Source of the DNA: an uncultured Verrucomicrobiota bacterium
GTDB lineage: Bacteria; Verrucomicrobiota; Verrucomicrobiia; Limisphaerales; UBA1100
Length of the DNA stretch: 62,134 nt
Direction: 5' to 3'
NCBI GenBank assembly: GCA_902551155.1
Contig: CACDBG010000004.1
Location: forward strand, 1 to 62,134
Positions 1 through 62,134 of the stretch are shown here, piece by piece; position 1 is the stretch's first letter, and each line of letters begins with the position of its first letter. The notes below the pieces were generated by a model that did no database searches, was not told the origin of the DNA, and saw only the letters and a list, made by a program, of their open reading frames with translations. Both the position numbers and the translations under genes were made by a program.

Positions 1-2
1 GT

Positions 3-1073
3 GCCGATCTCGGGCACATTCTGCACTCGCGCCACCAGTATCACTGGCACACCGGTTACGAGCCCCCCCTTACAGTGGCCGCACCGCACATCGGTGCGTG
101 GATCGCTCACGCTCGAGGCCGTAATCACCCTGCCTTGCCGGCTTTCATTGATATCGGGCAAACACCAAACGGTGAAAGCGAGGAGATAAAAGCGTTCCAA
201 ACTGGCGGCTGCCTTGGCACTGAATACGGGCCATTCACGATTGATGATCCCGCCAACGCGATCAAAGCCGTGCGCCCTCCGGCCGGCATGAGCCCGGTGC
301 GCTTTAAGACGCGGTACCAGAATTACCTACGGCTGCTCAAGGCTAGCCAAGATTTTCAAAAAGGTGATTCAGTCAAGCGCGAACAGTTGCTCAAGTCCAT
401 GGATGAGGCCTTCACCCTACTCAGTAGCCCAGCCGCAAAGGCTTTTGATCTTACCTTAGAGCCAGAAAAAAATGCTGCCCCTTACGGCACAGGGAAGTTT
501 GGCCGTGGATGCCTACTTGCCCGCCGACTAACCGAAGTGGGCGCGAGATTCATTGAAGTGACCAGTGATTATGGCCCGTTCAAGCGCTGGGACACCCATG
601 AAAATGGGCATACTCGATTAGCCGAACTAAAGAAGGATATCGATCAGCCCCTTGCGCAGTTAATTCTCGACCTTGAAGAACGAGGCCTGCTTAACCGCAC
701 GCTCATCGTGCTCGCCACTGAGTTCAGCCGAGACATGCTCGTGGAAGGTAAACCGGACAAAGAAGTGCGTGGGCAAGTAAAACAGCCTGATATCATTAAC
801 GAGTTGAAATTTTATGGTATGCACCGCCATTTCACCGCAGCTGGCAGCGTGCTGATGTTTGGTGGAGGTGCCAATCGCGGACATCTCTTTGGGGAAACAG
901 CTAACGAGCGTCCCTGTAAGACCATCAAAGATCCTGCCACCATAACAGACCTACACGCCACCATCTTTCGTGCCATGGGGGTCCCCACCGACTACCATAT
1001 CACTGTGGAGCAACGTCCTTTCTATGCTACCAAAGATGGAAAAGGGCGACCACTACATGGTATCATTTCATGA
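3..1073 (+). CDS. DUF1501 domain-containing protein (5' end off window)
   Basis: Frame 3 is open from base 3 (ADLGHILHSRHQYHWHTGYEPPLTVAAPHIGAW...), so the CDS starts upstream of the ORF-track ATG. GCLLARRLTEVGARFIEVT, WDTHENGH and LIVLATEFSRD match the DUF1501 family. Confidence 0.85.
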   Translation, partial: ADLGHILHSRHQYHWHTGYEPPLTVAAPHIGAWIAHARGRNHPALPAFIDIGQTPNGESEEIKAFQTGGCLGTEYGPFTIDDPANAIKAVRPPAGMSPVRFKTRYQNYLRLLKASQDFQKGDSVKREQLLKSMDEAFTLLSSPAAKAFDLTLEPEKNAAPYGTGKFGRGCLLARRLTEVGARFIEVTSDYGPFKRWDTHENGHTRLAELKKDIDQPLAQLILDLEERGLLNRTLIVLATEFSRDMLVEGKPDKEVRGQVKQPDIINELKFYGMHRHFTAAGSVLMFGGGANRGHLFGETANERPCKTIKDPATITDLHATIFRAMGVPTDYHITVEQRPFYATKDGKGRPLHGIIS

Positions 1074-1113
1074 AAACATTTGATTCTTAAATCCAAGCCA
1101 TCAACATCAATCT

Positions 1114-2280
1114 ATGGAAATCACTAACGCTCGTCTAATCCTCCCTGACTCAATCGAGCGAGGATCCTTGAGTATTCGCAATGGCCGAATCCAAAAGATT
1201 TCCAAAAACGCCAGATCAGCCACTAAAGCAAACGTTGAATACATAAATCTTCGCGGCGGATTCCTCGCTCCTGGCTTTGTTGATATTCATATACATGGAG
1301 CACTCGGACGTGACACCATGGAAGCTAACCCGGACGCTTTTCGTGAGATTACCGAGTTTCACCTTAAGGGAGGCACCACCTCTCTTACCCTGACCACACT
1401 TTCCGCCTCCCAGAAAGATATCCTTAAAACGCTCAAAGCCATTAAGCCATTTCATAATAAATCCATGGGCGGGTCACGCATCGTTGGTGTACACGTCGAA
1501 GGCCCGTTTATTAATAAAGTCCGTGCTGGAGCTCAAAACCCGGATTATTGCCGTAATCCAACTGCCAAGGAATGGAGCCCCATGCTCAAATACGGCAAAC
1601 TAATCACTCAAATGACTCTGGCTCCTGAATTGCCGCGGGCGAATACGTTGATAAAGGCCCTGCGCAAAAACGGGTCTATTGCCAGTGGAGGACACACAGA
1701 CGCAACGGAGAAGGAATTGTTTCCAGCACTTAAGGCAGGTTTGAACCAGAGCACCCACACTTTTAACGCCATGAGTGGTCTGGTTAAAAAAGGACCTTAT
1801 CGCTCAGCTGGAATGCTTGAATTCGCCTTGGCACATAACGACATCACTTGTGAACTGATTGCCGATGGACAACACGTGCCGCCAGTCCTAATGCGGATGT
1901 TATTTAACGCTAAACCTCGGGATAAAGTCGTCATTATTACCGATGCCACAAAGGGCGCTGGATTAAGAACAGGCACAAAATTTGAAATGTATGGTATTGC
2001 TGCACGAGTCACTAAAACAACTGCAGAAGTCGTAGACGGACGAGGACTAGCTGGAAGTACCTTGACGATGATCCGAGCAGTTCAAACCGCTGTCGAAAAA
2101 GCCAATGTTTCACTAGTCGATGCAGTCTATATGTCCACCTTCAACCCTGCTCGACAAATTGGACGGGCAAAAGAATTTGGTTCATTGGAAAAAGGTAAGA
2201 AAGCTGATCTAGTTTGGTTTGATAATAAATTCCAAATTAAGGGCGTATGGCTGGACGGGGAGCTGTTACACAGGGCTTGA
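1114..2280 (+). CDS. nagA: N-acetylglucosamine-6-phosphate deacetylase
   Basis: GFVDIHIHGALGRDTMEAN, GVHVEGPFINKVRAGAQ, SGGHTDAT, THTFNAMSG and ITDATKGAG are amidohydrolase/NagA motifs. Confidence 0.88.
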   Translation: MEITNARLILPDSIERGSLSIRNGRIQKISKNARSATKANVEYINLRGGFLAPGFVDIHIHGALGRDTMEANPDAFREITEFHLKGGTTSLTLTTLSASQKDILKTLKAIKPFHNKSMGGSRIVGVHVEGPFINKVRAGAQNPDYCRNPTAKEWSPMLKYGKLITQMTLAPELPRANTLIKALRKNGSIASGGHTDATEKELFPALKAGLNQSTHTFNAMSGLVKKGPYRSAGMLEFALAHNDITCELIADGQHVPPVLMRMLFNAKPRDKVVIITDATKGAGLRTGTKFEMYGIAARVTKTTAEVVDGRGLAGSTLTMIRAVQTAVEKANVSLVDAVYMSTFNPARQIGRAKEFGSLEKGKKADLVWFDNKFQIKGVWLDGELLHRA

Positions 2281-2302
2281 ATACGCTTTACTAACTAAAA
2301 AA

Positions 2303-2379
2303 TGGCACTCCCGGAAGGATTTGAACCTTCGACCTAGTGTTTAGGAAACACCCGCTCTATCCAACTGAGCTACGGGAGC
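2303..2379 (-). tRNA. tRNA-Arg (anticodon CCT), 3' CCA encoded
   Basis: The reverse complement folds as a cloverleaf: acceptor GCTCCCG/CGGGAGT, D-arm GCTC..GAGC, anticodon arm GGTGT-TTCCTAA-ACACT, T-arm GAAGG-TTCAAAT-CCTTC, then G-CCA. Confidence 0.93.
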
Positions 2380-2515
2380 ACGACCGAATGATGCCGCAGA
2401 ATTCAATATATTTAAAGGAATGTCATACCCTATCAACCAGATTATGAATAACTCCCTTCGAGCATGAGTTGTAACTAAGCATAAAATCCTTTCTAATGAA
2501 CATCCGGAGGGGTTA

Positions 2516-3157
2516 ATGAATCTATTTATAGGTAGATCGTGTAATTTAAGACCGTATTTTGGCAGTGTTTTGCTAGTTCTCCTGAATACAAGCTGCTCAT
2601 ACCTGCCATTATCAGATCCAGGAAGAGATTTGCCCAACCCTTCAAATCCAATCAGCGCACCCGGACCAAAAACTTTCGTCCCATCTCTTGGAAAACAGGA
2701 ATTTCTTGAAACCTCGACCTATACCGATGGAGAGGGGAGGCTGTATTCCGCGCAAAACAAAACTCTTCTTACCGGCACCCTTGTCGCCTTTCACTCTGCG
2801 GGGCAGAAAAAATATGAAATCAATTATATTGAAGGGTTTCGCGAAGGCAGTGCTCAGTGGTGGACAAGTGATGGACAGCTAAAACACCTTCGCAACTATC
2901 ACAAAGGAAAGCTCAACGGTAGTTGGGTTGAATACTATGAAGGTTCTGAACAAAAACAGCAGGAACATATATACGACAATGGAGTTGAAATTATGCGGCG
3001 AGGCTGGTGGCTCAATGGCAGCAAAAAATTCGAGGTAGCTTTTGAAAATGGAGAAGAAAAATCCCGCCAATCTTGGGATGCGCTAGAAGCCGCCACCTCT
3101 ACCAAGCCAGCCCCAGATCCACTACTACCAAAACTGCCCTCGCAACCAGAGCCCTAA
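2516..3157 (+). CDS. Putative lipoprotein with MORN_2/YwqK-like repeats
   Basis: Lipobox-like N-terminus (LLVLLNTSCSYL). Repeats such as YEINYIEGFREGSAQWWTSDGQLKHLRNYHKGKLNGSWVEYY. Confidence 0.65.
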   Translation: MNLFIGRSCNLRPYFGSVLLVLLNTSCSYLPLSDPGRDLPNPSNPISAPGPKTFVPSLGKQEFLETSTYTDGEGRLYSAQNKTLLTGTLVAFHSAGQKKYEINYIEGFREGSAQWWTSDGQLKHLRNYHKGKLNGSWVEYYEGSEQKQQEHIYDNGVEIMRRGWWLNGSKKFEVAFENGEEKSRQSWDALEAATSTKPAPDPLLPKLPSQPEP

Positions 3158-4398
3158 ATCCTCCAAAAGGTTTGCTTTAGATCAGCTATCTTACCTGCCT
3201 GTTCTGGGTCGGCTTCTGATTGGCGTTTTGCTTCCAGCACAAATACCAATAGACACGTAGCAAAACCACTAGCAACTAGCGCAATCAGGACCATTTGCTT
3301 ACGCTTTGGGCTGGAGCGGTTTTCAGGCGGAATTGCCGCATCCAATACTTGAAGAATAGGCGCATTCTGAGACTCCTCTACTTTTGCCATCTGATATTGC
3401 TGGCTGAGCAGTTGATTGATGGTCTCGGCATATGTTAGATCTCTTAATCGCCGAGCGTACTCTAGGCCGGCCTTTGGCACTTGGCTCGTCGTGATAATCG
3501 ATGAAGAACTGCCCGGTGTGCTTTCAGGATTATTGCGCTCCAAATTTGTCAGTTGAGTTCGCATCTGGGCAAGAATAGTGACAGAACGCTTCACCTCGGG
3601 ATTATCGTCGGTAGCAGACAACTTTAATGCTCCCAATTCCACCTCCTTAGCAGCAATTTGAGCTCGGAGTGTTGCGATTGCCTCAATAACAGCTCGGCTC
3701 TGTTCCTCCAATCGAATTAAACCCGTTGTCTCCTGAGATACTCTCATCGCCTCTTCGGCCATCTGCAGTTTTGTAGTCGCTTCAATTAACTGTTTCTCTA
3801 AAAAAGCACGTCTTTGAGAGGCCTCCGTTAAAGCTAATTCTCTACTGAGCCGTTCGAGTTCAATCACATAATCGTTGGTTATTTCGGCTGCTTTTTCCGG
3901 GCTCTCGTCTTCAACTGAAATTGTAATGACTCCATCTTTTTTTCCTAATAAAGCTTCTGTTGCCCCAGAGAGCCCTGATCTTGCTTGCTCCATCGAAAGA
4001 TCTCCATCCTTGCCCTTGGTTAATTTATGTTTGGCAATAATTTTATCCTGTACCCGACGGCTTTGGAGCATGGTCAATAATACCTCTGTATCCGATCCAC
4101 CTCCACCTCCTGCACCAACCATGCCGGCCAAAGACCCGAGCTGACTAAGCATAGACATCGCCGAACCCTGTTTACGATCTGAAGGAATCAGAGTTGTGGA
4201 AGCGGTGTAAATTTCAGGCACTGTTAGACTATATGCTGCCGTAATGCATCCCACAAGAAACGGAACAATAATTATCTTCTTTTTATGACGGGCAAATACC
4301 AACAGCAGATCAATCAGGCTGATACTATCCTCTTGCTCATCGTGTTCTGAAACGCTGGCATTCACATTAGAATTATAATCGAGTCGATTTAATCGCAA
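3154..4398 (-). CDS. Wzz/GNVR-type polysaccharide chain-length determinant protein
   Basis: N-terminal TM, YTASTTLIPSDR motif, long coiled coil, C-terminal P-x-x-P-x-x-P region (PPENRSSPKRKQ) followed by TM. Confidence 0.85.
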   Translation of the reverse strand: MRLNRLDYNSNVNASVSEHDEQEDSISLIDLLLVFARHKKKIIIVPFLVGCITAAYSLTVPEIYTASTTLIPSDRKQGSAMSMLSQLGSLAGMVGAGGGGGSDTEVLLTMLQSRRVQDKIIAKHKLTKGKDGDLSMEQARSGLSGATEALLGKKDGVITISVEDESPEKAAEITNDYVIELERLSRELALTEASQRRAFLEKQLIEATTKLQMAEEAMRVSQETTGLIRLEEQSRAVIEAIATLRAQIAAKEVELGALKLSATDDNPEVKRSVTILAQMRTQLTNLERNNPESTPGSSSSIITTSQVPKAGLEYARRLRDLTYAETINQLLSQQYQMAKVEESQNAPILQVLDAAIPPENRSSPKRKQMVLIALVASGFATCLLVFVLEAKRQSEADPEQAGKIADLKQTFWRI

Positions 4399-4440
4399 AC
4401 GGAAAAAGCTCTTCTCCGAAAGGGGATGTGCGAGACTGGG

Positions 4441-6838
4441 CTAATCATCCTGAAGGACTCGGACTGCAGCCGCCCCAATAGCAAAGTCCGAGAATATCTT
4501 CACCCACTCTTTGAGCTCATATTTCCAATTAGCAAAATCCATTTTCTCGGGCACAACCACTGTATCTCCCGGATAAATAGGTTCGTAAATAAATTTTCTT
4601 CCCCTTTGACCGTAACTTACAACAGTGCCGTCAGCCCTAATTAAAAAAAGATGTTTCATGTCTGCATATTTCGTCGGCCCCCCCCGCCGCCGCCATCGTG
4701 TCAATTACACCGCTATCCTCACTCCATAGAGTTGACTGCTGGTTATAGACTTCCCCCATAATGTGCACTTCGTTCATTTTCGAAGGGACTACAAAAACAT
4801 CTCCATCTTCCAGTTCAATTTGGGGTAACGACCCTACTGTAACCGCTTTCCTCTCCAACTGCAATGTCACTCTGCCCGTAGCCACAGTCGCCCGCATCAT
4901 GTTAATAGTCTTGGCTCTTGCCTGCATTTGTGCGGCAACCAAATTTTTTACGTCTGGCGAGATCGTACGTGCCTGTAAGGCCGCCGTTGCCGAAGCCATT
5001 TCCTTTTCCACCCGTGCCGTCGATTCAACTATTCTCCTTCGCTGCTCTTTTTTAACCGCCTCTCGCGTAAACACGCTCGCATACAAGTAAGCATCAGACG
5101 TAATACCTCCGGCACGTCTAACTAATTGAGGTAATGTCTCTCCGGGAAGAATCCGGTAGACGCCAGGATTCGTAATCTCCCCCCTCAAAACCACCAAGCT
5201 ATCTCTTTTGGATTTTGGAACTGGCACGTCTTTCTGATTGTAAATAGTAACAATATCACCAGGCTTTAGTATGTGGTTTTCCTCCGGATCATCCTCCTTA
5301 ATGGCTGCCCCTAAATTAAAAGAAATGAGCTCATTTCTGAGTGTCTTAGTATTCAGGCGAGTTATTGTCGCATATTGCCAATTAATTTCATTGAGCAGCC
5401 CCCGGACAAGCCCCGTAGGATTTTCCCGCATCTCAATTGCCCGCATCTCAATTGCCCGCATCTGGTCTTGCTTAGACTTAGTAGCATTATCATCCGTTTC
5501 AAATGACTGATTGAGGGGCTGTTTTTCAGTAAGCAAATTAACTCGCATCCAATATTTACGCGGGACCAAATAAGACGCGTCCGGTATAAGATCCTTCAGT
5601 CTCATGCCTTCCTTCCAAGAATACCTGCGAGGAAAATCTACATGGCCTCGCAATGAAACAACTTGATCAAACTGTGGGGATATAGGTTCAATTGAGATTA
5701 AATCTCCGTTTTTAACAGGGGAATTTAGCCCTGTATCGTTTAATTTTATCTCTTTTATCCGGCGCCCTATATTGTCCTCAATCCGTTCAAGTGATGCCCT
5801 GCCTCTAGAAGCCGTTGCGGTTAATCCGCCTGACAACTCAATAATCGTATCAACCGTTTCTGGCTCCTTAGTTTCGTATACTCCAGGGGATTGGACACTC
5901 CCCTTAATCGCCACCAATGGTCCCATTGGCAAAACTCTAATGACATCACCATGCAAGAGACGGATGTCCTTGGAATTATCACCCTCTATAAGTAAGTCAT
6001 ACAGATCTAATTCTGAAATAGGCTTATTCCCACGACGCACCTCGATCTTTCTCATTGAGCCCACTGAAGATGGGCCACCAGCCTCAAAGAGTGCACTTAA
6101 TGCCGTGCTTAAGGCGCTAACTGTGTAATTACCCGGTTTTTCTACATGACCCACGATCAACACCTTGATGGATCTTAGCCTGCCGAAACTGACATTAAGC
6201 TCAAAATCCTTGAACAAACGTTGCATCGCTGTCTTTACAAACCCTTCAATCTGGCTGGCTTTCAGGCCCGCCACCTGCAGCACCCCAACCTTAGGTATGT
6301 TAATCGCACCGTTTCTATCTATGAAAAGTACCAAATTGATATCGACTTGCCCCCAAGCACGAATAACTAACTGATCTCCAGGGCCAACAACATAGTCAGC
6401 TGTCACGGGCAAATTGTCTGCCGATGTAAAACCCTGCATGTGGGGCATAAATAGTTTTTGGCCGTACATGGGTAAATATTCACCGGTCGTTTCAAAAATA
6501 AACTTTTGGAAATTATTGGTCGTTATCTGAACTCGATTGGTTAGAGATTGATTTAAATTCTGATTGCTACCACGACCATATTGTGGAGAAGCCTGCGAAT
6601 ACATCCCCATGGTTTGCGGATACATCCCCATGGTTTGCGGATACATCCCCATGGTTTGCGGATACATCCCAATAGTTGGCATCGAAGGCAGCAGGCCCTG
6701 AGTAGAGCCTCCTATGGGTAGAGCCGAGGGGGGCTGAGCGAAAATAATACTCGCTTGCGCGAACAAAATTAGCTCACAAAAAAACCTAAAAATAGAATAC
6801 TGCCTACCCACCTTTACCACCCAAAGACCCCCCTTCAA
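4441..6838 (-). CDS. Polysaccharide export protein (Wza-like, SLBB domains), split by a frameshift at a G8 tract
   Basis: ORF 4637..6838 has a signal peptide, poly_export domain (VVGPGDQLVIRAWGQVD) and several SLBB blocks, then ends as MAAAGGADEIC...stop. ORF 4441..4704 carries the missing continuation (GGPTKYADMKHLFLIRADGTVVSYGQ...). The two join at C8 (plus strand 4678-4685). Confidence 0.85.
5425..5463 (-). repeat. 15-bp in-frame tandem repeat (cccgcatctcaattg, about 2.6 copies) within wza-like CDS
   Basis: Read directly: 5425-5439, 5440-5454 and partial 5455-5463. Encodes EMRAIEMRAIEMR. Confidence 0.9.
6599..6670 (-). repeat. 21-bp in-frame tandem repeat (atacatccccatggtttgcgg), 3 perfect copies plus a 9-bp partial
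   Basis: Copies at 6599-6619, 6620-6640 and 6641-6661, partial at 6662-6670. Encodes MYPQTMG repeats near the Wza-like N-terminus. Confidence 0.95.
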
Positions 6839-6885
6839 TACAGAAAAATCACTGATTTGTCGATATATAAAAGCTACTCCTCAGA

Positions 6886-8154
6886 TTAGTCTAACCGAAA
6901 GAACTCCTGATCAGTTTTCGAGGTTTCTCGATTACTTAGCTTATTTAAATGCCGGTCGGTTTGCTTTCCGTTGAGGTGACCGTTTTTTGGTTCCCCATTT
7001 TGTGCGTCGATACTTTTTGAAACCAAACCGGGTAAATCAAATTCTTGCTGAACAGCCGCAGGTGAAGAAATAATCTTCATCCACATTGGAGCCTTAAATC
7101 GCACCAGCATTCGATATAAGCCCAAGTAAAAAAGAACTGATAAAGAGCAATATAACATCAAAAGGTGTTTTTGATCCCATATTGCCAATACAATCAATGT
7201 CGATATTCCCTGCCATACCCAGAAGAAAGTTGTACTGAGAGAGTTGCGCAGCATCCCATTAGCCTTGCTACCCCACGCCCACCGGTTTAAACGTTTATGC
7301 ACAAGTGAATGGAGGTGCAGAGCATCAGCTTTTTGAGCTCCAGTATTTTTAATTCTCCGGCGATAAATCGAATATAACGTCTCAGTCACCGGATAAATTG
7401 CCAAAGCCAATGGTAAAAACCATGAGAGCTGCGAATGGCGCACCAAAAGTAAAATTGAAATCTCAGCAATTAAAAATCCTAATAAGTAAGCCCCGCCATC
7501 CCCCAAAAAAATTCGCCCTTTTGGGTAGTTAACGAACATGAAGCCTAAAGCAGCAGCTGATGTTCCTAGACTTAATTGCGCGAGGGTCCCATCACCTAAA
7601 AGATGAGCGACCCAGCCCAACCCGCATAGTATAATTACAGCAACTCCTGAAGAGAGCCCATTGAGTCCATCAATAATATTAAAAGCGTGTGTAACCCCGG
7701 CCACACAAAAACAAGTAAACAACCAGCAGATAACACTCAGTCCGCCGGTGCTGATTCCGGGAATAGGCAACACTGCCTTTAATAGCATACCAGCCAATAG
7801 AGCACTGCCAATAGCAGCTAATAGCCGCACCTGGGGCGAAATATTCCCCCAGCAATCCTCAATCATTCCAAAAGCAAACACCGGCAACCCCGCCAAAATG
7901 ACCCATAAAAGGGAAACTTCCGGAGTAAAAACCGAAGTAGTAGGTAGGCTAAAAAGGATGTAAGTGCCTAGTCCTGCGATGATTCCTAACCCACCCAACC
8001 GAGAGACCTGATGTTGGTGCATTCGCTGAGGTTTATCACCCATATGGCAATCTGATCCCACCTGGCCTACGCGCCTAAAACTACTCACCATATAACTAGC
8101 CAAAAATGCCACCCCAACAGCAAATCCTGCTAAAATTAATTGGTCAGTATCCAT
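6886..8154 (-). CDS. MraY/WecA-type undecaprenyl-phosphate glycosyl-1-phosphate transferase
   Basis: Multi-TM. Contains HQVSRLGGLGIIAGL, FNIIDGLNGLSSGVA and GRIFLGDGGAYLLGF. Confidence 0.88.
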   Translation of the reverse strand: MDTDQLILAGFAVGVAFLASYMVSSFRRVGQVGSDCHMGDKPQRMHQHQVSRLGGLGIIAGLGTYILFSLPTTSVFTPEVSLLWVILAGLPVFAFGMIEDCWGNISPQVRLLAAIGSALLAGMLLKAVLPIPGISTGGLSVICWLFTCFCVAGVTHAFNIIDGLNGLSSGVAVIILCGLGWVAHLLGDGTLAQLSLGTSAAALGFMFVNYPKGRIFLGDGGAYLLGFLIAEISILLLVRHSQLSWFLPLALAIYPVTETLYSIYRRRIKNTGAQKADALHLHSLVHKRLNRWAWGSKANGMLRNSLSTTFFWVWQGISTLIVLAIWDQKHLLMLYCSLSVLFYLGLYRMLVRFKAPMWMKIISSPAAVQQEFDLPGLVSKSIDAQNGEPKNGHLNGKQTDRHLNKLSNRETSKTDQEFFRLD

Positions 8155-8311
8155 TCGACTCTAAACAATAGAAATCAGTTTATTTAATACTTATGTATTC
8201 CCTAACAGGCACTCGAAAGGCGGAATGTCATACACTATATTCGACATTTAGGTCAATAACTTGTGAATAAAGTTGATATAATGGCAAATAATATGCTCCA
8301 ATCCCTGTCTT

Positions 8312-9532
8312 ATGAAAAAGTGGGGATGGATAGTAATTTGCCTAACATGGGGTATCTTTGGTGTAGCACAAGCCCAGCAGGCGCTGGAGGACCGCGTAGC
8401 CGACCTTGAGAAGAAACTGCTAGAATCCCAGAAGAATACGCAGCTACTCACTGAAGAACTTGATGCAGTAAAGAAACAGGCCCAGCAAGGCTTTGTATCC
8501 TCTCTCCGCCTCAATGGTTATGTCAGTTCCTCCTTCCGCTATACCCCCACCTCAAATGTGGGCAACGATCTATACGGTTTAAGCGGCGGTGAAAATCAGC
8601 GCGACCGCTTTGCATTGGATGTGGTCTCCTTGAGTCTATCCTCTGAAGAAAAAGAAGAGGAATGGGCCTCAGGCTTCCATGTTCAGACTTGGATCGGCCC
8701 AGGAGCAGATTTATTAGGAACAGCAGGCGACCCAAATACATCCAGTCCCGGCAATAATGAAATTGCCATCAAGCAGGCTTACATCAAATTGCATTTACCG
8801 GTAGGTGAAGGACTGGGCATGAAAGTAGGCGTTTTTGATAAGGTCATCGGCTATGAATCGACCGATCGAAATGAAAATCCTTTCCATAGCCATTCCTGGG
8901 GTTACACCGTTGGCCCTCGACAACATACCGGATTCATTTTTGATTATGGAATTACTGAAGAACTCAAACTTCATTTCGGTGTTGCCAATAGCACCTCATC
9001 TAAGATCAATGGCTTAAGCGATAACGACAACCAATATACCCTAATTGGCGCTCTGAAATACCAACTTCCAGAACAAATCTGGGGTCTTGGCGGTTCACAA
9101 TTAACGGCTGGCACAGTTCGAGGCCGCCCTTGGGATGAGGGAAATGATAATCAACCGGTGGTTCGGGAAGAATACTATCACTTTGGCCTGAAAGATATCA
9201 AAACGCCTATTGAGGACTTAACGGCCGGCGCAGCTTGGGATATCGTCGATAACAGAGGGGTTGGAAAGAATGGCGATCAGATATGGGGCGCTTACCTCAA
9301 ATATGAAGCCACCAACTTACTGGAATTTAATTTTCGCGGTGAGAAGTTCCAAGCTGGCTCAAGCTTGGGCTCTAGCATGAGTAATGGCTGGGGCGCAACA
9401 CTGGGAGCCACCTATAAATTGTGGTCCAACACCCTAGCCCGCTTTGAAATCCGCCAGGATAAAACCGATGAAGAAGTCGGAGGCAGAACAGATAATCGGG
9501 CCTTTATCTGGAACCTGATCTACAGTTTCTAA
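8312..9532 (+). CDS. Outer-membrane beta-barrel porin with short N-terminal coiled coil
   Basis: Signal peptide, coiled-coil LEDRVADLEKKLLESQ, alternating beta-barrel pattern, C-terminal aromatic ending LIYSF. Confidence 0.78.
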   Translation: MKKWGWIVICLTWGIFGVAQAQQALEDRVADLEKKLLESQKNTQLLTEELDAVKKQAQQGFVSSLRLNGYVSSSFRYTPTSNVGNDLYGLSGGENQRDRFALDVVSLSLSSEEKEEEWASGFHVQTWIGPGADLLGTAGDPNTSSPGNNEIAIKQAYIKLHLPVGEGLGMKVGVFDKVIGYESTDRNENPFHSHSWGYTVGPRQHTGFIFDYGITEELKLHFGVANSTSSKINGLSDNDNQYTLIGALKYQLPEQIWGLGGSQLTAGTVRGRPWDEGNDNQPVVREEYYHFGLKDIKTPIEDLTAGAAWDIVDNRGVGKNGDQIWGAYLKYEATNLLEFNFRGEKFQAGSSLGSSMSNGWGATLGATYKLWSNTLARFEIRQDKTDEEVGGRTDNRAFIWNLIYSF

Positions 9533-9678
9533 AGTCTTTTAATCCATCCAAAATAAATCTGTTATCGTTCAAGTCATTAAGTCTTGCATCAGATTTCCTG
9601 ATCACTACTGAATTTTTTGGATAAATCTCAGCGAAAAAAACATCCATTTAGCAGACAGATTAACAGTAAAGGACTGAA

Positions 9679-10434
9679 ATGGCTCATTTGATTAAACAGT
9701 TACTAGACCCGGTCGGGCTAGTTTGGGTTTTGCTAATCATCAATTGCTCGATACACATATACAAACGTCAAAACCGATGGGCCGTTGTCCACGGCTGTAT
9801 GATTGTATTTTTATTTGTGGCCGGCGGAACACCTCTTCCCCAGTGGCTACTTAAAAACTTAGAGTCTCCTTACTACGAAACATCATATGATCCAGACAAA
9901 AAATATGACGCTATAGTAGTGCTAGGGGGATATGCATCTAGGGAGAATGAAGGTATTACCGGAATTAATGCAGGAGGAGCTTTTGACAGAATTCTAACCG
10001 GAATTGAACTTGCTCAAAAAGAAAGTGGAGAGCACTTGCTTATCGGCATTGGCAATTCTTCTGACAGTGAAATAAAAGAATGGATCGAGCGCTGGGGCTT
10101 GGTTGATATCCCGCTTGAAAATTTGCGTGCCTGCAGCAATACATATGAAGAATCACAAGCGGTAAAGAAACTGGCGGATGAAAATGGCTGGGAGAAAGTA
10201 TTACTCGTTACATCTGCATACCATATGCCGAGAGCTGAAGCAGTTTTTATTTCCAGCGGCATAGATGTTGCACCTATTGCATGTGACTTTAAAAGTATAC
10301 AGCCCGCGCCGATATATTTTATACCTGACAGTGCGAATTTGGAGAATATGCAGACCTTTCTTAGTGAAAAAATAGGCTGGGTATATTACCGATTAAAAGG
10401 CTGGATACAACTTGATGCTTTGCCTAGGAAATGA
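9679..10434 (+). CDS. YdcF family (DUF218) protein
   Basis: DAIVVLGGYASRENE, ACSNTYEESQAVKKL and VLLVTSAYHMPRAEAVF are DUF218 motifs. Confidence 0.88.
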   Translation: MAHLIKQLLDPVGLVWVLLIINCSIHIYKRQNRWAVVHGCMIVFLFVAGGTPLPQWLLKNLESPYYETSYDPDKKYDAIVVLGGYASRENEGITGINAGGAFDRILTGIELAQKESGEHLLIGIGNSSDSEIKEWIERWGLVDIPLENLRACSNTYEESQAVKKLADENGWEKVLLVTSAYHMPRAEAVFISSGIDVAPIACDFKSIQPAPIYFIPDSANLENMQTFLSEKIGWVYYRLKGWIQLDALPRK

Positions 10435-10479
10435 AAAACGCAGGCACATCCTCAAGGCGAAAAGTCTATTAAAACTACG

Positions 10480-10497
10480 GGCGCTAATAGGAGCGCC
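10480..10497. terminator. Short hairpin in convergent intergenic gap (possible weak terminator)
   Basis: GGCGCT-AATAGG-AGCGCC perfect 6-bp stem between convergent CDSs. No strong U-tract. Confidence 0.3.
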
Positions 10498-10559
10498 AAT
10501 TATCTCCCCCTAAGTTTCTATGGTTTGACTTCAAAATATTGGTCAAGCTTTCAAAAAAA

Positions 10560-11300
10560 TCATGGAAGGCGGCCCAAATTCGAAGCCCAAAATCTAATTA
10601 AACTAGCTATATGCCATCTCAAATAGCGATAGCTTTTGCTGCTATCACGCCGCGCATTGTGAACTGCTCTAGTCGAGGTGACAGCGCCCAAACCCAAGCC
10701 CATCCTACGGGTGCGTGCGCATAAATCGACATCCTCACAATACATAAAATACCGTTCATCAAAACCAGATAGCGCCACATAGTGTTCTCTTTTGATTAGC
10801 AGGAACATCCCCGCAATCCAGTGCGGCTCAATCTTTTCCTCGTTGGAATCGCAAGGCCACCGCCCATTGACCAGTCCGGCTTTTCTTAGGATCATTCCCC
10901 AAGGTGTAGGGAAAACTCGACAATTGTCCTCAATGTCTCCTTCGGGATTGAAAATCAGTGGGGAAGAAATAACCCATCTAAATTTTTCCATTGCAGCAAT
11001 AAGAGCATCATAGGGATTATCTATAAATCGGATATCAGGGTTTAAAACACAAAAATATGGAGTGTCGCAATGCATGAAAGCTGCATTATGATTTGCCCCA
11101 AATCCTTTAGGCGCCGGATTACGTAACACTGTAGTTCTTGAACCAAGGGACTCCGATAGAGGGATTTCTTCTTCTGGGAGATTATAAGTTAGAATCACCC
11201 TTGCTTTAATACAAAATTTGTCCAAATCCTCTAGCAACTGCCTAGCAATAAGCGCTTGGCCATGGCTGATAATTGAAATCGTAACAACAGAATCCTTCAT
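10560..11300 (-). CDS. Glycosyltransferase family 2 (rhamnosyltransferase-like)
   Basis: VLRNPAPKGFGANHNAAF, FCVLNPDIRF, WIAGMFLLIKRE and GFDERYFMYCEDVDLCAR. Confidence 0.88.
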   Translation of the reverse strand: MKDSVVTISIISHGQALIARQLLEDLDKFCIKARVILTYNLPEEEIPLSESLGSRTTVLRNPAPKGFGANHNAAFMHCDTPYFCVLNPDIRFIDNPYDALIAAMEKFRWVISSPLIFNPEGDIEDNCRVFPTPWGMILRKAGLVNGRWPCDSNEEKIEPHWIAGMFLLIKREHYVALSGFDERYFMYCEDVDLCARTRRMGLGLGAVTSTRAVHNARRDSSKSYRYLRWHIASLIRFWASNLGRLP

Positions 11301-11302
11301 TC

Positions 11303-11866
11303 TTATTTTATTTCAAAGACTCCAAACGTGCAATATTGACGTAAGTATTTGTCGAACCAACGAAATTTGAATGGAGAATAAAAGAACTCAACAGGTCTGT
11401 ACTCTGCAGAGATAAAACACCGGACTAGTTTCTCTTTATCATAAAATATTTTATGATCCGGATCACTCGCATAGCCTCGGAGCCCTGGCACCCCAACCAC
11501 CAGCTTGCCATGACTTCGTAGTACCCGCCGAACCTCGGCAAGGATCGCCGCGGGAGATGATATATGCTCTAGAACATTGTCCATCAAAATACTGTCAAAT
11601 GAGTTATCCTCAAATGGAAGCAAATCGGGCTGCATAACATGAGCCTTCATTCCCTGTGATTTCAACCAATCAATGGTAAGTGGATTAACATCGACCCCTG
11701 TCATCTCAGGCCGATAACGCAGCATATCGCCTATCCCGCAACCAATGTCTAGTGTATCCCCTTGCAGATATGACGATATTTTTGGATAGAGCCACCACCG
11801 GCGATATATAAGCCCCAGTTTACTCCTCTTCTTCAGATATTCGAAATACTCTTGATGGTCGGCCAC
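11303..11866 (-). CDS. Class I SAM-dependent methyltransferase
   Basis: DIGCGIGDMLRYRPEMTGVDVN, FDSILMDNVLEHI and EVRRVLRSHGKLVVGVPG. Confidence 0.88.
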   Translation of the reverse strand: MADHQEYFEYLKKRSKLGLIYRRWWLYPKISSYLQGDTLDIGCGIGDMLRYRPEMTGVDVNPLTIDWLKSQGMKAHVMQPDLLPFEDNSFDSILMDNVLEHISSPAAILAEVRRVLRSHGKLVVGVPGLRGYASDPDHKIFYDKEKLVRCFISAEYRPVEFFYSPFKFRWFDKYLRQYCTFGVFEIK

Positions 11867-11870
11867 AATA

Positions 11871-12932
11871 TTATTTTTCGAGAATTTTGAGAAAATTTGC
11901 TGTCTGGCTGCATTGCCTAAAACAATTTGGAAGAAGATTTTGATCTATAGCTGTATTTATCTGTGACGCTTTCAACATGGCTTGAGGCAAATCACTATCT
12001 TCATCGAATAAAACACCCGTCTCACTATCTTTAATCAAATCTCTATTTCCATCAACATTTCTGAGAACACAGGGAGTCCCAAGGTAAAGTGCTTCCATCG
12101 CCGCACGAGAAACCCCTTCCGACATGGACGGCAGCACAAAAGCATTGGCTGCCCGAATTATGGGATACGGTTTATCCACATGTCCGTGTAGATGAACGTT
12201 ATTCTGTAAGTCAATATCATCAACCAAACCTTTTATGTGAGACTCAAGCGGTCCTTCACCTAACATATCCAGTTCTACCTCATGACCTTGTTGCCGCAAT
12301 TGTTCAACCGCCTTGATCAACAACTCTGGTCGCTTGCGGGCAGTTAAAGACCCCACAAAAACAAATCTGACCGACTCCTTTGCTTTAGGTTGTTCCCGAA
12401 ACTTTTCCAGCACCTTCTCATCCACAAAATTTCCGACTATTACAGGAGAACGCCCCAAGAACTTTGAGATTTGGTTAGCCATTTCAGTCGTCATGGCAGT
12501 CACCACATGAAAACGGCGGAGCATGATTAAATGAAAATACGCCAATAATCGTCCCTTAAATCCATAGTCCATCTGATAGTTGACAGGCAGATTCCCTCGA
12601 ACACTACTGCATATTATAGCAAAATCACGGCAAAACAAATTTACGACATCGGAAGAAAAGCCTATTGAAACGGACACTAATTCATCGGCCGCCCCGGATT
12701 GGTTCAAAAGTTCGCGAAATTTCAGGATTTTCTTTACGAACCCAGAAGCTATTTCCCATAGTTGAATCACTTCAACCCGTTCATCAATATACGCCGCAGC
12801 ACCGTTTCCCGGCTTCAGTGAGACGAGAAAAACCCTTCGGGTCTCAATCAGTTGGTTGGCTAGCGCAATAGCTCCTTTGACTGGGCCCGTCGGAATAAAC
12901 GATGGCACAATGATAAAAAATGTGCGTTTCAT
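11871..12932 (-). CDS. Glycosyltransferase family 4
   Basis: FVFVGSLTARKRPELLIKAV, LGEGPLESHIKGLV and FVLPSMSEGVSRAAMEALYLGTPCVLRNV. Confidence 0.88.
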   Translation of the reverse strand: MKRTFFIIVPSFIPTGPVKGAIALANQLIETRRVFLVSLKPGNGAAAYIDERVEVIQLWEIASGFVKKILKFRELLNQSGAADELVSVSIGFSSDVVNLFCRDFAIICSSVRGNLPVNYQMDYGFKGRLLAYFHLIMLRRFHVVTAMTTEMANQISKFLGRSPVIVGNFVDEKVLEKFREQPKAKESVRFVFVGSLTARKRPELLIKAVEQLRQQGHEVELDMLGEGPLESHIKGLVDDIDLQNNVHLHGHVDKPYPIIRAANAFVLPSMSEGVSRAAMEALYLGTPCVLRNVDGNRDLIKDSETGVLFDEDSDLPQAMLKASQINTAIDQNLLPNCFRQCSQTANFLKILEK

Positions 12933-13163
12933 TGGAACTCAGCAATAATACATTCTGCTCGCTTATCCCAATTGTAGAGATCGCTGTAATCACTATAAGC
13001 CTTTTCGCCGATGCTATAGGCTAGGCTCTTGTTAGACATAATCCATTCCAATGCAGCACACCATTTAAAGGATCCTCAGGAGTAACTAGCAAGAGTAATA
13101 CCCCCCTCGGACAGGCACTCCTGGATGAAGTGAGGGCGCAATAATGAATATGTCGCGCATCAT
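12929..13163 (-). pseudogene. Relic of a GT4 glycosyltransferase gene with large internal deletion
   Basis: 5' end reads MMRDIFIIAPSLHPGVPVRGG, similar to the start of the next GT4 (MKRTFFIIVPSFIPTGPVKGA). 3' end reads LLLLVTPEDP / KWCAALEWIMSNKSLAYSIGEKAYSDYSDLYNWDKRAECIIAEFQ-stop across a frame change. Start and stop overlap the neighbouring genes. Confidence 0.75.
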
Positions 13164-14314
13164 AATTCTTTGGCCGCATCCAGCAAGCACCGTGCACGAT
13201 GACTCCATGTGTGGTGGGTACTATAATCATGATGAGCACATGCACTCAGCGAATTAGCAAAATCCTTATCTGTGAGCAGTCTATCCAGTGCCTTATTCCA
13301 AGCAGTTACGTTGTTTGGCGACACAAGCAACGCGTTTACGCCATCAATTAAAATCTCGCGTAAGACAGGCAAATTCGATGAAATAATTGGAACTCCGCTT
13401 GCCATATATTCAAACATTTTCATGGGAGACATCCAACGTGCAGTATCATGACCGGCCACTCCTATAGAAACATTTTCTTGGTATGGCATAAGTAAAACAT
13501 CGACCGAGCGCATCGCTTGTTGCGCCACTTGGTGTGGCACGTGACCAATGTAAATCAAATTCGTTAATCGATTAGATTTCTTTTTAATCAGTACATCATC
13601 CTCATTTCCCCCAAATAAGAGAAATAAAACATGAGGATGGGCCTTGGCCATTTCTTCAATCACCTCTACCCCACGCCCAGGATAAAGATGGCCGAAATAA
13701 CCACAAATGCTCTCCCAATGACCTTCTATTCCCGGCAAAGTTTCGATCAACTGATCACGCCGTGCTGATCTGGGGATAGGCTCAATTCCATCAGGTGCTG
13801 CGTCGTGAAGCACCAAAGTGCGGGCAGGGCCAATCCCGTGGTGCTGTTCAAGATAATACTTTAATTTATTTGACACAACAATGGTGGTAACCCAAGGACA
13901 TAACATTGTTCCCCTCTGTAGTAATTTACGAAAACCAATTTCTAATTGATGCGTTTCAAACAGGACAGGCCGCCTCATCACGAATCCGATCAGAAATGAA
14001 GCGTAGAGATTTCTGGAAATAAGTGCATCAGGCCATTTTCTCCGCATTAAATCCCAAAGGGCATGCACTGCAATCCGCAGGTTGGTGGCGAGTTGGAATC
14101 TACTGTAAAAAGATACAATCCGTGCCTTACGCAAATCTACACCATAAGCCGTAAGAATGGTATCGGGAAGATCCTCATCCTTTGGGATTGCACGCCTTGC
14201 AAAAAGCACAACATCAGACCCTTTATTAATTAAAGCAGCACATTGCATGACAACATGTACCGAATTGGCAGCTCGCGAGGGCACTGTGGATGGTGAAATA
14301 TAGACTAACTTCAT
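13160..14314 (-). CDS. Glycosyltransferase family 4
   Basis: GYFGHLYPGRGVEVIEEMA, FLLFGG, VLLMPYQENVSIGVAGHDTARWMSPMKMFEYMASGVPIISSNLPVLREIL. Confidence 0.87.
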   Translation of the reverse strand: MKLVYISPSTVPSRAANSVHVVMQCAALINKGSDVVLFARRAIPKDEDLPDTILTAYGVDLRKARIVSFYSRFQLATNLRIAVHALWDLMRRKWPDALISRNLYASFLIGFVMRRPVLFETHQLEIGFRKLLQRGTMLCPWVTTIVVSNKLKYYLEQHHGIGPARTLVLHDAAPDGIEPIPRSARRDQLIETLPGIEGHWESICGYFGHLYPGRGVEVIEEMAKAHPHVLFLLFGGNEDDVLIKKKSNRLTNLIYIGHVPHQVAQQAMRSVDVLLMPYQENVSIGVAGHDTARWMSPMKMFEYMASGVPIISSNLPVLREILIDGVNALLVSPNNVTAWNKALDRLLTDKDFANSLSACAHHDYSTHHTWSHRARCLLDAAKEL

Positions 14315-14476
14315 TCTTGCTTCTCTGGCATCTGCTCAGCAATGGAAAACAATGCACACCTCATCCAGCTAGCTAGTCCCAATTTCACTTTTCACGCATT
14401 TTGAAGAGCCCTTTTGCAGCCGAAAAGGATTATAGTTTATAGCATATAGGCAACTCTAGCAGTCTGTTGGGTTTAT

Positions 14477-15259
14477 CTATTGCAAGTGATTTACAATCTC
14501 TTCCATAACTTCCTTTGCCATTACGCCTCGATTTTGATCTTTAGCGACACTAGGCTCTTGGTTTTCAATTTCTCCACGGAGGCACAATCGGATTGCCTCC
14601 GCATAAGATGCATATTTTAATTTCTTCAATGCCGCCAAATGGAAATCCAATGATATAATCCGCTGGCTTCGCAAAGGGAAAAATTTTATTACCTTACCCG
14701 TATCGATGCCCTTATCAACTAGATAAGCTGAAACGCCCGCAACTTGGCCGTCCTTTAAGGCCCATATGGATGCATCCAATCCCCGGTATTCTGGAAGTTT
14801 AGCGGGATGTATATTGATTATACCACGTTTGAATTTGGCAATCACTTCTGAGGAAAGAAGCCCCTCGGAGGAATACATTACTGTAATATTATTAAAACAA
14901 TTCTGAGCGTTTGATTCCCAATTATTATTTAGGTATATAACTTTATACCTATTGCAAATACTATCTAGGAAGCCTAATAAGTATATAATAATTTGTTTTA
15001 CACCCAATAAACTCAGTGCTCTGGCTATGATAAAGCGTATCCGCTGAGGAAATTTTATTGCACTTCCCAAAAGTTCTTGGCGTATTTGGATTTGCTTTAA
15101 ACGCTTTGGGTGCAGCTCGGATCTGGGTGCTACTAAAACAAATTGTACATGGAATTCGTTTCTTTTAAGAGAGGAAATAAAAGATAGTAATCCTAAATCA
15201 ATTTGTTGGCATATGACAGTGACTTTCGTTGAGCAACTATTTTGATCCAGCTTAGCCAT
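14477..15259 (-). CDS. Formyltransferase family protein (likely sugar-amine N-formyltransferase)
   Basis: GIINIHPAKLPEYRGLDASIWALKDGQVAGVSAYLVDKGIDTGKVI matches the formyl_trans_N core. Confidence 0.78.
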   Translation of the reverse strand: MAKLDQNSCSTKVTVICQQIDLGLLSFISSLKRNEFHVQFVLVAPRSELHPKRLKQIQIRQELLGSAIKFPQRIRFIIARALSLLGVKQIIIYLLGFLDSICNRYKVIYLNNNWESNAQNCFNNITVMYSSEGLLSSEVIAKFKRGIINIHPAKLPEYRGLDASIWALKDGQVAGVSAYLVDKGIDTGKVIKFFPLRSQRIISLDFHLAALKKLKYASYAEAIRLCLRGEIENQEPSVAKDQNRGVMAKEVMEEIVNHLQ

Positions 15260-15269
15260 GAATTAATAT

Positions 15270-16784
15270 CTATTGAAACTTGTTCGGTGCAAACTTGTAT
15301 TTTTCATTTATATGATCGCCTAGCCTTAAGGACAATGCAGCAATTGTGTAGAAGGGATTAGCATACCCGTAACCAGGAAACACGGAAGGTCCCGATACAT
15401 ATAGATTCCTAATACCATGGACATTTAAGTTATTATCCACCACCGAGTCATCCGATGCTGGCCCAATCCTCGTGCCACCCATAAAATGGGAGTGTATCGC
15501 TGTAAACTCTCCTGATCCGGGTCGTTTATAAAGGAACTCGCCCAAATCATTTGCCCGCAATTGATCAGAGAATATGGAAAGGAATTTCTCGGCATTTTCC
15601 CAATCGTCTTCATTAAACCTCCAATCAATGGCAGCCAGAGGCAACCCGCTCTGCGACTTCCTGTCAGATAACTTAATTCTGTTCTCAAGGGAGGCTGATT
15701 GATCGAAATAGGCGCGAACTGCTAATGTCTTACCCGATCGCCCTGATGTACCTATGTTATCAATGACCTTGTAAACCGAAACACCAAGATTTGCCAAAGT
15801 TTCAACCAAGGCCCCCTTCCCTGAACGGGTAATCGGCAGAGAACCAAGTAGGTTTTTTATATAGTCAAATATCCTAGTTGCACGATGATTAAACGGCGAA
15901 TCAAATCTTAGGCAATGGTTCAGCAGTTGATTTTGTATTAAAGTTTTTTCTGATAAACCAAATTGAAGCCGGCTGGAATACGTTGAGTGCTTCCTCATGG
16001 CAAACAGGAAGTGATCCGATGCGAGCGGCTTATCGAGCCTGATTATTCCAACATTTCCCTTTGGATGCGTAGAAAAGTACCTGCCAATATTGTTATACAG
16101 ATTTGGAATGGAATCCCTAATGCCTCGTAAGCTGTGTAATAGAATACGAACATTCGTGAGAGTCCCTGCCGCGAGGATATACACTTTTGCTGATATAAAT
16201 ATATTTTGCTTCTGCGCTTGGTCATAAACCTCAATTTTTGTAATTGATGTGTTATCTGCTGAGAGCTGCAGACGTGTAGCGGAGCAATTCTTGAACAATT
16301 TTATATTTGCATTGTCTGCAACCAATACACTCGTGGAATACGGTGTATTTAATACAACCATTTTTCGTGGGTCCAAAATAGTGTGCTTTAGTACGTCAAA
16401 ATCACTCCATTCAGAACATTCATCACTTATTGATTGATTGATTCCAATATAGTGATCTACACGCTTGTACAACGATTCAAGCTCAGCTTGGTCGACAGGC
16501 CAATCTTTGGAATTAAATTCGCGGCGCCCAATCAGGTCAATGGAATCCATTTTTGCCAGACCGCCCGCCCACAAATTTGATGACCCTCCTATTTGCTGGG
16601 AAAATCCAAATTTAAGATCTCCGGCGATGTTGCCGCTAGATATATCAATCACATTCAGCGGGTTTGAATCAAGGTTATCATCACCTGCCTCAACCACAGC
16701 TACCCTCACCCCCTGAGAAGCGAGCTCATGAGATGCAAAGGCTCCTGCTGGCCCGCTACCTATAATGCAAACGTCAAAGTGAAT
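15270..16784 (-). CDS. GMC-type FAD-dependent oxidoreductase (start proposed at AUU)
   Basis: Extending the ORF upstream gives [I]HFDVCIIGSGPAGAFASHELASQGVRVAVVEAGDD (Rossmann FAD motif). C-terminus HSHFMGGTRIGPASDDSVVDNNLNVHGIRNLYVSGPSVFPGYGYANPFYTIAALSLRLGDHI is GMC-typical. Confidence 0.85.
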   Translation of the reverse strand: MHFDVCIIGSGPAGAFASHELASQGVRVAVVEAGDDNLDSNPLNVIDISSGNIAGDLKFGFSQQIGGSSNLWAGGLAKMDSIDLIGRREFNSKDWPVDQAELESLYKRVDHYIGINQSISDECSEWSDFDVLKHTILDPRKMVVLNTPYSTSVLVADNANIKLFKNCSATRLQLSADNTSITKIEVYDQAQKQNIFISAKVYILAAGTLTNVRILLHSLRGIRDSIPNLYNNIGRYFSTHPKGNVGIIRLDKPLASDHFLFAMRKHSTYSSRLQFGLSEKTLIQNQLLNHCLRFDSPFNHRATRIFDYIKNLLGSLPITRSGKGALVETLANLGVSVYKVIDNIGTSGRSGKTLAVRAYFDQSASLENRIKLSDRKSQSGLPLAAIDWRFNEDDWENAEKFLSIFSDQLRANDLGEFLYKRPGSGEFTAIHSHFMGGTRIGPASDDSVVDNNLNVHGIRNLYVSGPSVFPGYGYANPFYTIAALSLRLGDHINEKYKFAPNKFQ

Positions 16785-16788
16785 AATA

Positions 16789-17946
16789 TTACCTCGGTGG
16801 TTCCTTTAATAATCCAATAAGATTAATCCATCTTAAAGGGTAAATAAATTGGTAAAATGGCACAAAGACTACCCTGTCAAATGCCAGCTGGGCTCGGGGC
16901 AATTTATCTTTTATTCTAAATATACTATCATCGTTACATTTCATTGAAAAATATTCAATGGAATCGGCATAGCTTCTTCTGAAACAGTTTACTTTGACCA
17001 ATTTCGCATTTGCCATAAATCCCTCAGCGGTTTTTCTATCCCTAAATATAATGGGAACGCCCTGGCAATAACCTCCGCGAATGGCACCCGATAAAACAGT
17101 GGGGATTAAAAAGGAATCCGTTGCTGTTGATAGTTCTTCGAGTTCCGTCACCCATTTCTCAAAAATCCGGTTCTTGTATGTTAAATATTTAAGATCAACG
17201 AGAGCTAAAGCAGCGCCTATTGGGTGAGCTCTCATCTTTTTCCCGAAGCCGAATGGTGGGATCGATTTATGATCTGTCAATTTTGATGCTGGAAATTTCT
17301 TGAAGCTTTCCTGGTGTCCATAGGCCGCCATCTTAAGGGCTATTTTCGGGCAGTTGGTAATGGCAAGGGCGCCTTCTCCGGCTGAAACTGCTTTTGCGCC
17401 TTGCAGGCTAAATATACCAATGTGCCCCCATGTTCCTACCATCCTCCCATTGATTTTCGCTCCATGGGCATGGGAGCAATCTTCTATTACGAGAACGTTA
17501 TTTTTATTAGCCCAATCCATAATGCTTTTCATGTCACAAGGGTTTCCATAGAAATGAACAACAATTAGGATGGAGGGTTTGGGGTTTAATTGGGAAAGAA
17601 TCGCGCAATCAAGATTCAAAGTTTGTTCCGAAATATCGATAAAAACGATTTTTGATGAGAAACTCACCGCCGAACAATAAGAACTTGGAATAACGAATCC
17701 CGAAGTGGCAACCAGTGATGTAGAATTGGCGTCTAGGGAAAACAAGGCCGCTTCAGTGGCGCTGGTAGCATTAGAGAACATCATGGCATGAGCTGAGCCG
17801 GTGTAACTCGAAAACCTGTCTTCCAGCTTACGGACAGGAGTGGGGTACGCTGTAACTTGGTTTTTCAGCACGGCCAAAACAACATGCACTATCTGAGACA
17901 CTCGCGTGATAACAGTGAATATTAAATAATATAAACTATTATACAT
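16789..17946 (-). CDS. DegT/DnrJ/EryC1/StrS-type aminotransferase with hydrophobic N-terminal extension
   Basis: NATSATEAALFSL, VIEDCSHAHGAKINGRMVGTWGHIGIFSLQGAKAVSAGEGALAIT. Confidence 0.85.
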   Translation of the reverse strand: MYNSLYYLIFTVITRVSQIVHVVLAVLKNQVTAYPTPVRKLEDRFSSYTGSAHAMMFSNATSATEAALFSLDANSTSLVATSGFVIPSSYCSAVSFSSKIVFIDISEQTLNLDCAILSQLNPKPSILIVVHFYGNPCDMKSIMDWANKNNVLVIEDCSHAHGAKINGRMVGTWGHIGIFSLQGAKAVSAGEGALAITNCPKIALKMAAYGHQESFKKFPASKLTDHKSIPPFGFGKKMRAHPIGAALALVDLKYLTYKNRIFEKWVTELEELSTATDSFLIPTVLSGAIRGGYCQGVPIIFRDRKTAEGFMANAKLVKVNCFRRSYADSIEYFSMKCNDDSIFRIKDKLPRAQLAFDRVVFVPFYQFIYPLRWINLIGLLKEPPR

Positions 17947-19165
17947 TATCGAATTTGCTTAAAATTAATATTTTGCGCCCTTCGTTAAACGGAGCATCAC
18001 ATACAATTAAATTGTGCCGATCGGAAATTCGTGGATGCAGATCGCATCTTAATTCCACTTGATACTGAGAATGACTGCGGACTTCCCCCAACTTTTTCAG
18101 TGCATGATGATCGTTTAAACCACCGATATATAGTGACATATTTCCCATTCGATTTGGATAGCTATCTACAACAACCCTGTTGCCATCAGCAAATACTGTT
18201 GGATGCCCATCCCCTTGAGGCATTGATGGCCCAATTTCGACCCATCCTGCTTGTTCCTCCCACAGCGAGAACTTCGCTCCCCGCTCAACCTTCAAATATG
18301 CAAGAATCCGCTCAGAGTCAATCCAGGTATGATGACTAAAATATCCGGTATTTGATATCAGATGCGTGCTGGACTTATTTAGGTTTAATAAAACTGGGAA
18401 GATTTTACGTACATTTGTATGTGGATCAGGGTAATGAACTAAGGTTAATAATTTTGTAGAACACTCAGACCACGCCACATGATTAAGATACGGATCACTT
18501 TGCGGAGGACATTTGAGGTTAGTTTGTTCCAATATTTCGGTTAAACTAACTTTATATAGAATTTGGTCATCCTCTAAGCTATATATTGTAAGTACCTCAG
18601 CGGCGCCATCCGAATGTGTGCCAGAATAACCGTACCCAGGGCGTTTGCTTCGGAGCCTGGCAAAATTCAGGCTGGCGGCCTTCTTCCGATCCGGAGCTAT
18701 GGCCCAAAAAGGCAATTGAAATTGCCGCGTGATTCTCTTTTCTGCTACATCATAAACCAATGAACATTGTCTGCCATTAATGATGTCATTATAGGCAATT
18801 AAATTATCGGCTATCCACTGAACCCTAGAACCTAATTGCCAATTTAGCGCCCTGGTTACTTCAAGCGAAGTGAAGATATTTGAATTAATGTCAAGAAGTC
18901 CAATTTCACCGCTTTCAGGAGTAGAATATGAAGTGTATTTAAGCGGAACCCGGTGGCATAATATATTGTTCCCATCAGTACTAACCGGATCAATATCGTA
19001 ATATCCTACAAAACAATGCCCCTTGTCACCGAGTATTTTTACACCAATATCCGAACGAAAGCTGTATTTTGGCAGGATTTGACAAAATCTGACAAGGGCC
19101 TTCCGGAGTATTTTCTTTATTGCGGCTAAGATATTGATAAGAGATTCAGAAAAAAATACGATTAA
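17939..19165 (-). CDS. Beta-propeller (TolB-like) protein; N-terminus extends well upstream of the ORF-track TTG, no canonical start found
   Basis: The frame is open to 19165 and reads ...LPKYSFRSDIGVKILGDKGHCFVGYYDIDPVSTDGNNILCHRVPLKYTSYSTPESGEIGLLDINSNIFTSLEVTRALNWQLGSRVQWIADNLIAYNDIINGRQCSLVYDVAEKRITRQFQ. No in-frame ATG, GTG or TTG before 18760. Confidence 0.6.
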   Translation of the reverse strand, partial: LIVFFSESLINILAAIKKILRKALVRFCQILPKYSFRSDIGVKILGDKGHCFVGYYDIDPVSTDGNNILCHRVPLKYTSYSTPESGEIGLLDINSNIFTSLEVTRALNWQLGSRVQWIADNLIAYNDIINGRQCSLVYDVAEKRITRQFQLPFWAIAPDRKKAASLNFARLRSKRPGYGYSGTHSDGAAEVLTIYSLEDDQILYKVSLTEILEQTNLKCPPQSDPYLNHVAWSECSTKLLTLVHYPDPHTNVRKIFPVLLNLNKSSTHLISNTGYFSHHTWIDSERILAYLKVERGAKFSLWEEQAGWVEIGPSMPQGDGHPTVFADGNRVVVDSYPNRMGNMSLYIGGLNDHHALKKLGEVRSHSQYQVELRCDLHPRISDRHNLIVCDAPFNEGRKILILSKFDNV

Positions 19166-20205
19166 TTATGAAGTAAGATTTGGGCCTCAATAAGAGGGCC
19201 AAACAGAAAATTGCCACGAGAGTTGCCCGCACAAACACTGTAGCCGAACGCGTTCCGATTTTCACCTTAAGACAATCAATTGCCAACAAGAAAACTACCG
19301 GATAAAGACTCAATATCACATTTGAAATGCGAAACGCAAAAAATGGCTTGATGGGAAAGCGCCAAAAAGGATGTTACCCCAACCATTTCAAGATAAAAAA
19401 GTGCACGGATTTGGACATTTTCTGTCCATCTTGCCCTTATAATCCAAAGGCCAAAAATCAATAATCCATGGATAATCAACAAGCCGTGACTACTTACTGG
19501 CATTCCATAGCCCTCTTTTTGCCAAGCCATATACAATTCAACGCGCGGATCGATAAAGGAGAACACAGACAAATTAAAGCCCGCCGCAAATACCAATCCT
19601 AATCCAAGAAATACAACAAAGAAACGAGTATATTTTGACCGTATTCCAGCGGTGTAGATACATGACTCGTAAGCTATGATAAAAGGAGCAACTGTTAAAT
19701 GCATACTTACTGCAGCGCAATAGAACAGCCATCGCCACCTCCAAGGAAGGGTCAATCCAATTGCAGCAAGTGAGACGGCAAAACCAACACGCATTTGAGC
19801 AAAATCTCTTACAACAATGAGATGAAGGAAAAACAACAGTAACAACAAACTCTTTGAACAGCCAAAGTGTTTAGCTAATCTGCTTATTGCCAATAACCCG
19901 ACGAGTCCTGTGAAGAATTGCAAAGCTTCCCATGGAAGACCCAGCGCATTGAAAGCATCTATCAACAGTCCAAACCCTAATTCAGTAAAACCTGAGGTAT
20001 AATCGACCTCATAAATGTAGCGATAGTTGGCAACATCCACACCTTCACTGCGGAGCATGCCAAAAAGATAAATTGCCGAAACGGATATCCAAACCCACGC
20101 CCGAAAGCCCTTCCAGAGATTCTTTTCTCGAGAAAGATCGATTAGGGGCACACAGATGATTGCCCCTATGGTTGTGATATAATAAATTAATGTGAAACTC
20201 GTCAT
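19146..20205 (-). CDS. EpsG-like polysaccharide polymerase, frameshifted near its 3' end
   Basis: Multi-TM ORF 19276..20205 with MLRSEGVDVANYRYIYE. Its end (LALSHQAIFCVSHFK...) is out of frame. Another frame continues PFFAFRISNVILSLYPVVFLLAIDCLKVKIGTRSATVFVRATLVAIFCLALLLRPKSYFIINRIFF-stop at 19146. Confidence 0.75.
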
Positions 20206-20544
20206 CCCAGATTTACGTAATGCACACTTCGTCGAACGTAAAATACTATTATTTCAAGAAACCTGGCACTTGAGAAAATAAACTGCACGCTTCATTTAAT
20301 TAACCAGCATTCTGAAAATAGCCATAGTCCTGTGGAAACCCATGATATACCTGACTGCACCATGTTTATCACTTACGCTTGAAATGCCATCCATCCTTAT
20401 TTGGCAGTCGTCACAAAAATAATCATCTATTCACTCTGAACTAGTCGTTGCCCCCAAGCAAAGGTGATCGTTTTTGGAAAATTATATCGCACTACTTCTA
20501 TATTCGTAATTATTAAAAATGAGAGATACTTCCCAGGAGAATAA

Positions 20545-22071
20545 TCATTGTTGATAGAAATAATTTCCCAAAAGTTGTTTGATTTTTTCCTTATGAACAT
20601 TTTCAAGCATATACGTCCACGCTAAGATGATGAATAAGGCAAGTGTCAGTGTATGTGCTATGTTTTCGCTCGCACCAAAGAAACACAATGTCGTGTAGGC
20701 CGATATTGGCGCAATCATCAGGAGGGTATATTTTAAATAAACATCGCTAATATATTTTTTGATATCTATTTTAAAGTATCTAACTGCAATCAACATCAAG
20801 GGGCCAAAAGATCGCAGAATAAATATAGCCGCAACGCCAGAGGCCACCCCCAATAAACCAAGATCAAATTTCACAATGTTTATATACCCTATGATCAACC
20901 CTGTAAGGACAATGATTAATTCCAGCATTGAAATGATTATATGTTGGCCAACAAAGGACAATATCTTCCGCGCATATAGAGATGGAATTGAAAAAGAAAA
21001 AGGTATGATGATGACTAAAGTTAAATGGTAAATTGTATTTATTTCGCTTTGGCCAATATTCAACCACATATTTAAAAAAACTTTGCCAAAAGCTGCAAAG
21101 ATGATGGTTATAAAAGTTGCCAATATAAGTGAATATCTAGAGAATTGTATAAATGTCGTATATAATACGTTTACTTTATTTTGTGCGTGCAATTGTGATG
21201 CTTGAGGCCCGATGAAAGATACTGGGACGGTTAGAAATTGCATTATTGAAGCAACCAAAAGCATTGTTATTGAAAATAAGGCAACACCCTCGTCAATTCC
21301 GTTCACGAGCCCGATTAAAAGTGGGGTTCCTTGTCGTAGGGTAGTAGCACTTGCCGCTACAATCATCACAGATGCCCCAATGGTAAAAATTTGTTTTAAA
21401 TGGGGAGCAATGTTACTGAATGTATCATTTATGTTTGCGATAGCATTTGTTTTTAAAGCTAACATAAACTGAATGGCATGGATTATAAAATTAGATCCAT
21501 AGTAGATCAAAGCAAGAAGAAGCAGATCTAATAAATTTAAGTAAGCAATAAGGTATAAAACACAAACCCGTAGAATAATTAATACCGTCTCGACCCTTAA
21601 ATGGACATAAAATTTATGGTTAGATTCTAATATGCTGATTCCACATCTAAGCGGTAGGTTTACTGCTGTAATAATTAACGCAAACTTTAATGCATATTGA
21701 GCGCCATCAGGCGCACCAGTTAACTTGAATATAGAAAAAAAGAGTTCAACAAGATCCTGTGAAAATAATGCAATCGACAAGGCAATCGATAATAGCAGGA
21801 ACAAACAAATTATTGTTACCTCTCCTGATTTTTTCTTGTCATCGAGCGCAAGATACTTTGAAGAAATTCTAATTAAACCAGTGGGTATGCCCAATTCTGC
21901 AAGTTGTATGTATGCTGAAAACTGTGTTATGAGAAACCAAATGCCGGCAAACTTAAGACCTAAGGTATCTACAACTAACGGAGCAAGAATTATGCCTTGG
22001 CCAATTAGTGCAATATTTCTCAATACTTTTACATAAGTATTCTTAAAAAGGTTTTCCCGGAATAAATTCAC
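20545..22071 (-). CDS. Oligosaccharide flippase / polysaccharide biosynthesis protein (Wzx-like) #1
   Basis: About 12 TM segments. N-terminal FAGIWFLITQFSAYIQLAELGIPTGLIR resembles MOP flippases. Confidence 0.82.
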   Translation of the reverse strand: MNLFRENLFKNTYVKVLRNIALIGQGIILAPLVVDTLGLKFAGIWFLITQFSAYIQLAELGIPTGLIRISSKYLALDDKKKSGEVTIICLFLLLSIALSIALFSQDLVELFFSIFKLTGAPDGAQYALKFALIITAVNLPLRCGISILESNHKFYVHLRVETVLIILRVCVLYLIAYLNLLDLLLLALIYYGSNFIIHAIQFMLALKTNAIANINDTFSNIAPHLKQIFTIGASVMIVAASATTLRQGTPLLIGLVNGIDEGVALFSITMLLVASIMQFLTVPVSFIGPQASQLHAQNKVNVLYTTFIQFSRYSLILATFITIIFAAFGKVFLNMWLNIGQSEINTIYHLTLVIIIPFSFSIPSLYARKILSFVGQHIIISMLELIIVLTGLIIGYINIVKFDLGLLGVASGVAAIFILRSFGPLMLIAVRYFKIDIKKYISDVYLKYTLLMIAPISAYTTLCFFGASENIAHTLTLALFIILAWTYMLENVHKEKIKQLLGNYFYQQ

Positions 22072-22158
22072 CCGGTTTTAAAATTAATCATTACTTTCAA
22101 TTGAGTTCTTAATTCCCGACGAGGAACTCACATCTTTTGTAATTTTGTAAGCCAGAAT

Positions 22159-22833
22159 CTAAATGTTAGGCATTTTCGACTGATCAATAAAAGTAATTGA
22201 AATCTCAGGCAAATTTTCAGTCAATTCTTCCGTAAGAATTTTCATATTATCCACGTCTTTTATGTTTAAGAAAAAAACAATATTCAATTTTCCATCAGCC
22301 ATTTCGTACCTTCGAAGATCTGCCATATCTGTGTGTCGCCCCACAATATCCGAAATTGTACCTAAATTATTTCCCCCTCCCTGAGATTCAATTGATAGGA
22401 AATATGTTGTGGGGCTTGCTTTGGTGTTATTACCTTTAGTCAAGGCCATAAGGATCAATATCAAAAGGCCAGCGGTGATGGTGCTAACCGTTTGATTAGC
22501 CCCAAGACCCAGACCTATAGCAATTGAAATAAACAAATAGGCAAGTTCTTCAGGTTCTTTGATCGGCGTTCTAAAGCGTACAATTGAAAGTGCCCCAACC
22601 AAACCAAGCGACAATGCTAATGACGATTTAACCACTGAGATAACTAGGATCGTGGTCAAGATGATAAAGGGCAAAACAGCAGCAAATGATGCCTTATTGC
22701 TCAATACCGATGAATATTTTCTATAGTGATAAGTTACGCACCACGCAAGAATATATCCAATTAATAGGTTAAGCAGTAACGAGCCGACCGACAGTTCATC
22801 TAGGCTGGTAAGTGAAATAATTTTTTCTTTCAT
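22159..22833 (-). CDS. DUF4956 membrane protein
   Basis: VVKSSLALSLGLVGALSIVRFRTPIKEPEELAYLFISIAIGLGLGA is the DUF4956 signature. Confidence 0.85.
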   Translation of the reverse strand: MKEKIISLTSLDELSVGSLLLNLLIGYILAWCVTYHYRKYSSVLSNKASFAAVLPFIILTTILVISVVKSSLALSLGLVGALSIVRFRTPIKEPEELAYLFISIAIGLGLGANQTVSTITAGLLILILMALTKGNNTKASPTTYFLSIESQGGGNNLGTISDIVGRHTDMADLRRYEMADGKLNIVFFLNIKDVDNMKILTEELTENLPEISITFIDQSKMPNI

Positions 22834-22867
22834 TTTTTATTATTGTTAATCGTGTTTTTCTAACTAG

Positions 22868-23539
22868 TCATTGCATAATAGAGCTTACTGAATTTACATA
22901 CTTCGAGTTTCTGGAATTGCGTAATGGTATGTCACCTATTTCAGATGTTACAGCTTCATAGGATGATGGATCGTACTTCAACTCTATTGCCATATATTCG
23001 GTTGTAGCTGTTCTATGGGTTATATTAATGTTATCTGATAAAGTTTGATCATAGACTTCATGGCTTTGGTCTAGGGTGAGACGTATTCCCCCGCATTTTG
23101 AAATAAAATAAGACCGTATATACCTATTCAAAATTATCGGCAAACTATTATACTGGATAATGGTACGCCATGCTGCATTACCATGATTTGTAATTTTTTT
23201 GTATAAGCTACTGTGCGATGTCACATTATCTGTTATATCAATCTTAACCGACTCTTTGTAACCGTAAGAATTAATTCTATTCTTTAGCTCTAACGTACCC
23301 TTGCATGGATATAATGAATCTCCATACCATCGATATCTAAGTTTTGATCGTTTACTAATTCCGTCAAGGTTATCGGCATACGCAGCATATTCGAAGGTAT
23401 CATAATATATATTGCTGATTAGCCTGCCGGGATATTGCTTCCTGAAACAAAATGCAGACAGTGTTACCCACGATAAGATTTCAGATTCATATAAATCAGA
23501 ACATACAAACTTATTTTCGTATCTCAACGGTTTATCCAT
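22868..23539 (-). CDS. VTC-domain polyphosphate polymerase-like protein
   Basis: LRYENKFVC, IYYDTFEYAAYADNLDGISKRSKLRYRWYG, GTLELKNR, ILNRYIRSYFIS, IRLTLDQ and MAIELKYD match the basic/acidic residue pattern of VTC tunnel enzymes. Confidence 0.85.
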   Translation of the reverse strand: MDKPLRYENKFVCSDLYESEILSWVTLSAFCFRKQYPGRLISNIYYDTFEYAAYADNLDGISKRSKLRYRWYGDSLYPCKGTLELKNRINSYGYKESVKIDITDNVTSHSSLYKKITNHGNAAWRTIIQYNSLPIILNRYIRSYFISKCGGIRLTLDQSHEVYDQTLSDNINITHRTATTEYMAIELKYDPSSYEAVTSEIGDIPLRNSRNSKYVNSVSSIMQ

Positions 23540-23547
23540 AAATAATA

Positions 23548-26154
23548 CTACTGCCTATTTGATTTCATTATGCCTTGATATAAATCTTTTACGGGAATTC
23601 TCACTTTTTTAATACTCCTACCGTTAAATATAATTTTTGAATGTTCGTCACACAAAATGTCCCCGTCATCGTCAATTTTTGTATTATGGGAGCTGATTGT
23701 TCCCCCAGTAAATTCATTCTTTTTCATATAAGCTATTATTGGTGCATATGAACAATTGGAAAGATCTGAGTTATGCAAGCTTACAGAAGAACCATCCTTT
23801 GATGCTAGGCCTACAGATGCCGTTCGAACGGTAACTCCCTTTACTTCAATGTTTGACCGTTCTCCTGCCGAGATAGCCTTATCGGATATTACATTAAATA
23901 CCGATTGTGAAATTGCTGATAAACTGCCGCTAAAATCTGCCGCATCTCCGCCCCCAAGAAGTCCAATATTATTAAATTCGCATTCCAAAATTTTCCCAAT
24001 TGAAAAATCGATATCTACCGCATCTGAATTAGTGTCTTGGAAAAAGCAGCTTTTAATAATATATTCTGACCTTATAACATTGAGAGCGTCTTCGGATTTT
24101 ACCGAGTGCATATTAAGATTTATGATATTTATATCACTTTTATAAACAGTAAATGCTCCAGTTAATGTAACAAAATCGTAAGATACTGGCCCAACATTTT
24201 CCATTCGGAGATTTTTAACTAAATTTGTTTTTCCCGTTTCCTTCAAATACAACCATCCAGCAGTTCCGTCTCCAATGAACTCGACTGGCTTCCCTGTCCC
24301 ACCTATATTTACTGGAACCTTGGAAACAACGCCAGAGCCATTAGTAAATCGAAGCTTCACCGCGGGAGGAATAATAAATTTATCGTAGCCTCCTAGGACA
24401 AGAACCTGATCGATATCCCACTCCCCTTCGCAAAAAGCAATGGTGTTATTTTTCTCATCATAATTAAGTATGTTTGATTCCAGCAGTTTATTTACATAAT
24501 GCTCATGATTATTTATTTTGCTAATTTCAGGATAATAATTTTGTACACTAACCTTACTAGTATAACTCTTATCAAGCGGCGAGACTATACAAGCTGCCCC
24601 ATTTAAAAGATCGAATGGGACATCGTATATTTTGCTATAATCCATTTTTTCCTGCGAGCTCCTTGCATCCATCTTGAAGGGTAAATATTGGTTAAAATAT
24701 TTTCCCAATTTTTCATTTTTTATCGGGTCTTCATGAATGATGTCTAGTATTTGCATCTTTTTAGGTATGGCGCTCGCGATCTGCAAATCAAAGCAACCCG
24801 ATTGGTTGCCCTCTACTAGAAATATATGTGCCGGCTTGATATTTGAATAATCAATGGGAATTACACGGGTTTTCAGCAAATGCTCCTGAATATATTTTGA
24901 CCGTTTTAGCAAATCTGAATAATCGTATGCTTCAAGAAGGTAAAATTCGCTAATTAGCTGCTTCAAATATATTTCTTCTTTGGCTGACAAATCCTTCAAA
25001 AGATCTGTATTTGATATGTCTCCTGTAATTTGGGCCAATGATTCGGTGTATGATTTGTGAATAACTGGATCTGATAAAATCAATTTGTAGAAGGGGCTAT
25101 CGATATACGCAGTATAGTTCATTCGTTCATTAAAATTATCGTCATACCCAACAGGCTGCAATTTGCTTGTATAAGGGTTGTAATAGAATCTTAAATTACC
25201 CCATCTCACGCCATGTTGAGCTCCGAACAATTCATTAATAGCCATGAATTTACCGATTTCATCAATATCGAAAACTTCTGAGGCTTTTAGTTTTTCTTCG
25301 ACGAATCCCCTTAACATACCAATTGCATTTATCCTGTGTATTTTAAGTTGTTTTGATTTAGATATTGCAGAATCACCGAAGGTATCTATCCGGGCGTTTT
25401 TATAATCAAATAACTTTCCGTATTTCCAGTAATCCGACTCGTCAAATCTAACAATGACAGATTCCTTGCGCCTGTTGTTTTCTATTAGCTCTTTGGAAAA
25501 ATGTTCTTCGATTTCCATCAACCCTACATCGTTCCCATTTAAGTAAACTCTTACAACTTTTCTTCTTAAAGTTATCAAACCATACGTTCCACGCATACAA
25601 TCTATGATGTATTGGCCTTGGAAACCTCTTACCATTGGATTTTGAATTGAAAACCTTCTCATGCCAAAAAGGCTTTCATCCTTTAAAACTTCAACACGAA
25701 AGGACCATTTATCACCTTGAATATGATCAACGTTGTCACCTTTGATACGAAGTTTAACCTTTATAGATTTTCCGGAATGCTCAATTGTGGCAGGCACAAA
25801 ATCATCTTGCTCCTGAGTGATATTGCCTTTAGCAAGAGATTCACGGACTTTAGACTGTATCTTCGAAAAGTTTTCAAATTTTACATCAATCCTGACTTTG
25901 TCAACGTCAGCAGAGTTCAAATGAGATTTAAGGTAACACAGGGGCGTTCTTTTTATTACAGAGCTTATGCTTTCAGGATTGATGGAATTATACCCCTTAC
26001 TAAAAAAATAGTTTCGTATATCCTGCAATTTCGAGAAAGCGACACCTAGCATGACAAGAACAATCGCGGACAACACAACTAAAGCTTTGTTTAAAAATTT
26101 TAGCGCGCGTTTATACTTTTTTTGCGGAGTAGCAAGTGTATTATTTATAATCAT
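23548..26154 (-). CDS. CotH-kinase-family protein with N-terminal TM anchor and C-terminal right-handed beta-helix-like region
   Basis: VRVYLNGNDVGLMEIEEHFSKELIE, MAINELFGAQHGVRWGNLRFYYNPYTSKLQPVGYDDNFNE are CotH-like. C-terminal third has beta-helix-like repeats (LRMENVGPVSYDF..INIINLNMHSVKSEDALNVI..). Confidence 0.82.
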   Translation of the reverse strand: MIINNTLATPQKKYKRALKFLNKALVVLSAIVLVMLGVAFSKLQDIRNYFFSKGYNSINPESISSVIKRTPLCYLKSHLNSADVDKVRIDVKFENFSKIQSKVRESLAKGNITQEQDDFVPATIEHSGKSIKVKLRIKGDNVDHIQGDKWSFRVEVLKDESLFGMRRFSIQNPMVRGFQGQYIIDCMRGTYGLITLRRKVVRVYLNGNDVGLMEIEEHFSKELIENNRRKESVIVRFDESDYWKYGKLFDYKNARIDTFGDSAISKSKQLKIHRINAIGMLRGFVEEKLKASEVFDIDEIGKFMAINELFGAQHGVRWGNLRFYYNPYTSKLQPVGYDDNFNERMNYTAYIDSPFYKLILSDPVIHKSYTESLAQITGDISNTDLLKDLSAKEEIYLKQLISEFYLLEAYDYSDLLKRSKYIQEHLLKTRVIPIDYSNIKPAHIFLVEGNQSGCFDLQIASAIPKKMQILDIIHEDPIKNEKLGKYFNQYLPFKMDARSSQEKMDYSKIYDVPFDLLNGAACIVSPLDKSYTSKVSVQNYYPEISKINNHEHYVNKLLESNILNYDEKNNTIAFCEGEWDIDQVLVLGGYDKFIIPPAVKLRFTNGSGVVSKVPVNIGGTGKPVEFIGDGTAGWLYLKETGKTNLVKNLRMENVGPVSYDFVTLTGAFTVYKSDINIINLNMHSVKSEDALNVIRSEYIIKSCFFQDTNSDAVDIDFSIGKILECEFNNIGLLGGGDAADFSGSLSAISQSVFNVISDKAISAGERSNIEVKGVTVRTASVGLASKDGSSVSLHNSDLSNCSYAPIIAYMKKNEFTGGTISSHNTKIDDDGDILCDEHSKIIFNGRSIKKVRIPVKDLYQGIMKSNRQ

Positions 26155-26160
26155 AAGGGA

Positions 26161-26838
26161 TTAATATTTAAAGTTTCCTTTGCCGTTATAAAATGAATTG
26201 AATATTTTGAGGGCAAGATCCTTACCGCAATTACCTCTAAGCACTTCTTTCCAAGAGTCTATTTTAGACTCCTCTATTTTTTTTAGATAACCATCCATCG
26301 TGTAAACTAGTACCTTGTCATAGCCAAGTGCAGATAGCACTGACATCCGGTGGTTTCCCTGAAGCACAATGAAACGTTTATCGTTATTTTTGTTTATTAT
26401 ATAAGTTCCACCAATAACGCTTTTATGCCTAACAACCTGGTGTCCGCTTTTTTTTATACTTTTATATAGATTTATTGTATCATTATATTGCTTTTGGATT
26501 TGGCCCAGTTCAGTGGGGCCGCAAAATCGGCTTTTTAGTCGGTCCTTTAATTTATTACACCCTAATCGGAATTTCCCCCAAGGGAACACGTACAGCGGCA
26601 AGTCACACATCGAACTGTCATAACCGAACGCCTGACACATGTCTTCTGGAGTGAATTTATTGTGATACCTGTACAAAGAAGTATTCTCTACACTTATATC
26701 CTCGTTGCGCTGATATTCTTTTATTGTTTTTACAATTGGGTGGAATCCCTCTTTGTTAAACTGTCTGCCGAAAATTGTAACCGCCTGGTCTACGTTAATT
26801 AACCTTGTTCTTAATATGGATTTCAGAAAGTTCTTCAC
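26161..26838 (-). CDS. Uncharacterised protein with ParB/Srx-fold-like motif
   Basis: IVLQGNHRMSVLSALGYDKVLVYTMD resembles the ParB/Srx (D/Q)GNHR motif. Located between a capsule glycosyltransferase and cotH. Confidence 0.55.
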   Translation of the reverse strand: MKNFLKSILRTRLINVDQAVTIFGRQFNKEGFHPIVKTIKEYQRNEDISVENTSLYRYHNKFTPEDMCQAFGYDSSMCDLPLYVFPWGKFRLGCNKLKDRLKSRFCGPTELGQIQKQYNDTINLYKSIKKSGHQVVRHKSVIGGTYIINKNNDKRFIVLQGNHRMSVLSALGYDKVLVYTMDGYLKKIEESKIDSWKEVLRGNCGKDLALKIFNSFYNGKGNFKY

Positions 26839-26854
26839 TACTTGTAGTGTATTT

Positions 26855-28381
26855 TTATAGATATGAAGAAATCTTTTTTTCTATATATTGACTGAAATAT
26901 TCAATTTCTTCAGATGCGTTTTCTCGTCCAATCATTGACACTCTTTTAGATTTTGCCAAATGTACGCTGTACATATTCATAGGAATACTCAATTTCATGC
27001 AAGCGGCCACATATGCCATTAATGCTTTTCTATCGTATTTATAATTTCTTATTAAACTCCTTAATTTCTCATCTAATAGAGTTAAGTCACCTATTTTCAC
27101 TACCATACTCTCCGGCAGAATCCCATACATCACGTTGCCAAAGACCGCTACGGGTTTGCCCATAAGCATTGCTTCAAAACCTACAAATCCACTAATTGTA
27201 GCTACCGCTCGTGATTTTTTTATCCATTTTGTTGGATGTGTGTCACAATCGACAAAGTATAAATTTGGTATTTCAAGCAATTTTTTATAATATCCCGGCC
27301 TTCGATAGGCTATGCTTCTTGGGTGTTCTTTAATCAAAACTTTCCACCCAATTGGCACGCATTGACACAATCTTCTAATAAGTTCGATTTGATTTTGGTA
27401 TTTAACCCCATGAACTGACAGTGCTGTTTCCGGTTCGGAGTGTAACGGGAAAAAAATGAAATCTGTTTCTCCAATATCATCATAACCTATAATCCTCGTG
27501 TCCATACATTTTCTAGATATCCAGCTATTTAGCCCAGACAATATCTTAGTGTACAACAGTCCGGAGTATACCGGCGGAACATGATTATCGTTTTTTGTTA
27601 TTCTTCTTTGAAAAGATAAAATCCTCTTTATTACACCTCCACTAGATTTAAGTATTCCTGTAATTGAATTCGAAATCCGTGGTCTTTCATAAATTAAATT
27701 GCCCTCATATTTCACGGGTGCATTTTTAGCATCATCTATATAATTTGTTGCCTCTTCCCTGAATGAATAATCATTATTTTTAAGATTATTTTGAAATTCA
27801 TTATCTATTTCTTTTGTGTATGCTCCAAAACTTTCACTCAGTATAATATTGTTTTTAACCTTAGTGAATTTTAGCTGTAGATACTGTATCTGGTTTACCT
27901 TAGCTGCAAAATAAAGCAGGTAGTCGCCATAAGTCGACGGCGTTAATGTCATTATTACGTCAGGTTTTATTTTGCTAATAATTGATTCTATAGCAAATAA
28001 TGATGAGTATATTATATCACACAACTCCTCATGGGTATATTTGCACGCATACTCCTGCCTCAACTTTGTGTTTTTTCCATACATCAATCTCCGGTCGCAC
28101 ACTATTGCATCCCATAGGTTGCAGTTGCTGTACTTATTTTTAATTTTAATTAAATTACTAGTATTGATAGTTTCCCTCTGCTTCCCCGTGTAATTCCACT
28201 CGAACAATAGCTTGACTCTTGGATCGTCTTTTAATGGCAGCTTGTGATTATTATTTAGATAATATTCAGAGTCTGATACCAAGTAAGCACTTTCTTTGAG
28301 GACACCTTTGTTTTTCAAGATTTTATCTACCTCTTGAAAAATATTTAAAAATCCACTTTGCGCTCCAAAAAAAATATTCAT
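26855..28381 (-). CDS. Capsule polysaccharide biosynthesis (KpsC/KpsS-like) glycosyltransferase
   Basis: FIFFPLHSEPETALSVHG, WKVLIKEHPRSIAYRRPGYYKKLLEIPNLYFVD and TISGFVGFEAMLMGKPVAVFGNVMYG. Confidence 0.75.
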   Translation of the reverse strand: MNIFFGAQSGFLNIFQEVDKILKNKGVLKESAYLVSDSEYYLNNNHKLPLKDDPRVKLLFEWNYTGKQRETINTSNLIKIKNKYSNCNLWDAIVCDRRLMYGKNTKLRQEYACKYTHEELCDIIYSSLFAIESIISKIKPDVIMTLTPSTYGDYLLYFAAKVNQIQYLQLKFTKVKNNIILSESFGAYTKEIDNEFQNNLKNNDYSFREEATNYIDDAKNAPVKYEGNLIYERPRISNSITGILKSSGGVIKRILSFQRRITKNDNHVPPVYSGLLYTKILSGLNSWISRKCMDTRIIGYDDIGETDFIFFPLHSEPETALSVHGVKYQNQIELIRRLCQCVPIGWKVLIKEHPRSIAYRRPGYYKKLLEIPNLYFVDCDTHPTKWIKKSRAVATISGFVGFEAMLMGKPVAVFGNVMYGILPESMVVKIGDLTLLDEKLRSLIRNYKYDRKALMAYVAACMKLSIPMNMYSVHLAKSKRVSMIGRENASEEIEYFSQYIEKKISSYL

Positions 28382-28463
28382 TCAAATAAACTCCAAACTA
28401 ATAATTTATGAAAGACAGCTGTTATGACTATGCACTTGGGGAATGACAATTTTTCTTTTAGGC

Positions 28464-28694
28464 TTAGTTCCCAATCAGGAAGGCTGGCCCTCCCCCTTCT
28501 TTGCACATCCAGAGCTTTTGCACATCGTTATCCAAACTGCGATTAACAAGTAGTCCTTCAAAATGATTTACTAAAATCTTTTCAACTTCTGGTGGAAGAA
28601 GTGATAATAGAAAGTCGATGCTGAGACCAATCACGGGAGAGAGAGGCTCCGAATGACCCAGTATTTCTAACCTTGTCACACCAATCTTAAGCAC
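28464..28694 (-). pseudogene. Short orphan ORF, possible 3' remnant of a lost gene
   Basis: 76-aa ORF (...VTRLEILGHSEPLSPVIGLSIDFLLSLLPPEVEKILVNHFEG...KEGGGPAFLIGN). The frame continues open upstream, with no recognisable full domain. Confidence 0.3.
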
Positions 28695-28803
28695 ATCTAG
28701 AAATCCTTGGGTAGAAAAAAAGGCTCCAAAAATTCCCTACAGGATTTTTTGTATACTATTGGTTTCTTACTGAGGATACACACTTCCAGAATTAATGTAT
28801 TTA

Positions 28804-29499
28804 TTAAATTTCATTACTCTTTAAAATAGCCTCAGCGTAAATAAAATCCAACATACTATCAATATTAACAGTGAACTCATTTTCTACTTTAACAAAAGCT
28901 GAGTTTTCATCAAATATCTTGTTAGTCTCCAACAAGAATCCTGTTTTAAACGCGTATATGTTACCGACATGCAAATATATATCATCAAGGTCAAATCTGG
29001 ATGTGACTTTTTTACTATTAACAAAAAACTTTTCAAAATTTCCGATCTCATTTTCTTTATACATATGATGAGGATGGGCGTGGTCTATCTTCGTAATTGA
29101 TATTACACTCTCACTCTTCTTTTCAATAATCTCTTCTATGGCGTTATCAAAGTGTTTTACCTGCGTAAAAGGTGAAGAAGGTTGTAAAAGCACACATATA
29201 TCATACTTTCTACCACTAGCCATTAGTTTATTTAAGCAATATATTAATACATCAACAGTTGTAGCATTGTCTGTGGATAGGTGATCGGGCCTCCTAAAGG
29301 GCACCTCGTATCCAATTTCCTTTCCAATATTAATAATTTCGACATCATCCGAAGATAGGATCAATGTATTATCGTATTTCGATGATTTTGCTACTTCATA
29401 AGGATATTGAATTAACGGCTTCGCACCCAATAATTTGATGTTCTTTCTTTTTACACCCTTAGAACCACCTCTGGCGGGCACTATTGTTAAAATCCTCAC
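28804..29499 (-). CDS. neuA: Acylneuraminate cytidylyltransferase (NeuA-like CMP-nonulosonate synthetase)
   Basis: IVPARGGSKGVKRKNIKLLGAKPLIQYPYEVA, RRPDHLSTDNATTVDVL and LLQPSSPFTQVKHFDNAIE. Confidence 0.88.
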   Translation of the reverse strand: MRILTIVPARGGSKGVKRKNIKLLGAKPLIQYPYEVAKSSKYDNTLILSSDDVEIINIGKEIGYEVPFRRPDHLSTDNATTVDVLIYCLNKLMASGRKYDICVLLQPSSPFTQVKHFDNAIEEIIEKKSESVISITKIDHAHPHHMYKENEIGNFEKFFVNSKKVTSRFDLDDIYLHVGNIYAFKTGFLLETNKIFDENSAFVKVENEFTVNIDSMLDFIYAEAILKSNEI

Positions 29500-30617
29500 A
29501 AATGCCTCTCTAACTGTAATAGCATAGAAATGTTTTCAGTGTAATGATTCATTAATGGTGAATTCATTCTTAGTTTCATAGTTAGTAAATTATATCTTTC
29601 AATCAATTCATATAATACTTTGTTGTTAATTTCTCTAAGAAAGCGAACCCTATTGCAAATATTGGCGACTATACCTTGATAACCTTTGATATTAACTGTA
29701 GCTGTATTTTCAGTTAATCCCTTTTCATTTAAATAAGCTGTTTCTGATTGATCCATCATTTCTGAAAAGGATGTAAAGTTTTTCATCACAATGTTTTCAA
29801 TTTCATTCCAGCTACTAGAACTATTAACCTGCATACCAATTAAGTCCAATTTGTTAAATATGTTAGATGGATCTGTTATATTGTTCACACCATTTTGGTA
29901 ATTATCGCAGTCACTTAGTTGTTCTTTTTCTTCTTCATTCATTAAAGCTTGATATATTTCATTCACATAGACAGCTGAAATATGTAACTTATCATTCTTA
30001 AAGCAGTTGTCACTGGAATCATATGTATACCAGGGAAAAAGAGCGTCAAAATAATAGCCAGAATTTATGAGCTTATTAACTACATCCACTTTTTCGATTA
30101 CATAAAAACCATTGTTTAAAAACATGAAGTCAGCCTTATTTATGTTTTGGAACTGGTGAGTATAATTTCCATAATAACGTTCGACTCCGGCTGGCAATTC
30201 ACTCTCAAATATAATTATAATTTTAGAATCTGGAAATTTTGATTTAACTAACCTAGTATATTCCTGAAAATAGTTCGCATAATTAGTCCAAGTATATTTT
30301 GTTTCTTCAATCTTAATTTTTTTGTCTTTGACTTGGTCTAGCTCTAAATACCTGCCATTAATTTTCACATATTTATCTCTAACAAAAAATTGCGGCATTG
30401 TTATGACAATTTTATCATATTTCTCTTTTTCAGAAAATCCCAAATAATAATTAGTTGGAGCACTTGTCGTAATGGAGTTTTTTAGCTCTTCTGAATATGA
30501 AGAGGGGTTATTGAGAAAAGAATAATTTGTACACCATTTATATCTACAATGCTCATTAACTTGGTTATGGATATAGTATAAGTATCTAGCTAAACAGTTG
30601 CCTAAAAATAATGTCAT
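29496..30617 (-). CDS. Hypothetical protein, possible SGNH/GSCFA-type hydrolase
   Basis: N-terminal LFLGNCLARYL, mid IIIIFESELP, late NDKLHISAVYVNEIYQALM resembles the DxxH block. No firm family assignment. Confidence 0.4.
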   Translation of the reverse strand: MTLFLGNCLARYLYYIHNQVNEHCRYKWCTNYSFLNNPSSYSEELKNSITTSAPTNYYLGFSEKEKYDKIVITMPQFFVRDKYVKINGRYLELDQVKDKKIKIEETKYTWTNYANYFQEYTRLVKSKFPDSKIIIIFESELPAGVERYYGNYTHQFQNINKADFMFLNNGFYVIEKVDVVNKLINSGYYFDALFPWYTYDSSDNCFKNDKLHISAVYVNEIYQALMNEEEKEQLSDCDNYQNGVNNITDPSNIFNKLDLIGMQVNSSSSWNEIENIVMKNFTSFSEMMDQSETAYLNEKGLTENTATVNIKGYQGIVANICNRVRFLREINNKVLYELIERYNLLTMKLRMNSPLMNHYTENISMLLQLERHL

Positions 30618-31516
30618 TTTCTGTACCTAATTAAATTCAGAAGATCATTTATTTCATTCGTCAAATCATAATTAGGTGTGGAAGGTTTTTGTTTAGAGCA
30701 AAGAAAGCCAACTAAGTGCCCGTCATATATAACTGATGTAGCAAGGATGGAAAATCCTACATCTTGTAATATGTTGAATGTGGATTGATAGGAGAAGTTA
30801 TGAGGATGATCAAGTTTAATGCTCTTTTCTATGCCGCGATTGATTAACATGTACTTAAAATCAACAATATCGATAAAGAAAATACCATCATTAGTTAATG
30901 CATGATAAATAATAGTTAACGATTTTCTTATATCAAATAAATGATCAATTGTTTGGCATAATATAATTAAATTATATTTCTCATCTATACCCTCCAGGTT
31001 TTCAATAAAACCATTTTTTATATTTAATCCATTTTCTTTAGCTATAGCTAGCTCATCCATTGATGGATCTATGACTGTTGCATCAACGTCTATGCCATCA
31101 TAGTTATTGGTAAATTCATCTTTTAAAGCTTTTGATACAATCCCTGTGGATCCACCAACATCGAGTAAATTGATCTTATCAAATTTGTTAACTATATGTG
31201 GCTTTATGAATTCATATACACTGTTTGCGTATACTTCTTGTTCATTCTGAATTGTTATTTTATCAATTTTCCTTTTGTTAAAACAGCTAACTAATTGTCT
31301 GTAAGACTTATTGTAGAATTCCATATAACTTTCTTCACTCATGCGAGGAGAAATAAACACAACGCCACAAGACATACACAAATTACTTCTAACATCATAT
31401 CCGTATCGATCTTTGTCATATATAGAAAAGTAGTTATTTGACCCACAGCAAGTGCATTCTTTGACACAAACCATGTTTTTATTTTTATAATCAAATAAAT
31501 GGGTGCAGCTATTCAT
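30614..31516 (-). CDS. SAM-dependent methyltransferase with N-terminal Cys-rich zinc ribbon
   Basis: ECTCCGSNNYF...LCMSCGVVFISPRMSEESYMEFYN, then LLDVGGSTGIVSKAL and LIILCQTIDHLFD. Confidence 0.8.
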   Translation of the reverse strand: MNSCTHLFDYKNKNMVCVKECTCCGSNNYFSIYDKDRYGYDVRSNLCMSCGVVFISPRMSEESYMEFYNKSYRQLVSCFNKRKIDKITIQNEQEVYANSVYEFIKPHIVNKFDKINLLDVGGSTGIVSKALKDEFTNNYDGIDVDATVIDPSMDELAIAKENGLNIKNGFIENLEGIDEKYNLIILCQTIDHLFDIRKSLTIIYHALTNDGIFFIDIVDFKYMLINRGIEKSIKLDHPHNFSYQSTFNILQDVGFSILATSVIYDGHLVGFLCSKQKPSTPNYDLTNEINDLLNLIRYRK

Positions 31517-31663
31517 ATTATTTTTTTAAAATAATTTTCTAAAACTCAATCAACATTTGTTAAAACCATCTGCAATTCCGTTGCTTGAACGCATATTTTT
31601 CCCTGAGACTCCCCTTTGGAACCTCTCTGGCAGACGACAGGCCTAAGACAAGTTTCTGTAGCC

Positions 31664-32623
31664 TCATGCCATATATCCCAACTCCCCGACGGCTAACTCC
31701 GCCATCCGCTCCTCGGTAATATGCATCGCGTCACTGGTGCAGCCTCCGATATGAGGAGTGATAATCACATTCAACCCATCTCGTGCAGCACTCACTAAAG
31801 GGGATTCCATTGGCGAAACCTTCGAATGTTCATCGTGGAGAACATCGACGGCCACACCTCCCAGTCGATTTGCGCGAATCGCCTCCCCTGCCGCATGTTC
31901 GTCAAGCAAGGCCCCGCGAGCGGTGTTGACTACAAGGGCATGCGAAGGGAGTCTTGTTATTTCTGAAGGCCCTATTAGGCGATGGTTTTCGGACGTTAGC
32001 TTCGCATGAATAGTAAGGATGTCAACATCGGCCATCAGGGAATCAAGGTTCCTCCGTTCTACCAGAAGTTCTTCAAAACGAGCTTCCGGCTGGAAAGGGT
32101 CGTAGGCGAGCATGCGCATCCCAAGTGCCTTGCCATAAAGAGCGAGGTGCCCGCCTATTCGTCCCAACCCGATAATACCTAACGTTAAGCTGGAAAGTTG
32201 GCGACTCCGATAAGCGTCACGGTCCCATAGCCTTTCATGCACCACCTCGCGGTTAGCTTGGGGAATCTTTCGAAGTAGGCTGATGATCAGGCCCAAGGTT
32301 AATTCAGAGGTGGAAGTGACTTCATCAATCGCCTCCTTGCATTGGGCCAAAGACAAAACTCGAATACGACGTTCTCTGCAAACGTTCATATCGATATGAG
32401 TGAGTCCCGTGGTAGGGGAAACTATGGCCTTTAAGGCAGGGTATCTCGAGAGATATTCTTCGTCCATTCGGTGGGCTAAGCGAACCACCAACACCTTAAC
32501 CTCTTCGAAGCGATTTACCGGAATTTGACCTAGGAAAACCTCTCCGAATGCCTTGCGATACAGATTGATAGCTCGCTCACTGTAGTGAGCTGACTCAGTG
32601 ATAAGCAGCGCCATAATTCTCAA
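31664..32623 (-). CDS. D-isomer-specific 2-hydroxyacid dehydrogenase
   Basis: TLGIIGLGRIGGHLALYGKALGMRMLAYDP, ALVVNTARGALLDEHA and ITPHIGG. Confidence 0.87.
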   Translation of the reverse strand: MRIMALLITESAHYSERAINLYRKAFGEVFLGQIPVNRFEEVKVLVVRLAHRMDEEYLSRYPALKAIVSPTTGLTHIDMNVCRERRIRVLSLAQCKEAIDEVTSTSELTLGLIISLLRKIPQANREVVHERLWDRDAYRSRQLSSLTLGIIGLGRIGGHLALYGKALGMRMLAYDPFQPEARFEELLVERRNLDSLMADVDILTIHAKLTSENHRLIGPSEITRLPSHALVVNTARGALLDEHAAGEAIRANRLGGVAVDVLHDEHSKVSPMESPLVSAARDGLNVIITPHIGGCTSDAMHITEERMAELAVGELGYMA

Positions 32624-33783
32624 CGAAGGGGATAGTGGAGCTTTTTTTGAGAATAAGGAACGAATCTCTTTAGTTTCTCGATAATGCGAGCACTTGCGTT
32701 GCCGTCACCATAAATGGTGCCGGGTTCATATCGGCCATTGTCCAGCTGTAGCTGAACAGCCGACTTGATTTGATCGGCGACAGGTGCGACGACAGTCAAA
32801 TTATCACCGTGTTCTCTACCATCCTGTCGGTCCCCAATTAATACTACTGGTGTTCCAGAAAAAGTAGAGTCACGTACAAAACTCGAGGAGTTACCGACAG
32901 CGCAAATCGCCTTCTTTAAACACTTTTGAAAATACTTGGGGCTGAGATTTTTTATTAAATGTAACCATTCCGAGGAATTTTTTTCGCGGTAGACTCGAAT
33001 TGCCTTTGATATGTTGTCGCTCCCCGCATCAATATTTGGCCAAAGCCAAACCGTAGGCAAAGCCAATTCATGGAGCGCAGCGATCAACTGCTCTGCTTCC
33101 TCTCTTTCGTTTCCGAATTTCGTTGTAACTGGATGATAAATGACGAGCAAAAAGGGTCTTTCTAAATCAATACTTGCGCCAACCCCTCCCCATGTGAAGA
33201 TATCAACGGGTAAATCGGTATCTAATTCCCGAATATAATCCCCAGCAGGACAGCCCACGTTATGCACGTAGGCAGGATCCTCTCCCATTCTCACTAAATA
33301 ATCTGCTGCTCGTTCTGTTGCCGGAAAATGAAGATGAGAGAACTTTGTAATAGCATGACGAGCACTCTCGTCAATAGACCCAGAAATCTCACCCCCTTGG
33401 ATATGGGCTATAGGAATGTTCATATAGGCTCCTGCGATTGCGGCGGATAAGGTTTCATTTCTATCCCCAATGAGCAAAATCATGTCCGGCTGCAATTGCT
33501 GGTAAACGTTAGTAAATTCAATGATTCCCAAACCAATGCTCTTAGCCATCGTGACAGGAACTGAGCCCTCCACTTCCATGAAAACTCGGCGATCTATCGA
33601 AAAGCCATCTTCTTCGACCACTTTTGCGGCATTTCCGAAACGTCCCAACAGCATCGTTCCCCCGCAGACTGTCTGCAGTGTAAATTCATTATCCTCAACA
33701 ATAGCCCGCATAACAGGAAACATGCGGCCGTAATTAGCCCGATCAACCAACACCACACAAATCTTACGAATCTTTTGGCTCAT
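32620..33783 (-). CDS. neuC: UDP-N-acetylglucosamine 2-epimerase (hydrolysing, NeuC-like)
   Basis: MILLIGDRNETLSAAIAGAYMNIPIAHIQGGEISGSIDESARHAITKFSHLHFPAT, VGNSSSFVRDSTFSGTPVVLIGDRQDGREHGDNL. Confidence 0.87.
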   Translation of the reverse strand: MSQKIRKICVVLVDRANYGRMFPVMRAIVEDNEFTLQTVCGGTMLLGRFGNAAKVVEEDGFSIDRRVFMEVEGSVPVTMAKSIGLGIIEFTNVYQQLQPDMILLIGDRNETLSAAIAGAYMNIPIAHIQGGEISGSIDESARHAITKFSHLHFPATERAADYLVRMGEDPAYVHNVGCPAGDYIRELDTDLPVDIFTWGGVGASIDLERPFLLVIYHPVTTKFGNEREEAEQLIAALHELALPTVWLWPNIDAGSDNISKAIRVYREKNSSEWLHLIKNLSPKYFQKCLKKAICAVGNSSSFVRDSTFSGTPVVLIGDRQDGREHGDNLTVVAPVADQIKSAVQLQLDNGRYEPGTIYGDGNASARIIEKLKRFVPYSQKKLHYPLR

Positions 33784-34813
33784 AAAGATCTTCTTCTTGT
33801 AGTTGCTCGTTCTGATCATACTTCCGCATTACTGCTTTACCAAGTATTCGGTCGATATCTTTACCCAAAATTCCTGTCCCTGGCTTTTTAAAAGTAAGGT
33901 CGTCTAAGGCCAGAACATGCCCTTTATCCAATTTATTTTTTGCATGAATACTCCGGCCGAAAAGCACTTTGAGTTCCTTCATTCCATTACTTAGTTTATC
34001 TTTATCAGTTGGAGCAGCTAACATTCTTTCAGTATAACGAACTCCTTCTACAAGTTGTGAGACCTCGTCGATCGTTAAGGAAGCAGAAACATCTGGCCCA
34101 AAGCAATCCCTAGACAACACCACATGTGTCTCCAGTAGAGACACACCCATCGAGGCCGCCGCCAATCCAGGATATATGGTTCCTGAATGATCTGAAAGGC
34201 CCACTGGGCACATATACCTCTCGCGTATTTCATTTAGCACATTCAAACCTATTTCCTCAGGCGAACAAGGGTATGCCGTTGTACACTGAAATACCGCCGC
34301 CTGACTGCCTCTTTTGCTAACTTCAGTGACAGCCATATCCACTTCGGACCACGAAGACATCCCCGTTGAAATAAGAACTGGTTTCCCCGTTTGTGCCACC
34401 TTTCGTATAAGGGGAAGATTTTCAACATCCCCGGAGCCAATTTTCCAAGCCGGAATGTCCAATGACTCCAGCAGCTCCACTGCCTCCAGCGAGAAAGGAG
34501 TCGATAGAAAGATCAGGCCTTTGTCATTCGCATGCGCTGCCAAGCCTTGCCATTGCTCATGAGTAAACTCCATTCTCTTCCAATAATCGTATCGGGTATC
34601 ATCCTGCGGAAAACATTTTACCCGGAATCGTTCGTCGGTAGAGGATTCCGCCCTGGCTATGTGAGTTTGGAACTTTACCGCCTGCACCCCTGTCTTGGAT
34701 ATAGCATCTACATAGGCGTGTGCCATACCCAAACTGCCGTCATGAGCCTGCCCCACTTCAGCAATCATAAAACACTTATTGCCTGATCCTATTTTCTCTT
34801 CGCCTATAAACAT
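33764..34813 (-). CDS. neuB: N-acetylneuraminate/nonulosonate synthase (NeuB-like, with SAF domain)
   Basis: FMIAEVGQAHDGSLGMAHAYVDAISKTGVQAVKFQTHIA, KIGSGDVENLPLIRKVAQTGKPVLISTGMSS, QCTTAYPCSPEEIGLNV, C-terminal SAF region GRSIHAKNKLDKGHVLALDDL. Confidence 0.9.
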   Translation of the reverse strand: MFIGEEKIGSGNKCFMIAEVGQAHDGSLGMAHAYVDAISKTGVQAVKFQTHIARAESSTDERFRVKCFPQDDTRYDYWKRMEFTHEQWQGLAAHANDKGLIFLSTPFSLEAVELLESLDIPAWKIGSGDVENLPLIRKVAQTGKPVLISTGMSSWSEVDMAVTEVSKRGSQAAVFQCTTAYPCSPEEIGLNVLNEIRERYMCPVGLSDHSGTIYPGLAAASMGVSLLETHVVLSRDCFGPDVSASLTIDEVSQLVEGVRYTERMLAAPTDKDKLSNGMKELKVLFGRSIHAKNKLDKGHVLALDDLTFKKPGTGILGKDIDRILGKAVMRKYDQNEQLQEEDLYEPKDS

Positions 34814-34897
34814 TTGCCGTGTCGCTTCATCCTAAGCGCTAAAGAGCCTAATTCTTTAAAATTATCTGACTTTTTAGAACATCACTTTCATTTGATG

Positions 34898-35908
34898 TTA
34901 CTTCTTCATCGCTCGAGAGACCCATTCATCATTTTTAAGGTACCATTCAACTGTCTCCCTTATTCCGTGCTCAAATGTGTATTCCGGCACCCAGCCTAAC
35001 TCACGTTTAATTTTTGTAGCATCTATCGCATAGCGACGGTCATGGCCAGGCCGATCAGGAACAAACTTTATTAGTTGAGATGAGTCTCCTCCCAAATGTG
35101 GTGCCAAATCATCAATAATATTACATATTAATTTAACGATTCGAAGATTAGCCCATTCCGAGTTCCCTCCAATATTATATGTTTCTCCATTTTTCCCACT
35201 ATTTAGCACCTCCCAAAGCGCTTGTACATGATCCAGTACATATAGCCAGTCCCTCACGTTCATCCCATCCCCGTATATCGGAATCGGCTGTCGATTAACG
35301 ATGTTATGTATTACTACTGGAATGAGTTTTTCCGGGTACTGATAGGGGCCGTAATTATTAGAGCAATTGGTGATGACCGCCGGAAAATTATAAGTATGAT
35401 AATAAGATTTTACTAGCATATCACTAGAAGCCTTGCTCGCTGAATAAGGAGAGCTTGGAGCATAAGGAGTGTCCTCTGTAAACAGCCCTTCTGCCCCCAG
35501 GCTGCCATAAACTTCATCCGTAGAAACATGCAAGAAGCGTTTTCCTGGGAATGAATCCCCCCAAAACTTTCGGCACGATTCAATGAGGTTAAATGTTCCT
35601 ACTATGTTTGTTTCAATAAACTCAGCAGGGCCAACAATAGATCTGTCTACGTGGCTCTCGGCTGCCAAATGCATTACATGTGTAATGTCGTACTTTTCAA
35701 CCACTCTTGTAACCGATTGTTTATCTCGAAGATCCACTTCAGCAAAATTGTAGTTCGGAGAATCATTAAAATCAGCTATGCTCTCCTGATTTCCCGCATA
35801 AGTTAAACAGTCCAGATTAACAACGCAGCTAATTTCTGGGTAGTCTATTACGTGTCGAATCAAATTTGACCCAATAAACCCAGCTCCTCCAGTGACCAAC
35901 AACTTCAT
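34898..35908 (-). CDS. rfbB: dTDP-glucose 4,6-dehydratase
   Basis: MKLLVTGGAGFIGSNLIRHV, HLAAESHVDRSI, YSASKASSDMLVKSYYHTY, NVRDWLYVLDH. Start moved to the ATG at 35908. Confidence 0.9.
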   Translation of the reverse strand: MKLLVTGGAGFIGSNLIRHVIDYPEISCVVNLDCLTYAGNQESIADFNDSPNYNFAEVDLRDKQSVTRVVEKYDITHVMHLAAESHVDRSIVGPAEFIETNIVGTFNLIESCRKFWGDSFPGKRFLHVSTDEVYGSLGAEGLFTEDTPYAPSSPYSASKASSDMLVKSYYHTYNFPAVITNCSNNYGPYQYPEKLIPVVIHNIVNRQPIPIYGDGMNVRDWLYVLDHVQALWEVLNSGKNGETYNIGGNSEWANLRIVKLICNIIDDLAPHLGGDSSQLIKFVPDRPGHDRRYAIDATKIKRELGWVPEYTFEHGIRETVEWYLKNDEWVSRAMKK

Positions 35909-35921
35909 AATATCAGTTCGA

Positions 35922-36872
35922 CTAAGTGACCCAATTACCAAGGGCATCCTGTAGTGCTTCCTCTACAGGCCGAATATTTATTCCTGCTGACATAAGTTTT
36001 GTGACATCAAGAATGCAATTGGATCGGGGCGTTTTCGCTCCAAACCTATAAAACTCTTCGTCGTTCTCCCAAAACTCAAAATCTTTATCAGGCTGAATGG
36101 TGCGCTTGATTAGTTCTACTACTTGCTTCGTCGAAACAAAGCCCGGGTTGGTTACATTATATATGCCAAACGGGGCTTCCTGGCTCCAGAGGTCGAGACA
36201 GGCGCAGACAAAATCACCCCGGTGCGAGAGGGAGTTGACATTATCGTAAACTCTACCATAACTCTGAATCTTCGTAAGGTAATTGCGCGGATTGTCAATT
36301 TCATCAAATGGGATTCGTAACCGCCAAAGGTAACCCCGAGGGAGATTTGCGATCGCTGACTCCGCTAAAGCTTTGCTGCCACTGTAGAAGCTGCACGGTG
36401 GTTCGTGGAAAGAAAAATTTGGCTGATCGGTCTCCTTAAAACCAGACACTATACTCGGATTCTCCGCAATCAAAGCCTTTAGGGAAGGCTGGGCAAGGTC
36501 CTTCTCCACACGCTCGCAACCTCCCTCAATAACTTTTGCTCCAGAATAAATACAACCACTGGAAACATAGCCCCACGGGACATCCGCAGCCACACAAGCA
36601 TGGGCAACGGTCTGTGCCAAAAGCGCACTCCCTTTCAGAGTGTCGGATTTTGCCCCCTCACATGCATCCACATTGGGCTGACCAACATAGCCAGCAACAT
36701 TAATCACAAATGTTGGCTTCTTGATCCGCATAAACTCCAACAGCACGTCGAAGCGAGTATAATCAAGTTCTCGCCTGGAAATCGCGAGAAAGTTCACTCC
36801 GCGTGCCTTTAGCTCCACAGCAAACGCCTGCCCAACGTACCCTGATGCCCCAAGAAGAAGAACCAATTCCAT
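35922..36872 (-). CDS. NAD-dependent epimerase/dehydratase (dTDP-4-dehydrorhamnose reductase-like)
   Basis: LLLGASGYVGQAFAVELKARG, FVINVAGYVGQPNVDACE, YVSSGCIYSG and YSGSKALAE. Confidence 0.78.
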   Translation of the reverse strand: MELVLLLGASGYVGQAFAVELKARGVNFLAISRRELDYTRFDVLLEFMRIKKPTFVINVAGYVGQPNVDACEGAKSDTLKGSALLAQTVAHACVAADVPWGYVSSGCIYSGAKVIEGGCERVEKDLAQPSLKALIAENPSIVSGFKETDQPNFSFHEPPCSFYSGSKALAESAIANLPRGYLWRLRIPFDEIDNPRNYLTKIQSYGRVYDNVNSLSHRGDFVCACLDLWSQEAPFGIYNVTNPGFVSTKQVVELIKRTIQPDKDFEFWENDEEFYRFGAKTPRSNCILDVTKLMSAGINIRPVEEALQDALGNWVT

Positions 36873-36882
36873 TATATTTTGT

Positions 36883-37789
36883 TTAGCACAGATTTAATTC
36901 ATTCATAATCTCTTGCAAATACTCGCGATACTCACAATCAGGCATCGCCTTCACTAAATCTTCAAATTGCCCAACGGATAAGAGTCCAGAACGTAGCGCA
37001 GCCTCCTCTGGACATCCGATTTTGATTCCTTGGCGTCTCTCAATGGTCTGCACATACGCCGAAGCGTCTTGTAGGCTGCTGCTCGTGCCCGCATCAAGCC
37101 ACGTAAAGCCACGTTCTATTTTTTGTACGTACAACTTTCCGCGCCGCAAATATTCCGTATTCACATCAGTAATTTCTAGCTCTCCTCGCGCCGAGGGAGT
37201 AAGCGCCTTGGCTATAGTCACAACATTATTGTCATAAAGGTATAAGCCGGGAACAGCGTAATTACTCTTAGGCTTCTTCGGTTTCTCTTCAATGGAGATT
37301 GCTTGCCCTCTGGAATTGAATTCTACCACCCCGTATCGCATGGGGTTATTCACATGGTAACCAAAAACAGTTGCGCCCCCCCCCAAACTCGCCAAAAGCT
37401 TTCTGAAACTCATTTCCCCCATAAAAAATATTATCACCTAGAATGAGCGCAACATGGTCGCTGCCAATAAACGATTCCGCTATAAGGAATGCCTCTGCAA
37501 TACCTGCTGGCTTGGGCTGCTCACGGTACTCAATCGAAAGGCCCCACGTTTTTCCATCTCCAAATAATTCTTGATATCGAGGTAAATCAAGAGGTGAGGA
37601 AATCAGACACAATTCTTCTACCCCGTTCTCGATTAACGTTGTTAATGGATAGTAGACCATAGGCTTATCGTATACCGGCTGGAGCTGTTTGCTTGCCACC
37701 AGCGTAAGCGGGAAAAGTCGCGAGCCAGAACCCCCCGCGAGAATGATCCCCTTCCTGATATTTTCCTTCATAGTATACTTTCCGCTCAA
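36883..37789 (-). CDS. rfbA: Glucose-1-phosphate thymidylyltransferase, split by a frameshift at a G9 tract
   Basis: ORF 37346..37789 ([40 protein letters not shown]...[22 protein letters not shown]) and ORF 36883..37437 (...[22 protein letters not shown]...[38 protein letters not shown]) are the two halves of one RmlA, joined at C9 (37376-37384). Confidence 0.9.
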
Positions 37790-39075
37790 GCCTTCCAGAC
37801 TTTCTCTGCAGCGTGTTTACCCTCAGGGATTGCATTACGTGCATCAACAACACTAGAAACACAATCAGTCAAATATTCATAATCCACGCCTTCGTGTGCC
37901 GTGGAAATAATCGCAACGTCATAACTAGTCAACAAATCCCGTTCAAGAAGCTCTGATTTTTTGCCGGCAAATTGGCTATAGTCACGACTAGGCCTGATCA
38001 CAGGGATGTGTGGGTCATGGTATCCAACTTCTGCTCCTAATATTTCTAGTTTCTCCATGAGAACGTAGCTCGGCGATTCCCTATCATCTTCCACATCTGG
38101 CTTATACGCCAAGCCTACGATCAAAACCTTACTTCCATTAATTGTCTTGCCCATAGCCCCTAAGGCTTCTCTCACCTTTTCAATCACAAAATTGGACATA
38201 CTAGTGTTCACCTCTCCTGCGAGCTCAATGAAGCGGGCTTCTGTTCCTACCTGCCTGGCCTTCCAGCTGAGGTAAAAGGGGTCTATTGGGATACAGTGAC
38301 CGCCTAACCCAGGCCCCGGGTAAAAAGGCATAAAACCAAAGGGTTTGGTTTTAGCTGCTTCAATCACCTCCCATACATCGATGCCCATCTTCTGATAAAT
38401 TATCTTGAGTTCATTTACGAGAGCAATATTGACACACCGAAAAATATTTTCGGTTAACTTTGTGGCTTCAGCAACACGGCAACTAGAAACAGGCACCAAA
38501 GTTTCAATGGCGAGGGAGTAAACCTCTTCGCCCTTTTTTAAACACTTCTCTGTATATCCGCCTATAACCTTTGGGATTTTGGCTACCTGACTATCAGGAT
38601 TGCCCGGATCTTCACGTTCTGGCGAATAAACCAAATGAAAATCAACGCCAGCTCTTAAACTACTACCCATTTCTAGTACAGGCCTAAGCTCGTCTTCAGT
38701 TGTTCCGGGATAAGTAGTAGATTCCAATGACACAGTAATTCCATTAGGTAAATGAGGAGCGATTGCCTCACCAGTACTTAGAACATAGGATAAATCCGGT
38801 TCGCGCTTTTCGTTTAGTGGGGTTGGAACACAAATCAACACCGCATCCAATCCCCGTACTCGACTGAAGTCTGTGGCGGCTTCCAGTCGTTTCGCTTCCA
38901 GTTGCTCCGCTAAAATGTAGTCTTTGATATGTTTTATATAAGACTTTCCTTCATTCAGAGAATCAACCTTTGCCTGGTCGATATCTAGCCCCAATACTTT
39001 CGCTCCTGACTTGGCAAATTGAATGGCTAATGGCAGCCCCACATATCCGAGCCCTATGATTCCAATTTTCTTCAT
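37786..39075 (-). CDS. Nucleotide-sugar dehydrogenase (UDP-N-acetyl-mannosamine/glucosamine 6-dehydrogenase type, WecC/WbpA-like)
   Basis: [77 protein letters not shown]. Confidence 0.88.
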
Positions 39076-39101
39076 CTAAATAATTGACTCAATTAGCCGA
39101 A

Positions 39102-39938
39102 CTACACGCTTACAGTTTTTAAGTATTGCCTTACGCTGTTGAACCATGCCTTTTTCTCCTTTCTCGCTTCGCGCCAAGCGAGAATCCTTCCTAAAATTTT
39201 AAAGGCACTTTTTTGCGACATAAACTTTGGCAGGCCTCCAGTTGCTCCTCGGCCATAGTGAGCGACAAAAATTTCTTCCCTTCCTTTTAGATAGAATTCT
39301 CCGACACTGGTGAACTTTCTGAATGGGCCTTCTTTATATTCTCGGGTATTCCGTATTTCCAAGGTTTCCCCCTCATGCCCATTATTTAGAAAACGCTCAC
39401 GAACCTGCCAGCCGGTATCAGTATAAACCCCATTCTTGTAGGTTTCCATATTTGGCAAAAAGGAGGAATCAATTTTTCTAAAGCTATTAGTTTCATAAAG
39501 AACTGCATATAAGGTTGGAAAGTCTTTTGGCTTATTTCCTGATGCCTCCGTCCCAATCGCTTTCACTCTGTCGTTCATCCTGCTCAACCAGATGGCGTCC
39601 CAGTCTTTATGTAGAAAAACTACATCAGAATCTACCACCACAAAATAGGGGGTTTCAATTTTGGATGCAAGTATATCTAAGGCTTCGCCATGCCCGGTGC
39701 TTCCGCTGGCTGACTGTTGGTTGAAAATTATGTCTACATTTTCCTCATCCTTACAGAGCGCCTTTAAACACCTAAGATCTTTTAATTTTGAGCCATTATC
39801 ACAAACTATCACTCGATAAGGGCCTTTGGTTAGTAAGCGCAATGATTCCAGTAAAAGCCCGACAAAGTCTGCCGTGTTGTAGTTAACTGTAACAACTGTG
39901 ATTGCTTCGCCTGTATTAATTTTTACTCCCTCAAACAA
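39102..39938 (-). CDS. Glycosyltransferase family 2-like
   Basis: ITVVTVNYNTADFVGLLLESLRLL, VIVCDNGS and TPYFVVVDSDVVFLHKDWD. Confidence 0.78.
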   Translation of the reverse strand: MFEGVKINTGEAITVVTVNYNTADFVGLLLESLRLLTKGPYRVIVCDNGSKLKDLRCLKALCKDEENVDIIFNQQSASGSTGHGEALDILASKIETPYFVVVDSDVVFLHKDWDAIWLSRMNDRVKAIGTEASGNKPKDFPTLYAVLYETNSFRKIDSSFLPNMETYKNGVYTDTGWQVRERFLNNGHEGETLEIRNTREYKEGPFRKFTSVGEFYLKGREEIFVAHYGRGATGGLPKFMSQKSAFKILGRILAWREARKEKKAWFNSVRQYLKTVSV

Positions 39939-39961
39939 GTGCGTTTAAATTATCATTACTA

Positions 39962-40726
39962 TTAGTTTTTTAATGGACCTTTTCCCTGTTCCCACAGCCC
40001 TTCAAGATAATCTTTATCGCGTTTAGTGTCCATGGGCTGCCAAAACCCTTCGTGTCTATAAGCCATCAATTCTCCCATTTGCGCTGCTTTTTCGAGTGGC
40101 TCTTGTTCCAGCATTGTCTGATCTCCTTCAATCAAGCTAAAGAATTCTGGTTCTATAACAAAAAACCCGCCATTGATCCACCCTTGTCCAACTTGAGGTT
40201 TCTCTTGAAACGAAAGCACTTGATCATTGGCGATTTCCAGCTCACCAAAACGTGCTCCTGGATGAACAGCAGTTACTGTAACCATTTTCCCATGACTCCG
40301 ATGAAACGATTCTAGTTTGGACAAATCTATGTCCGACACTCCGTCTCCATAAGTTAGCATAAAGGTTTCACTGCCAATGCATGACTCCAGTCGCTTCACG
40401 CGCCCGCCAGTTGATGTACTCAGGCCTGTATCGATCAATGTGACCCGCCAATCATTCTTACAAGGCTGGTGCTTAACCACCTTTCCTTCAGATAAATCGA
40501 CAGTAAAATCTGAATGCAAAAAACTGTAGTTCAAAAAATATTCTTTGATCACAGTTGCCTTATAGCCCAAAGCGGCAAAAAAATCTTTATGCCCATAAGA
40601 TGCATAGTGACTCATAATATGGCAAAGAATCGGTTGTCCTCCAATTTTTACCATTGGCTTAGGCATAATACCTCCGGCCTCACCTAATCGGGTTCCAAAG
40701 CCTCCTGCTAAAATAATTACTTTCAT
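39962..40726 (-). CDS. rfbF: Glucose-1-phosphate cytidylyltransferase
   Basis: MKVIILAGGFGTRLGEAGGIMPKPMVKIGGQPILCHIMSHYASYGHKDFFAALGYKATVIKEYF is RfbF-typical. Confidence 0.9.
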   Translation of the reverse strand: MKVIILAGGFGTRLGEAGGIMPKPMVKIGGQPILCHIMSHYASYGHKDFFAALGYKATVIKEYFLNYSFLHSDFTVDLSEGKVVKHQPCKNDWRVTLIDTGLSTSTGGRVKRLESCIGSETFMLTYGDGVSDIDLSKLESFHRSHGKMVTVTAVHPGARFGELEIANDQVLSFQEKPQVGQGWINGGFFVIEPEFFSLIEGDQTMLEQEPLEKAAQMGELMAYRHEGFWQPMDTKRDKDYLEGLWEQGKGPLKN

Positions 40727-41262
40727 CTATCGGCTATTTTAAAATCTGGGTAATTAGCGTCCCTGTCTGAGACATTACTTAAGTCCAGAGGCCAGCAAAT
40801 ATTAAAAGCGGGATCATCATAGCGGACCCCACTATGGCTGTCCTCAACATAAGGTTTCGACATCAAATAATACATCTCCGAATCATCACACAATGTCTGA
40901 AACCCGTGAGCGCATCCTTCAGGCACAACTAGCATACTACGATTTTCTGCACTCAATTCCCGCCCGGACCACTGGCAATATGTAGGTGAATCGGGGCGCA
41001 AATCTAACACGACATCAAAAACAGCTCCCCTAAGGCAGCGCACTGCTTTCGTCTCTGAATACTCTCCATTTTGAAAATGCATTCCGCGTATCGTGCCGGC
41101 GAATTTACTCAACGAAATATTGGCCTGACTCAAGCTGTTTGTGATTCCATACGAAGCAAATTCTTCTTCGCACCACGCACGGGAGAAAAATCCTCGTTCA
41201 TCCTGAATCAATTCCATATCTACTATCCATGATCCCGCGATTTTAGTCTCTGTAAATTTCAT
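40723..41262 (-). CDS. dTDP-4-dehydrorhamnose 3,5-epimerase family
   Basis: DERGFFSRAWCEEEFASYGI, SQANISLSKFAGTIRGMHFQNG and VVPEGCAHGFQTL. Confidence 0.87.
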   Translation of the reverse strand: MKFTETKIAGSWIVDMELIQDERGFFSRAWCEEEFASYGITNSLSQANISLSKFAGTIRGMHFQNGEYSETKAVRCLRGAVFDVVLDLRPDSPTYCQWSGRELSAENRSMLVVPEGCAHGFQTLCDDSEMYYLMSKPYVEDSHSGVRYDDPAFNICWPLDLSNVSDRDANYPDFKIADR

Positions 41263-41288
41263 TATAATTCAGAGGCTCCGGTGACCCG

Positions 41289-42470
41289 TTACCATCCTTT
41301 GGATATCAGATCACATATGCGATGCACATCCTCTGCGATAATTTTATTATGGAGAGGCAGAACCAAATAATTATCTTGGATCCGGTCCATATTGGGATAC
41401 TCGTCATCAACAGCCGACTCCCGAAAAATAGAATAACGATCATTTCTGTAGTGCACCTGATTGCTTTCGATTCCTCGATCATATAACATTTTTTGCAGGT
41501 CTTTCCGCTTTTCTGCTAGTATTGTGCACAGCCAAGCTCCATGCTCATATCCTTGTTCTCCAGTAACGGCTCCGGAAAAAAATCTTACCCCATCGACACC
41601 CTTTAGCCTCTGCTCGTAAATTGAGAGTAAATTTCGGCGATGCTGTAGTACTGAGTTTACGTGAGGTAGAGCCGCAAGCCCAATAGATGCTGCCACGTCG
41701 GTCATTTGATATTTGTAGCCTATCTCCTTAATATCGTTGCCCCACACGCCCCCCAGTTTCTTTTCTCGCTCGATCCCAAACCAACGAAGTCTTTTAGCTT
41801 TTTCGATCAAGCCAGCATCCGTATCGTTAATAATCAGCATACCCCCATCCCCTGTGGTTATATGTTTGATCGCTTGAAATGAATACATTGTATAACGCGA
41901 CCAATGACTCATGGGGAGCCCTCTCCACCTAAGTCCAAGTGAATGAGCCCCATCCTGTATCACCGGAATTCCATATTCTTTTTCTATTGCACTAAGCTCA
42001 TCAAGGCCACAAGGCAGTCCGCCATAATGCACACAAACAATGGCTTTGGTTTTTTTATTAATCATCCCTCTAATTTGAGAAACATCCATATTCAGACTAT
42101 CTGACATTACGTCGACGAATCTAATCTTCACTCTTTCATGTAAAAGAGGGATGTTTGTCGCCGTACACGTAAACAGTGGAGCGATAACTTCTGAGTCAGC
42201 ATCTAATCCACACAGTTTGTAAGCAATGTGGAGCGCGTCCGTGCCAGCCCCTGTCGCTATTGCCGGAAAACCTGCCCCTTCCATTTCCGAAAATTTTTTC
42301 TCAAAAAGTTTTACTTTTGGGCCTTCTCCTATCCATCTTGAGCCCAATGTAGCGGCTACTTCACTAGATGCTTCAGGAGCAATAAAAGGATGAAACAAAA
42401 CTAATGTCCCATCCTCTTCTTTCAGAAGCGGCATCTCGGTGGGTTCATAATTATCTGGTTCAGTTGCCAT
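41289..42470 (-). CDS. DegT/DnrJ/EryC1/StrS aminotransferase
   Basis: GAGTDALHIAYKL, VIQDGAHSLGLRWRG, YSFQAIKHITTGDGGMLI. Confidence 0.87.
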   Translation of the reverse strand: MATEPDNYEPTEMPLLKEEDGTLVLFHPFIAPEASSEVAATLGSRWIGEGPKVKLFEKKFSEMEGAGFPAIATGAGTDALHIAYKLCGLDADSEVIAPLFTCTATNIPLLHERVKIRFVDVMSDSLNMDVSQIRGMINKKTKAIVCVHYGGLPCGLDELSAIEKEYGIPVIQDGAHSLGLRWRGLPMSHWSRYTMYSFQAIKHITTGDGGMLIINDTDAGLIEKAKRLRWFGIEREKKLGGVWGNDIKEIGYKYQMTDVAASIGLAALPHVNSVLQHRRNLLSIYEQRLKGVDGVRFFSGAVTGEQGYEHGAWLCTILAEKRKDLQKMLYDRGIESNQVHYRNDRYSIFRESAVDDEYPNMDRIQDNYLVLPLHNKIIAEDVHRICDLISKGW

Positions 42471-42934
42471 TAAATTTTCAGCTCCATTCTAATGGAATCG
42501 ATATTCTCTTTATAAGGAGTTTTGTTAGTGGCGACAAAACCCAAACCTTTGTATAATTCTTCTGCAATTGAATTATGACTCAGAACCTCCAGCCAAATGT
42601 TCTTAAACCCATTACTCCGCAGCACATCAAAAAACATGCAATACGCAGGCTTTGCCAAGCCTTGTCCTCTAAAACTTGGATGAATATCCATGCCAATCTG
42701 GATAGAGTGTGCCTGCTTCTCAATATAATTTGTACGAAAATAACCAAACCTTACATCGTTGGTTCTGACAATGAACCACCAGGGCCTGCTGGTTTTAAAC
42801 CACTCTTTGAACTCGTTCTTTGTAAAACACCGTGAATCATGAAGAAAAGCTCTCGTTGTTTCATCGTTGCGTATCTCAAGGACAAAGTCCGCATCATTTT
42901 CCTCCATTGGACAAATAGAAATCTCTTTACTCAC
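42470..42934 (-). CDS. GNAT-family N-acetyltransferase
   Basis: IQIGMDIHPSFRGQGLAKPAYCMFFDVLRSNGFKNIWLEVLSHNSIAEELYKGLGF. Confidence 0.85.
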   Translation of the reverse strand: MSKEISICPMEENDADFVLEIRNDETTRAFLHDSRCFTKNEFKEWFKTSRPWWFIVRTNDVRFGYFRTNYIEKQAHSIQIGMDIHPSFRGQGLAKPAYCMFFDVLRSNGFKNIWLEVLSHNSIAEELYKGLGFVATNKTPYKENIDSIRMELKI

Positions 42935-44148
42935 ATTATTTCTGCAGACTTACACCGGTAGTTATATTGCTTAAGGCATAAAGCTGCAGTAACTATATTT
43001 ACAATAATATGAACTAAGATAAGACCCCATACTCCGTAAAATAATGCCAAAACTGCGGCTAAGGGTAAAAAAACCAAAGCCCTCTTTATCTCTAATTTCT
43101 GAGGAAATTCTCCATCATGCTGAAACTGCTCGTAAGCTAAATAAAAAGCCATCGGTATACTAAATATTATGCTAACGCAATATAACTGACCCAAACTAAT
43201 TGACTCCCTATAGCCCTCGCCAAACATCAGGGGAATAATCCATGTCAGCAGCAAAGCTATTATCGCAGCACCCATCACTCCCCCTAAAAGCATCACGTGA
43301 ATTTTTTTCTTTATCCTCTCTAAATTCTTCTCTTCTGTAAGCTTGCCCCAGTCAGCACATACCACTCCCAATAAAACCTTGGAACTTCCCATAGCTCTTT
43401 GTGGCAGTAAAATGGCTATATGGTATACAGCCAATACTGCTGGGCTTATTATTGACAAGATGATTCGATCTATCTGTGAGGTAATAAGAGTAAACGCCCC
43501 CACTCCTACTTGCCGCCATCCTTGACGCATTAAGCTATCCTCCAACTCCGGGTCGGGAGGAGACTCGGACAGTTTCTTTTTAACCCAAAAATATCCAACT
43601 GCAATCGTAAGGGATTTGGCTGCTAAGAATCCAATGAATACCCATTCGGTTTGCTTTATGGTAAGGGCCATAGAAGCGGTAAAAACAAATGTCAGAACTG
43701 CTCCGATTAACGCCAAAAAACGACTTAATCGGTATTCGCCCTTGCCAATCAAGGCACTATCAATTCCCTGAAAACCGCTCAAGGGTATACTCGCGGCAAT
43801 AAGCAGTAGAAAACCACACTTGGCGGTGAGCCCTCCCTCAATAATAAATAATACCAGACCTCCTATGAACACAAGCACACCGCCTCCTATAGAAGAAACC
43901 ACTGCTTTCTTTTGTGCCCACCAATAAACCCGATCGTAATTTTTGAGGCATCCTCTCGTGATCGCAACATTCATCCCTGGCAGACCGAATGAAGCACCTG
44001 CCGCAGCCCAAGCTATCAGGGCATGATAGCTCCCAAAATCCTCTACATCCATGGACCGGGCCAAAACTATATTCGCTGCAAAATTAACTGTGACAATCAG
44101 AATTTGAATGCCAGAAATCCAAATCGTCTTCCTAAGCACCTCATTCAA
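42931..44148 (-). CDS. Oligosaccharide flippase (Wzx-like) #2
   Basis: Multi-TM, NIVLARSMDVEDFGSYHALIAWAAAGASFGLPGMNVAITR. Confidence 0.82.
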   Translation of the reverse strand: MNEVLRKTIWISGIQILIVTVNFAANIVLARSMDVEDFGSYHALIAWAAAGASFGLPGMNVAITRGCLKNYDRVYWWAQKKAVVSSIGGGVLVFIGGLVLFIIEGGLTAKCGFLLLIAASIPLSGFQGIDSALIGKGEYRLSRFLALIGAVLTFVFTASMALTIKQTEWVFIGFLAAKSLTIAVGYFWVKKKLSESPPDPELEDSLMRQGWRQVGVGAFTLITSQIDRIILSIISPAVLAVYHIAILLPQRAMGSSKVLLGVVCADWGKLTEEKNLERIKKKIHVMLLGGVMGAAIIALLLTWIIPLMFGEGYRESISLGQLYCVSIIFSIPMAFYLAYEQFQHDGEFPQKLEIKRALVFLPLAAVLALFYGVWGLILVHIIVNIVTAALCLKQYNYRCKSAEIM

Positions 44149-44177
44149 TTTGTATCTCCTTTAAACAACTGGCGTAG

Positions 44178-45290
44178 CTATAAGAGATTTCGTTTATATC
44201 CACATATCGACTCAGTCACTTTTTTCTGCTCCTCCTCAGCCAAATAAGCACTCATCGGAAGACTGAGGCATTTCTTAGAAATTTCTTCTGTTACTGGAAA
44301 ATTTTTCTTATCAAAACCTAAACTAGTAAAAACTTCCTGAGCATATAAAGGAGTGGAATAATATGCGACTGAAGGAATACCTAAATTCCCGAGATGACTG
44401 CTTAACTCATCCCGATCATTTACCAAAATTGTGTACTGCGCGTATACAGAAGTACAATCCCGCAAAATAAATGGTACCGTTAATTTTCCCTCACTAAGAG
44501 GCTCGAACGAAGCATTGTATCGATTAGCTATTTTTTGACGACGGCCAACTTCATCTGGAAATACGTCAAACGCAGCTAAAATTGCCGCTGCTTGAATGGT
44601 GTCTAATCTTCCATTTAAGCCGAGGACAGGGTGGTGATGTTTGCGAGCCTGTCCATGTACCCTAATCCATCTGAATTTTTCTGCGAGCTCATCATTGTCA
44701 GTGAAAATTGCTCCAGCATCACCAAATCCACCCAATGGTTTTGAAGGGAAAAAAGAAGTGCTTCCGATTGTCGACAGCCCGCAAGATTTCCGCCCCTTGT
44801 ATGTAGCCCCAAAGCTCTGGGCAGCATCTTCAATAACCGGAATACCAAAACGACCAGCGATCTCATTAATGGGATCCATATCCGGAGGCTGGCCATAGAT
44901 GCCAACTGGAATAATTGCTTTTGTGCGCTCAGTAATGGCTTGTTCAAGCAAAACCGGATCCAAATTCCATGTCCGGCTGTCTATATCAACAAAAACGGTT
45001 TTTGCCCCAGCTAAAGAGATAACTTCCGCCGTTGAGATCCAGGTATACGGCACTGTGATTACCTCATCATCCGTGCCTACTCCCAAGGCCATTAAGGAAA
45101 TCAACAGGGAATCTGTTCCGCTTGAAACCCCCACACAATGCTTGACCCCCACATACTTGGCCAGAGCTACTTCCAGCTCAGTCACCTCAGGCCCTAGAAT
45201 ATACTGACCATGGTCAAGCACCGTCGCAATACGCGAATTCACTTTTTCCCTGATTCGGGCTAGTCTCGATTCAAGATCAATGAAGTGCAT
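44178..45290 (-). CDS. DegT/DnrJ/EryC1/StrS aminotransferase
   Basis: GVSSGTDSLLISLMALGVGTDDEVITVPYTWISTAEVISL, VIEDAAQSFGATYKGRKSCGLSTIGSTSFFPSKPLGGFGDAGAIFT. Confidence 0.9.
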   Translation of the reverse strand: MHFIDLESRLARIREKVNSRIATVLDHGQYILGPEVTELEVALAKYVGVKHCVGVSSGTDSLLISLMALGVGTDDEVITVPYTWISTAEVISLAGAKTVFVDIDSRTWNLDPVLLEQAITERTKAIIPVGIYGQPPDMDPINEIAGRFGIPVIEDAAQSFGATYKGRKSCGLSTIGSTSFFPSKPLGGFGDAGAIFTDNDELAEKFRWIRVHGQARKHHHPVLGLNGRLDTIQAAAILAAFDVFPDEVGRRQKIANRYNASFEPLSEGKLTVPFILRDCTSVYAQYTILVNDRDELSSHLGNLGIPSVAYYSTPLYAQEVFTSLGFDKKNFPVTEEISKKCLSLPMSAYLAEEEQKKVTESICGYKRNLL

Positions 45291-46615
45291 CAGAAAGATG
45301 ATCGGCCGATGGAGTGATATTCAATGCCGGCATCAGCTACCATCTTTGGATCATACAAGTTGCGGCCATCAAAAATAATGGGAGTTCTAAGCATTTCTTT
45401 TATTCTGAAAAAATCTGGACTACGAAATACCTTCCATTCAGTCACGATAGCCAGCGCCTCACTTCCTTCGAGGGCTTTATAAGGCTCATCACAATATTCG
45501 ATTGAGCTCTCGTCTCCGAGAGCCGCTTTCGCAGCATCCATTGCCTCGGGATCATAAGCTCTGACTTTAGCTCCCGATCTTAAAAGAGCCCTTATCAGAA
45601 CCAAGCTAGCAGCTTCCCGCATGTCGTCTGTGTTGGGCTTAAAAGAAAGGCCCCAGATTGCAATGACCTTTTCGGAAAGATCATAGAATCGTTTTTCAAT
45701 TTTTTCATAGAGCACTTCTTTCTGTGCCTCATTAACTGCATCAACTGCCGGTAAAATACGCGGCTGGTACCCAGAGGTTTGCGCTGTTTGCTCGATAGCT
45801 CGTACATCTTTCGGAAAACAGGACCCCCCATATCCGCATCCGGGATAAATAAAGGAGTAGCCAATTCGAGAATCAGATCCAATGCCGAGTCGTACTTGCT
45901 CAATATCAGCACCCACACATTCTGCGATATTTGCCATCTCATTCATAAAACTGATTTTCGTGGCCAACATTGCATTGGCGGCATATTTAGTGAGTTCGGC
46001 AGAACGCACATCCATAGAAAATATGCGTTCATGGTTGCGGTTAAAAGGCGCATATAACTCCCGAAGCAGCTGTTCAGCACGAGCCTCATTCGTGCCGATT
46101 ACAATACGATCGGGCTTCATGAAGTCAGAGACTGCGTCTCCTTCTTTAAGAAACTCGGGATTGGAAGCCACGGTAAATTCAATATCCGCATTCCTTTTCT
46201 GCAGCTCATTAGTAATAGCTTTAGAAACTTTATCTGCTGTGCCTACCGGCACCGTTGATTTATCGACCACAACCACATAATCCTCTATGTGTTTGCCGAT
46301 GCTGCGCGCCACATCCAATACGTAGGTCAAATCCGCAGAACCATCTTCTGCAGGGGGAGTGCCAACCGCAATAAACTGCAAAATTCCATGTGCTGCCGCC
46401 TCAACTACATCGGTGGTAAACCTAAGACGCCCCTCTTCGCAGCCCTTAAGAATAATTTTGGAAAGACCTGGTTCGTAAATAGGAATCTCACCGCGGTTAA
46501 GAGCTACAACTCGGTCTTCATCAATATCCACACAAAGAACATCATTACCCACATCAGCGAGGCAAGCGCCGGTAACTAATCCGACATAACCTGCTCCATA
46601 AATTGTAACTTTCAT
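45290..46615 (-). CDS. ugd: UDP-glucose 6-dehydrogenase
   Basis: [85 protein letters not shown]. Confidence 0.93.
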
Positions 46616-47619
46616 CTCTTTTTTCTTCTCTTATACCAATCGACCGTAAGCTCAAGGCCTTCCTTCAAGGCATGAGTCGGATCAAAGCCTAGGTCACATT
46701 TAGCCGCACTTATGTCAGCTAAAGAATGCCGCACGTCCCCTTCTCGTAAAGGCCGATATTCCGGAAGATGGTCATTGCTAGTCAAAACTCGTAATGCTTT
46801 ATGTAATGAATTTAAAGTAGTGCGCGCCCCAACTGCCACATTGTACACTCTCCCCGGGGCAGATTTAATCGTTGCAGCCAACAGGTTTGCCTGAACTACA
46901 TTTTCTACATAACAAAAATCACGGCTGGTTCTTCCGTCCCCATAAATATATGTAGACTTACCCTTTAAGAGTCCTATCATCCATTGTGGAATAACTGCAG
47001 CGTATGGACCATTTGGATCCTGTCTCGGTCCAAATACATTAAAATAACGCAAGCCAACTATTTTCTGATTATATCCGCTCTCAAAAACCCCGGCATACAA
47101 TTCATCCACCGCTTTACTTACTGCATAAGGAGAGAGAACGGCGCCCGTTTTGCCTTCCTTTTTAGGAAGCGTCTTTTCATCTCCATACACTGAACTGCTG
47201 GACGCATACACAACACGTTTTACTTTTGCTTTTTGGGCCGCCAATAAAATTTGCAGAAAACCTGTTGTATTTGCCATATGTGTCGAAAGCGGATCAGCAA
47301 AAGATCGAGGGACAGACCCCAGTGCTGCCTGGTGTAATACGAAATCTACCCCTCTACACGCACGAGCACAATCGGACTTAGAAGTAATATCGCCCTCTAT
47401 AAAGCAAAAATTGCGCCTCTCTTTGGAGCTCAAAGATTGCTGTAAATCATCCAAGTTCGCCTGATAGCCCGTTGCAAAGTTATCAAGCCCCACAACCTTT
47501 TGGTTTAATTGAAGGAGCTTTTCAACTACATGGGAACCGATGAACCCGGCAGCCCCTGTCACCAGCCATTTTTTTTGCGTTCGCCCCAGCTTGCGCTGTA
47601 GTTTTTCGTAAGCGGTCAA
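46612..47619 (-). CDS. UDP-GlcNAc/UDP-glucose 4-epimerase-type SDR (WbpP-like)
   Basis: [93 protein letters not shown]. Confidence 0.87.
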
Positions 47620-48656
47620 TCTGCTTCTCTTCTAACTAAATCCAAATCCGCAACTGCCATTTCCTCAACAAGTTCTTCAAAAGTGGTCTTAGGAGCCCAG
47701 CCCAATTCTTGTTTTGCCTTGGTCGGATCACCTAAAAGGGTGGATACCTCTGCGGGCCGATAATAGCGTGGGTCCACTTTTACAATTGATTTGTTATCGT
47801 AAAACCCTACCTCTTGCTCTCCCTCTCCTTCCCACTTTATCTCCATGTCCAGAGCCTTGGCTGTCGCATTTACAAAATCTCTAACGCTATGCTGGGTGCC
47901 TGTTGCAATCACATAATCCTTGGGCTTTGATTGTTGCAACATAAGCCACTGCGCCTCAACAAAATCTCGGGCGTGACCCCAGTCACGCTTGGCATTCATA
48001 TTTCCCAAATACAAACATTCTTGAGTTCCCAGCTTTATTCTCGCCATGCCTCGAGTTATTTTACGGGTAACAAAGGTCTCCCCGCGTCGGGGGCTCTCAT
48101 GGTTGAATAATATACCATTACAGGCATACGCATTATACGCTTCGCGATAGTTAACCGCTGTCCAATAAGCGAATTGCTTCGCAATCCCATAAGGGCTTCT
48201 GGGATGAAATGGCGTAGTTTCTTTTTGAGGCACTTCCTGCGCCAAACCAAACAACTCTGATGTACTTGCCTGATAAAAACGCACTTGCTCTTGAAGGTTT
48301 AGTAGGCGTATTGATTCCAACATTCGCAGAGCGCCCAATGCATCACAATCTGCAGTATATTCAGGTTCTTGAAAGCTCACTGCCACGTGGGATTGCGCAG
48401 CTAAATTATATATTTCATCGGGCTGTGCTAACTCGATAATTCGAGTCAAACATGTTGAGTCGGTCATGTCTCCATAATGAAGAATCAGGTTTACTCCCCT
48501 CTCATGGGGATCCTTGTAGAGATGGTCAATTCTACCGGTGTTAAAAGAAGATGCTCTACGCCTAATCCCGTGTACTTCATACCCCTTATCGAGAAGTAGT
48601 TCAGCCAAATAGGACCCATCCTGACCCGTTATTCCGGTAATAATTGCCTTCTTCAT
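47616..48656 (-). CDS. gmd: GDP-mannose 4,6-dehydratase
   Basis: [91 protein letters not shown]. Confidence 0.93.
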
Positions 48657-48854
48657 TAGTTGGAACTAAGAGAAATCAACCTCAAACGCTTATTCAAAAA
48701 GACAACGCTTCGCGCCCGTCGATTCTGTTTTGCGATCGACTCTCCCCCCAAAAAGTCTTTTTCGAATTGTTCAAAAAAATGAACCTACAAACTATTTCGT
48801 CAAAACAAGGTTAAAATCAAGCAAATGCCATTTACACCCTAGGGAAAAATGGGG

Positions 48855-50054
48855 CTAGGGACGAGCATCCACGCACACAAGGTTGCCCGCAGCATTTCTA
48901 GCATAAATTCGGCCGCCAGAATAAACCGGAACAGTCCAGCAGCGACCTCGCAAGATTTGGGCTTCTGTCGCAGGCTTAAACCCCTTGGGCGAAGCCGCCC
49001 CAAGAGCTAGATTGCCGGTTTCACCTAGAACTAGGAGTTTATCTTGTACTGCCATAAGCGATCCGCAGCGGTACCCCTCCTGCCGCCATTGCACCTTACC
49101 ATCGGCAAATTTCATGCAAACAAGCTGCTTGGGGCCAGCTTGATGCGTATTCCCATCAAAGCCATACAAATATTCCCCCAATAAAACTGAATTATTCATG
49201 TGGTTACTCATATTTTTATTTGTATAGATTTGGCGAAGATTCTTTCCGTCAAACTCATATAAAGCACAACCACGACGGTACCCAGTAGATATAAATATTT
49301 TGTTGCCCACGGCAATAGGGGTGGTGGAATTAGTACGAAATGAAGTACGCCAGTCCTGAAAAGCAACGGTTTTCCCTGTTTTAGCATCAAGAATAACCAG
49401 TCCATCAGTTTTAAGCGTGGCGAGATACATTTGCTTTTCGAACTCAAAGGCCACCGGCGAGCCGTAGGCAGGCTTATACACCTGGCTACGCCATATTTCC
49501 TTGCCAGTACTTTTATCAAGCGCACAGGTAAACGTGGCTTCCACAATTAATATATCCCCCAAGATCAAGGGAGAGGCAGCGAATCCCCATTCTGGAGGGC
49601 GAGGCAGTTCCGCTTTTTCCATGAGATCAACTACCCAGTGTTTTTTACCCGAATCAATATCATAGCTGACCAGTCGCCCGGACTTGCTCAAACCATACAC
49701 GCGTTTGCCATCAACCGTAGGAGAAGCACAAGGGCCACCTTCGTGCAAATAATCAACCAAGGCTGCTGGATATGTGTCCTGCCATAATGTTTTTCCGGTT
49801 TCCTTACTAATACAATAGAAAGTCTCTTTATTACCGTTTTTATTGCCTGAACAACCCAAAGCAAAAACTCGACCGCCGGAAACTGCTAAACTGGAAAACC
49901 CAACCCCTATATCTTTACGCCAAAGAATCTTACTAAAGTTTGGACGCGGAGGTTGTTCTTTTGAAATTCCGTCGTGGTCAGGGCCTCTCCAATTTGGCCA
50001 ATCCGCTCCTTTAACCGTAAATATAACCACCAAGAAAATAAAAAATACCCGCAT
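48855..50054 (-). CDS. PQQ-like beta-propeller repeat protein, secreted
   Basis: Signal peptide, WPNWRGPDHDGISKE, FYCISKETGKTLWQDTYP, CALDKSTGKEIWRSQ. Confidence 0.85.
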   Translation of the reverse strand: MRVFFIFLVVIFTVKGADWPNWRGPDHDGISKEQPPRPNFSKILWRKDIGVGFSSLAVSGGRVFALGCSGNKNGNKETFYCISKETGKTLWQDTYPAALVDYLHEGGPCASPTVDGKRVYGLSKSGRLVSYDIDSGKKHWVVDLMEKAELPRPPEWGFAASPLILGDILIVEATFTCALDKSTGKEIWRSQVYKPAYGSPVAFEFEKQMYLATLKTDGLVILDAKTGKTVAFQDWRTSFRTNSTTPIAVGNKIFISTGYRRGCALYEFDGKNLRQIYTNKNMSNHMNNSVLLGEYLYGFDGNTHQAGPKQLVCMKFADGKVQWRQEGYRCGSLMAVQDKLLVLGETGNLALGAASPKGFKPATEAQILRGRCWTVPVYSGGRIYARNAAGNLVCVDARP

Positions 50055-50328
50055 AGCTAGGGCCTATAGTTGGGGTAAGTTCATAAAAAAGCACGATATT
50101 GTGGCATTTTGTGTGTGTATAATGTGCGGATAAGCCCTTGCCCTTTAGATCTGCAATTATAAAAACCCTGTTTTTACGAGGTTTTCTAGGCCTATAAGCC
50201 GAAACTGTAATGGGAATAAAGTCTCCACAAATAATGAATAATCAGTGAATTGATTGATTATTCTGTTGGATTTCTCCCCATAAAAGCCCTATTAGAAGCC
50301 ATTGTATGCCTAAAATGATGAATTTGGG

Positions 50329-50334
50329 TATAAT
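50329..50334 (+). promoter_or_regulatory. Candidate -10 element (TATAAT) upstream of ppk1
   Basis: TATAAT 27 bp before the ppk1 ATG. No convincing -35 at 17 bp spacing. Confidence 0.25.
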
Positions 50335-50360
50335 TCGTGTTAACCTGATTCTTTGCAGTT

Positions 50361-52454
50361 ATGAGCCGTGCCCCATCTCATTTTTTTAACCGAGAATTAA
50401 GTTGGTTGGAGTTCAACCAAAGGGTTATGGGGGAGGCGCTGGATAAAACCAACCCAATCCTCGAAAGACTAAAGTTTTTTTGTATTGCGAACTCTAATCT
50501 GGACGAATTTTTTGAAGTACGGATTGCCGGAATCAAACAGCAAGTTGAAGGCGGGGTAACCAAGCGCAGTCTTGATGGTCGCACTCCTCTAGAAATATAT
50601 AAGACCGCCACCTTGAGAATTCACCAGATGGTGGAAGATCTCTTTACTTGCTGGCAAGATAACCTACAACCCGAACTAGAAAAAAAAGGGTTTCATTTCC
50701 ATAAAATAGCTAGCATCTCCAATCAAAATAAACAGTGGCTAGATAAATACTTCATAAAAAAGGTACAACCCGTTCTAACCCCACTGGCAGTAGACCCCTC
50801 CAAGACATTTCCATTAATTCTAAATAAATCACTCAACGTTATTGCAAAAGTACAAAGTAAAAACACAAATGAATCAGCAGCACGACTTTGTATCGTTCAG
50901 GTTCCTCGGATCATCCCAAGGTTAGTACAATTACCTCATGGTAATTCAAATCATGAATATGTGTTTCTTGCTGATGTAATTTCCCATTACATCGGAAAAC
51001 TCTTCCCAGGCAACCAGATAGTAGACAGTTGGAGGTTTCGTGTTACAAGAAACAGCGAATTATATGTCGATGAAGAAGACGCAAACAACATTCTGAAGGC
51101 GGTTGAAAACGAACTGCGAAACCGACGAAAAGGAGATGCTGTACGCTTAGAGGTAGACCTAGATACTCCTGAAGATCTTGTATCTGAACTACTAGAAAAA
51201 TTGGAGCTCGCCCAAGAAGACCTCTATCGTATCAACGGCCCAGTTAACCCTGTTCACCTTAGCGGACTATTTGAGGGAGATCACTCGCCGGAATTGCGCA
51301 ATGATCACTTTATCCCAAAACCTTCTCCAACATTTCTCAGCTCAAAAACCATCTTTGAAACCATTAAGGCTCAAGATGTGCTTTTACATCATCCTTACGA
51401 AAGCTTTGAACATGTTGTCACCCTGCTTGAAGAGGCCGCCGAGGACCCGAAGGTTCTCGCCATCAAGCAGACACTCTATCGAACAGGAAAAGATCCAAGA
51501 ATTGTAAATGCACTTATACGAGCCGCCCAAAATGGCAAACAGGTTGCTGTGGTAATGGAGCTAAAGGCTCGCTTCGATGAAGCTAGCAACATCCGTTGGG
51601 CTCGCGAGCTCGAAGAAGCGGGAATACACGTGAGTTATGGCATTCTTGGATATAAAGTACACTGCAAGCTCTGTATGATCGTCCGTGAGGAAGATGATGG
51701 ACTGAATCGATATTTGCATTTAGCCACCGGCAATTATAATCCTGCTACGGCCAAGCTTTATACCGATTTCGGACTGATGACTTGCCAACCAGACTTTGGT
51801 GAAGATGTTGCTAGGGTTTTCAATTTACTTACTGGATTCTGTGAATTTGAGAAAACTGACAAGCTAATTGTGGCTCCATTCGATTTTCAGACTCGAATTC
51901 TGGAGCTAATCCATCGCGAAACCGAACACGCAAAAAGAAATAACCCAGCAAGAATCATCGCCAAGATGAATGCACTCGTGGATAAACCTGTGATTGAGGC
52001 GTTATACGCTGCTAGTCAGGCAGGGGTTAAAATCGATTTGATTGTTAGAGGAATTTGCTGCCTTCGTCCCGGCGTTCCAGAATTCAGTTCCAACATTACC
52101 GTACGGAGTATCGTCGACCGTTTTTTGGAGCATAGTCGTATCTACAGCTTTGCCAACGGAGGAAATAGTGAGGTCTTCATTGGCAGCGGCGATTGGATGC
52201 ATCGTAATTTCCACAAACGTATTGAAGTAGCCTTCCCCATAGAAGATGCTTCCCTAAAAAAACGTGTTCTTGATGAAGTATTACCCACTCACTTAAATGA
52301 CAATGTAAAAGCTCATCTTTTGCAGCCTGATGGTTCATATATACAGCTCTCTCCGGTCAAAGATGAAGGGTTTATACAAAGCCAATCTCAATTTATTGGC
52401 TCACGCCAAGGCAATAAGGATCCGCAGCCCCCTGAAAATCAAAACATTGCCTAG
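50361..52454 (+). CDS. ppk1: Polyphosphate kinase 1
   Basis: FFNRELSWLEFNQRVMGEA, SNLDEFFEVRIAGIKQQ, LAIKQTLYRTGKDPRIVNALIRAAQNGKQVAVVMELKARFDEASNIRWARELEEAGIHVSYG. Confidence 0.95.
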   Translation: MSRAPSHFFNRELSWLEFNQRVMGEALDKTNPILERLKFFCIANSNLDEFFEVRIAGIKQQVEGGVTKRSLDGRTPLEIYKTATLRIHQMVEDLFTCWQDNLQPELEKKGFHFHKIASISNQNKQWLDKYFIKKVQPVLTPLAVDPSKTFPLILNKSLNVIAKVQSKNTNESAARLCIVQVPRIIPRLVQLPHGNSNHEYVFLADVISHYIGKLFPGNQIVDSWRFRVTRNSELYVDEEDANNILKAVENELRNRRKGDAVRLEVDLDTPEDLVSELLEKLELAQEDLYRINGPVNPVHLSGLFEGDHSPELRNDHFIPKPSPTFLSSKTIFETIKAQDVLLHHPYESFEHVVTLLEEAAEDPKVLAIKQTLYRTGKDPRIVNALIRAAQNGKQVAVVMELKARFDEASNIRWARELEEAGIHVSYGILGYKVHCKLCMIVREEDDGLNRYLHLATGNYNPATAKLYTDFGLMTCQPDFGEDVARVFNLLTGFCEFEKTDKLIVAPFDFQTRILELIHRETEHAKRNNPARIIAKMNALVDKPVIEALYAASQAGVKIDLIVRGICCLRPGVPEFSSNITVRSIVDRFLEHSRIYSFANGGNSEVFIGSGDWMHRNFHKRIEVAFPIEDASLKKRVLDEVLPTHLNDNVKAHLLQPDGSYIQLSPVKDEGFIQSQSQFIGSRQGNKDPQPPENQNIA

Positions 52455-53485
52455 CGCTTGATTTTTTTCGCCCTTTTTGTGGTCTTTTTCTTAGCCTTCC
52501 CTCTCGGAGATCGTCTCTGCTCATCTCTGGCTAAAATAGCGGCACCGTGGATTCCCCCATCATCACCCAACTTGCTAACTTGAATGTGAATTCCTTCCAT
52601 GGTTCCCGGTAAAACATGTGCCTCCACTGTTTTCCTAATAACCGGTAACATTTCTTTATGTAGTGCCTCAATAACCCCTCCATTTAGCACCACATACTCC
52701 GGCCCAAAAGCACTAACTATGGCGGCAATTCCAATACCAGTGTCCTGGGCGGCCTGTTTGACAATTCGCTTTATCAGCGGATCTTGCTCATCCGAAGCCA
52801 TTCGTAAGTGTCTGCTTCGAACTCCTACAAGATGAGGGCCTAGCTCATCTTGAAGCATTGTCTTCTCCCCTTCGAGAACCGCCTTGCGTAATGCGCGCAC
52901 AATGCCCGTCCGGCTGGCAAGCGACTCCAAACTTCCTCTAAAACTGTGCGCGGTTTTGAGGCCATTCTTATCAATAGTAATTTGTCCAAATTCTCCAGCC
53001 GCAAAGTTATGCCCCCGGAATAATTCTCCATTAATAATCAGCCCCCCTCCAAAACCCGTGCCAAGAAAAGCCCCCGCCATGGTGCTGGGTTTACTACGGT
53101 ATTCCACGCGATGAATTCCGAGAGTAAAAAGATTACAGTCATTGTCGACAACCACAGGCACGCGAAAGCGGCGGCGAAGAATGGATTGAATGGAAACTTC
53201 ATCCCAATGAAGATTATAGGCATTATAAACCCGCCCCTTGATCACTACACCAGGAACCCCTAACCCCACTCCTCGAATATTGGCCATTCGCAAGCCATTA
53301 TCTGCCACCAATTCACGAGCCGCACGCACGATGCGATCTATGACAACATCCCCTCCGCGTCCTGCCTTCGTTTTAATTTTCCATTTGGCCTGAAGATTAA
53401 GCGATTTATCGAAGAGCCCTGCAAGAATCTTGGTTCCTCCTACATCAATTCCCAGATAGTAATTCCCTGTAGATTTGACGGCCAT
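52451..53485 (-). CDS. ROK-family protein (glucokinase-like)
   Basis: YYLGIDVGGTKILAGLFD, GVGLGVPGVV, VVVDNDCNLFTLG, GAFLGTGFGGGLIINGELFRG. Confidence 0.87.
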   Translation of the reverse strand: MAVKSTGNYYLGIDVGGTKILAGLFDKSLNLQAKWKIKTKAGRGGDVVIDRIVRAARELVADNGLRMANIRGVGLGVPGVVIKGRVYNAYNLHWDEVSIQSILRRRFRVPVVVDNDCNLFTLGIHRVEYRSKPSTMAGAFLGTGFGGGLIINGELFRGHNFAAGEFGQITIDKNGLKTAHSFRGSLESLASRTGIVRALRKAVLEGEKTMLQDELGPHLVGVRSRHLRMASDEQDPLIKRIVKQAAQDTGIGIAAIVSAFGPEYVVLNGGVIEALHKEMLPVIRKTVEAHVLPGTMEGIHIQVSKLGDDGGIHGAAILARDEQRRSPRGKAKKKTTKRAKKIKR

Positions 53486-53558
53486 CTACACGAGATAAAA
53501 GTAGCCTAAAAGACCAACGTCAACGGCCAGTTATCCGCAAACGCAATAGGGAAAGCCC

Positions 53559-56500
53559 TTATCGTTCCTGGATCATTGGAGCCTCGAAAGAAGCTATAGA
53601 AGCTCCGTTAACTCCATTCCATATACGCAATACAGCATCTGCGCCACCGGCAGCCACGATATTTCCATCAGCTGAAATAGCCCCAGAATAAACGTAATCG
53701 GTTGACCCTGAAAAATCGCGTATATTTTTCGGAGTTCCCATCGGAATACTAACCCTGCGAACTCGATTGTCGCCAGCAGTAACCACTGCATTATCTGAGT
53801 ATCCCACGAATTGAATGGATGTTACCTCTTTACTTCCCACGCCAAACTTTCCGGCTCGTTCACCGGTCACTACATTCCACACTTTAATTTCATTGTCAGC
53901 CCCTACGCTCGCCAGAACCCGACCATTGTATTGCCATGCAACTCCAAGAACATGGTGAGTATGTCCTTCAAAAGAATGGAGAATTTTGCCATCAGCCAAA
54001 TTAACTATCTTAGCAAATTTATCGGCTCCTCCACTAGCAATCTGTGTACCTCCAGCATTAAACTGTAACCCCATCACTGTATCACTGTGAACTTCTAGGA
54101 GATTCTTTGTAAGCTTACCATCAGCCACATTAAAGACATGAACTGTTCCGCTACGACTAGGCTCACCGCTCCCCGCCGCTAATTGTTTGCCATCGTAACT
54201 GAAGCTCAATGCGGTAGCCCGATCGACAATCGGAGAATCTACCCTTCCTGTTCCCAGTGTTCGTTCCAACTTCCATTCATCGGCTAGGCTCCAAACTTTT
54301 GCAGTTTTATCCCTGCTAACCGAAATCAATTGTCCGGAAGGGTTTATCCCCAGCCCATTGACTGCCCCATTATGCCCGCTAACGCTTTTAATCTGCTTAC
54401 CCTCAGCTGTATTCCAAATATAAATGGTGTTGTCCGTCGATCCTGTAACCAGCCTCTTGCTATCTGCCGAAAAGGTAATCGCAACCGTCGGTGCGGTCGC
54501 TTTAGCTAAAGCATCCTTCGCTAATTGCACTGCGCTATCGGCATCGGCTTGCAGCTTGTCCGCCCCAGCTTTCTGCGCTTCAGCCTCCTTCTTTGCCGAC
54601 TCCGCTTTTACCAATGCTTCTTTGGATAGCTTGGCTTCGTTAGCCGCCTGTTGCCGAGGCTCTTCGAGCTTTTTATGCTCACCCTCAGCTGCAGTAACTT
54701 TCTTAACCGCTTCGTCTAGGGTTTTTTTAGCAGCCACCTGTTGTTTGTTTAATTCATCACGTTTCTTCTGTGCTTCAGAAGCTAACTTGCGTTTTTCAGC
54801 CGACACTTTGGCCGCCGCATCAACCCGTGCCTTTACTTTATCTGCCATAGGCTTTGCTGCTGCTGCTGTCTTCGCCGCCGCTGCCGCCGCTTTATTAGCG
54901 GTATCAAATACTTTTTGTGCAGCACTTACTTGGCCTTTTACTGTAATCACAGTGGCATCTGCAGCTTTCTGTGCTGCTTGTGCTTGTTTCCATGCATTGG
55001 CAGCCGCGGCCACGGCGGCCCCTGCCGCCTTGTCATTTGCTTGCGCCTGTGCCAATTCTGTCCTCACTGTATTTGCTATATTCCGTTTTTCAAAAGCCGC
55101 TTTGGATGCCGCTTCTTTTTCTTCAGGGGTTTTATTTGGATCTTCCGCTGTCTTCCTAGAGTTTTCTTCAGCAACTTTCGCTGCGTTATCTGCTTCGGTA
55201 AATTTTTTCAGAATGCCTGCCGCTGCCGTTCTCGCCGCAACCAGCCCTTTATCTGCGGCAGCTTTTGCAGTCGCAGCAGTACTAACTGCCGTTTTTGCTT
55301 TTGCTGCTTTAAGCTCTGCAGATTTCAGCTGTGTTTGTCCTAGGTTATCTAATTTCTTTTTTGCTGTCGCTGCCGCAGCCATCTTTGTTTTTGCGACCTT
55401 ATCTTTATTGGTAAAATCTGCCACCGGAGCTCTCGACGCATCAATAGCCTTTTTGGTAACGGCCTCAGCCTCCTTAGCGGCCTTATCCTGTTCTTCAAAA
55501 GTCTTTAGGATGGCATCATAGTCCGCCTTGAGTTTGGTGTATCTTTTTTCCTCGCTCTTTTTCGTAGCTTCGGCTTCATCAAAAGCCTTTTTCTTTTCAG
55601 CAATCGGCATTGCTTCGGCTTTCTTAAGTGCTTCATTCGCTTTCTTCACCCGATCATCAGCTTTTTTATGATTATCCGTTTTAGTTTTTAGATTTGCTAT
55701 GTAATAAGTCACTTCAGCTTTAGCGTAAGCGGCAAAACGATCTTTATTTGCTGAAGCTTCCATCATCTTTCGATTGCCCTTTAGATCTGCAACCAATTTG
55801 CCATCAGCCGCATTGAAAAGTCGCGCATTCTTATCCTTCAACACACAAGCAAAGCGTTTACCATCCGGGCTTGCAGCAACTGCAGCAATAGCCCCTCCAG
55901 CCGCGATTTGGCGCACCATTTTGAAACCATTAATATCCCAATGACGGAGAGTGCTGTCGCCCGCGCCTGAGATCAACTGTGTCGACGCACTGCTCAACGG
56001 AGCCAGAGCTGTTACCGCCGCAGCGTGCCCCTTCAGCTCGCCGGCAATCACAAGCTTATCTGTAACATTGTAAATTGTGATAAGATTGGTCTCCCGTGCA
56101 ACAGCCAATTGCTTGCCTTCTGCGACAAAGATAACGGCATTAATTTTTATTGGAGGCACCCCAAAAGGTTTTTCTCCCTCCTTAGGTGGAACAGGTGGGT
56201 CTATAGTAAAGGATTTACCATCAGCTACATTCCACACCAATAATCCTCCATCTTCAGCACCTGCGGCTACTTGAGCACTGTCAGGAGAAAAGGCAACCGA
56301 GGTCGCTGCTCCTTTTAGTCCTGATAATCCTTTAAGGGCATTCCCTTTAACCATATCATAGACCTTAATTAAATTTCCTTCAGCTAATGCCAACCATTTG
56401 CCATCGGGGCTTACTGCATGAATACCCTTATCAGAACCAAGGGTAAATGACTTGGCGGCGTTAATGGGCTGCCTGCGCCAGAGTTTTACTTCTCGATATC

Positions 56501-57155
56501 CACCGCTTGCGAGCAGATCTCCGGTTGGATTAAAAGTCAACGAATGAACCAGATCCTGATGGCTAACTCCCTCCTTGTATTTTCCATCTTTAATCAACTC
56601 TGGATCAGTCAATCGCGTGACCAGCGACTTGCTTGGAATATGATAAATAAATATTTGATTTGCCCGGCCTGCTGCAGCGTATTGTCCGTCAGGTGAAACT
56701 GAAACAGAATAAATTGGGTTTAACCCTGGAGGAAGAGGCTGCCATTCAACCTTTCGGGCTGAACGAATTTCGCCCTTTGCGCCTTGCTCAATCCACAGTT
56801 TAAGCAGGGCCAATTCCTGAGGGCTTAGGTCTTTGGCCGAAGCTTTATTTTCTTTTGGAGGCATGACGGGGTCCTCAAGATGCGCTGCACTTTGAAACAG
56901 CAGGCTTTCCGCCGGCTTCCCGGGAACAACAATATCCGCTTCAGCGATGTCCTTAGGTGTTTCGAGGATAACATCGGCCTTTGATTTAGTTTGGTTATGG
57001 CACGCCAAGCAATTTGCACGAAAGATTGGCAGAATTTCATTCTGAAAATCAACCGGCGTCTTCCGGGCTAGGCTGGCGATCGGCAGGCCGGCGGCCTCCG
57101 CAGCCATTAAGGAAGAAAGAAACAATAAAATAAGGGAGACAAATTTAGTGATCAT
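53559..57155 (-). CDS. Planctomycete-type cytochrome c / WD40 protein with long Ala/Lys-rich coiled coil inserted between propeller halves
   Basis: Signal peptide, PIFRANCLACHNQTKSKADVILETP (CxxCH), WD40 repeats on both sides of an approximately 400-aa KA-rich helix (about 54490-55740). Confidence 0.82.
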   Translation of the reverse strand: MITKFVSLILLFLSSLMAAEAAGLPIASLARKTPVDFQNEILPIFRANCLACHNQTKSKADVILETPKDIAEADIVVPGKPAESLLFQSAAHLEDPVMPPKENKASAKDLSPQELALLKLWIEQGAKGEIRSARKVEWQPLPPGLNPIYSVSVSPDGQYAAAGRANQIFIYHIPSKSLVTRLTDPELIKDGKYKEGVSHQDLVHSLTFNPTGDLLASGGYREVKLWRRQPINAAKSFTLGSDKGIHAVSPDGKWLALAEGNLIKVYDMVKGNALKGLSGLKGAATSVAFSPDSAQVAAGAEDGGLLVWNVADGKSFTIDPPVPPKEGEKPFGVPPIKINAVIFVAEGKQLAVARETNLITIYNVTDKLVIAGELKGHAAAVTALAPLSSASTQLISGAGDSTLRHWDINGFKMVRQIAAGGAIAAVAASPDGKRFACVLKDKNARLFNAADGKLVADLKGNRKMMEASANKDRFAAYAKAEVTYYIANLKTKTDNHKKADDRVKKANEALKKAEAMPIAEKKKAFDEAEATKKSEEKRYTKLKADYDAILKTFEEQDKAAKEAEAVTKKAIDASRAPVADFTNKDKVAKTKMAAAATAKKKLDNLGQTQLKSAELKAAKAKTAVSTAATAKAAADKGLVAARTAAAGILKKFTEADNAAKVAEENSRKTAEDPNKTPEEKEAASKAAFEKRNIANTVRTELAQAQANDKAAGAAVAAAANAWKQAQAAQKAADATVITVKGQVSAAQKVFDTANKAAAAAAKTAAAAKPMADKVKARVDAAAKVSAEKRKLASEAQKKRDELNKQQVAAKKTLDEAVKKVTAAEGEHKKLEEPRQQAANEAKLSKEALVKAESAKKEAEAQKAGADKLQADADSAVQLAKDALAKATAPTVAITFSADSKRLVTGSTDNTIYIWNTAEGKQIKSVSGHNGAVNGLGINPSGQLISVSRDKTAKVWSLADEWKLERTLGTGRVDSPIVDRATALSFSYDGKQLAAGSGEPSRSGTVHVFNVADGKLTKNLLEVHSDTVMGLQFNAGGTQIASGGADKFAKIVNLADGKILHSFEGHTHHVLGVAWQYNGRVLASVGADNEIKVWNVVTGERAGKFGVGSKEVTSIQFVGYSDNAVVTAGDNRVRRVSIPMGTPKNIRDFSGSTDYVYSGAISADGNIVAAGGADAVLRIWNGVNGASIASFEAPMIQER

Positions 57156-57162
57156 TTTGAAT

Positions 57163-59880
57163 TTACGGGGCTGTAGTCACCTTAATTGAAACCGGTTGTT
57201 TAACAGTGATGTTTTGTTTGTTAAGAGTCATCTTTGCAGTAATTTCAAATTTATAATCACCTGGCTTAACGTCCTTGGCTGCCGTAAAGATTAACTTTCC
57301 ACTACTCTGATCCTTCAAGATTTTACCATTGCCAACACTTATGCCACTAGCTGTCTTGGAGCTAATGGTGATCTCGTCCTTAAACCCGTACTTTCTGGCA
57401 GCATCCACTACTACTTCCGCTTTCTCACCAGCCTTTACAGAAGCAGCTTTGATGGGCTTAAGGTCAATCGGTGCTGGAGTCACTTTCACTCGAATAGGGG
57501 CACTAAAGAAAGTAGCTGTAACGTCCCCAGCCTTGTTTCCTCCAGTAAGTTTCTTGACCAAAGCATCCGCTGACTTCTTGGCAGTCGCCGCCTCATCGCT
57601 CTTCTTCTTAGCGTCCGCTTTCTCTTCGGCTTTTGCTTCCTTATTTTTGGTAATCTCATCAGAAGATTTTTTGGCATCTTTTGCAATCTTGTCAGCAGCA
57701 ACGGCTGCGTCTTTGGCTTTTTTTAGCTCAGCATCACTTACACGCTTATATTTACCTTTTACCTGTGAGCGGAAATATAGCGTGTAATCTCCTGCACCCA
57801 ATTTGTACGTAACAAGGTTTAGATCAATATTTGCCTCAGTCTTATCCTTTCCAACCTTTACGGCCTTGAATTTTGCTACCGTGGGATGCCCGACAAGTAC
57901 TATGTTTTTATCTACACTCTTAAAGCCCGGATCAAATGCAATATTGATAGGAATCTTAATGTTACCAAAAACCGAATGCTCCCAAACCTTCTCTTCCTTG
58001 GCTTTTATCGTAAGGGGAACCTTTTCACGATCGGTTACCGTCACCAGCATACCTCCGGTAAGGCGCGCGCGAACCTTAGATTTTTTCGACTGAGTATCAT
58101 AAATAACAGCGGTGACATCAGCCGTACGCGCCTGATGCGTAATGACTTTTCCATTAACCATCGCTTTTCCAGACACATTCACGTTGCCTGACCAAGATCC
58201 CGCATCATCCTTGGCTGCAAGCAAAACCAAGGCAGAATTTTGACCCGAATAAATCGTCGCCTTGCTTGCAGAAATATGATCAGGCAACCCTTCCAAATTT
58301 ATTTCAATAGGCTCGTTGAATCCATCCCGCTTAAAGGCCATCACCTTAACTGGCAACACCTGTCCGCGCCGTAGGAATGCCGTAGGAATAGGCAACGCCT
58401 TGTTTGGCATCGCCGGCGGACCTTCCACCATTGCAACCAAACGAAAATCCGGGGCTTCCTTGCGAATAGAAAGCCGGTACAGACTATTGGCTGCTCCCTG
58501 ATTATACATATCATATGTCACCAAACGGTAAGTGCCATCCTCAGGAACAGAAAAACGGAATGTTGGATCTACAGACGTAGTGTTAAAAGCGGTGCCTCCA
58601 ATATTGACCGGGCTTTCAGTGACTTCTTTAACTGTACTTACTTTTTCTTCGCCCTTGCCACTCTTTGTTACTCGCTCAACTCGAAAGTAAGGATTTGTCG
58701 GAGCACCCAATCGGTCACTCACAACCTCCACCCAGTAAACATCTCCTTTTTTGGCGTCAAACGTCACCCAATCTCGATCACGGCGCGGATAAAATAGTCC
58801 CGCGTAATCACACGGCACAGGAATTTTCTGCGCCTCCGCAGCCTTTTCATTAGGTGCCGCTACCTCGGCAATGACTGGAGCATCTGAAAAGAAAATTCGA
58901 ACCGGATTTGAGCTCCCCTTGGAGCTCGGCAAACGATATTCAATCCCATCAAAGCCAGCCTGATTGGGCCCAACAGGAGAAGTCCCTGCCAAGCTTATCC
59001 TGGATTTGGCATCTCCGGGAAGATTGATGGTCACTTCTTGTTTTTGCAAAGGCTTCCCTTCAAGGACCATGCCGCTATCGACTCCTCCAGGGAGATTGCG
59101 CCCATACAATGTAAACTTCCCCGACTTGCCTGGCTCACCCGCAGGAGGAATCACAAAATCAATATGCGGACGCTCAGCAATGGATAACCTGTAAACATGC
59201 CCTGCTCCCCCTCCATAAATAAAATCATGCAACCCTATGTAATAGTCTCCATCTGCTACAGGGGTGAAATCAATCGGCTCACCTGAACGACTGCGTTCCA
59301 ACTCCAAGCCGCTAGAGCTCTTTACGATAAGGACAGGCTCAAGTTTAGAGTCCAATTCTCGAGCTAGGCAGCTAACGATTACCCTCTGCCCTTTTTTAAG
59401 GCCGACCTTATAGTAGGCATAATTTCGTGAAGGAGCCTGCCCATTGACAATTGTGCCTAGCTTTACTTCCGCTGCGTTCTCCAACCCCGTACCGCCATTG
59501 GACACAATCTCAGGCAAATCGCCCACTGCAAAAGAACGCACATTGGTAACCCCAAACCGTCCACCGCTCACCCGGACATCGTGAAAACCAACCGGAACAT
59601 TCTTGGCAATTGTGACGTTATATTGATTTAACACAGGCACTCCCGAACCATCTAGTTTCTGTTTAGCCGTGATGCCTGGATGAGAAAATGTGAGCTTATT
59701 TGAATCATCCAGATCGCCTCCTGAAACGCTCACATCCAAAGTACCACCTTGTTTCCCGCCGGCTGGGAACACACTGCTCAGGGTGGCGCGTGGCAGTTGC
59801 TGAGCGGCGACATGCGATAAAGCTCCGAGAAAAAGTGAGAGAAAAGCAAAACCTGCTAGAGGGGGGGAGAAATTTTTCAT
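57163..59880 (-). CDS. Large secreted protein with PPC-like and Ig-like beta domains and short Lys/Ala coiled-coil insert
   Basis: Signal peptide, PAGGKQGGTLDVSVSGGDLDD, GDYYIGLHDFIYGGGAGHVYRLSI, VPEDGTYRLVTYDMYNQGAANSLYRLSI. Confidence 0.7.
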   Translation of the reverse strand: MKNFSPPLAGFAFLSLFLGALSHVAAQQLPRATLSSVFPAGGKQGGTLDVSVSGGDLDDSNKLTFSHPGITAKQKLDGSGVPVLNQYNVTIAKNVPVGFHDVRVSGGRFGVTNVRSFAVGDLPEIVSNGGTGLENAAEVKLGTIVNGQAPSRNYAYYKVGLKKGQRVIVSCLARELDSKLEPVLIVKSSSGLELERSRSGEPIDFTPVADGDYYIGLHDFIYGGGAGHVYRLSIAERPHIDFVIPPAGEPGKSGKFTLYGRNLPGGVDSGMVLEGKPLQKQEVTINLPGDAKSRISLAGTSPVGPNQAGFDGIEYRLPSSKGSSNPVRIFFSDAPVIAEVAAPNEKAAEAQKIPVPCDYAGLFYPRRDRDWVTFDAKKGDVYWVEVVSDRLGAPTNPYFRVERVTKSGKGEEKVSTVKEVTESPVNIGGTAFNTTSVDPTFRFSVPEDGTYRLVTYDMYNQGAANSLYRLSIRKEAPDFRLVAMVEGPPAMPNKALPIPTAFLRRGQVLPVKVMAFKRDGFNEPIEINLEGLPDHISASKATIYSGQNSALVLLAAKDDAGSWSGNVNVSGKAMVNGKVITHQARTADVTAVIYDTQSKKSKVRARLTGGMLVTVTDREKVPLTIKAKEEKVWEHSVFGNIKIPINIAFDPGFKSVDKNIVLVGHPTVAKFKAVKVGKDKTEANIDLNLVTYKLGAGDYTLYFRSQVKGKYKRVSDAELKKAKDAAVAADKIAKDAKKSSDEITKNKEAKAEEKADAKKKSDEAATAKKSADALVKKLTGGNKAGDVTATFFSAPIRVKVTPAPIDLKPIKAASVKAGEKAEVVVDAARKYGFKDEITISSKTASGISVGNGKILKDQSSGKLIFTAAKDVKPGDYKFEITAKMTLNKQNITVKQPVSIKVTTAP

Positions 59881-60008
59881 CGGTCTACTAAATTATATCT
59901 ATGGTAAGGGTTTAATTGCTAATCAAAATTGCATTAAAAAAGTTCTTCAATTGAGTCACCATACGGCAACACTGGATTCGAGCGGCCAAACAATTCAGAT
60001 CCTCTTAT

Positions 60009-62132
60009 TTAGTGATTAAAGAGGAACTCCTTCGTATTGAAGAGTGCCCAGATAATATCCTCGTAGGACTCCTTGGCAGCAACTGGCTTTTTGTTTCCCT
60101 TATCATCTTTGACTTCCCGCTCAAGATGTTGTCGGGCCAAAAGCACTTCGCTGCCGCTCGGCTGTCGGGAGAAAGCAAGAAGGAAGAGTTCGCGAATTTT
60201 TGCTTCAACCTCACGTGTATCCTTGGCGTTGCCCAACTTGGCCGCACGCCCACTACCGCTGGAAAGCTTGCCTTGGATATCCTTAGAATTTAATAGATGT
60301 AAACTCTGAGCCAAGCTCGCATCGCTAGACCGCTCGCATTCACATGAACTGGAGCTATCAGGTCTCCCAAAGACTGTTAGGAAATAGGACTGACTATTAA
60401 AACTGTTGTCAGGGAGCTGCACAGCCCTGGTTCCTACAGGCAAGCCGCTGAAACTGGCCTTTGAGTCGGTCATTTGATTAATCGCATCATACAGCACCTC
60501 GGCATTCAATCGCTTGGGATAGTAACGGCTGAAGTAGGTCTTATCCTTTGCATTGAATTCATTAGGAATAGAACTGAGCTGATAAGTCTTGGACTGGCAA
60601 ATGGTTCGAATCAAATCCTTCATATCGAAACCGTTCAGAATGAAATGCTGGGCCAATCTTTCAAGTAATTCAGGGTTTACCGGCGGGTTCGTCTCTCGCA
60701 TATCGTCTTCAGGCTCAACGAGACCGCGGCTAAAGAAGTGCTTCCAGTAGCGGTTCACCAGTGTGTGTGAAAAAAACTTATTGCTAGGCTGAGAAAGCCA
60801 ATCCACCAAAGCATGTCGAGGATCATCATCAGCCGTTAGATCCAGAGGCTCATCGCCCAAACCTGCAGCTTTTACTGTGCCTCCATCTTTCTTATTTGCT
60901 GTTTGTGCTACTTTACGCGTGTGGTAGATGATTTCTTCCCCGGGGTTTTGCCCAGGCTTGCGCCCAACGGTGGAAAAGAAAGCCGAGAAACTGTAGTAGT
61001 CCTTCTGACTCCATTTCTCAAAGGGATGATGATGGCATTGCGCGCACTGCATGCGCGTACCAAGGAAGAGTTGCGCAGAATCTTCCATTTGGGTCTGCAT
61101 GGTTTTCACTTCCCGATACCAGGTTGCGGCAGGGTTTTTTGCCATGTCGCCTGAGGCCGCCAAAACCGCACGGGCAAACTCATCATAACTAATATTCTTA
61201 TGGAGCGAATCACGTATCCAGCCGTGGAATGCATAATTACCTCTCATCGCTTGTGCATTGGAGCGCTTGTTGCGCAACAATGCTCCCCACTTGTTTGCAA
61301 AATAATCAGCGTAATCTGTGCTTGCGAGTAATCGATCTATCAATTTGTCGCGCTTGGCTGGATCAGTACTTTTAAGGAAGTCATCCGCCTCGCTTGCAGT
61401 AGGCAAGCGTCCAGCAATATCGATTGATACACGGCGGATGAAGGTCGCATCATCAGTAATCGCCGAAGGCGGCATACCCACACGCTCGAGCTTCGCGAAA
61501 ACCATCTCGTCAATGAAGTTCCTTGGTTCAGGGGTCTTTTCAACAAGGGCCCCAAGCGGAACACTGGCCTGGTACACCCCTACAGAACCCTGATACCGGA
61601 TCATAACAGACACATCACCTGGTTGCTCAAAAAAAGTTACGTGACCGGTTTCGTCGACTTCTGCGATTTCTTTATCATTGGCTTCATAAGTCGCAATGTG
61701 CGTCGCGTCTTCTGTGTGTCCATCACTGTAGACCGCCGTAACGCTGATCTGCTGTTCCGCATTGGCGCTCACAAGCCGGTTCTTCGGGTACACTTCCACA
61801 GCCACAACCTTTGGGTCCGTTTCCGCCCCACGAGGCATTCCCATGCCTACCCAGCGTGCTATGAGTTTAAAATCGTGGCTATCAGGATCGATCCGGGATC
61901 CACCGCCATGCGGGAGAATGGCCGCACCCTTGAGAAGCAGAAGGCTGTTCTCCGGAGAAGCCGGACTCAGCCGCCTTCCTCGACCCTCTTTAACGAGGTA
62001 CTCATAGTCTTCGTGTGGCTCAAAGCCCAAAAGCGATAAACGGAACCCATTCTGCCCTCCGCTTTTTCCATGACACCCTCCTCCATTACAGCCTGCCTTA
62101 GTAAAGATAGGAACGATTTCATTGGCGAAATT
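60009..62132 (-). CDS. DUF1549/DUF1553 (PSD1-type) protein, 5' end off window
   Basis: Frame continues past the ORF-track start to the window edge (NFANEIVPIFTKAGCNGGGCHGKSGGQNGFRLSLLGFEPHEDYEYLV...). FIDEMVFAKLERVGMPPS, QCAQCHHHPFEKWSQKDYYSFSAFF and HTLVNRYWKHFFSRGLVEPEDDMRETNPP are DUF1549/1553 motifs. Confidence 0.9.
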   Translation of the reverse strand, partial: NFANEIVPIFTKAGCNGGGCHGKSGGQNGFRLSLLGFEPHEDYEYLVKEGRGRRLSPASPENSLLLLKGAAILPHGGGSRIDPDSHDFKLIARWVGMGMPRGAETDPKVVAVEVYPKNRLVSANAEQQISVTAVYSDGHTEDATHIATYEANDKEIAEVDETGHVTFFEQPGDVSVMIRYQGSVGVYQASVPLGALVEKTPEPRNFIDEMVFAKLERVGMPPSAITDDATFIRRVSIDIAGRLPTASEADDFLKSTDPAKRDKLIDRLLASTDYADYFANKWGALLRNKRSNAQAMRGNYAFHGWIRDSLHKNISYDEFARAVLAASGDMAKNPAATWYREVKTMQTQMEDSAQLFLGTRMQCAQCHHHPFEKWSQKDYYSFSAFFSTVGRKPGQNPGEEIIYHTRKVAQTANKKDGGTVKAAGLGDEPLDLTADDDPRHALVDWLSQPSNKFFSHTLVNRYWKHFFSRGLVEPEDDMRETNPPVNPELLERLAQHFILNGFDMKDLIRTICQSKTYQLSSIPNEFNAKDKTYFSRYYPKRLNAEVLYDAINQMTDSKASFSGLPVGTRAVQLPDNSFNSQSYFLTVFGRPDSSSSCECERSSDASLAQSLHLLNSKDIQGKLSSGSGRAAKLGNAKDTREVEAKIRELFLLAFSRQPSGSEVLLARQHLEREVKDDKGNKKPVAAKESYEDIIWALFNTKEFLFNH

Positions 62133-62134
62133 AA

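Follow-up and report, generated by a model that had tools for sequence, protein, structure and literature searches.

A real, conserved operon encodes a DUF4956 membrane protein, a VTC-domain protein and a CotH-like protein. In its predicted structure the CotH-like protein has a new architecture, a fusion of an N-terminal transmembrane helix (TM), a CotH fold and a right-handed beta-helix, here called CotH::beta-helix. We read this three-gene module, with a probability of about 0.4, as a system for membrane-coupled phosphate chemistry outside the cytoplasmic membrane, in which VTC would make polyphosphate, DUF4956 would provide the coupling and CotH::beta-helix would modify a surface polymer. 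The gene set itself was already known and functionally unexplained; what is new is the CotH::beta-helix form and the spread of the set beyond Pel loci.

Gene organization in the window

The window is the whole stretch of 62,134 nucleotides that was analysed. Four consecutive open reading frames were confirmed on its minus strand, co-directional as the sequence-only reading had described them. They are separated by gaps of 6, 8 and 34 nt and transcribed in the order GNHR protein, CotH-like protein, VTC and DUF4956. These genes, two codons discussed below and the two adjoining genes are:

20545-22071, minus strand: candidate Wzx-like flippase adjoining the module, 508 aa (hydrophobic by inspection; no Pfam match)
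22159-22833, minus strand: DUF4956 membrane protein, 224 aa (Pfam E 1.2e-15)
22868-23539, minus strand: VTC / triphosphate-tunnel protein, 223 aa, probable polyphosphate polymerase (Pfam E 1.2e-20)
23548-26154, minus strand: CotH::beta-helix fusion, 868 aa (AF2, Foldseek, family profile against 5jd9)
25141-25143, minus strand: Asp338 codon of the CotH-like protein, equivalent of CotH D251 (D in 36/43 relatives)
25213-25215, minus strand: His314 codon of the CotH-like protein, at the position of the CotH catalytic Asp (B. subtilis D228; H in 39/43 relatives, two independent profile alignments)
26161-26838, minus strand: GNHR-motif protein, 225 aa, tentatively ParB/Srx-like (weak SerK and SbnI matches)
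26855-28381, minus strand: Capsule_synth family protein, 16 nt upstream of the GNHR gene (Pfam PF05159, E 3e-9)

The genes had been placed in a capsule locus, and this setting holds. The window carries a large surface-glycan cluster with NeuB, UDP-GlcNAc 2-epimerase, a CMP-sugar transferase, EpsG, Capsule_synth, a Polysacc_synt flippase, glycosyltransferases and aminotransferases. The first three of these lie at 28804-34813, and their combination suggests a capsule with a nonulosonic (sialic-like) acid. No Pel gene was recognised in the scanned part of the window. The GC content is about 30-38% in the 20-31 kb region, compared with about 41-48% across most of the remaining window, and from this low GC the segment 20000-31000 is likely a capsule segment acquired laterally. 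The module copy itself may have come by lateral transfer, as hinted at by its low GC and by closest homologues that belong to other phyla, although the tree does not settle its placement.

Elsewhere in the window, a protein of 1198 aa with many WD40 repeats is encoded at 53559-57155. Two overlapping ORFs on the same strand, at 36883-37437 and 37346-37789, may be one frame-broken gene.

Distribution and composition of the module

A scan with the DUF4956 alignment, taking one genome per species, gave 552 relatives, and the nearest 80 were kept with their flanks. In 59 of these 80 loci all three module genes lie within about 6.5 kb. Of the 21 incomplete loci, 16 reach a contig end. Complete loci among the nearest 80 span 12 named phyla. 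They belong to Pseudomonadota, Bacteroidota, Chloroflexota, Myxococcota, Nitrospinota, Planctomycetota, Acidobacteriota, Omnitrophota, Calditrichota, Cyanobacteriota and Verrucomicrobiota, and to one archaeal MAG, which is counted in the 12 and calls for caution. The co-occurrence of VTC, DUF4956 and CotH in other bacteria, which the sequence-only reading had set as its own test, is borne out by these loci. Complete or isolate genomes with the module include Sulfidibacter corallicola, Candidatus Uabimicrobium amorphum, Pseudoalteromonas, Photobacterium malacitanum and Flagellimonas flava.

The genes are closely packed, with gaps of 50 nt or less in 116 of the 139 adjacent same-strand gene pairs. 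Between CotH and VTC no more than 50 nt intervene in 41 of 44 loci, and in 34 of the 44 the two genes overlap. VTC is found in 203 of 293 genomes of one order. The CotH::beta-helix family is rare in the window's phylum (6/289 genomes at E 1e-20), and three of these match mainly the beta-helix. A plasmid search with the CotH-like protein returned no match. Among viral contigs the GNHR protein had no match and the DUF4956 search gave one locus only, for which reason we do not regard the module as viral.

In another family of the window's phylum, L078 (9274-13462) holds a very divergent module of DUF4956, CotH::beta-helix and VTC, enclosed in a glycosyltransferase/aminotransferase cluster. In five loci of the window's order (L057, L058, L060, L062, L063) beta-helix-like proteins adjoin large CotH/lamin-tail-like proteins, as if the two fusion partners also occurred apart.

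The GNHR gene shares one operon with the module in the window and lies outside the conserved module. The sequence-only reading had counted it as the fourth member of the unit, and the packing of the four genes does fit a unit in which two kinases and VTC act together. Against this, a GNHR homologue is absent from all 80 module loci, and a match was found in 2 of 196 genomes of the window's order, one being the window's own; the other carrier has a distant relative beside methyltransferase-like genes, without the module. The neighbourhood comparison thus largely refutes the four-gene unit, which we consider highly improbable, and the GNHR protein was excluded as a module member. Its proposed ParB/Srx-like nature is tentative: the GNHR motif fits, but no curated ParB/Srx or SerK profile matched, and the similarities to SerK (E 0.014, 14.6 bits, cut-off 380) and SbnI (E 0.077, 12.3 bits, cut-off 350) are below threshold.

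VTC and its membrane partner

The VTC protein is probably a polyphosphate polymerase, judging from its family and its conserved residues. It matches the VTC Pfam family (PF09359) with E 1.2e-20, and the best PDB match of its family profile is yeast Vtc4 (3g3q, E 5e-12). The expected tunnel motifs ENK, KLRYR, ELK, RYIRSYF, RLTLD and ELK are present, as had been claimed, and 21 columns are invariant over 49 relatives, among them R6, E8, K10, K66, R68, R70, K86, R142, R153, E186, K188 and K213. In the alignment with 3g3q, Vtc4 R264 and R266 fall on R68 and R70. R142 and R153 are aligned to 3g3q as well, in keeping with a Vtc4-type tunnel, and we take their Vtc4 counterparts to be R361 and R373. 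E186 and K213 match Vtc4 E426 and K458 by motif, the 3g3q alignment ending before both. In yeast, R264, R266 and E426 are residues altered to inactivate the VTC complex (PMC9911596), and K458 is catalytic (PMC4641920). Membership of the VTC family is also compatible with another activity of triphosphate-tunnel (TTM) proteins, and E8 is similar to the acidic patch found in TTM hydrolases.

DUF4956 (PF16316) was assigned with E 1.2e-15 (58.1 bits, cut-off 30.6). Its AF2 model (pLDDT 87.5) has five predicted helices and a C-terminal ferredoxin/ACT-like domain, whose ACT-like Foldseek matches reach E of about 2e-3 to 2e-2. An ACT domain has been reported for the DUF4956 relative of S. intermedius (PMC12345266). 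Several basic residues are conserved, K69 in 54 of 55 sequences and R86, R88 and K92 in all 55. A known channel fold was considered for the membrane part and rejected, as it has no PDB match.

A membrane-anchored CotH fused to a beta-helix

The CotH-like protein was modelled with AF2 from 43 relatives (pLDDT 85.7, pTM 0.82). The model consists of an N-terminal TM (residues ~20-45), a CotH fold (~80-430), a linker and a right-handed beta-helix (~545-850). Its top Foldseek matches in the PDB are the B. cereus CotH kinase structures 5jd9 and 5jda (E 6e-12, TM-score 0.72 of the target), and the family profile matches 5jd9 with E 3e-15. Homologues were found down to E 8e-132. By single sequence the CotH match is marginal: hmmscan gave none, and a six-frame search with PF08757 gave 25.5 bits against a cut-off of 23.8. 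Single-sequence PDB searches with the CotH-like and VTC proteins likewise returned chance matches only, so that family profiles were needed. By fold and profile the protein belongs to the CotH kinase family (PF08757). A literature search that lay mostly outside subscription papers turned up no description of the CotH::beta-helix form.

Of the 43 relatives, 42 have a hydrophobic segment close to the N-terminus, and in 36 the flank on the N-terminal side of this segment is the more positively charged one. From this TM and its charge bias, both the CotH and the beta-helix domains are predicted to be extracytoplasmic, anchored by the single N-terminal TM.

The sequence-only reading of a membrane-anchored CotH-like kinase thus stands for the anchor and the fold. 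For the kinase the picture is mixed. The DG Asp of CotH was identified with B. subtilis D228 because the next conserved Asp (D251) follows at a spacing of 23 residues, and the D228Q mutant of B. subtilis CotH is inactive (PMC7821199). Two independent profile alignments, HMMER against 5jd9 and hhalign against canonical CotH proteins, place His314 at this position, where 39 of 43 relatives, the window included, have His in place of the catalytic Asp. The DG Asp is present in the canonical CotH proteins of the window's genome and of related genomes. The D251 equivalent, Asp338, is kept in 36 of 43 relatives and Asn320 in 35 of 43, and E216 is also kept. Catalytic residues are therefore lost in part: the VTC tunnel is intact and Asp338 remains, with His at the CotH catalytic position. 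This His-variant domain may act as a kinase or may be inactive. The few exceptions to His314 include the module copies of Pelagibacter (SAR11; L090 and L144, genomes of ~1 Mb), with neither His nor Asp at the active site.

The family-conserved His and the beta-helix second half had both been overlooked by the sequence-only reading. The beta-helix carries a near-invariant set of polar residues, D689, N692, D711, D714, D716, D737, D740, S742, D758, K759, E765, K786, D787, K811 and K812, which likely marks an active face. The Foldseek matches that follow CotH are parallel beta-helices of glycan-active enzymes (GH87 glucanase, AlgG, RbmB).

Glycan genes and phosphoesterase or pyrophosphatase neighbours

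Glycan loci are a recurrent setting of the module, not the rule, and many copies lie outside obvious glycan loci. Glycan genes occur within 6 kb of the module in 24 of the 80 loci. Enrichment beside the module is not clear, since such genes turn up among distant neighbours as well as among close ones. The glycan genes of the window have homologues in 11 of the 80 loci only.

Enzymes acting on phosphate accompany several copies. One metallophosphoesterase family has homologues in 14 of the 80 loci, with N-termini that by eye resemble signal peptides. Metallophosphoesterases lie between module genes in L103, L128, L154 and L159 and adjoin the module in several other loci. Inorganic pyrophosphatases (PF00719) with signal- or lipoprotein-like N-termini are found within 300 nt of the module in three loci (L083, L155, L156).

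L103, 3449-4531: calcineurin-like phosphoesterase inside or beside the module
L154, 3634-4827: calcineurin-like phosphoesterase inside or beside the module
L159, 10668-11807: calcineurin-like phosphoesterase inside or beside the module
L128, 9021-9884: calcineurin-like phosphoesterase inside or beside the module
L133, 6544-7464: calcineurin-like phosphoesterase inside or beside the module
L083, 9067-9714: inorganic pyrophosphatase (PF00719)
L155, 14419-15024: inorganic pyrophosphatase (PF00719)
L156, 9214-9819: inorganic pyrophosphatase (PF00719)

These linked enzymes are the best independent hint of phosphate products outside the membrane. The window copy of the module has no linked phosphatase or pyrophosphatase.

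Comparison with described systems

CotH, poly-phosphate polymerase and DUF4956 were reported as a triad beside Gram-positive Pel loci in 2020 (PMC7112168). This triad shares with the module the three families, a link to an exopolysaccharide and a secreted CotH with an extra C-terminal domain, which is FN3 in the Pel-locus triad and a beta-helix here. In S. intermedius the triad corresponds to SIR_1592-1594, where deletion of DUF4956 lowers aggregation and raises Pel and deletion of CotH lowers both, Pel not being lost in either case (PMC12345266). The same 2025 study found no synteny of the triad outside Pel loci (PMC12345266). On the contrary, we found that this synteny does occur outside Pel, in the 59 complete loci of 12 phyla. 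PelG scored above its cut-off in 1 of 50 module genomes, and linkage to pelDEADAFG is not a feature of them.

VTC/CotH gene clusters were reported in 2010 in NELoc-2 of C. perfringens (PMC2879425). As in the module, genes of VTC-domain proteins, paired "tubulin/FtsZ" genes, a CotH gene and a glycosyltransferase stand side by side there (PMC2879425), and we infer that the "tubulin/FtsZ" genes are DUF4956. The CotH of NELoc-2 is a separate protein, with no beta-helix reported, whereas that of the module is fused (PMC2879425).

The window's genome also holds a canonical set on contig C6 (L008, 7445-13642), with an EF-hand/CotH/lamin-tail-like protein, DUF4956, VTC and then, where the contig ends, a CotH that carries ankyrin-like repeats. 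The three families thus stand in one row as in the module. Its CotH proteins keep the DG Asp, with EF-hand-like, lamin-tail-like or ankyrin-like parts in place of the beta-helix, and, unlike at the window module, no glycan genes were recognised nearby. The CotH spore-coat kinases (5jd9/5jda) share the fold and several conserved residues with the module protein, which differs from them in the His at the catalytic Asp position, the TM anchor and the beta-helix fusion.

The yeast VTC complex (Vtc1/3/4) resembles the module in its Vtc4-type tunnel residues and in a membrane partner with conserved basic residues. Yeast polyphosphate synthesis is coupled to translocation, a likeness that for the module would be one of analogy. 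By the tests run, DUF4956 is not homologous to the TM domain of yeast Vtc1; the module also differs in having no SPX domain and an extra extracytoplasmic protein.

Proposed mechanism and alternatives

From the computed operon, fold, topology and residue patterns we infer polymer export, the donor and the substrate as follows. VTC would polymerise polyphosphate from ATP on the cytoplasmic side, in line with its family and conserved residues. DUF4956, with its nearly invariant basic patch and its soluble ACT-like domain, would anchor VTC and might pass the nascent chain through the membrane, by analogy with the yeast VTC complex, where polyphosphate moves through a basic TM channel (PMC9911596). 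Outside, where topology places both domains of CotH::beta-helix on their single anchor, the altered CotH domain may take phosphoryl or polyphosphoryl groups from the exported polyphosphate, which is proposed as donor because ATP is not expected there. These groups may then be put on a surface polymer held by the beta-helix, in the window the capsule glycan, and the secreted pyrophosphatase and phosphoesterase partners of some copies could clear products or reverse the mark. In its most specific form, this would be ATP-independent extracytoplasmic phosphorylation: VTC polyphosphate threaded through DUF4956 would serve as donor for a His-variant CotH that marks surface polymers, spread over at least a dozen phyla. 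We hold this form only tentatively.

The exported polyphosphate may instead be the product itself, as a surface or stored polymer made through VTC and DUF4956, with CotH::beta-helix capping or anchoring the chain or attaching it to a glycan or lipid, without transfer of single phosphates. The constant core of VTC with a membrane partner would agree with this, as would the frequency of VTC in one order (203/293 genomes), a Lys/Asp-rich beta-helix face that could bind an anionic chain, and the linked pyrophosphatase. However, the CotH and beta-helix domains each show a nearly invariant pattern like that of an active site, which suggests that they do more chemistry than binding alone, and we regard this reading as possible, if rather unlikely. 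An ordinary protein kinase or pseudokinase, which controls the neighbouring biosynthetic machine by phosphorylation or binding, has been proposed for the Pel-linked CotH (PMC7112168). The retained CotH fold with E216, Asn320 and Asp338 would suit such a role, and so would the S. intermedius deletions of CotH or DUF4956, which lower aggregation and change the amount of Pel (PMC12345266). This explanation appears unlikely for the module, as the predicted topology puts the domain outside, where ATP is scarce, His occupies the catalytic Asp position in 39 of 43 relatives, the fusion to a beta-helix suggests that the substrate is a polymer and the constant presence of VTC would go unexplained.

The beta-helix could also be the part that does the catalysis, as a glycan hydrolase, lyase or epimerase, with CotH as a sensor of phosphate or nucleotide and with VTC and DUF4956 supplying the signal. 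Its set of conserved polar residues is the strongest, and the folds closest to it are those of glycan-active enzymes. Those fold matches are weak and non-specific, though, and the CotH part is likewise conserved as a nucleotide-site-like domain, which makes this arrangement quite doubtful.

Bacterial surface polymers are modified outside the membrane, in a space with little ATP. If polyphosphate exported by the module supplies the CotH-like enzyme with energy or phosphoryl groups, this would explain how extracytoplasmic polymer modification is powered. It would also give a function to bacterial VTC and DUF4956 proteins and an explanation for the triad beside Pel loci. The spread across phyla, the translational coupling and the cultured carriers (Pseudoalteromonas, Photobacterium, Flagellimonas and Sulfidibacter) make the module directly testable.
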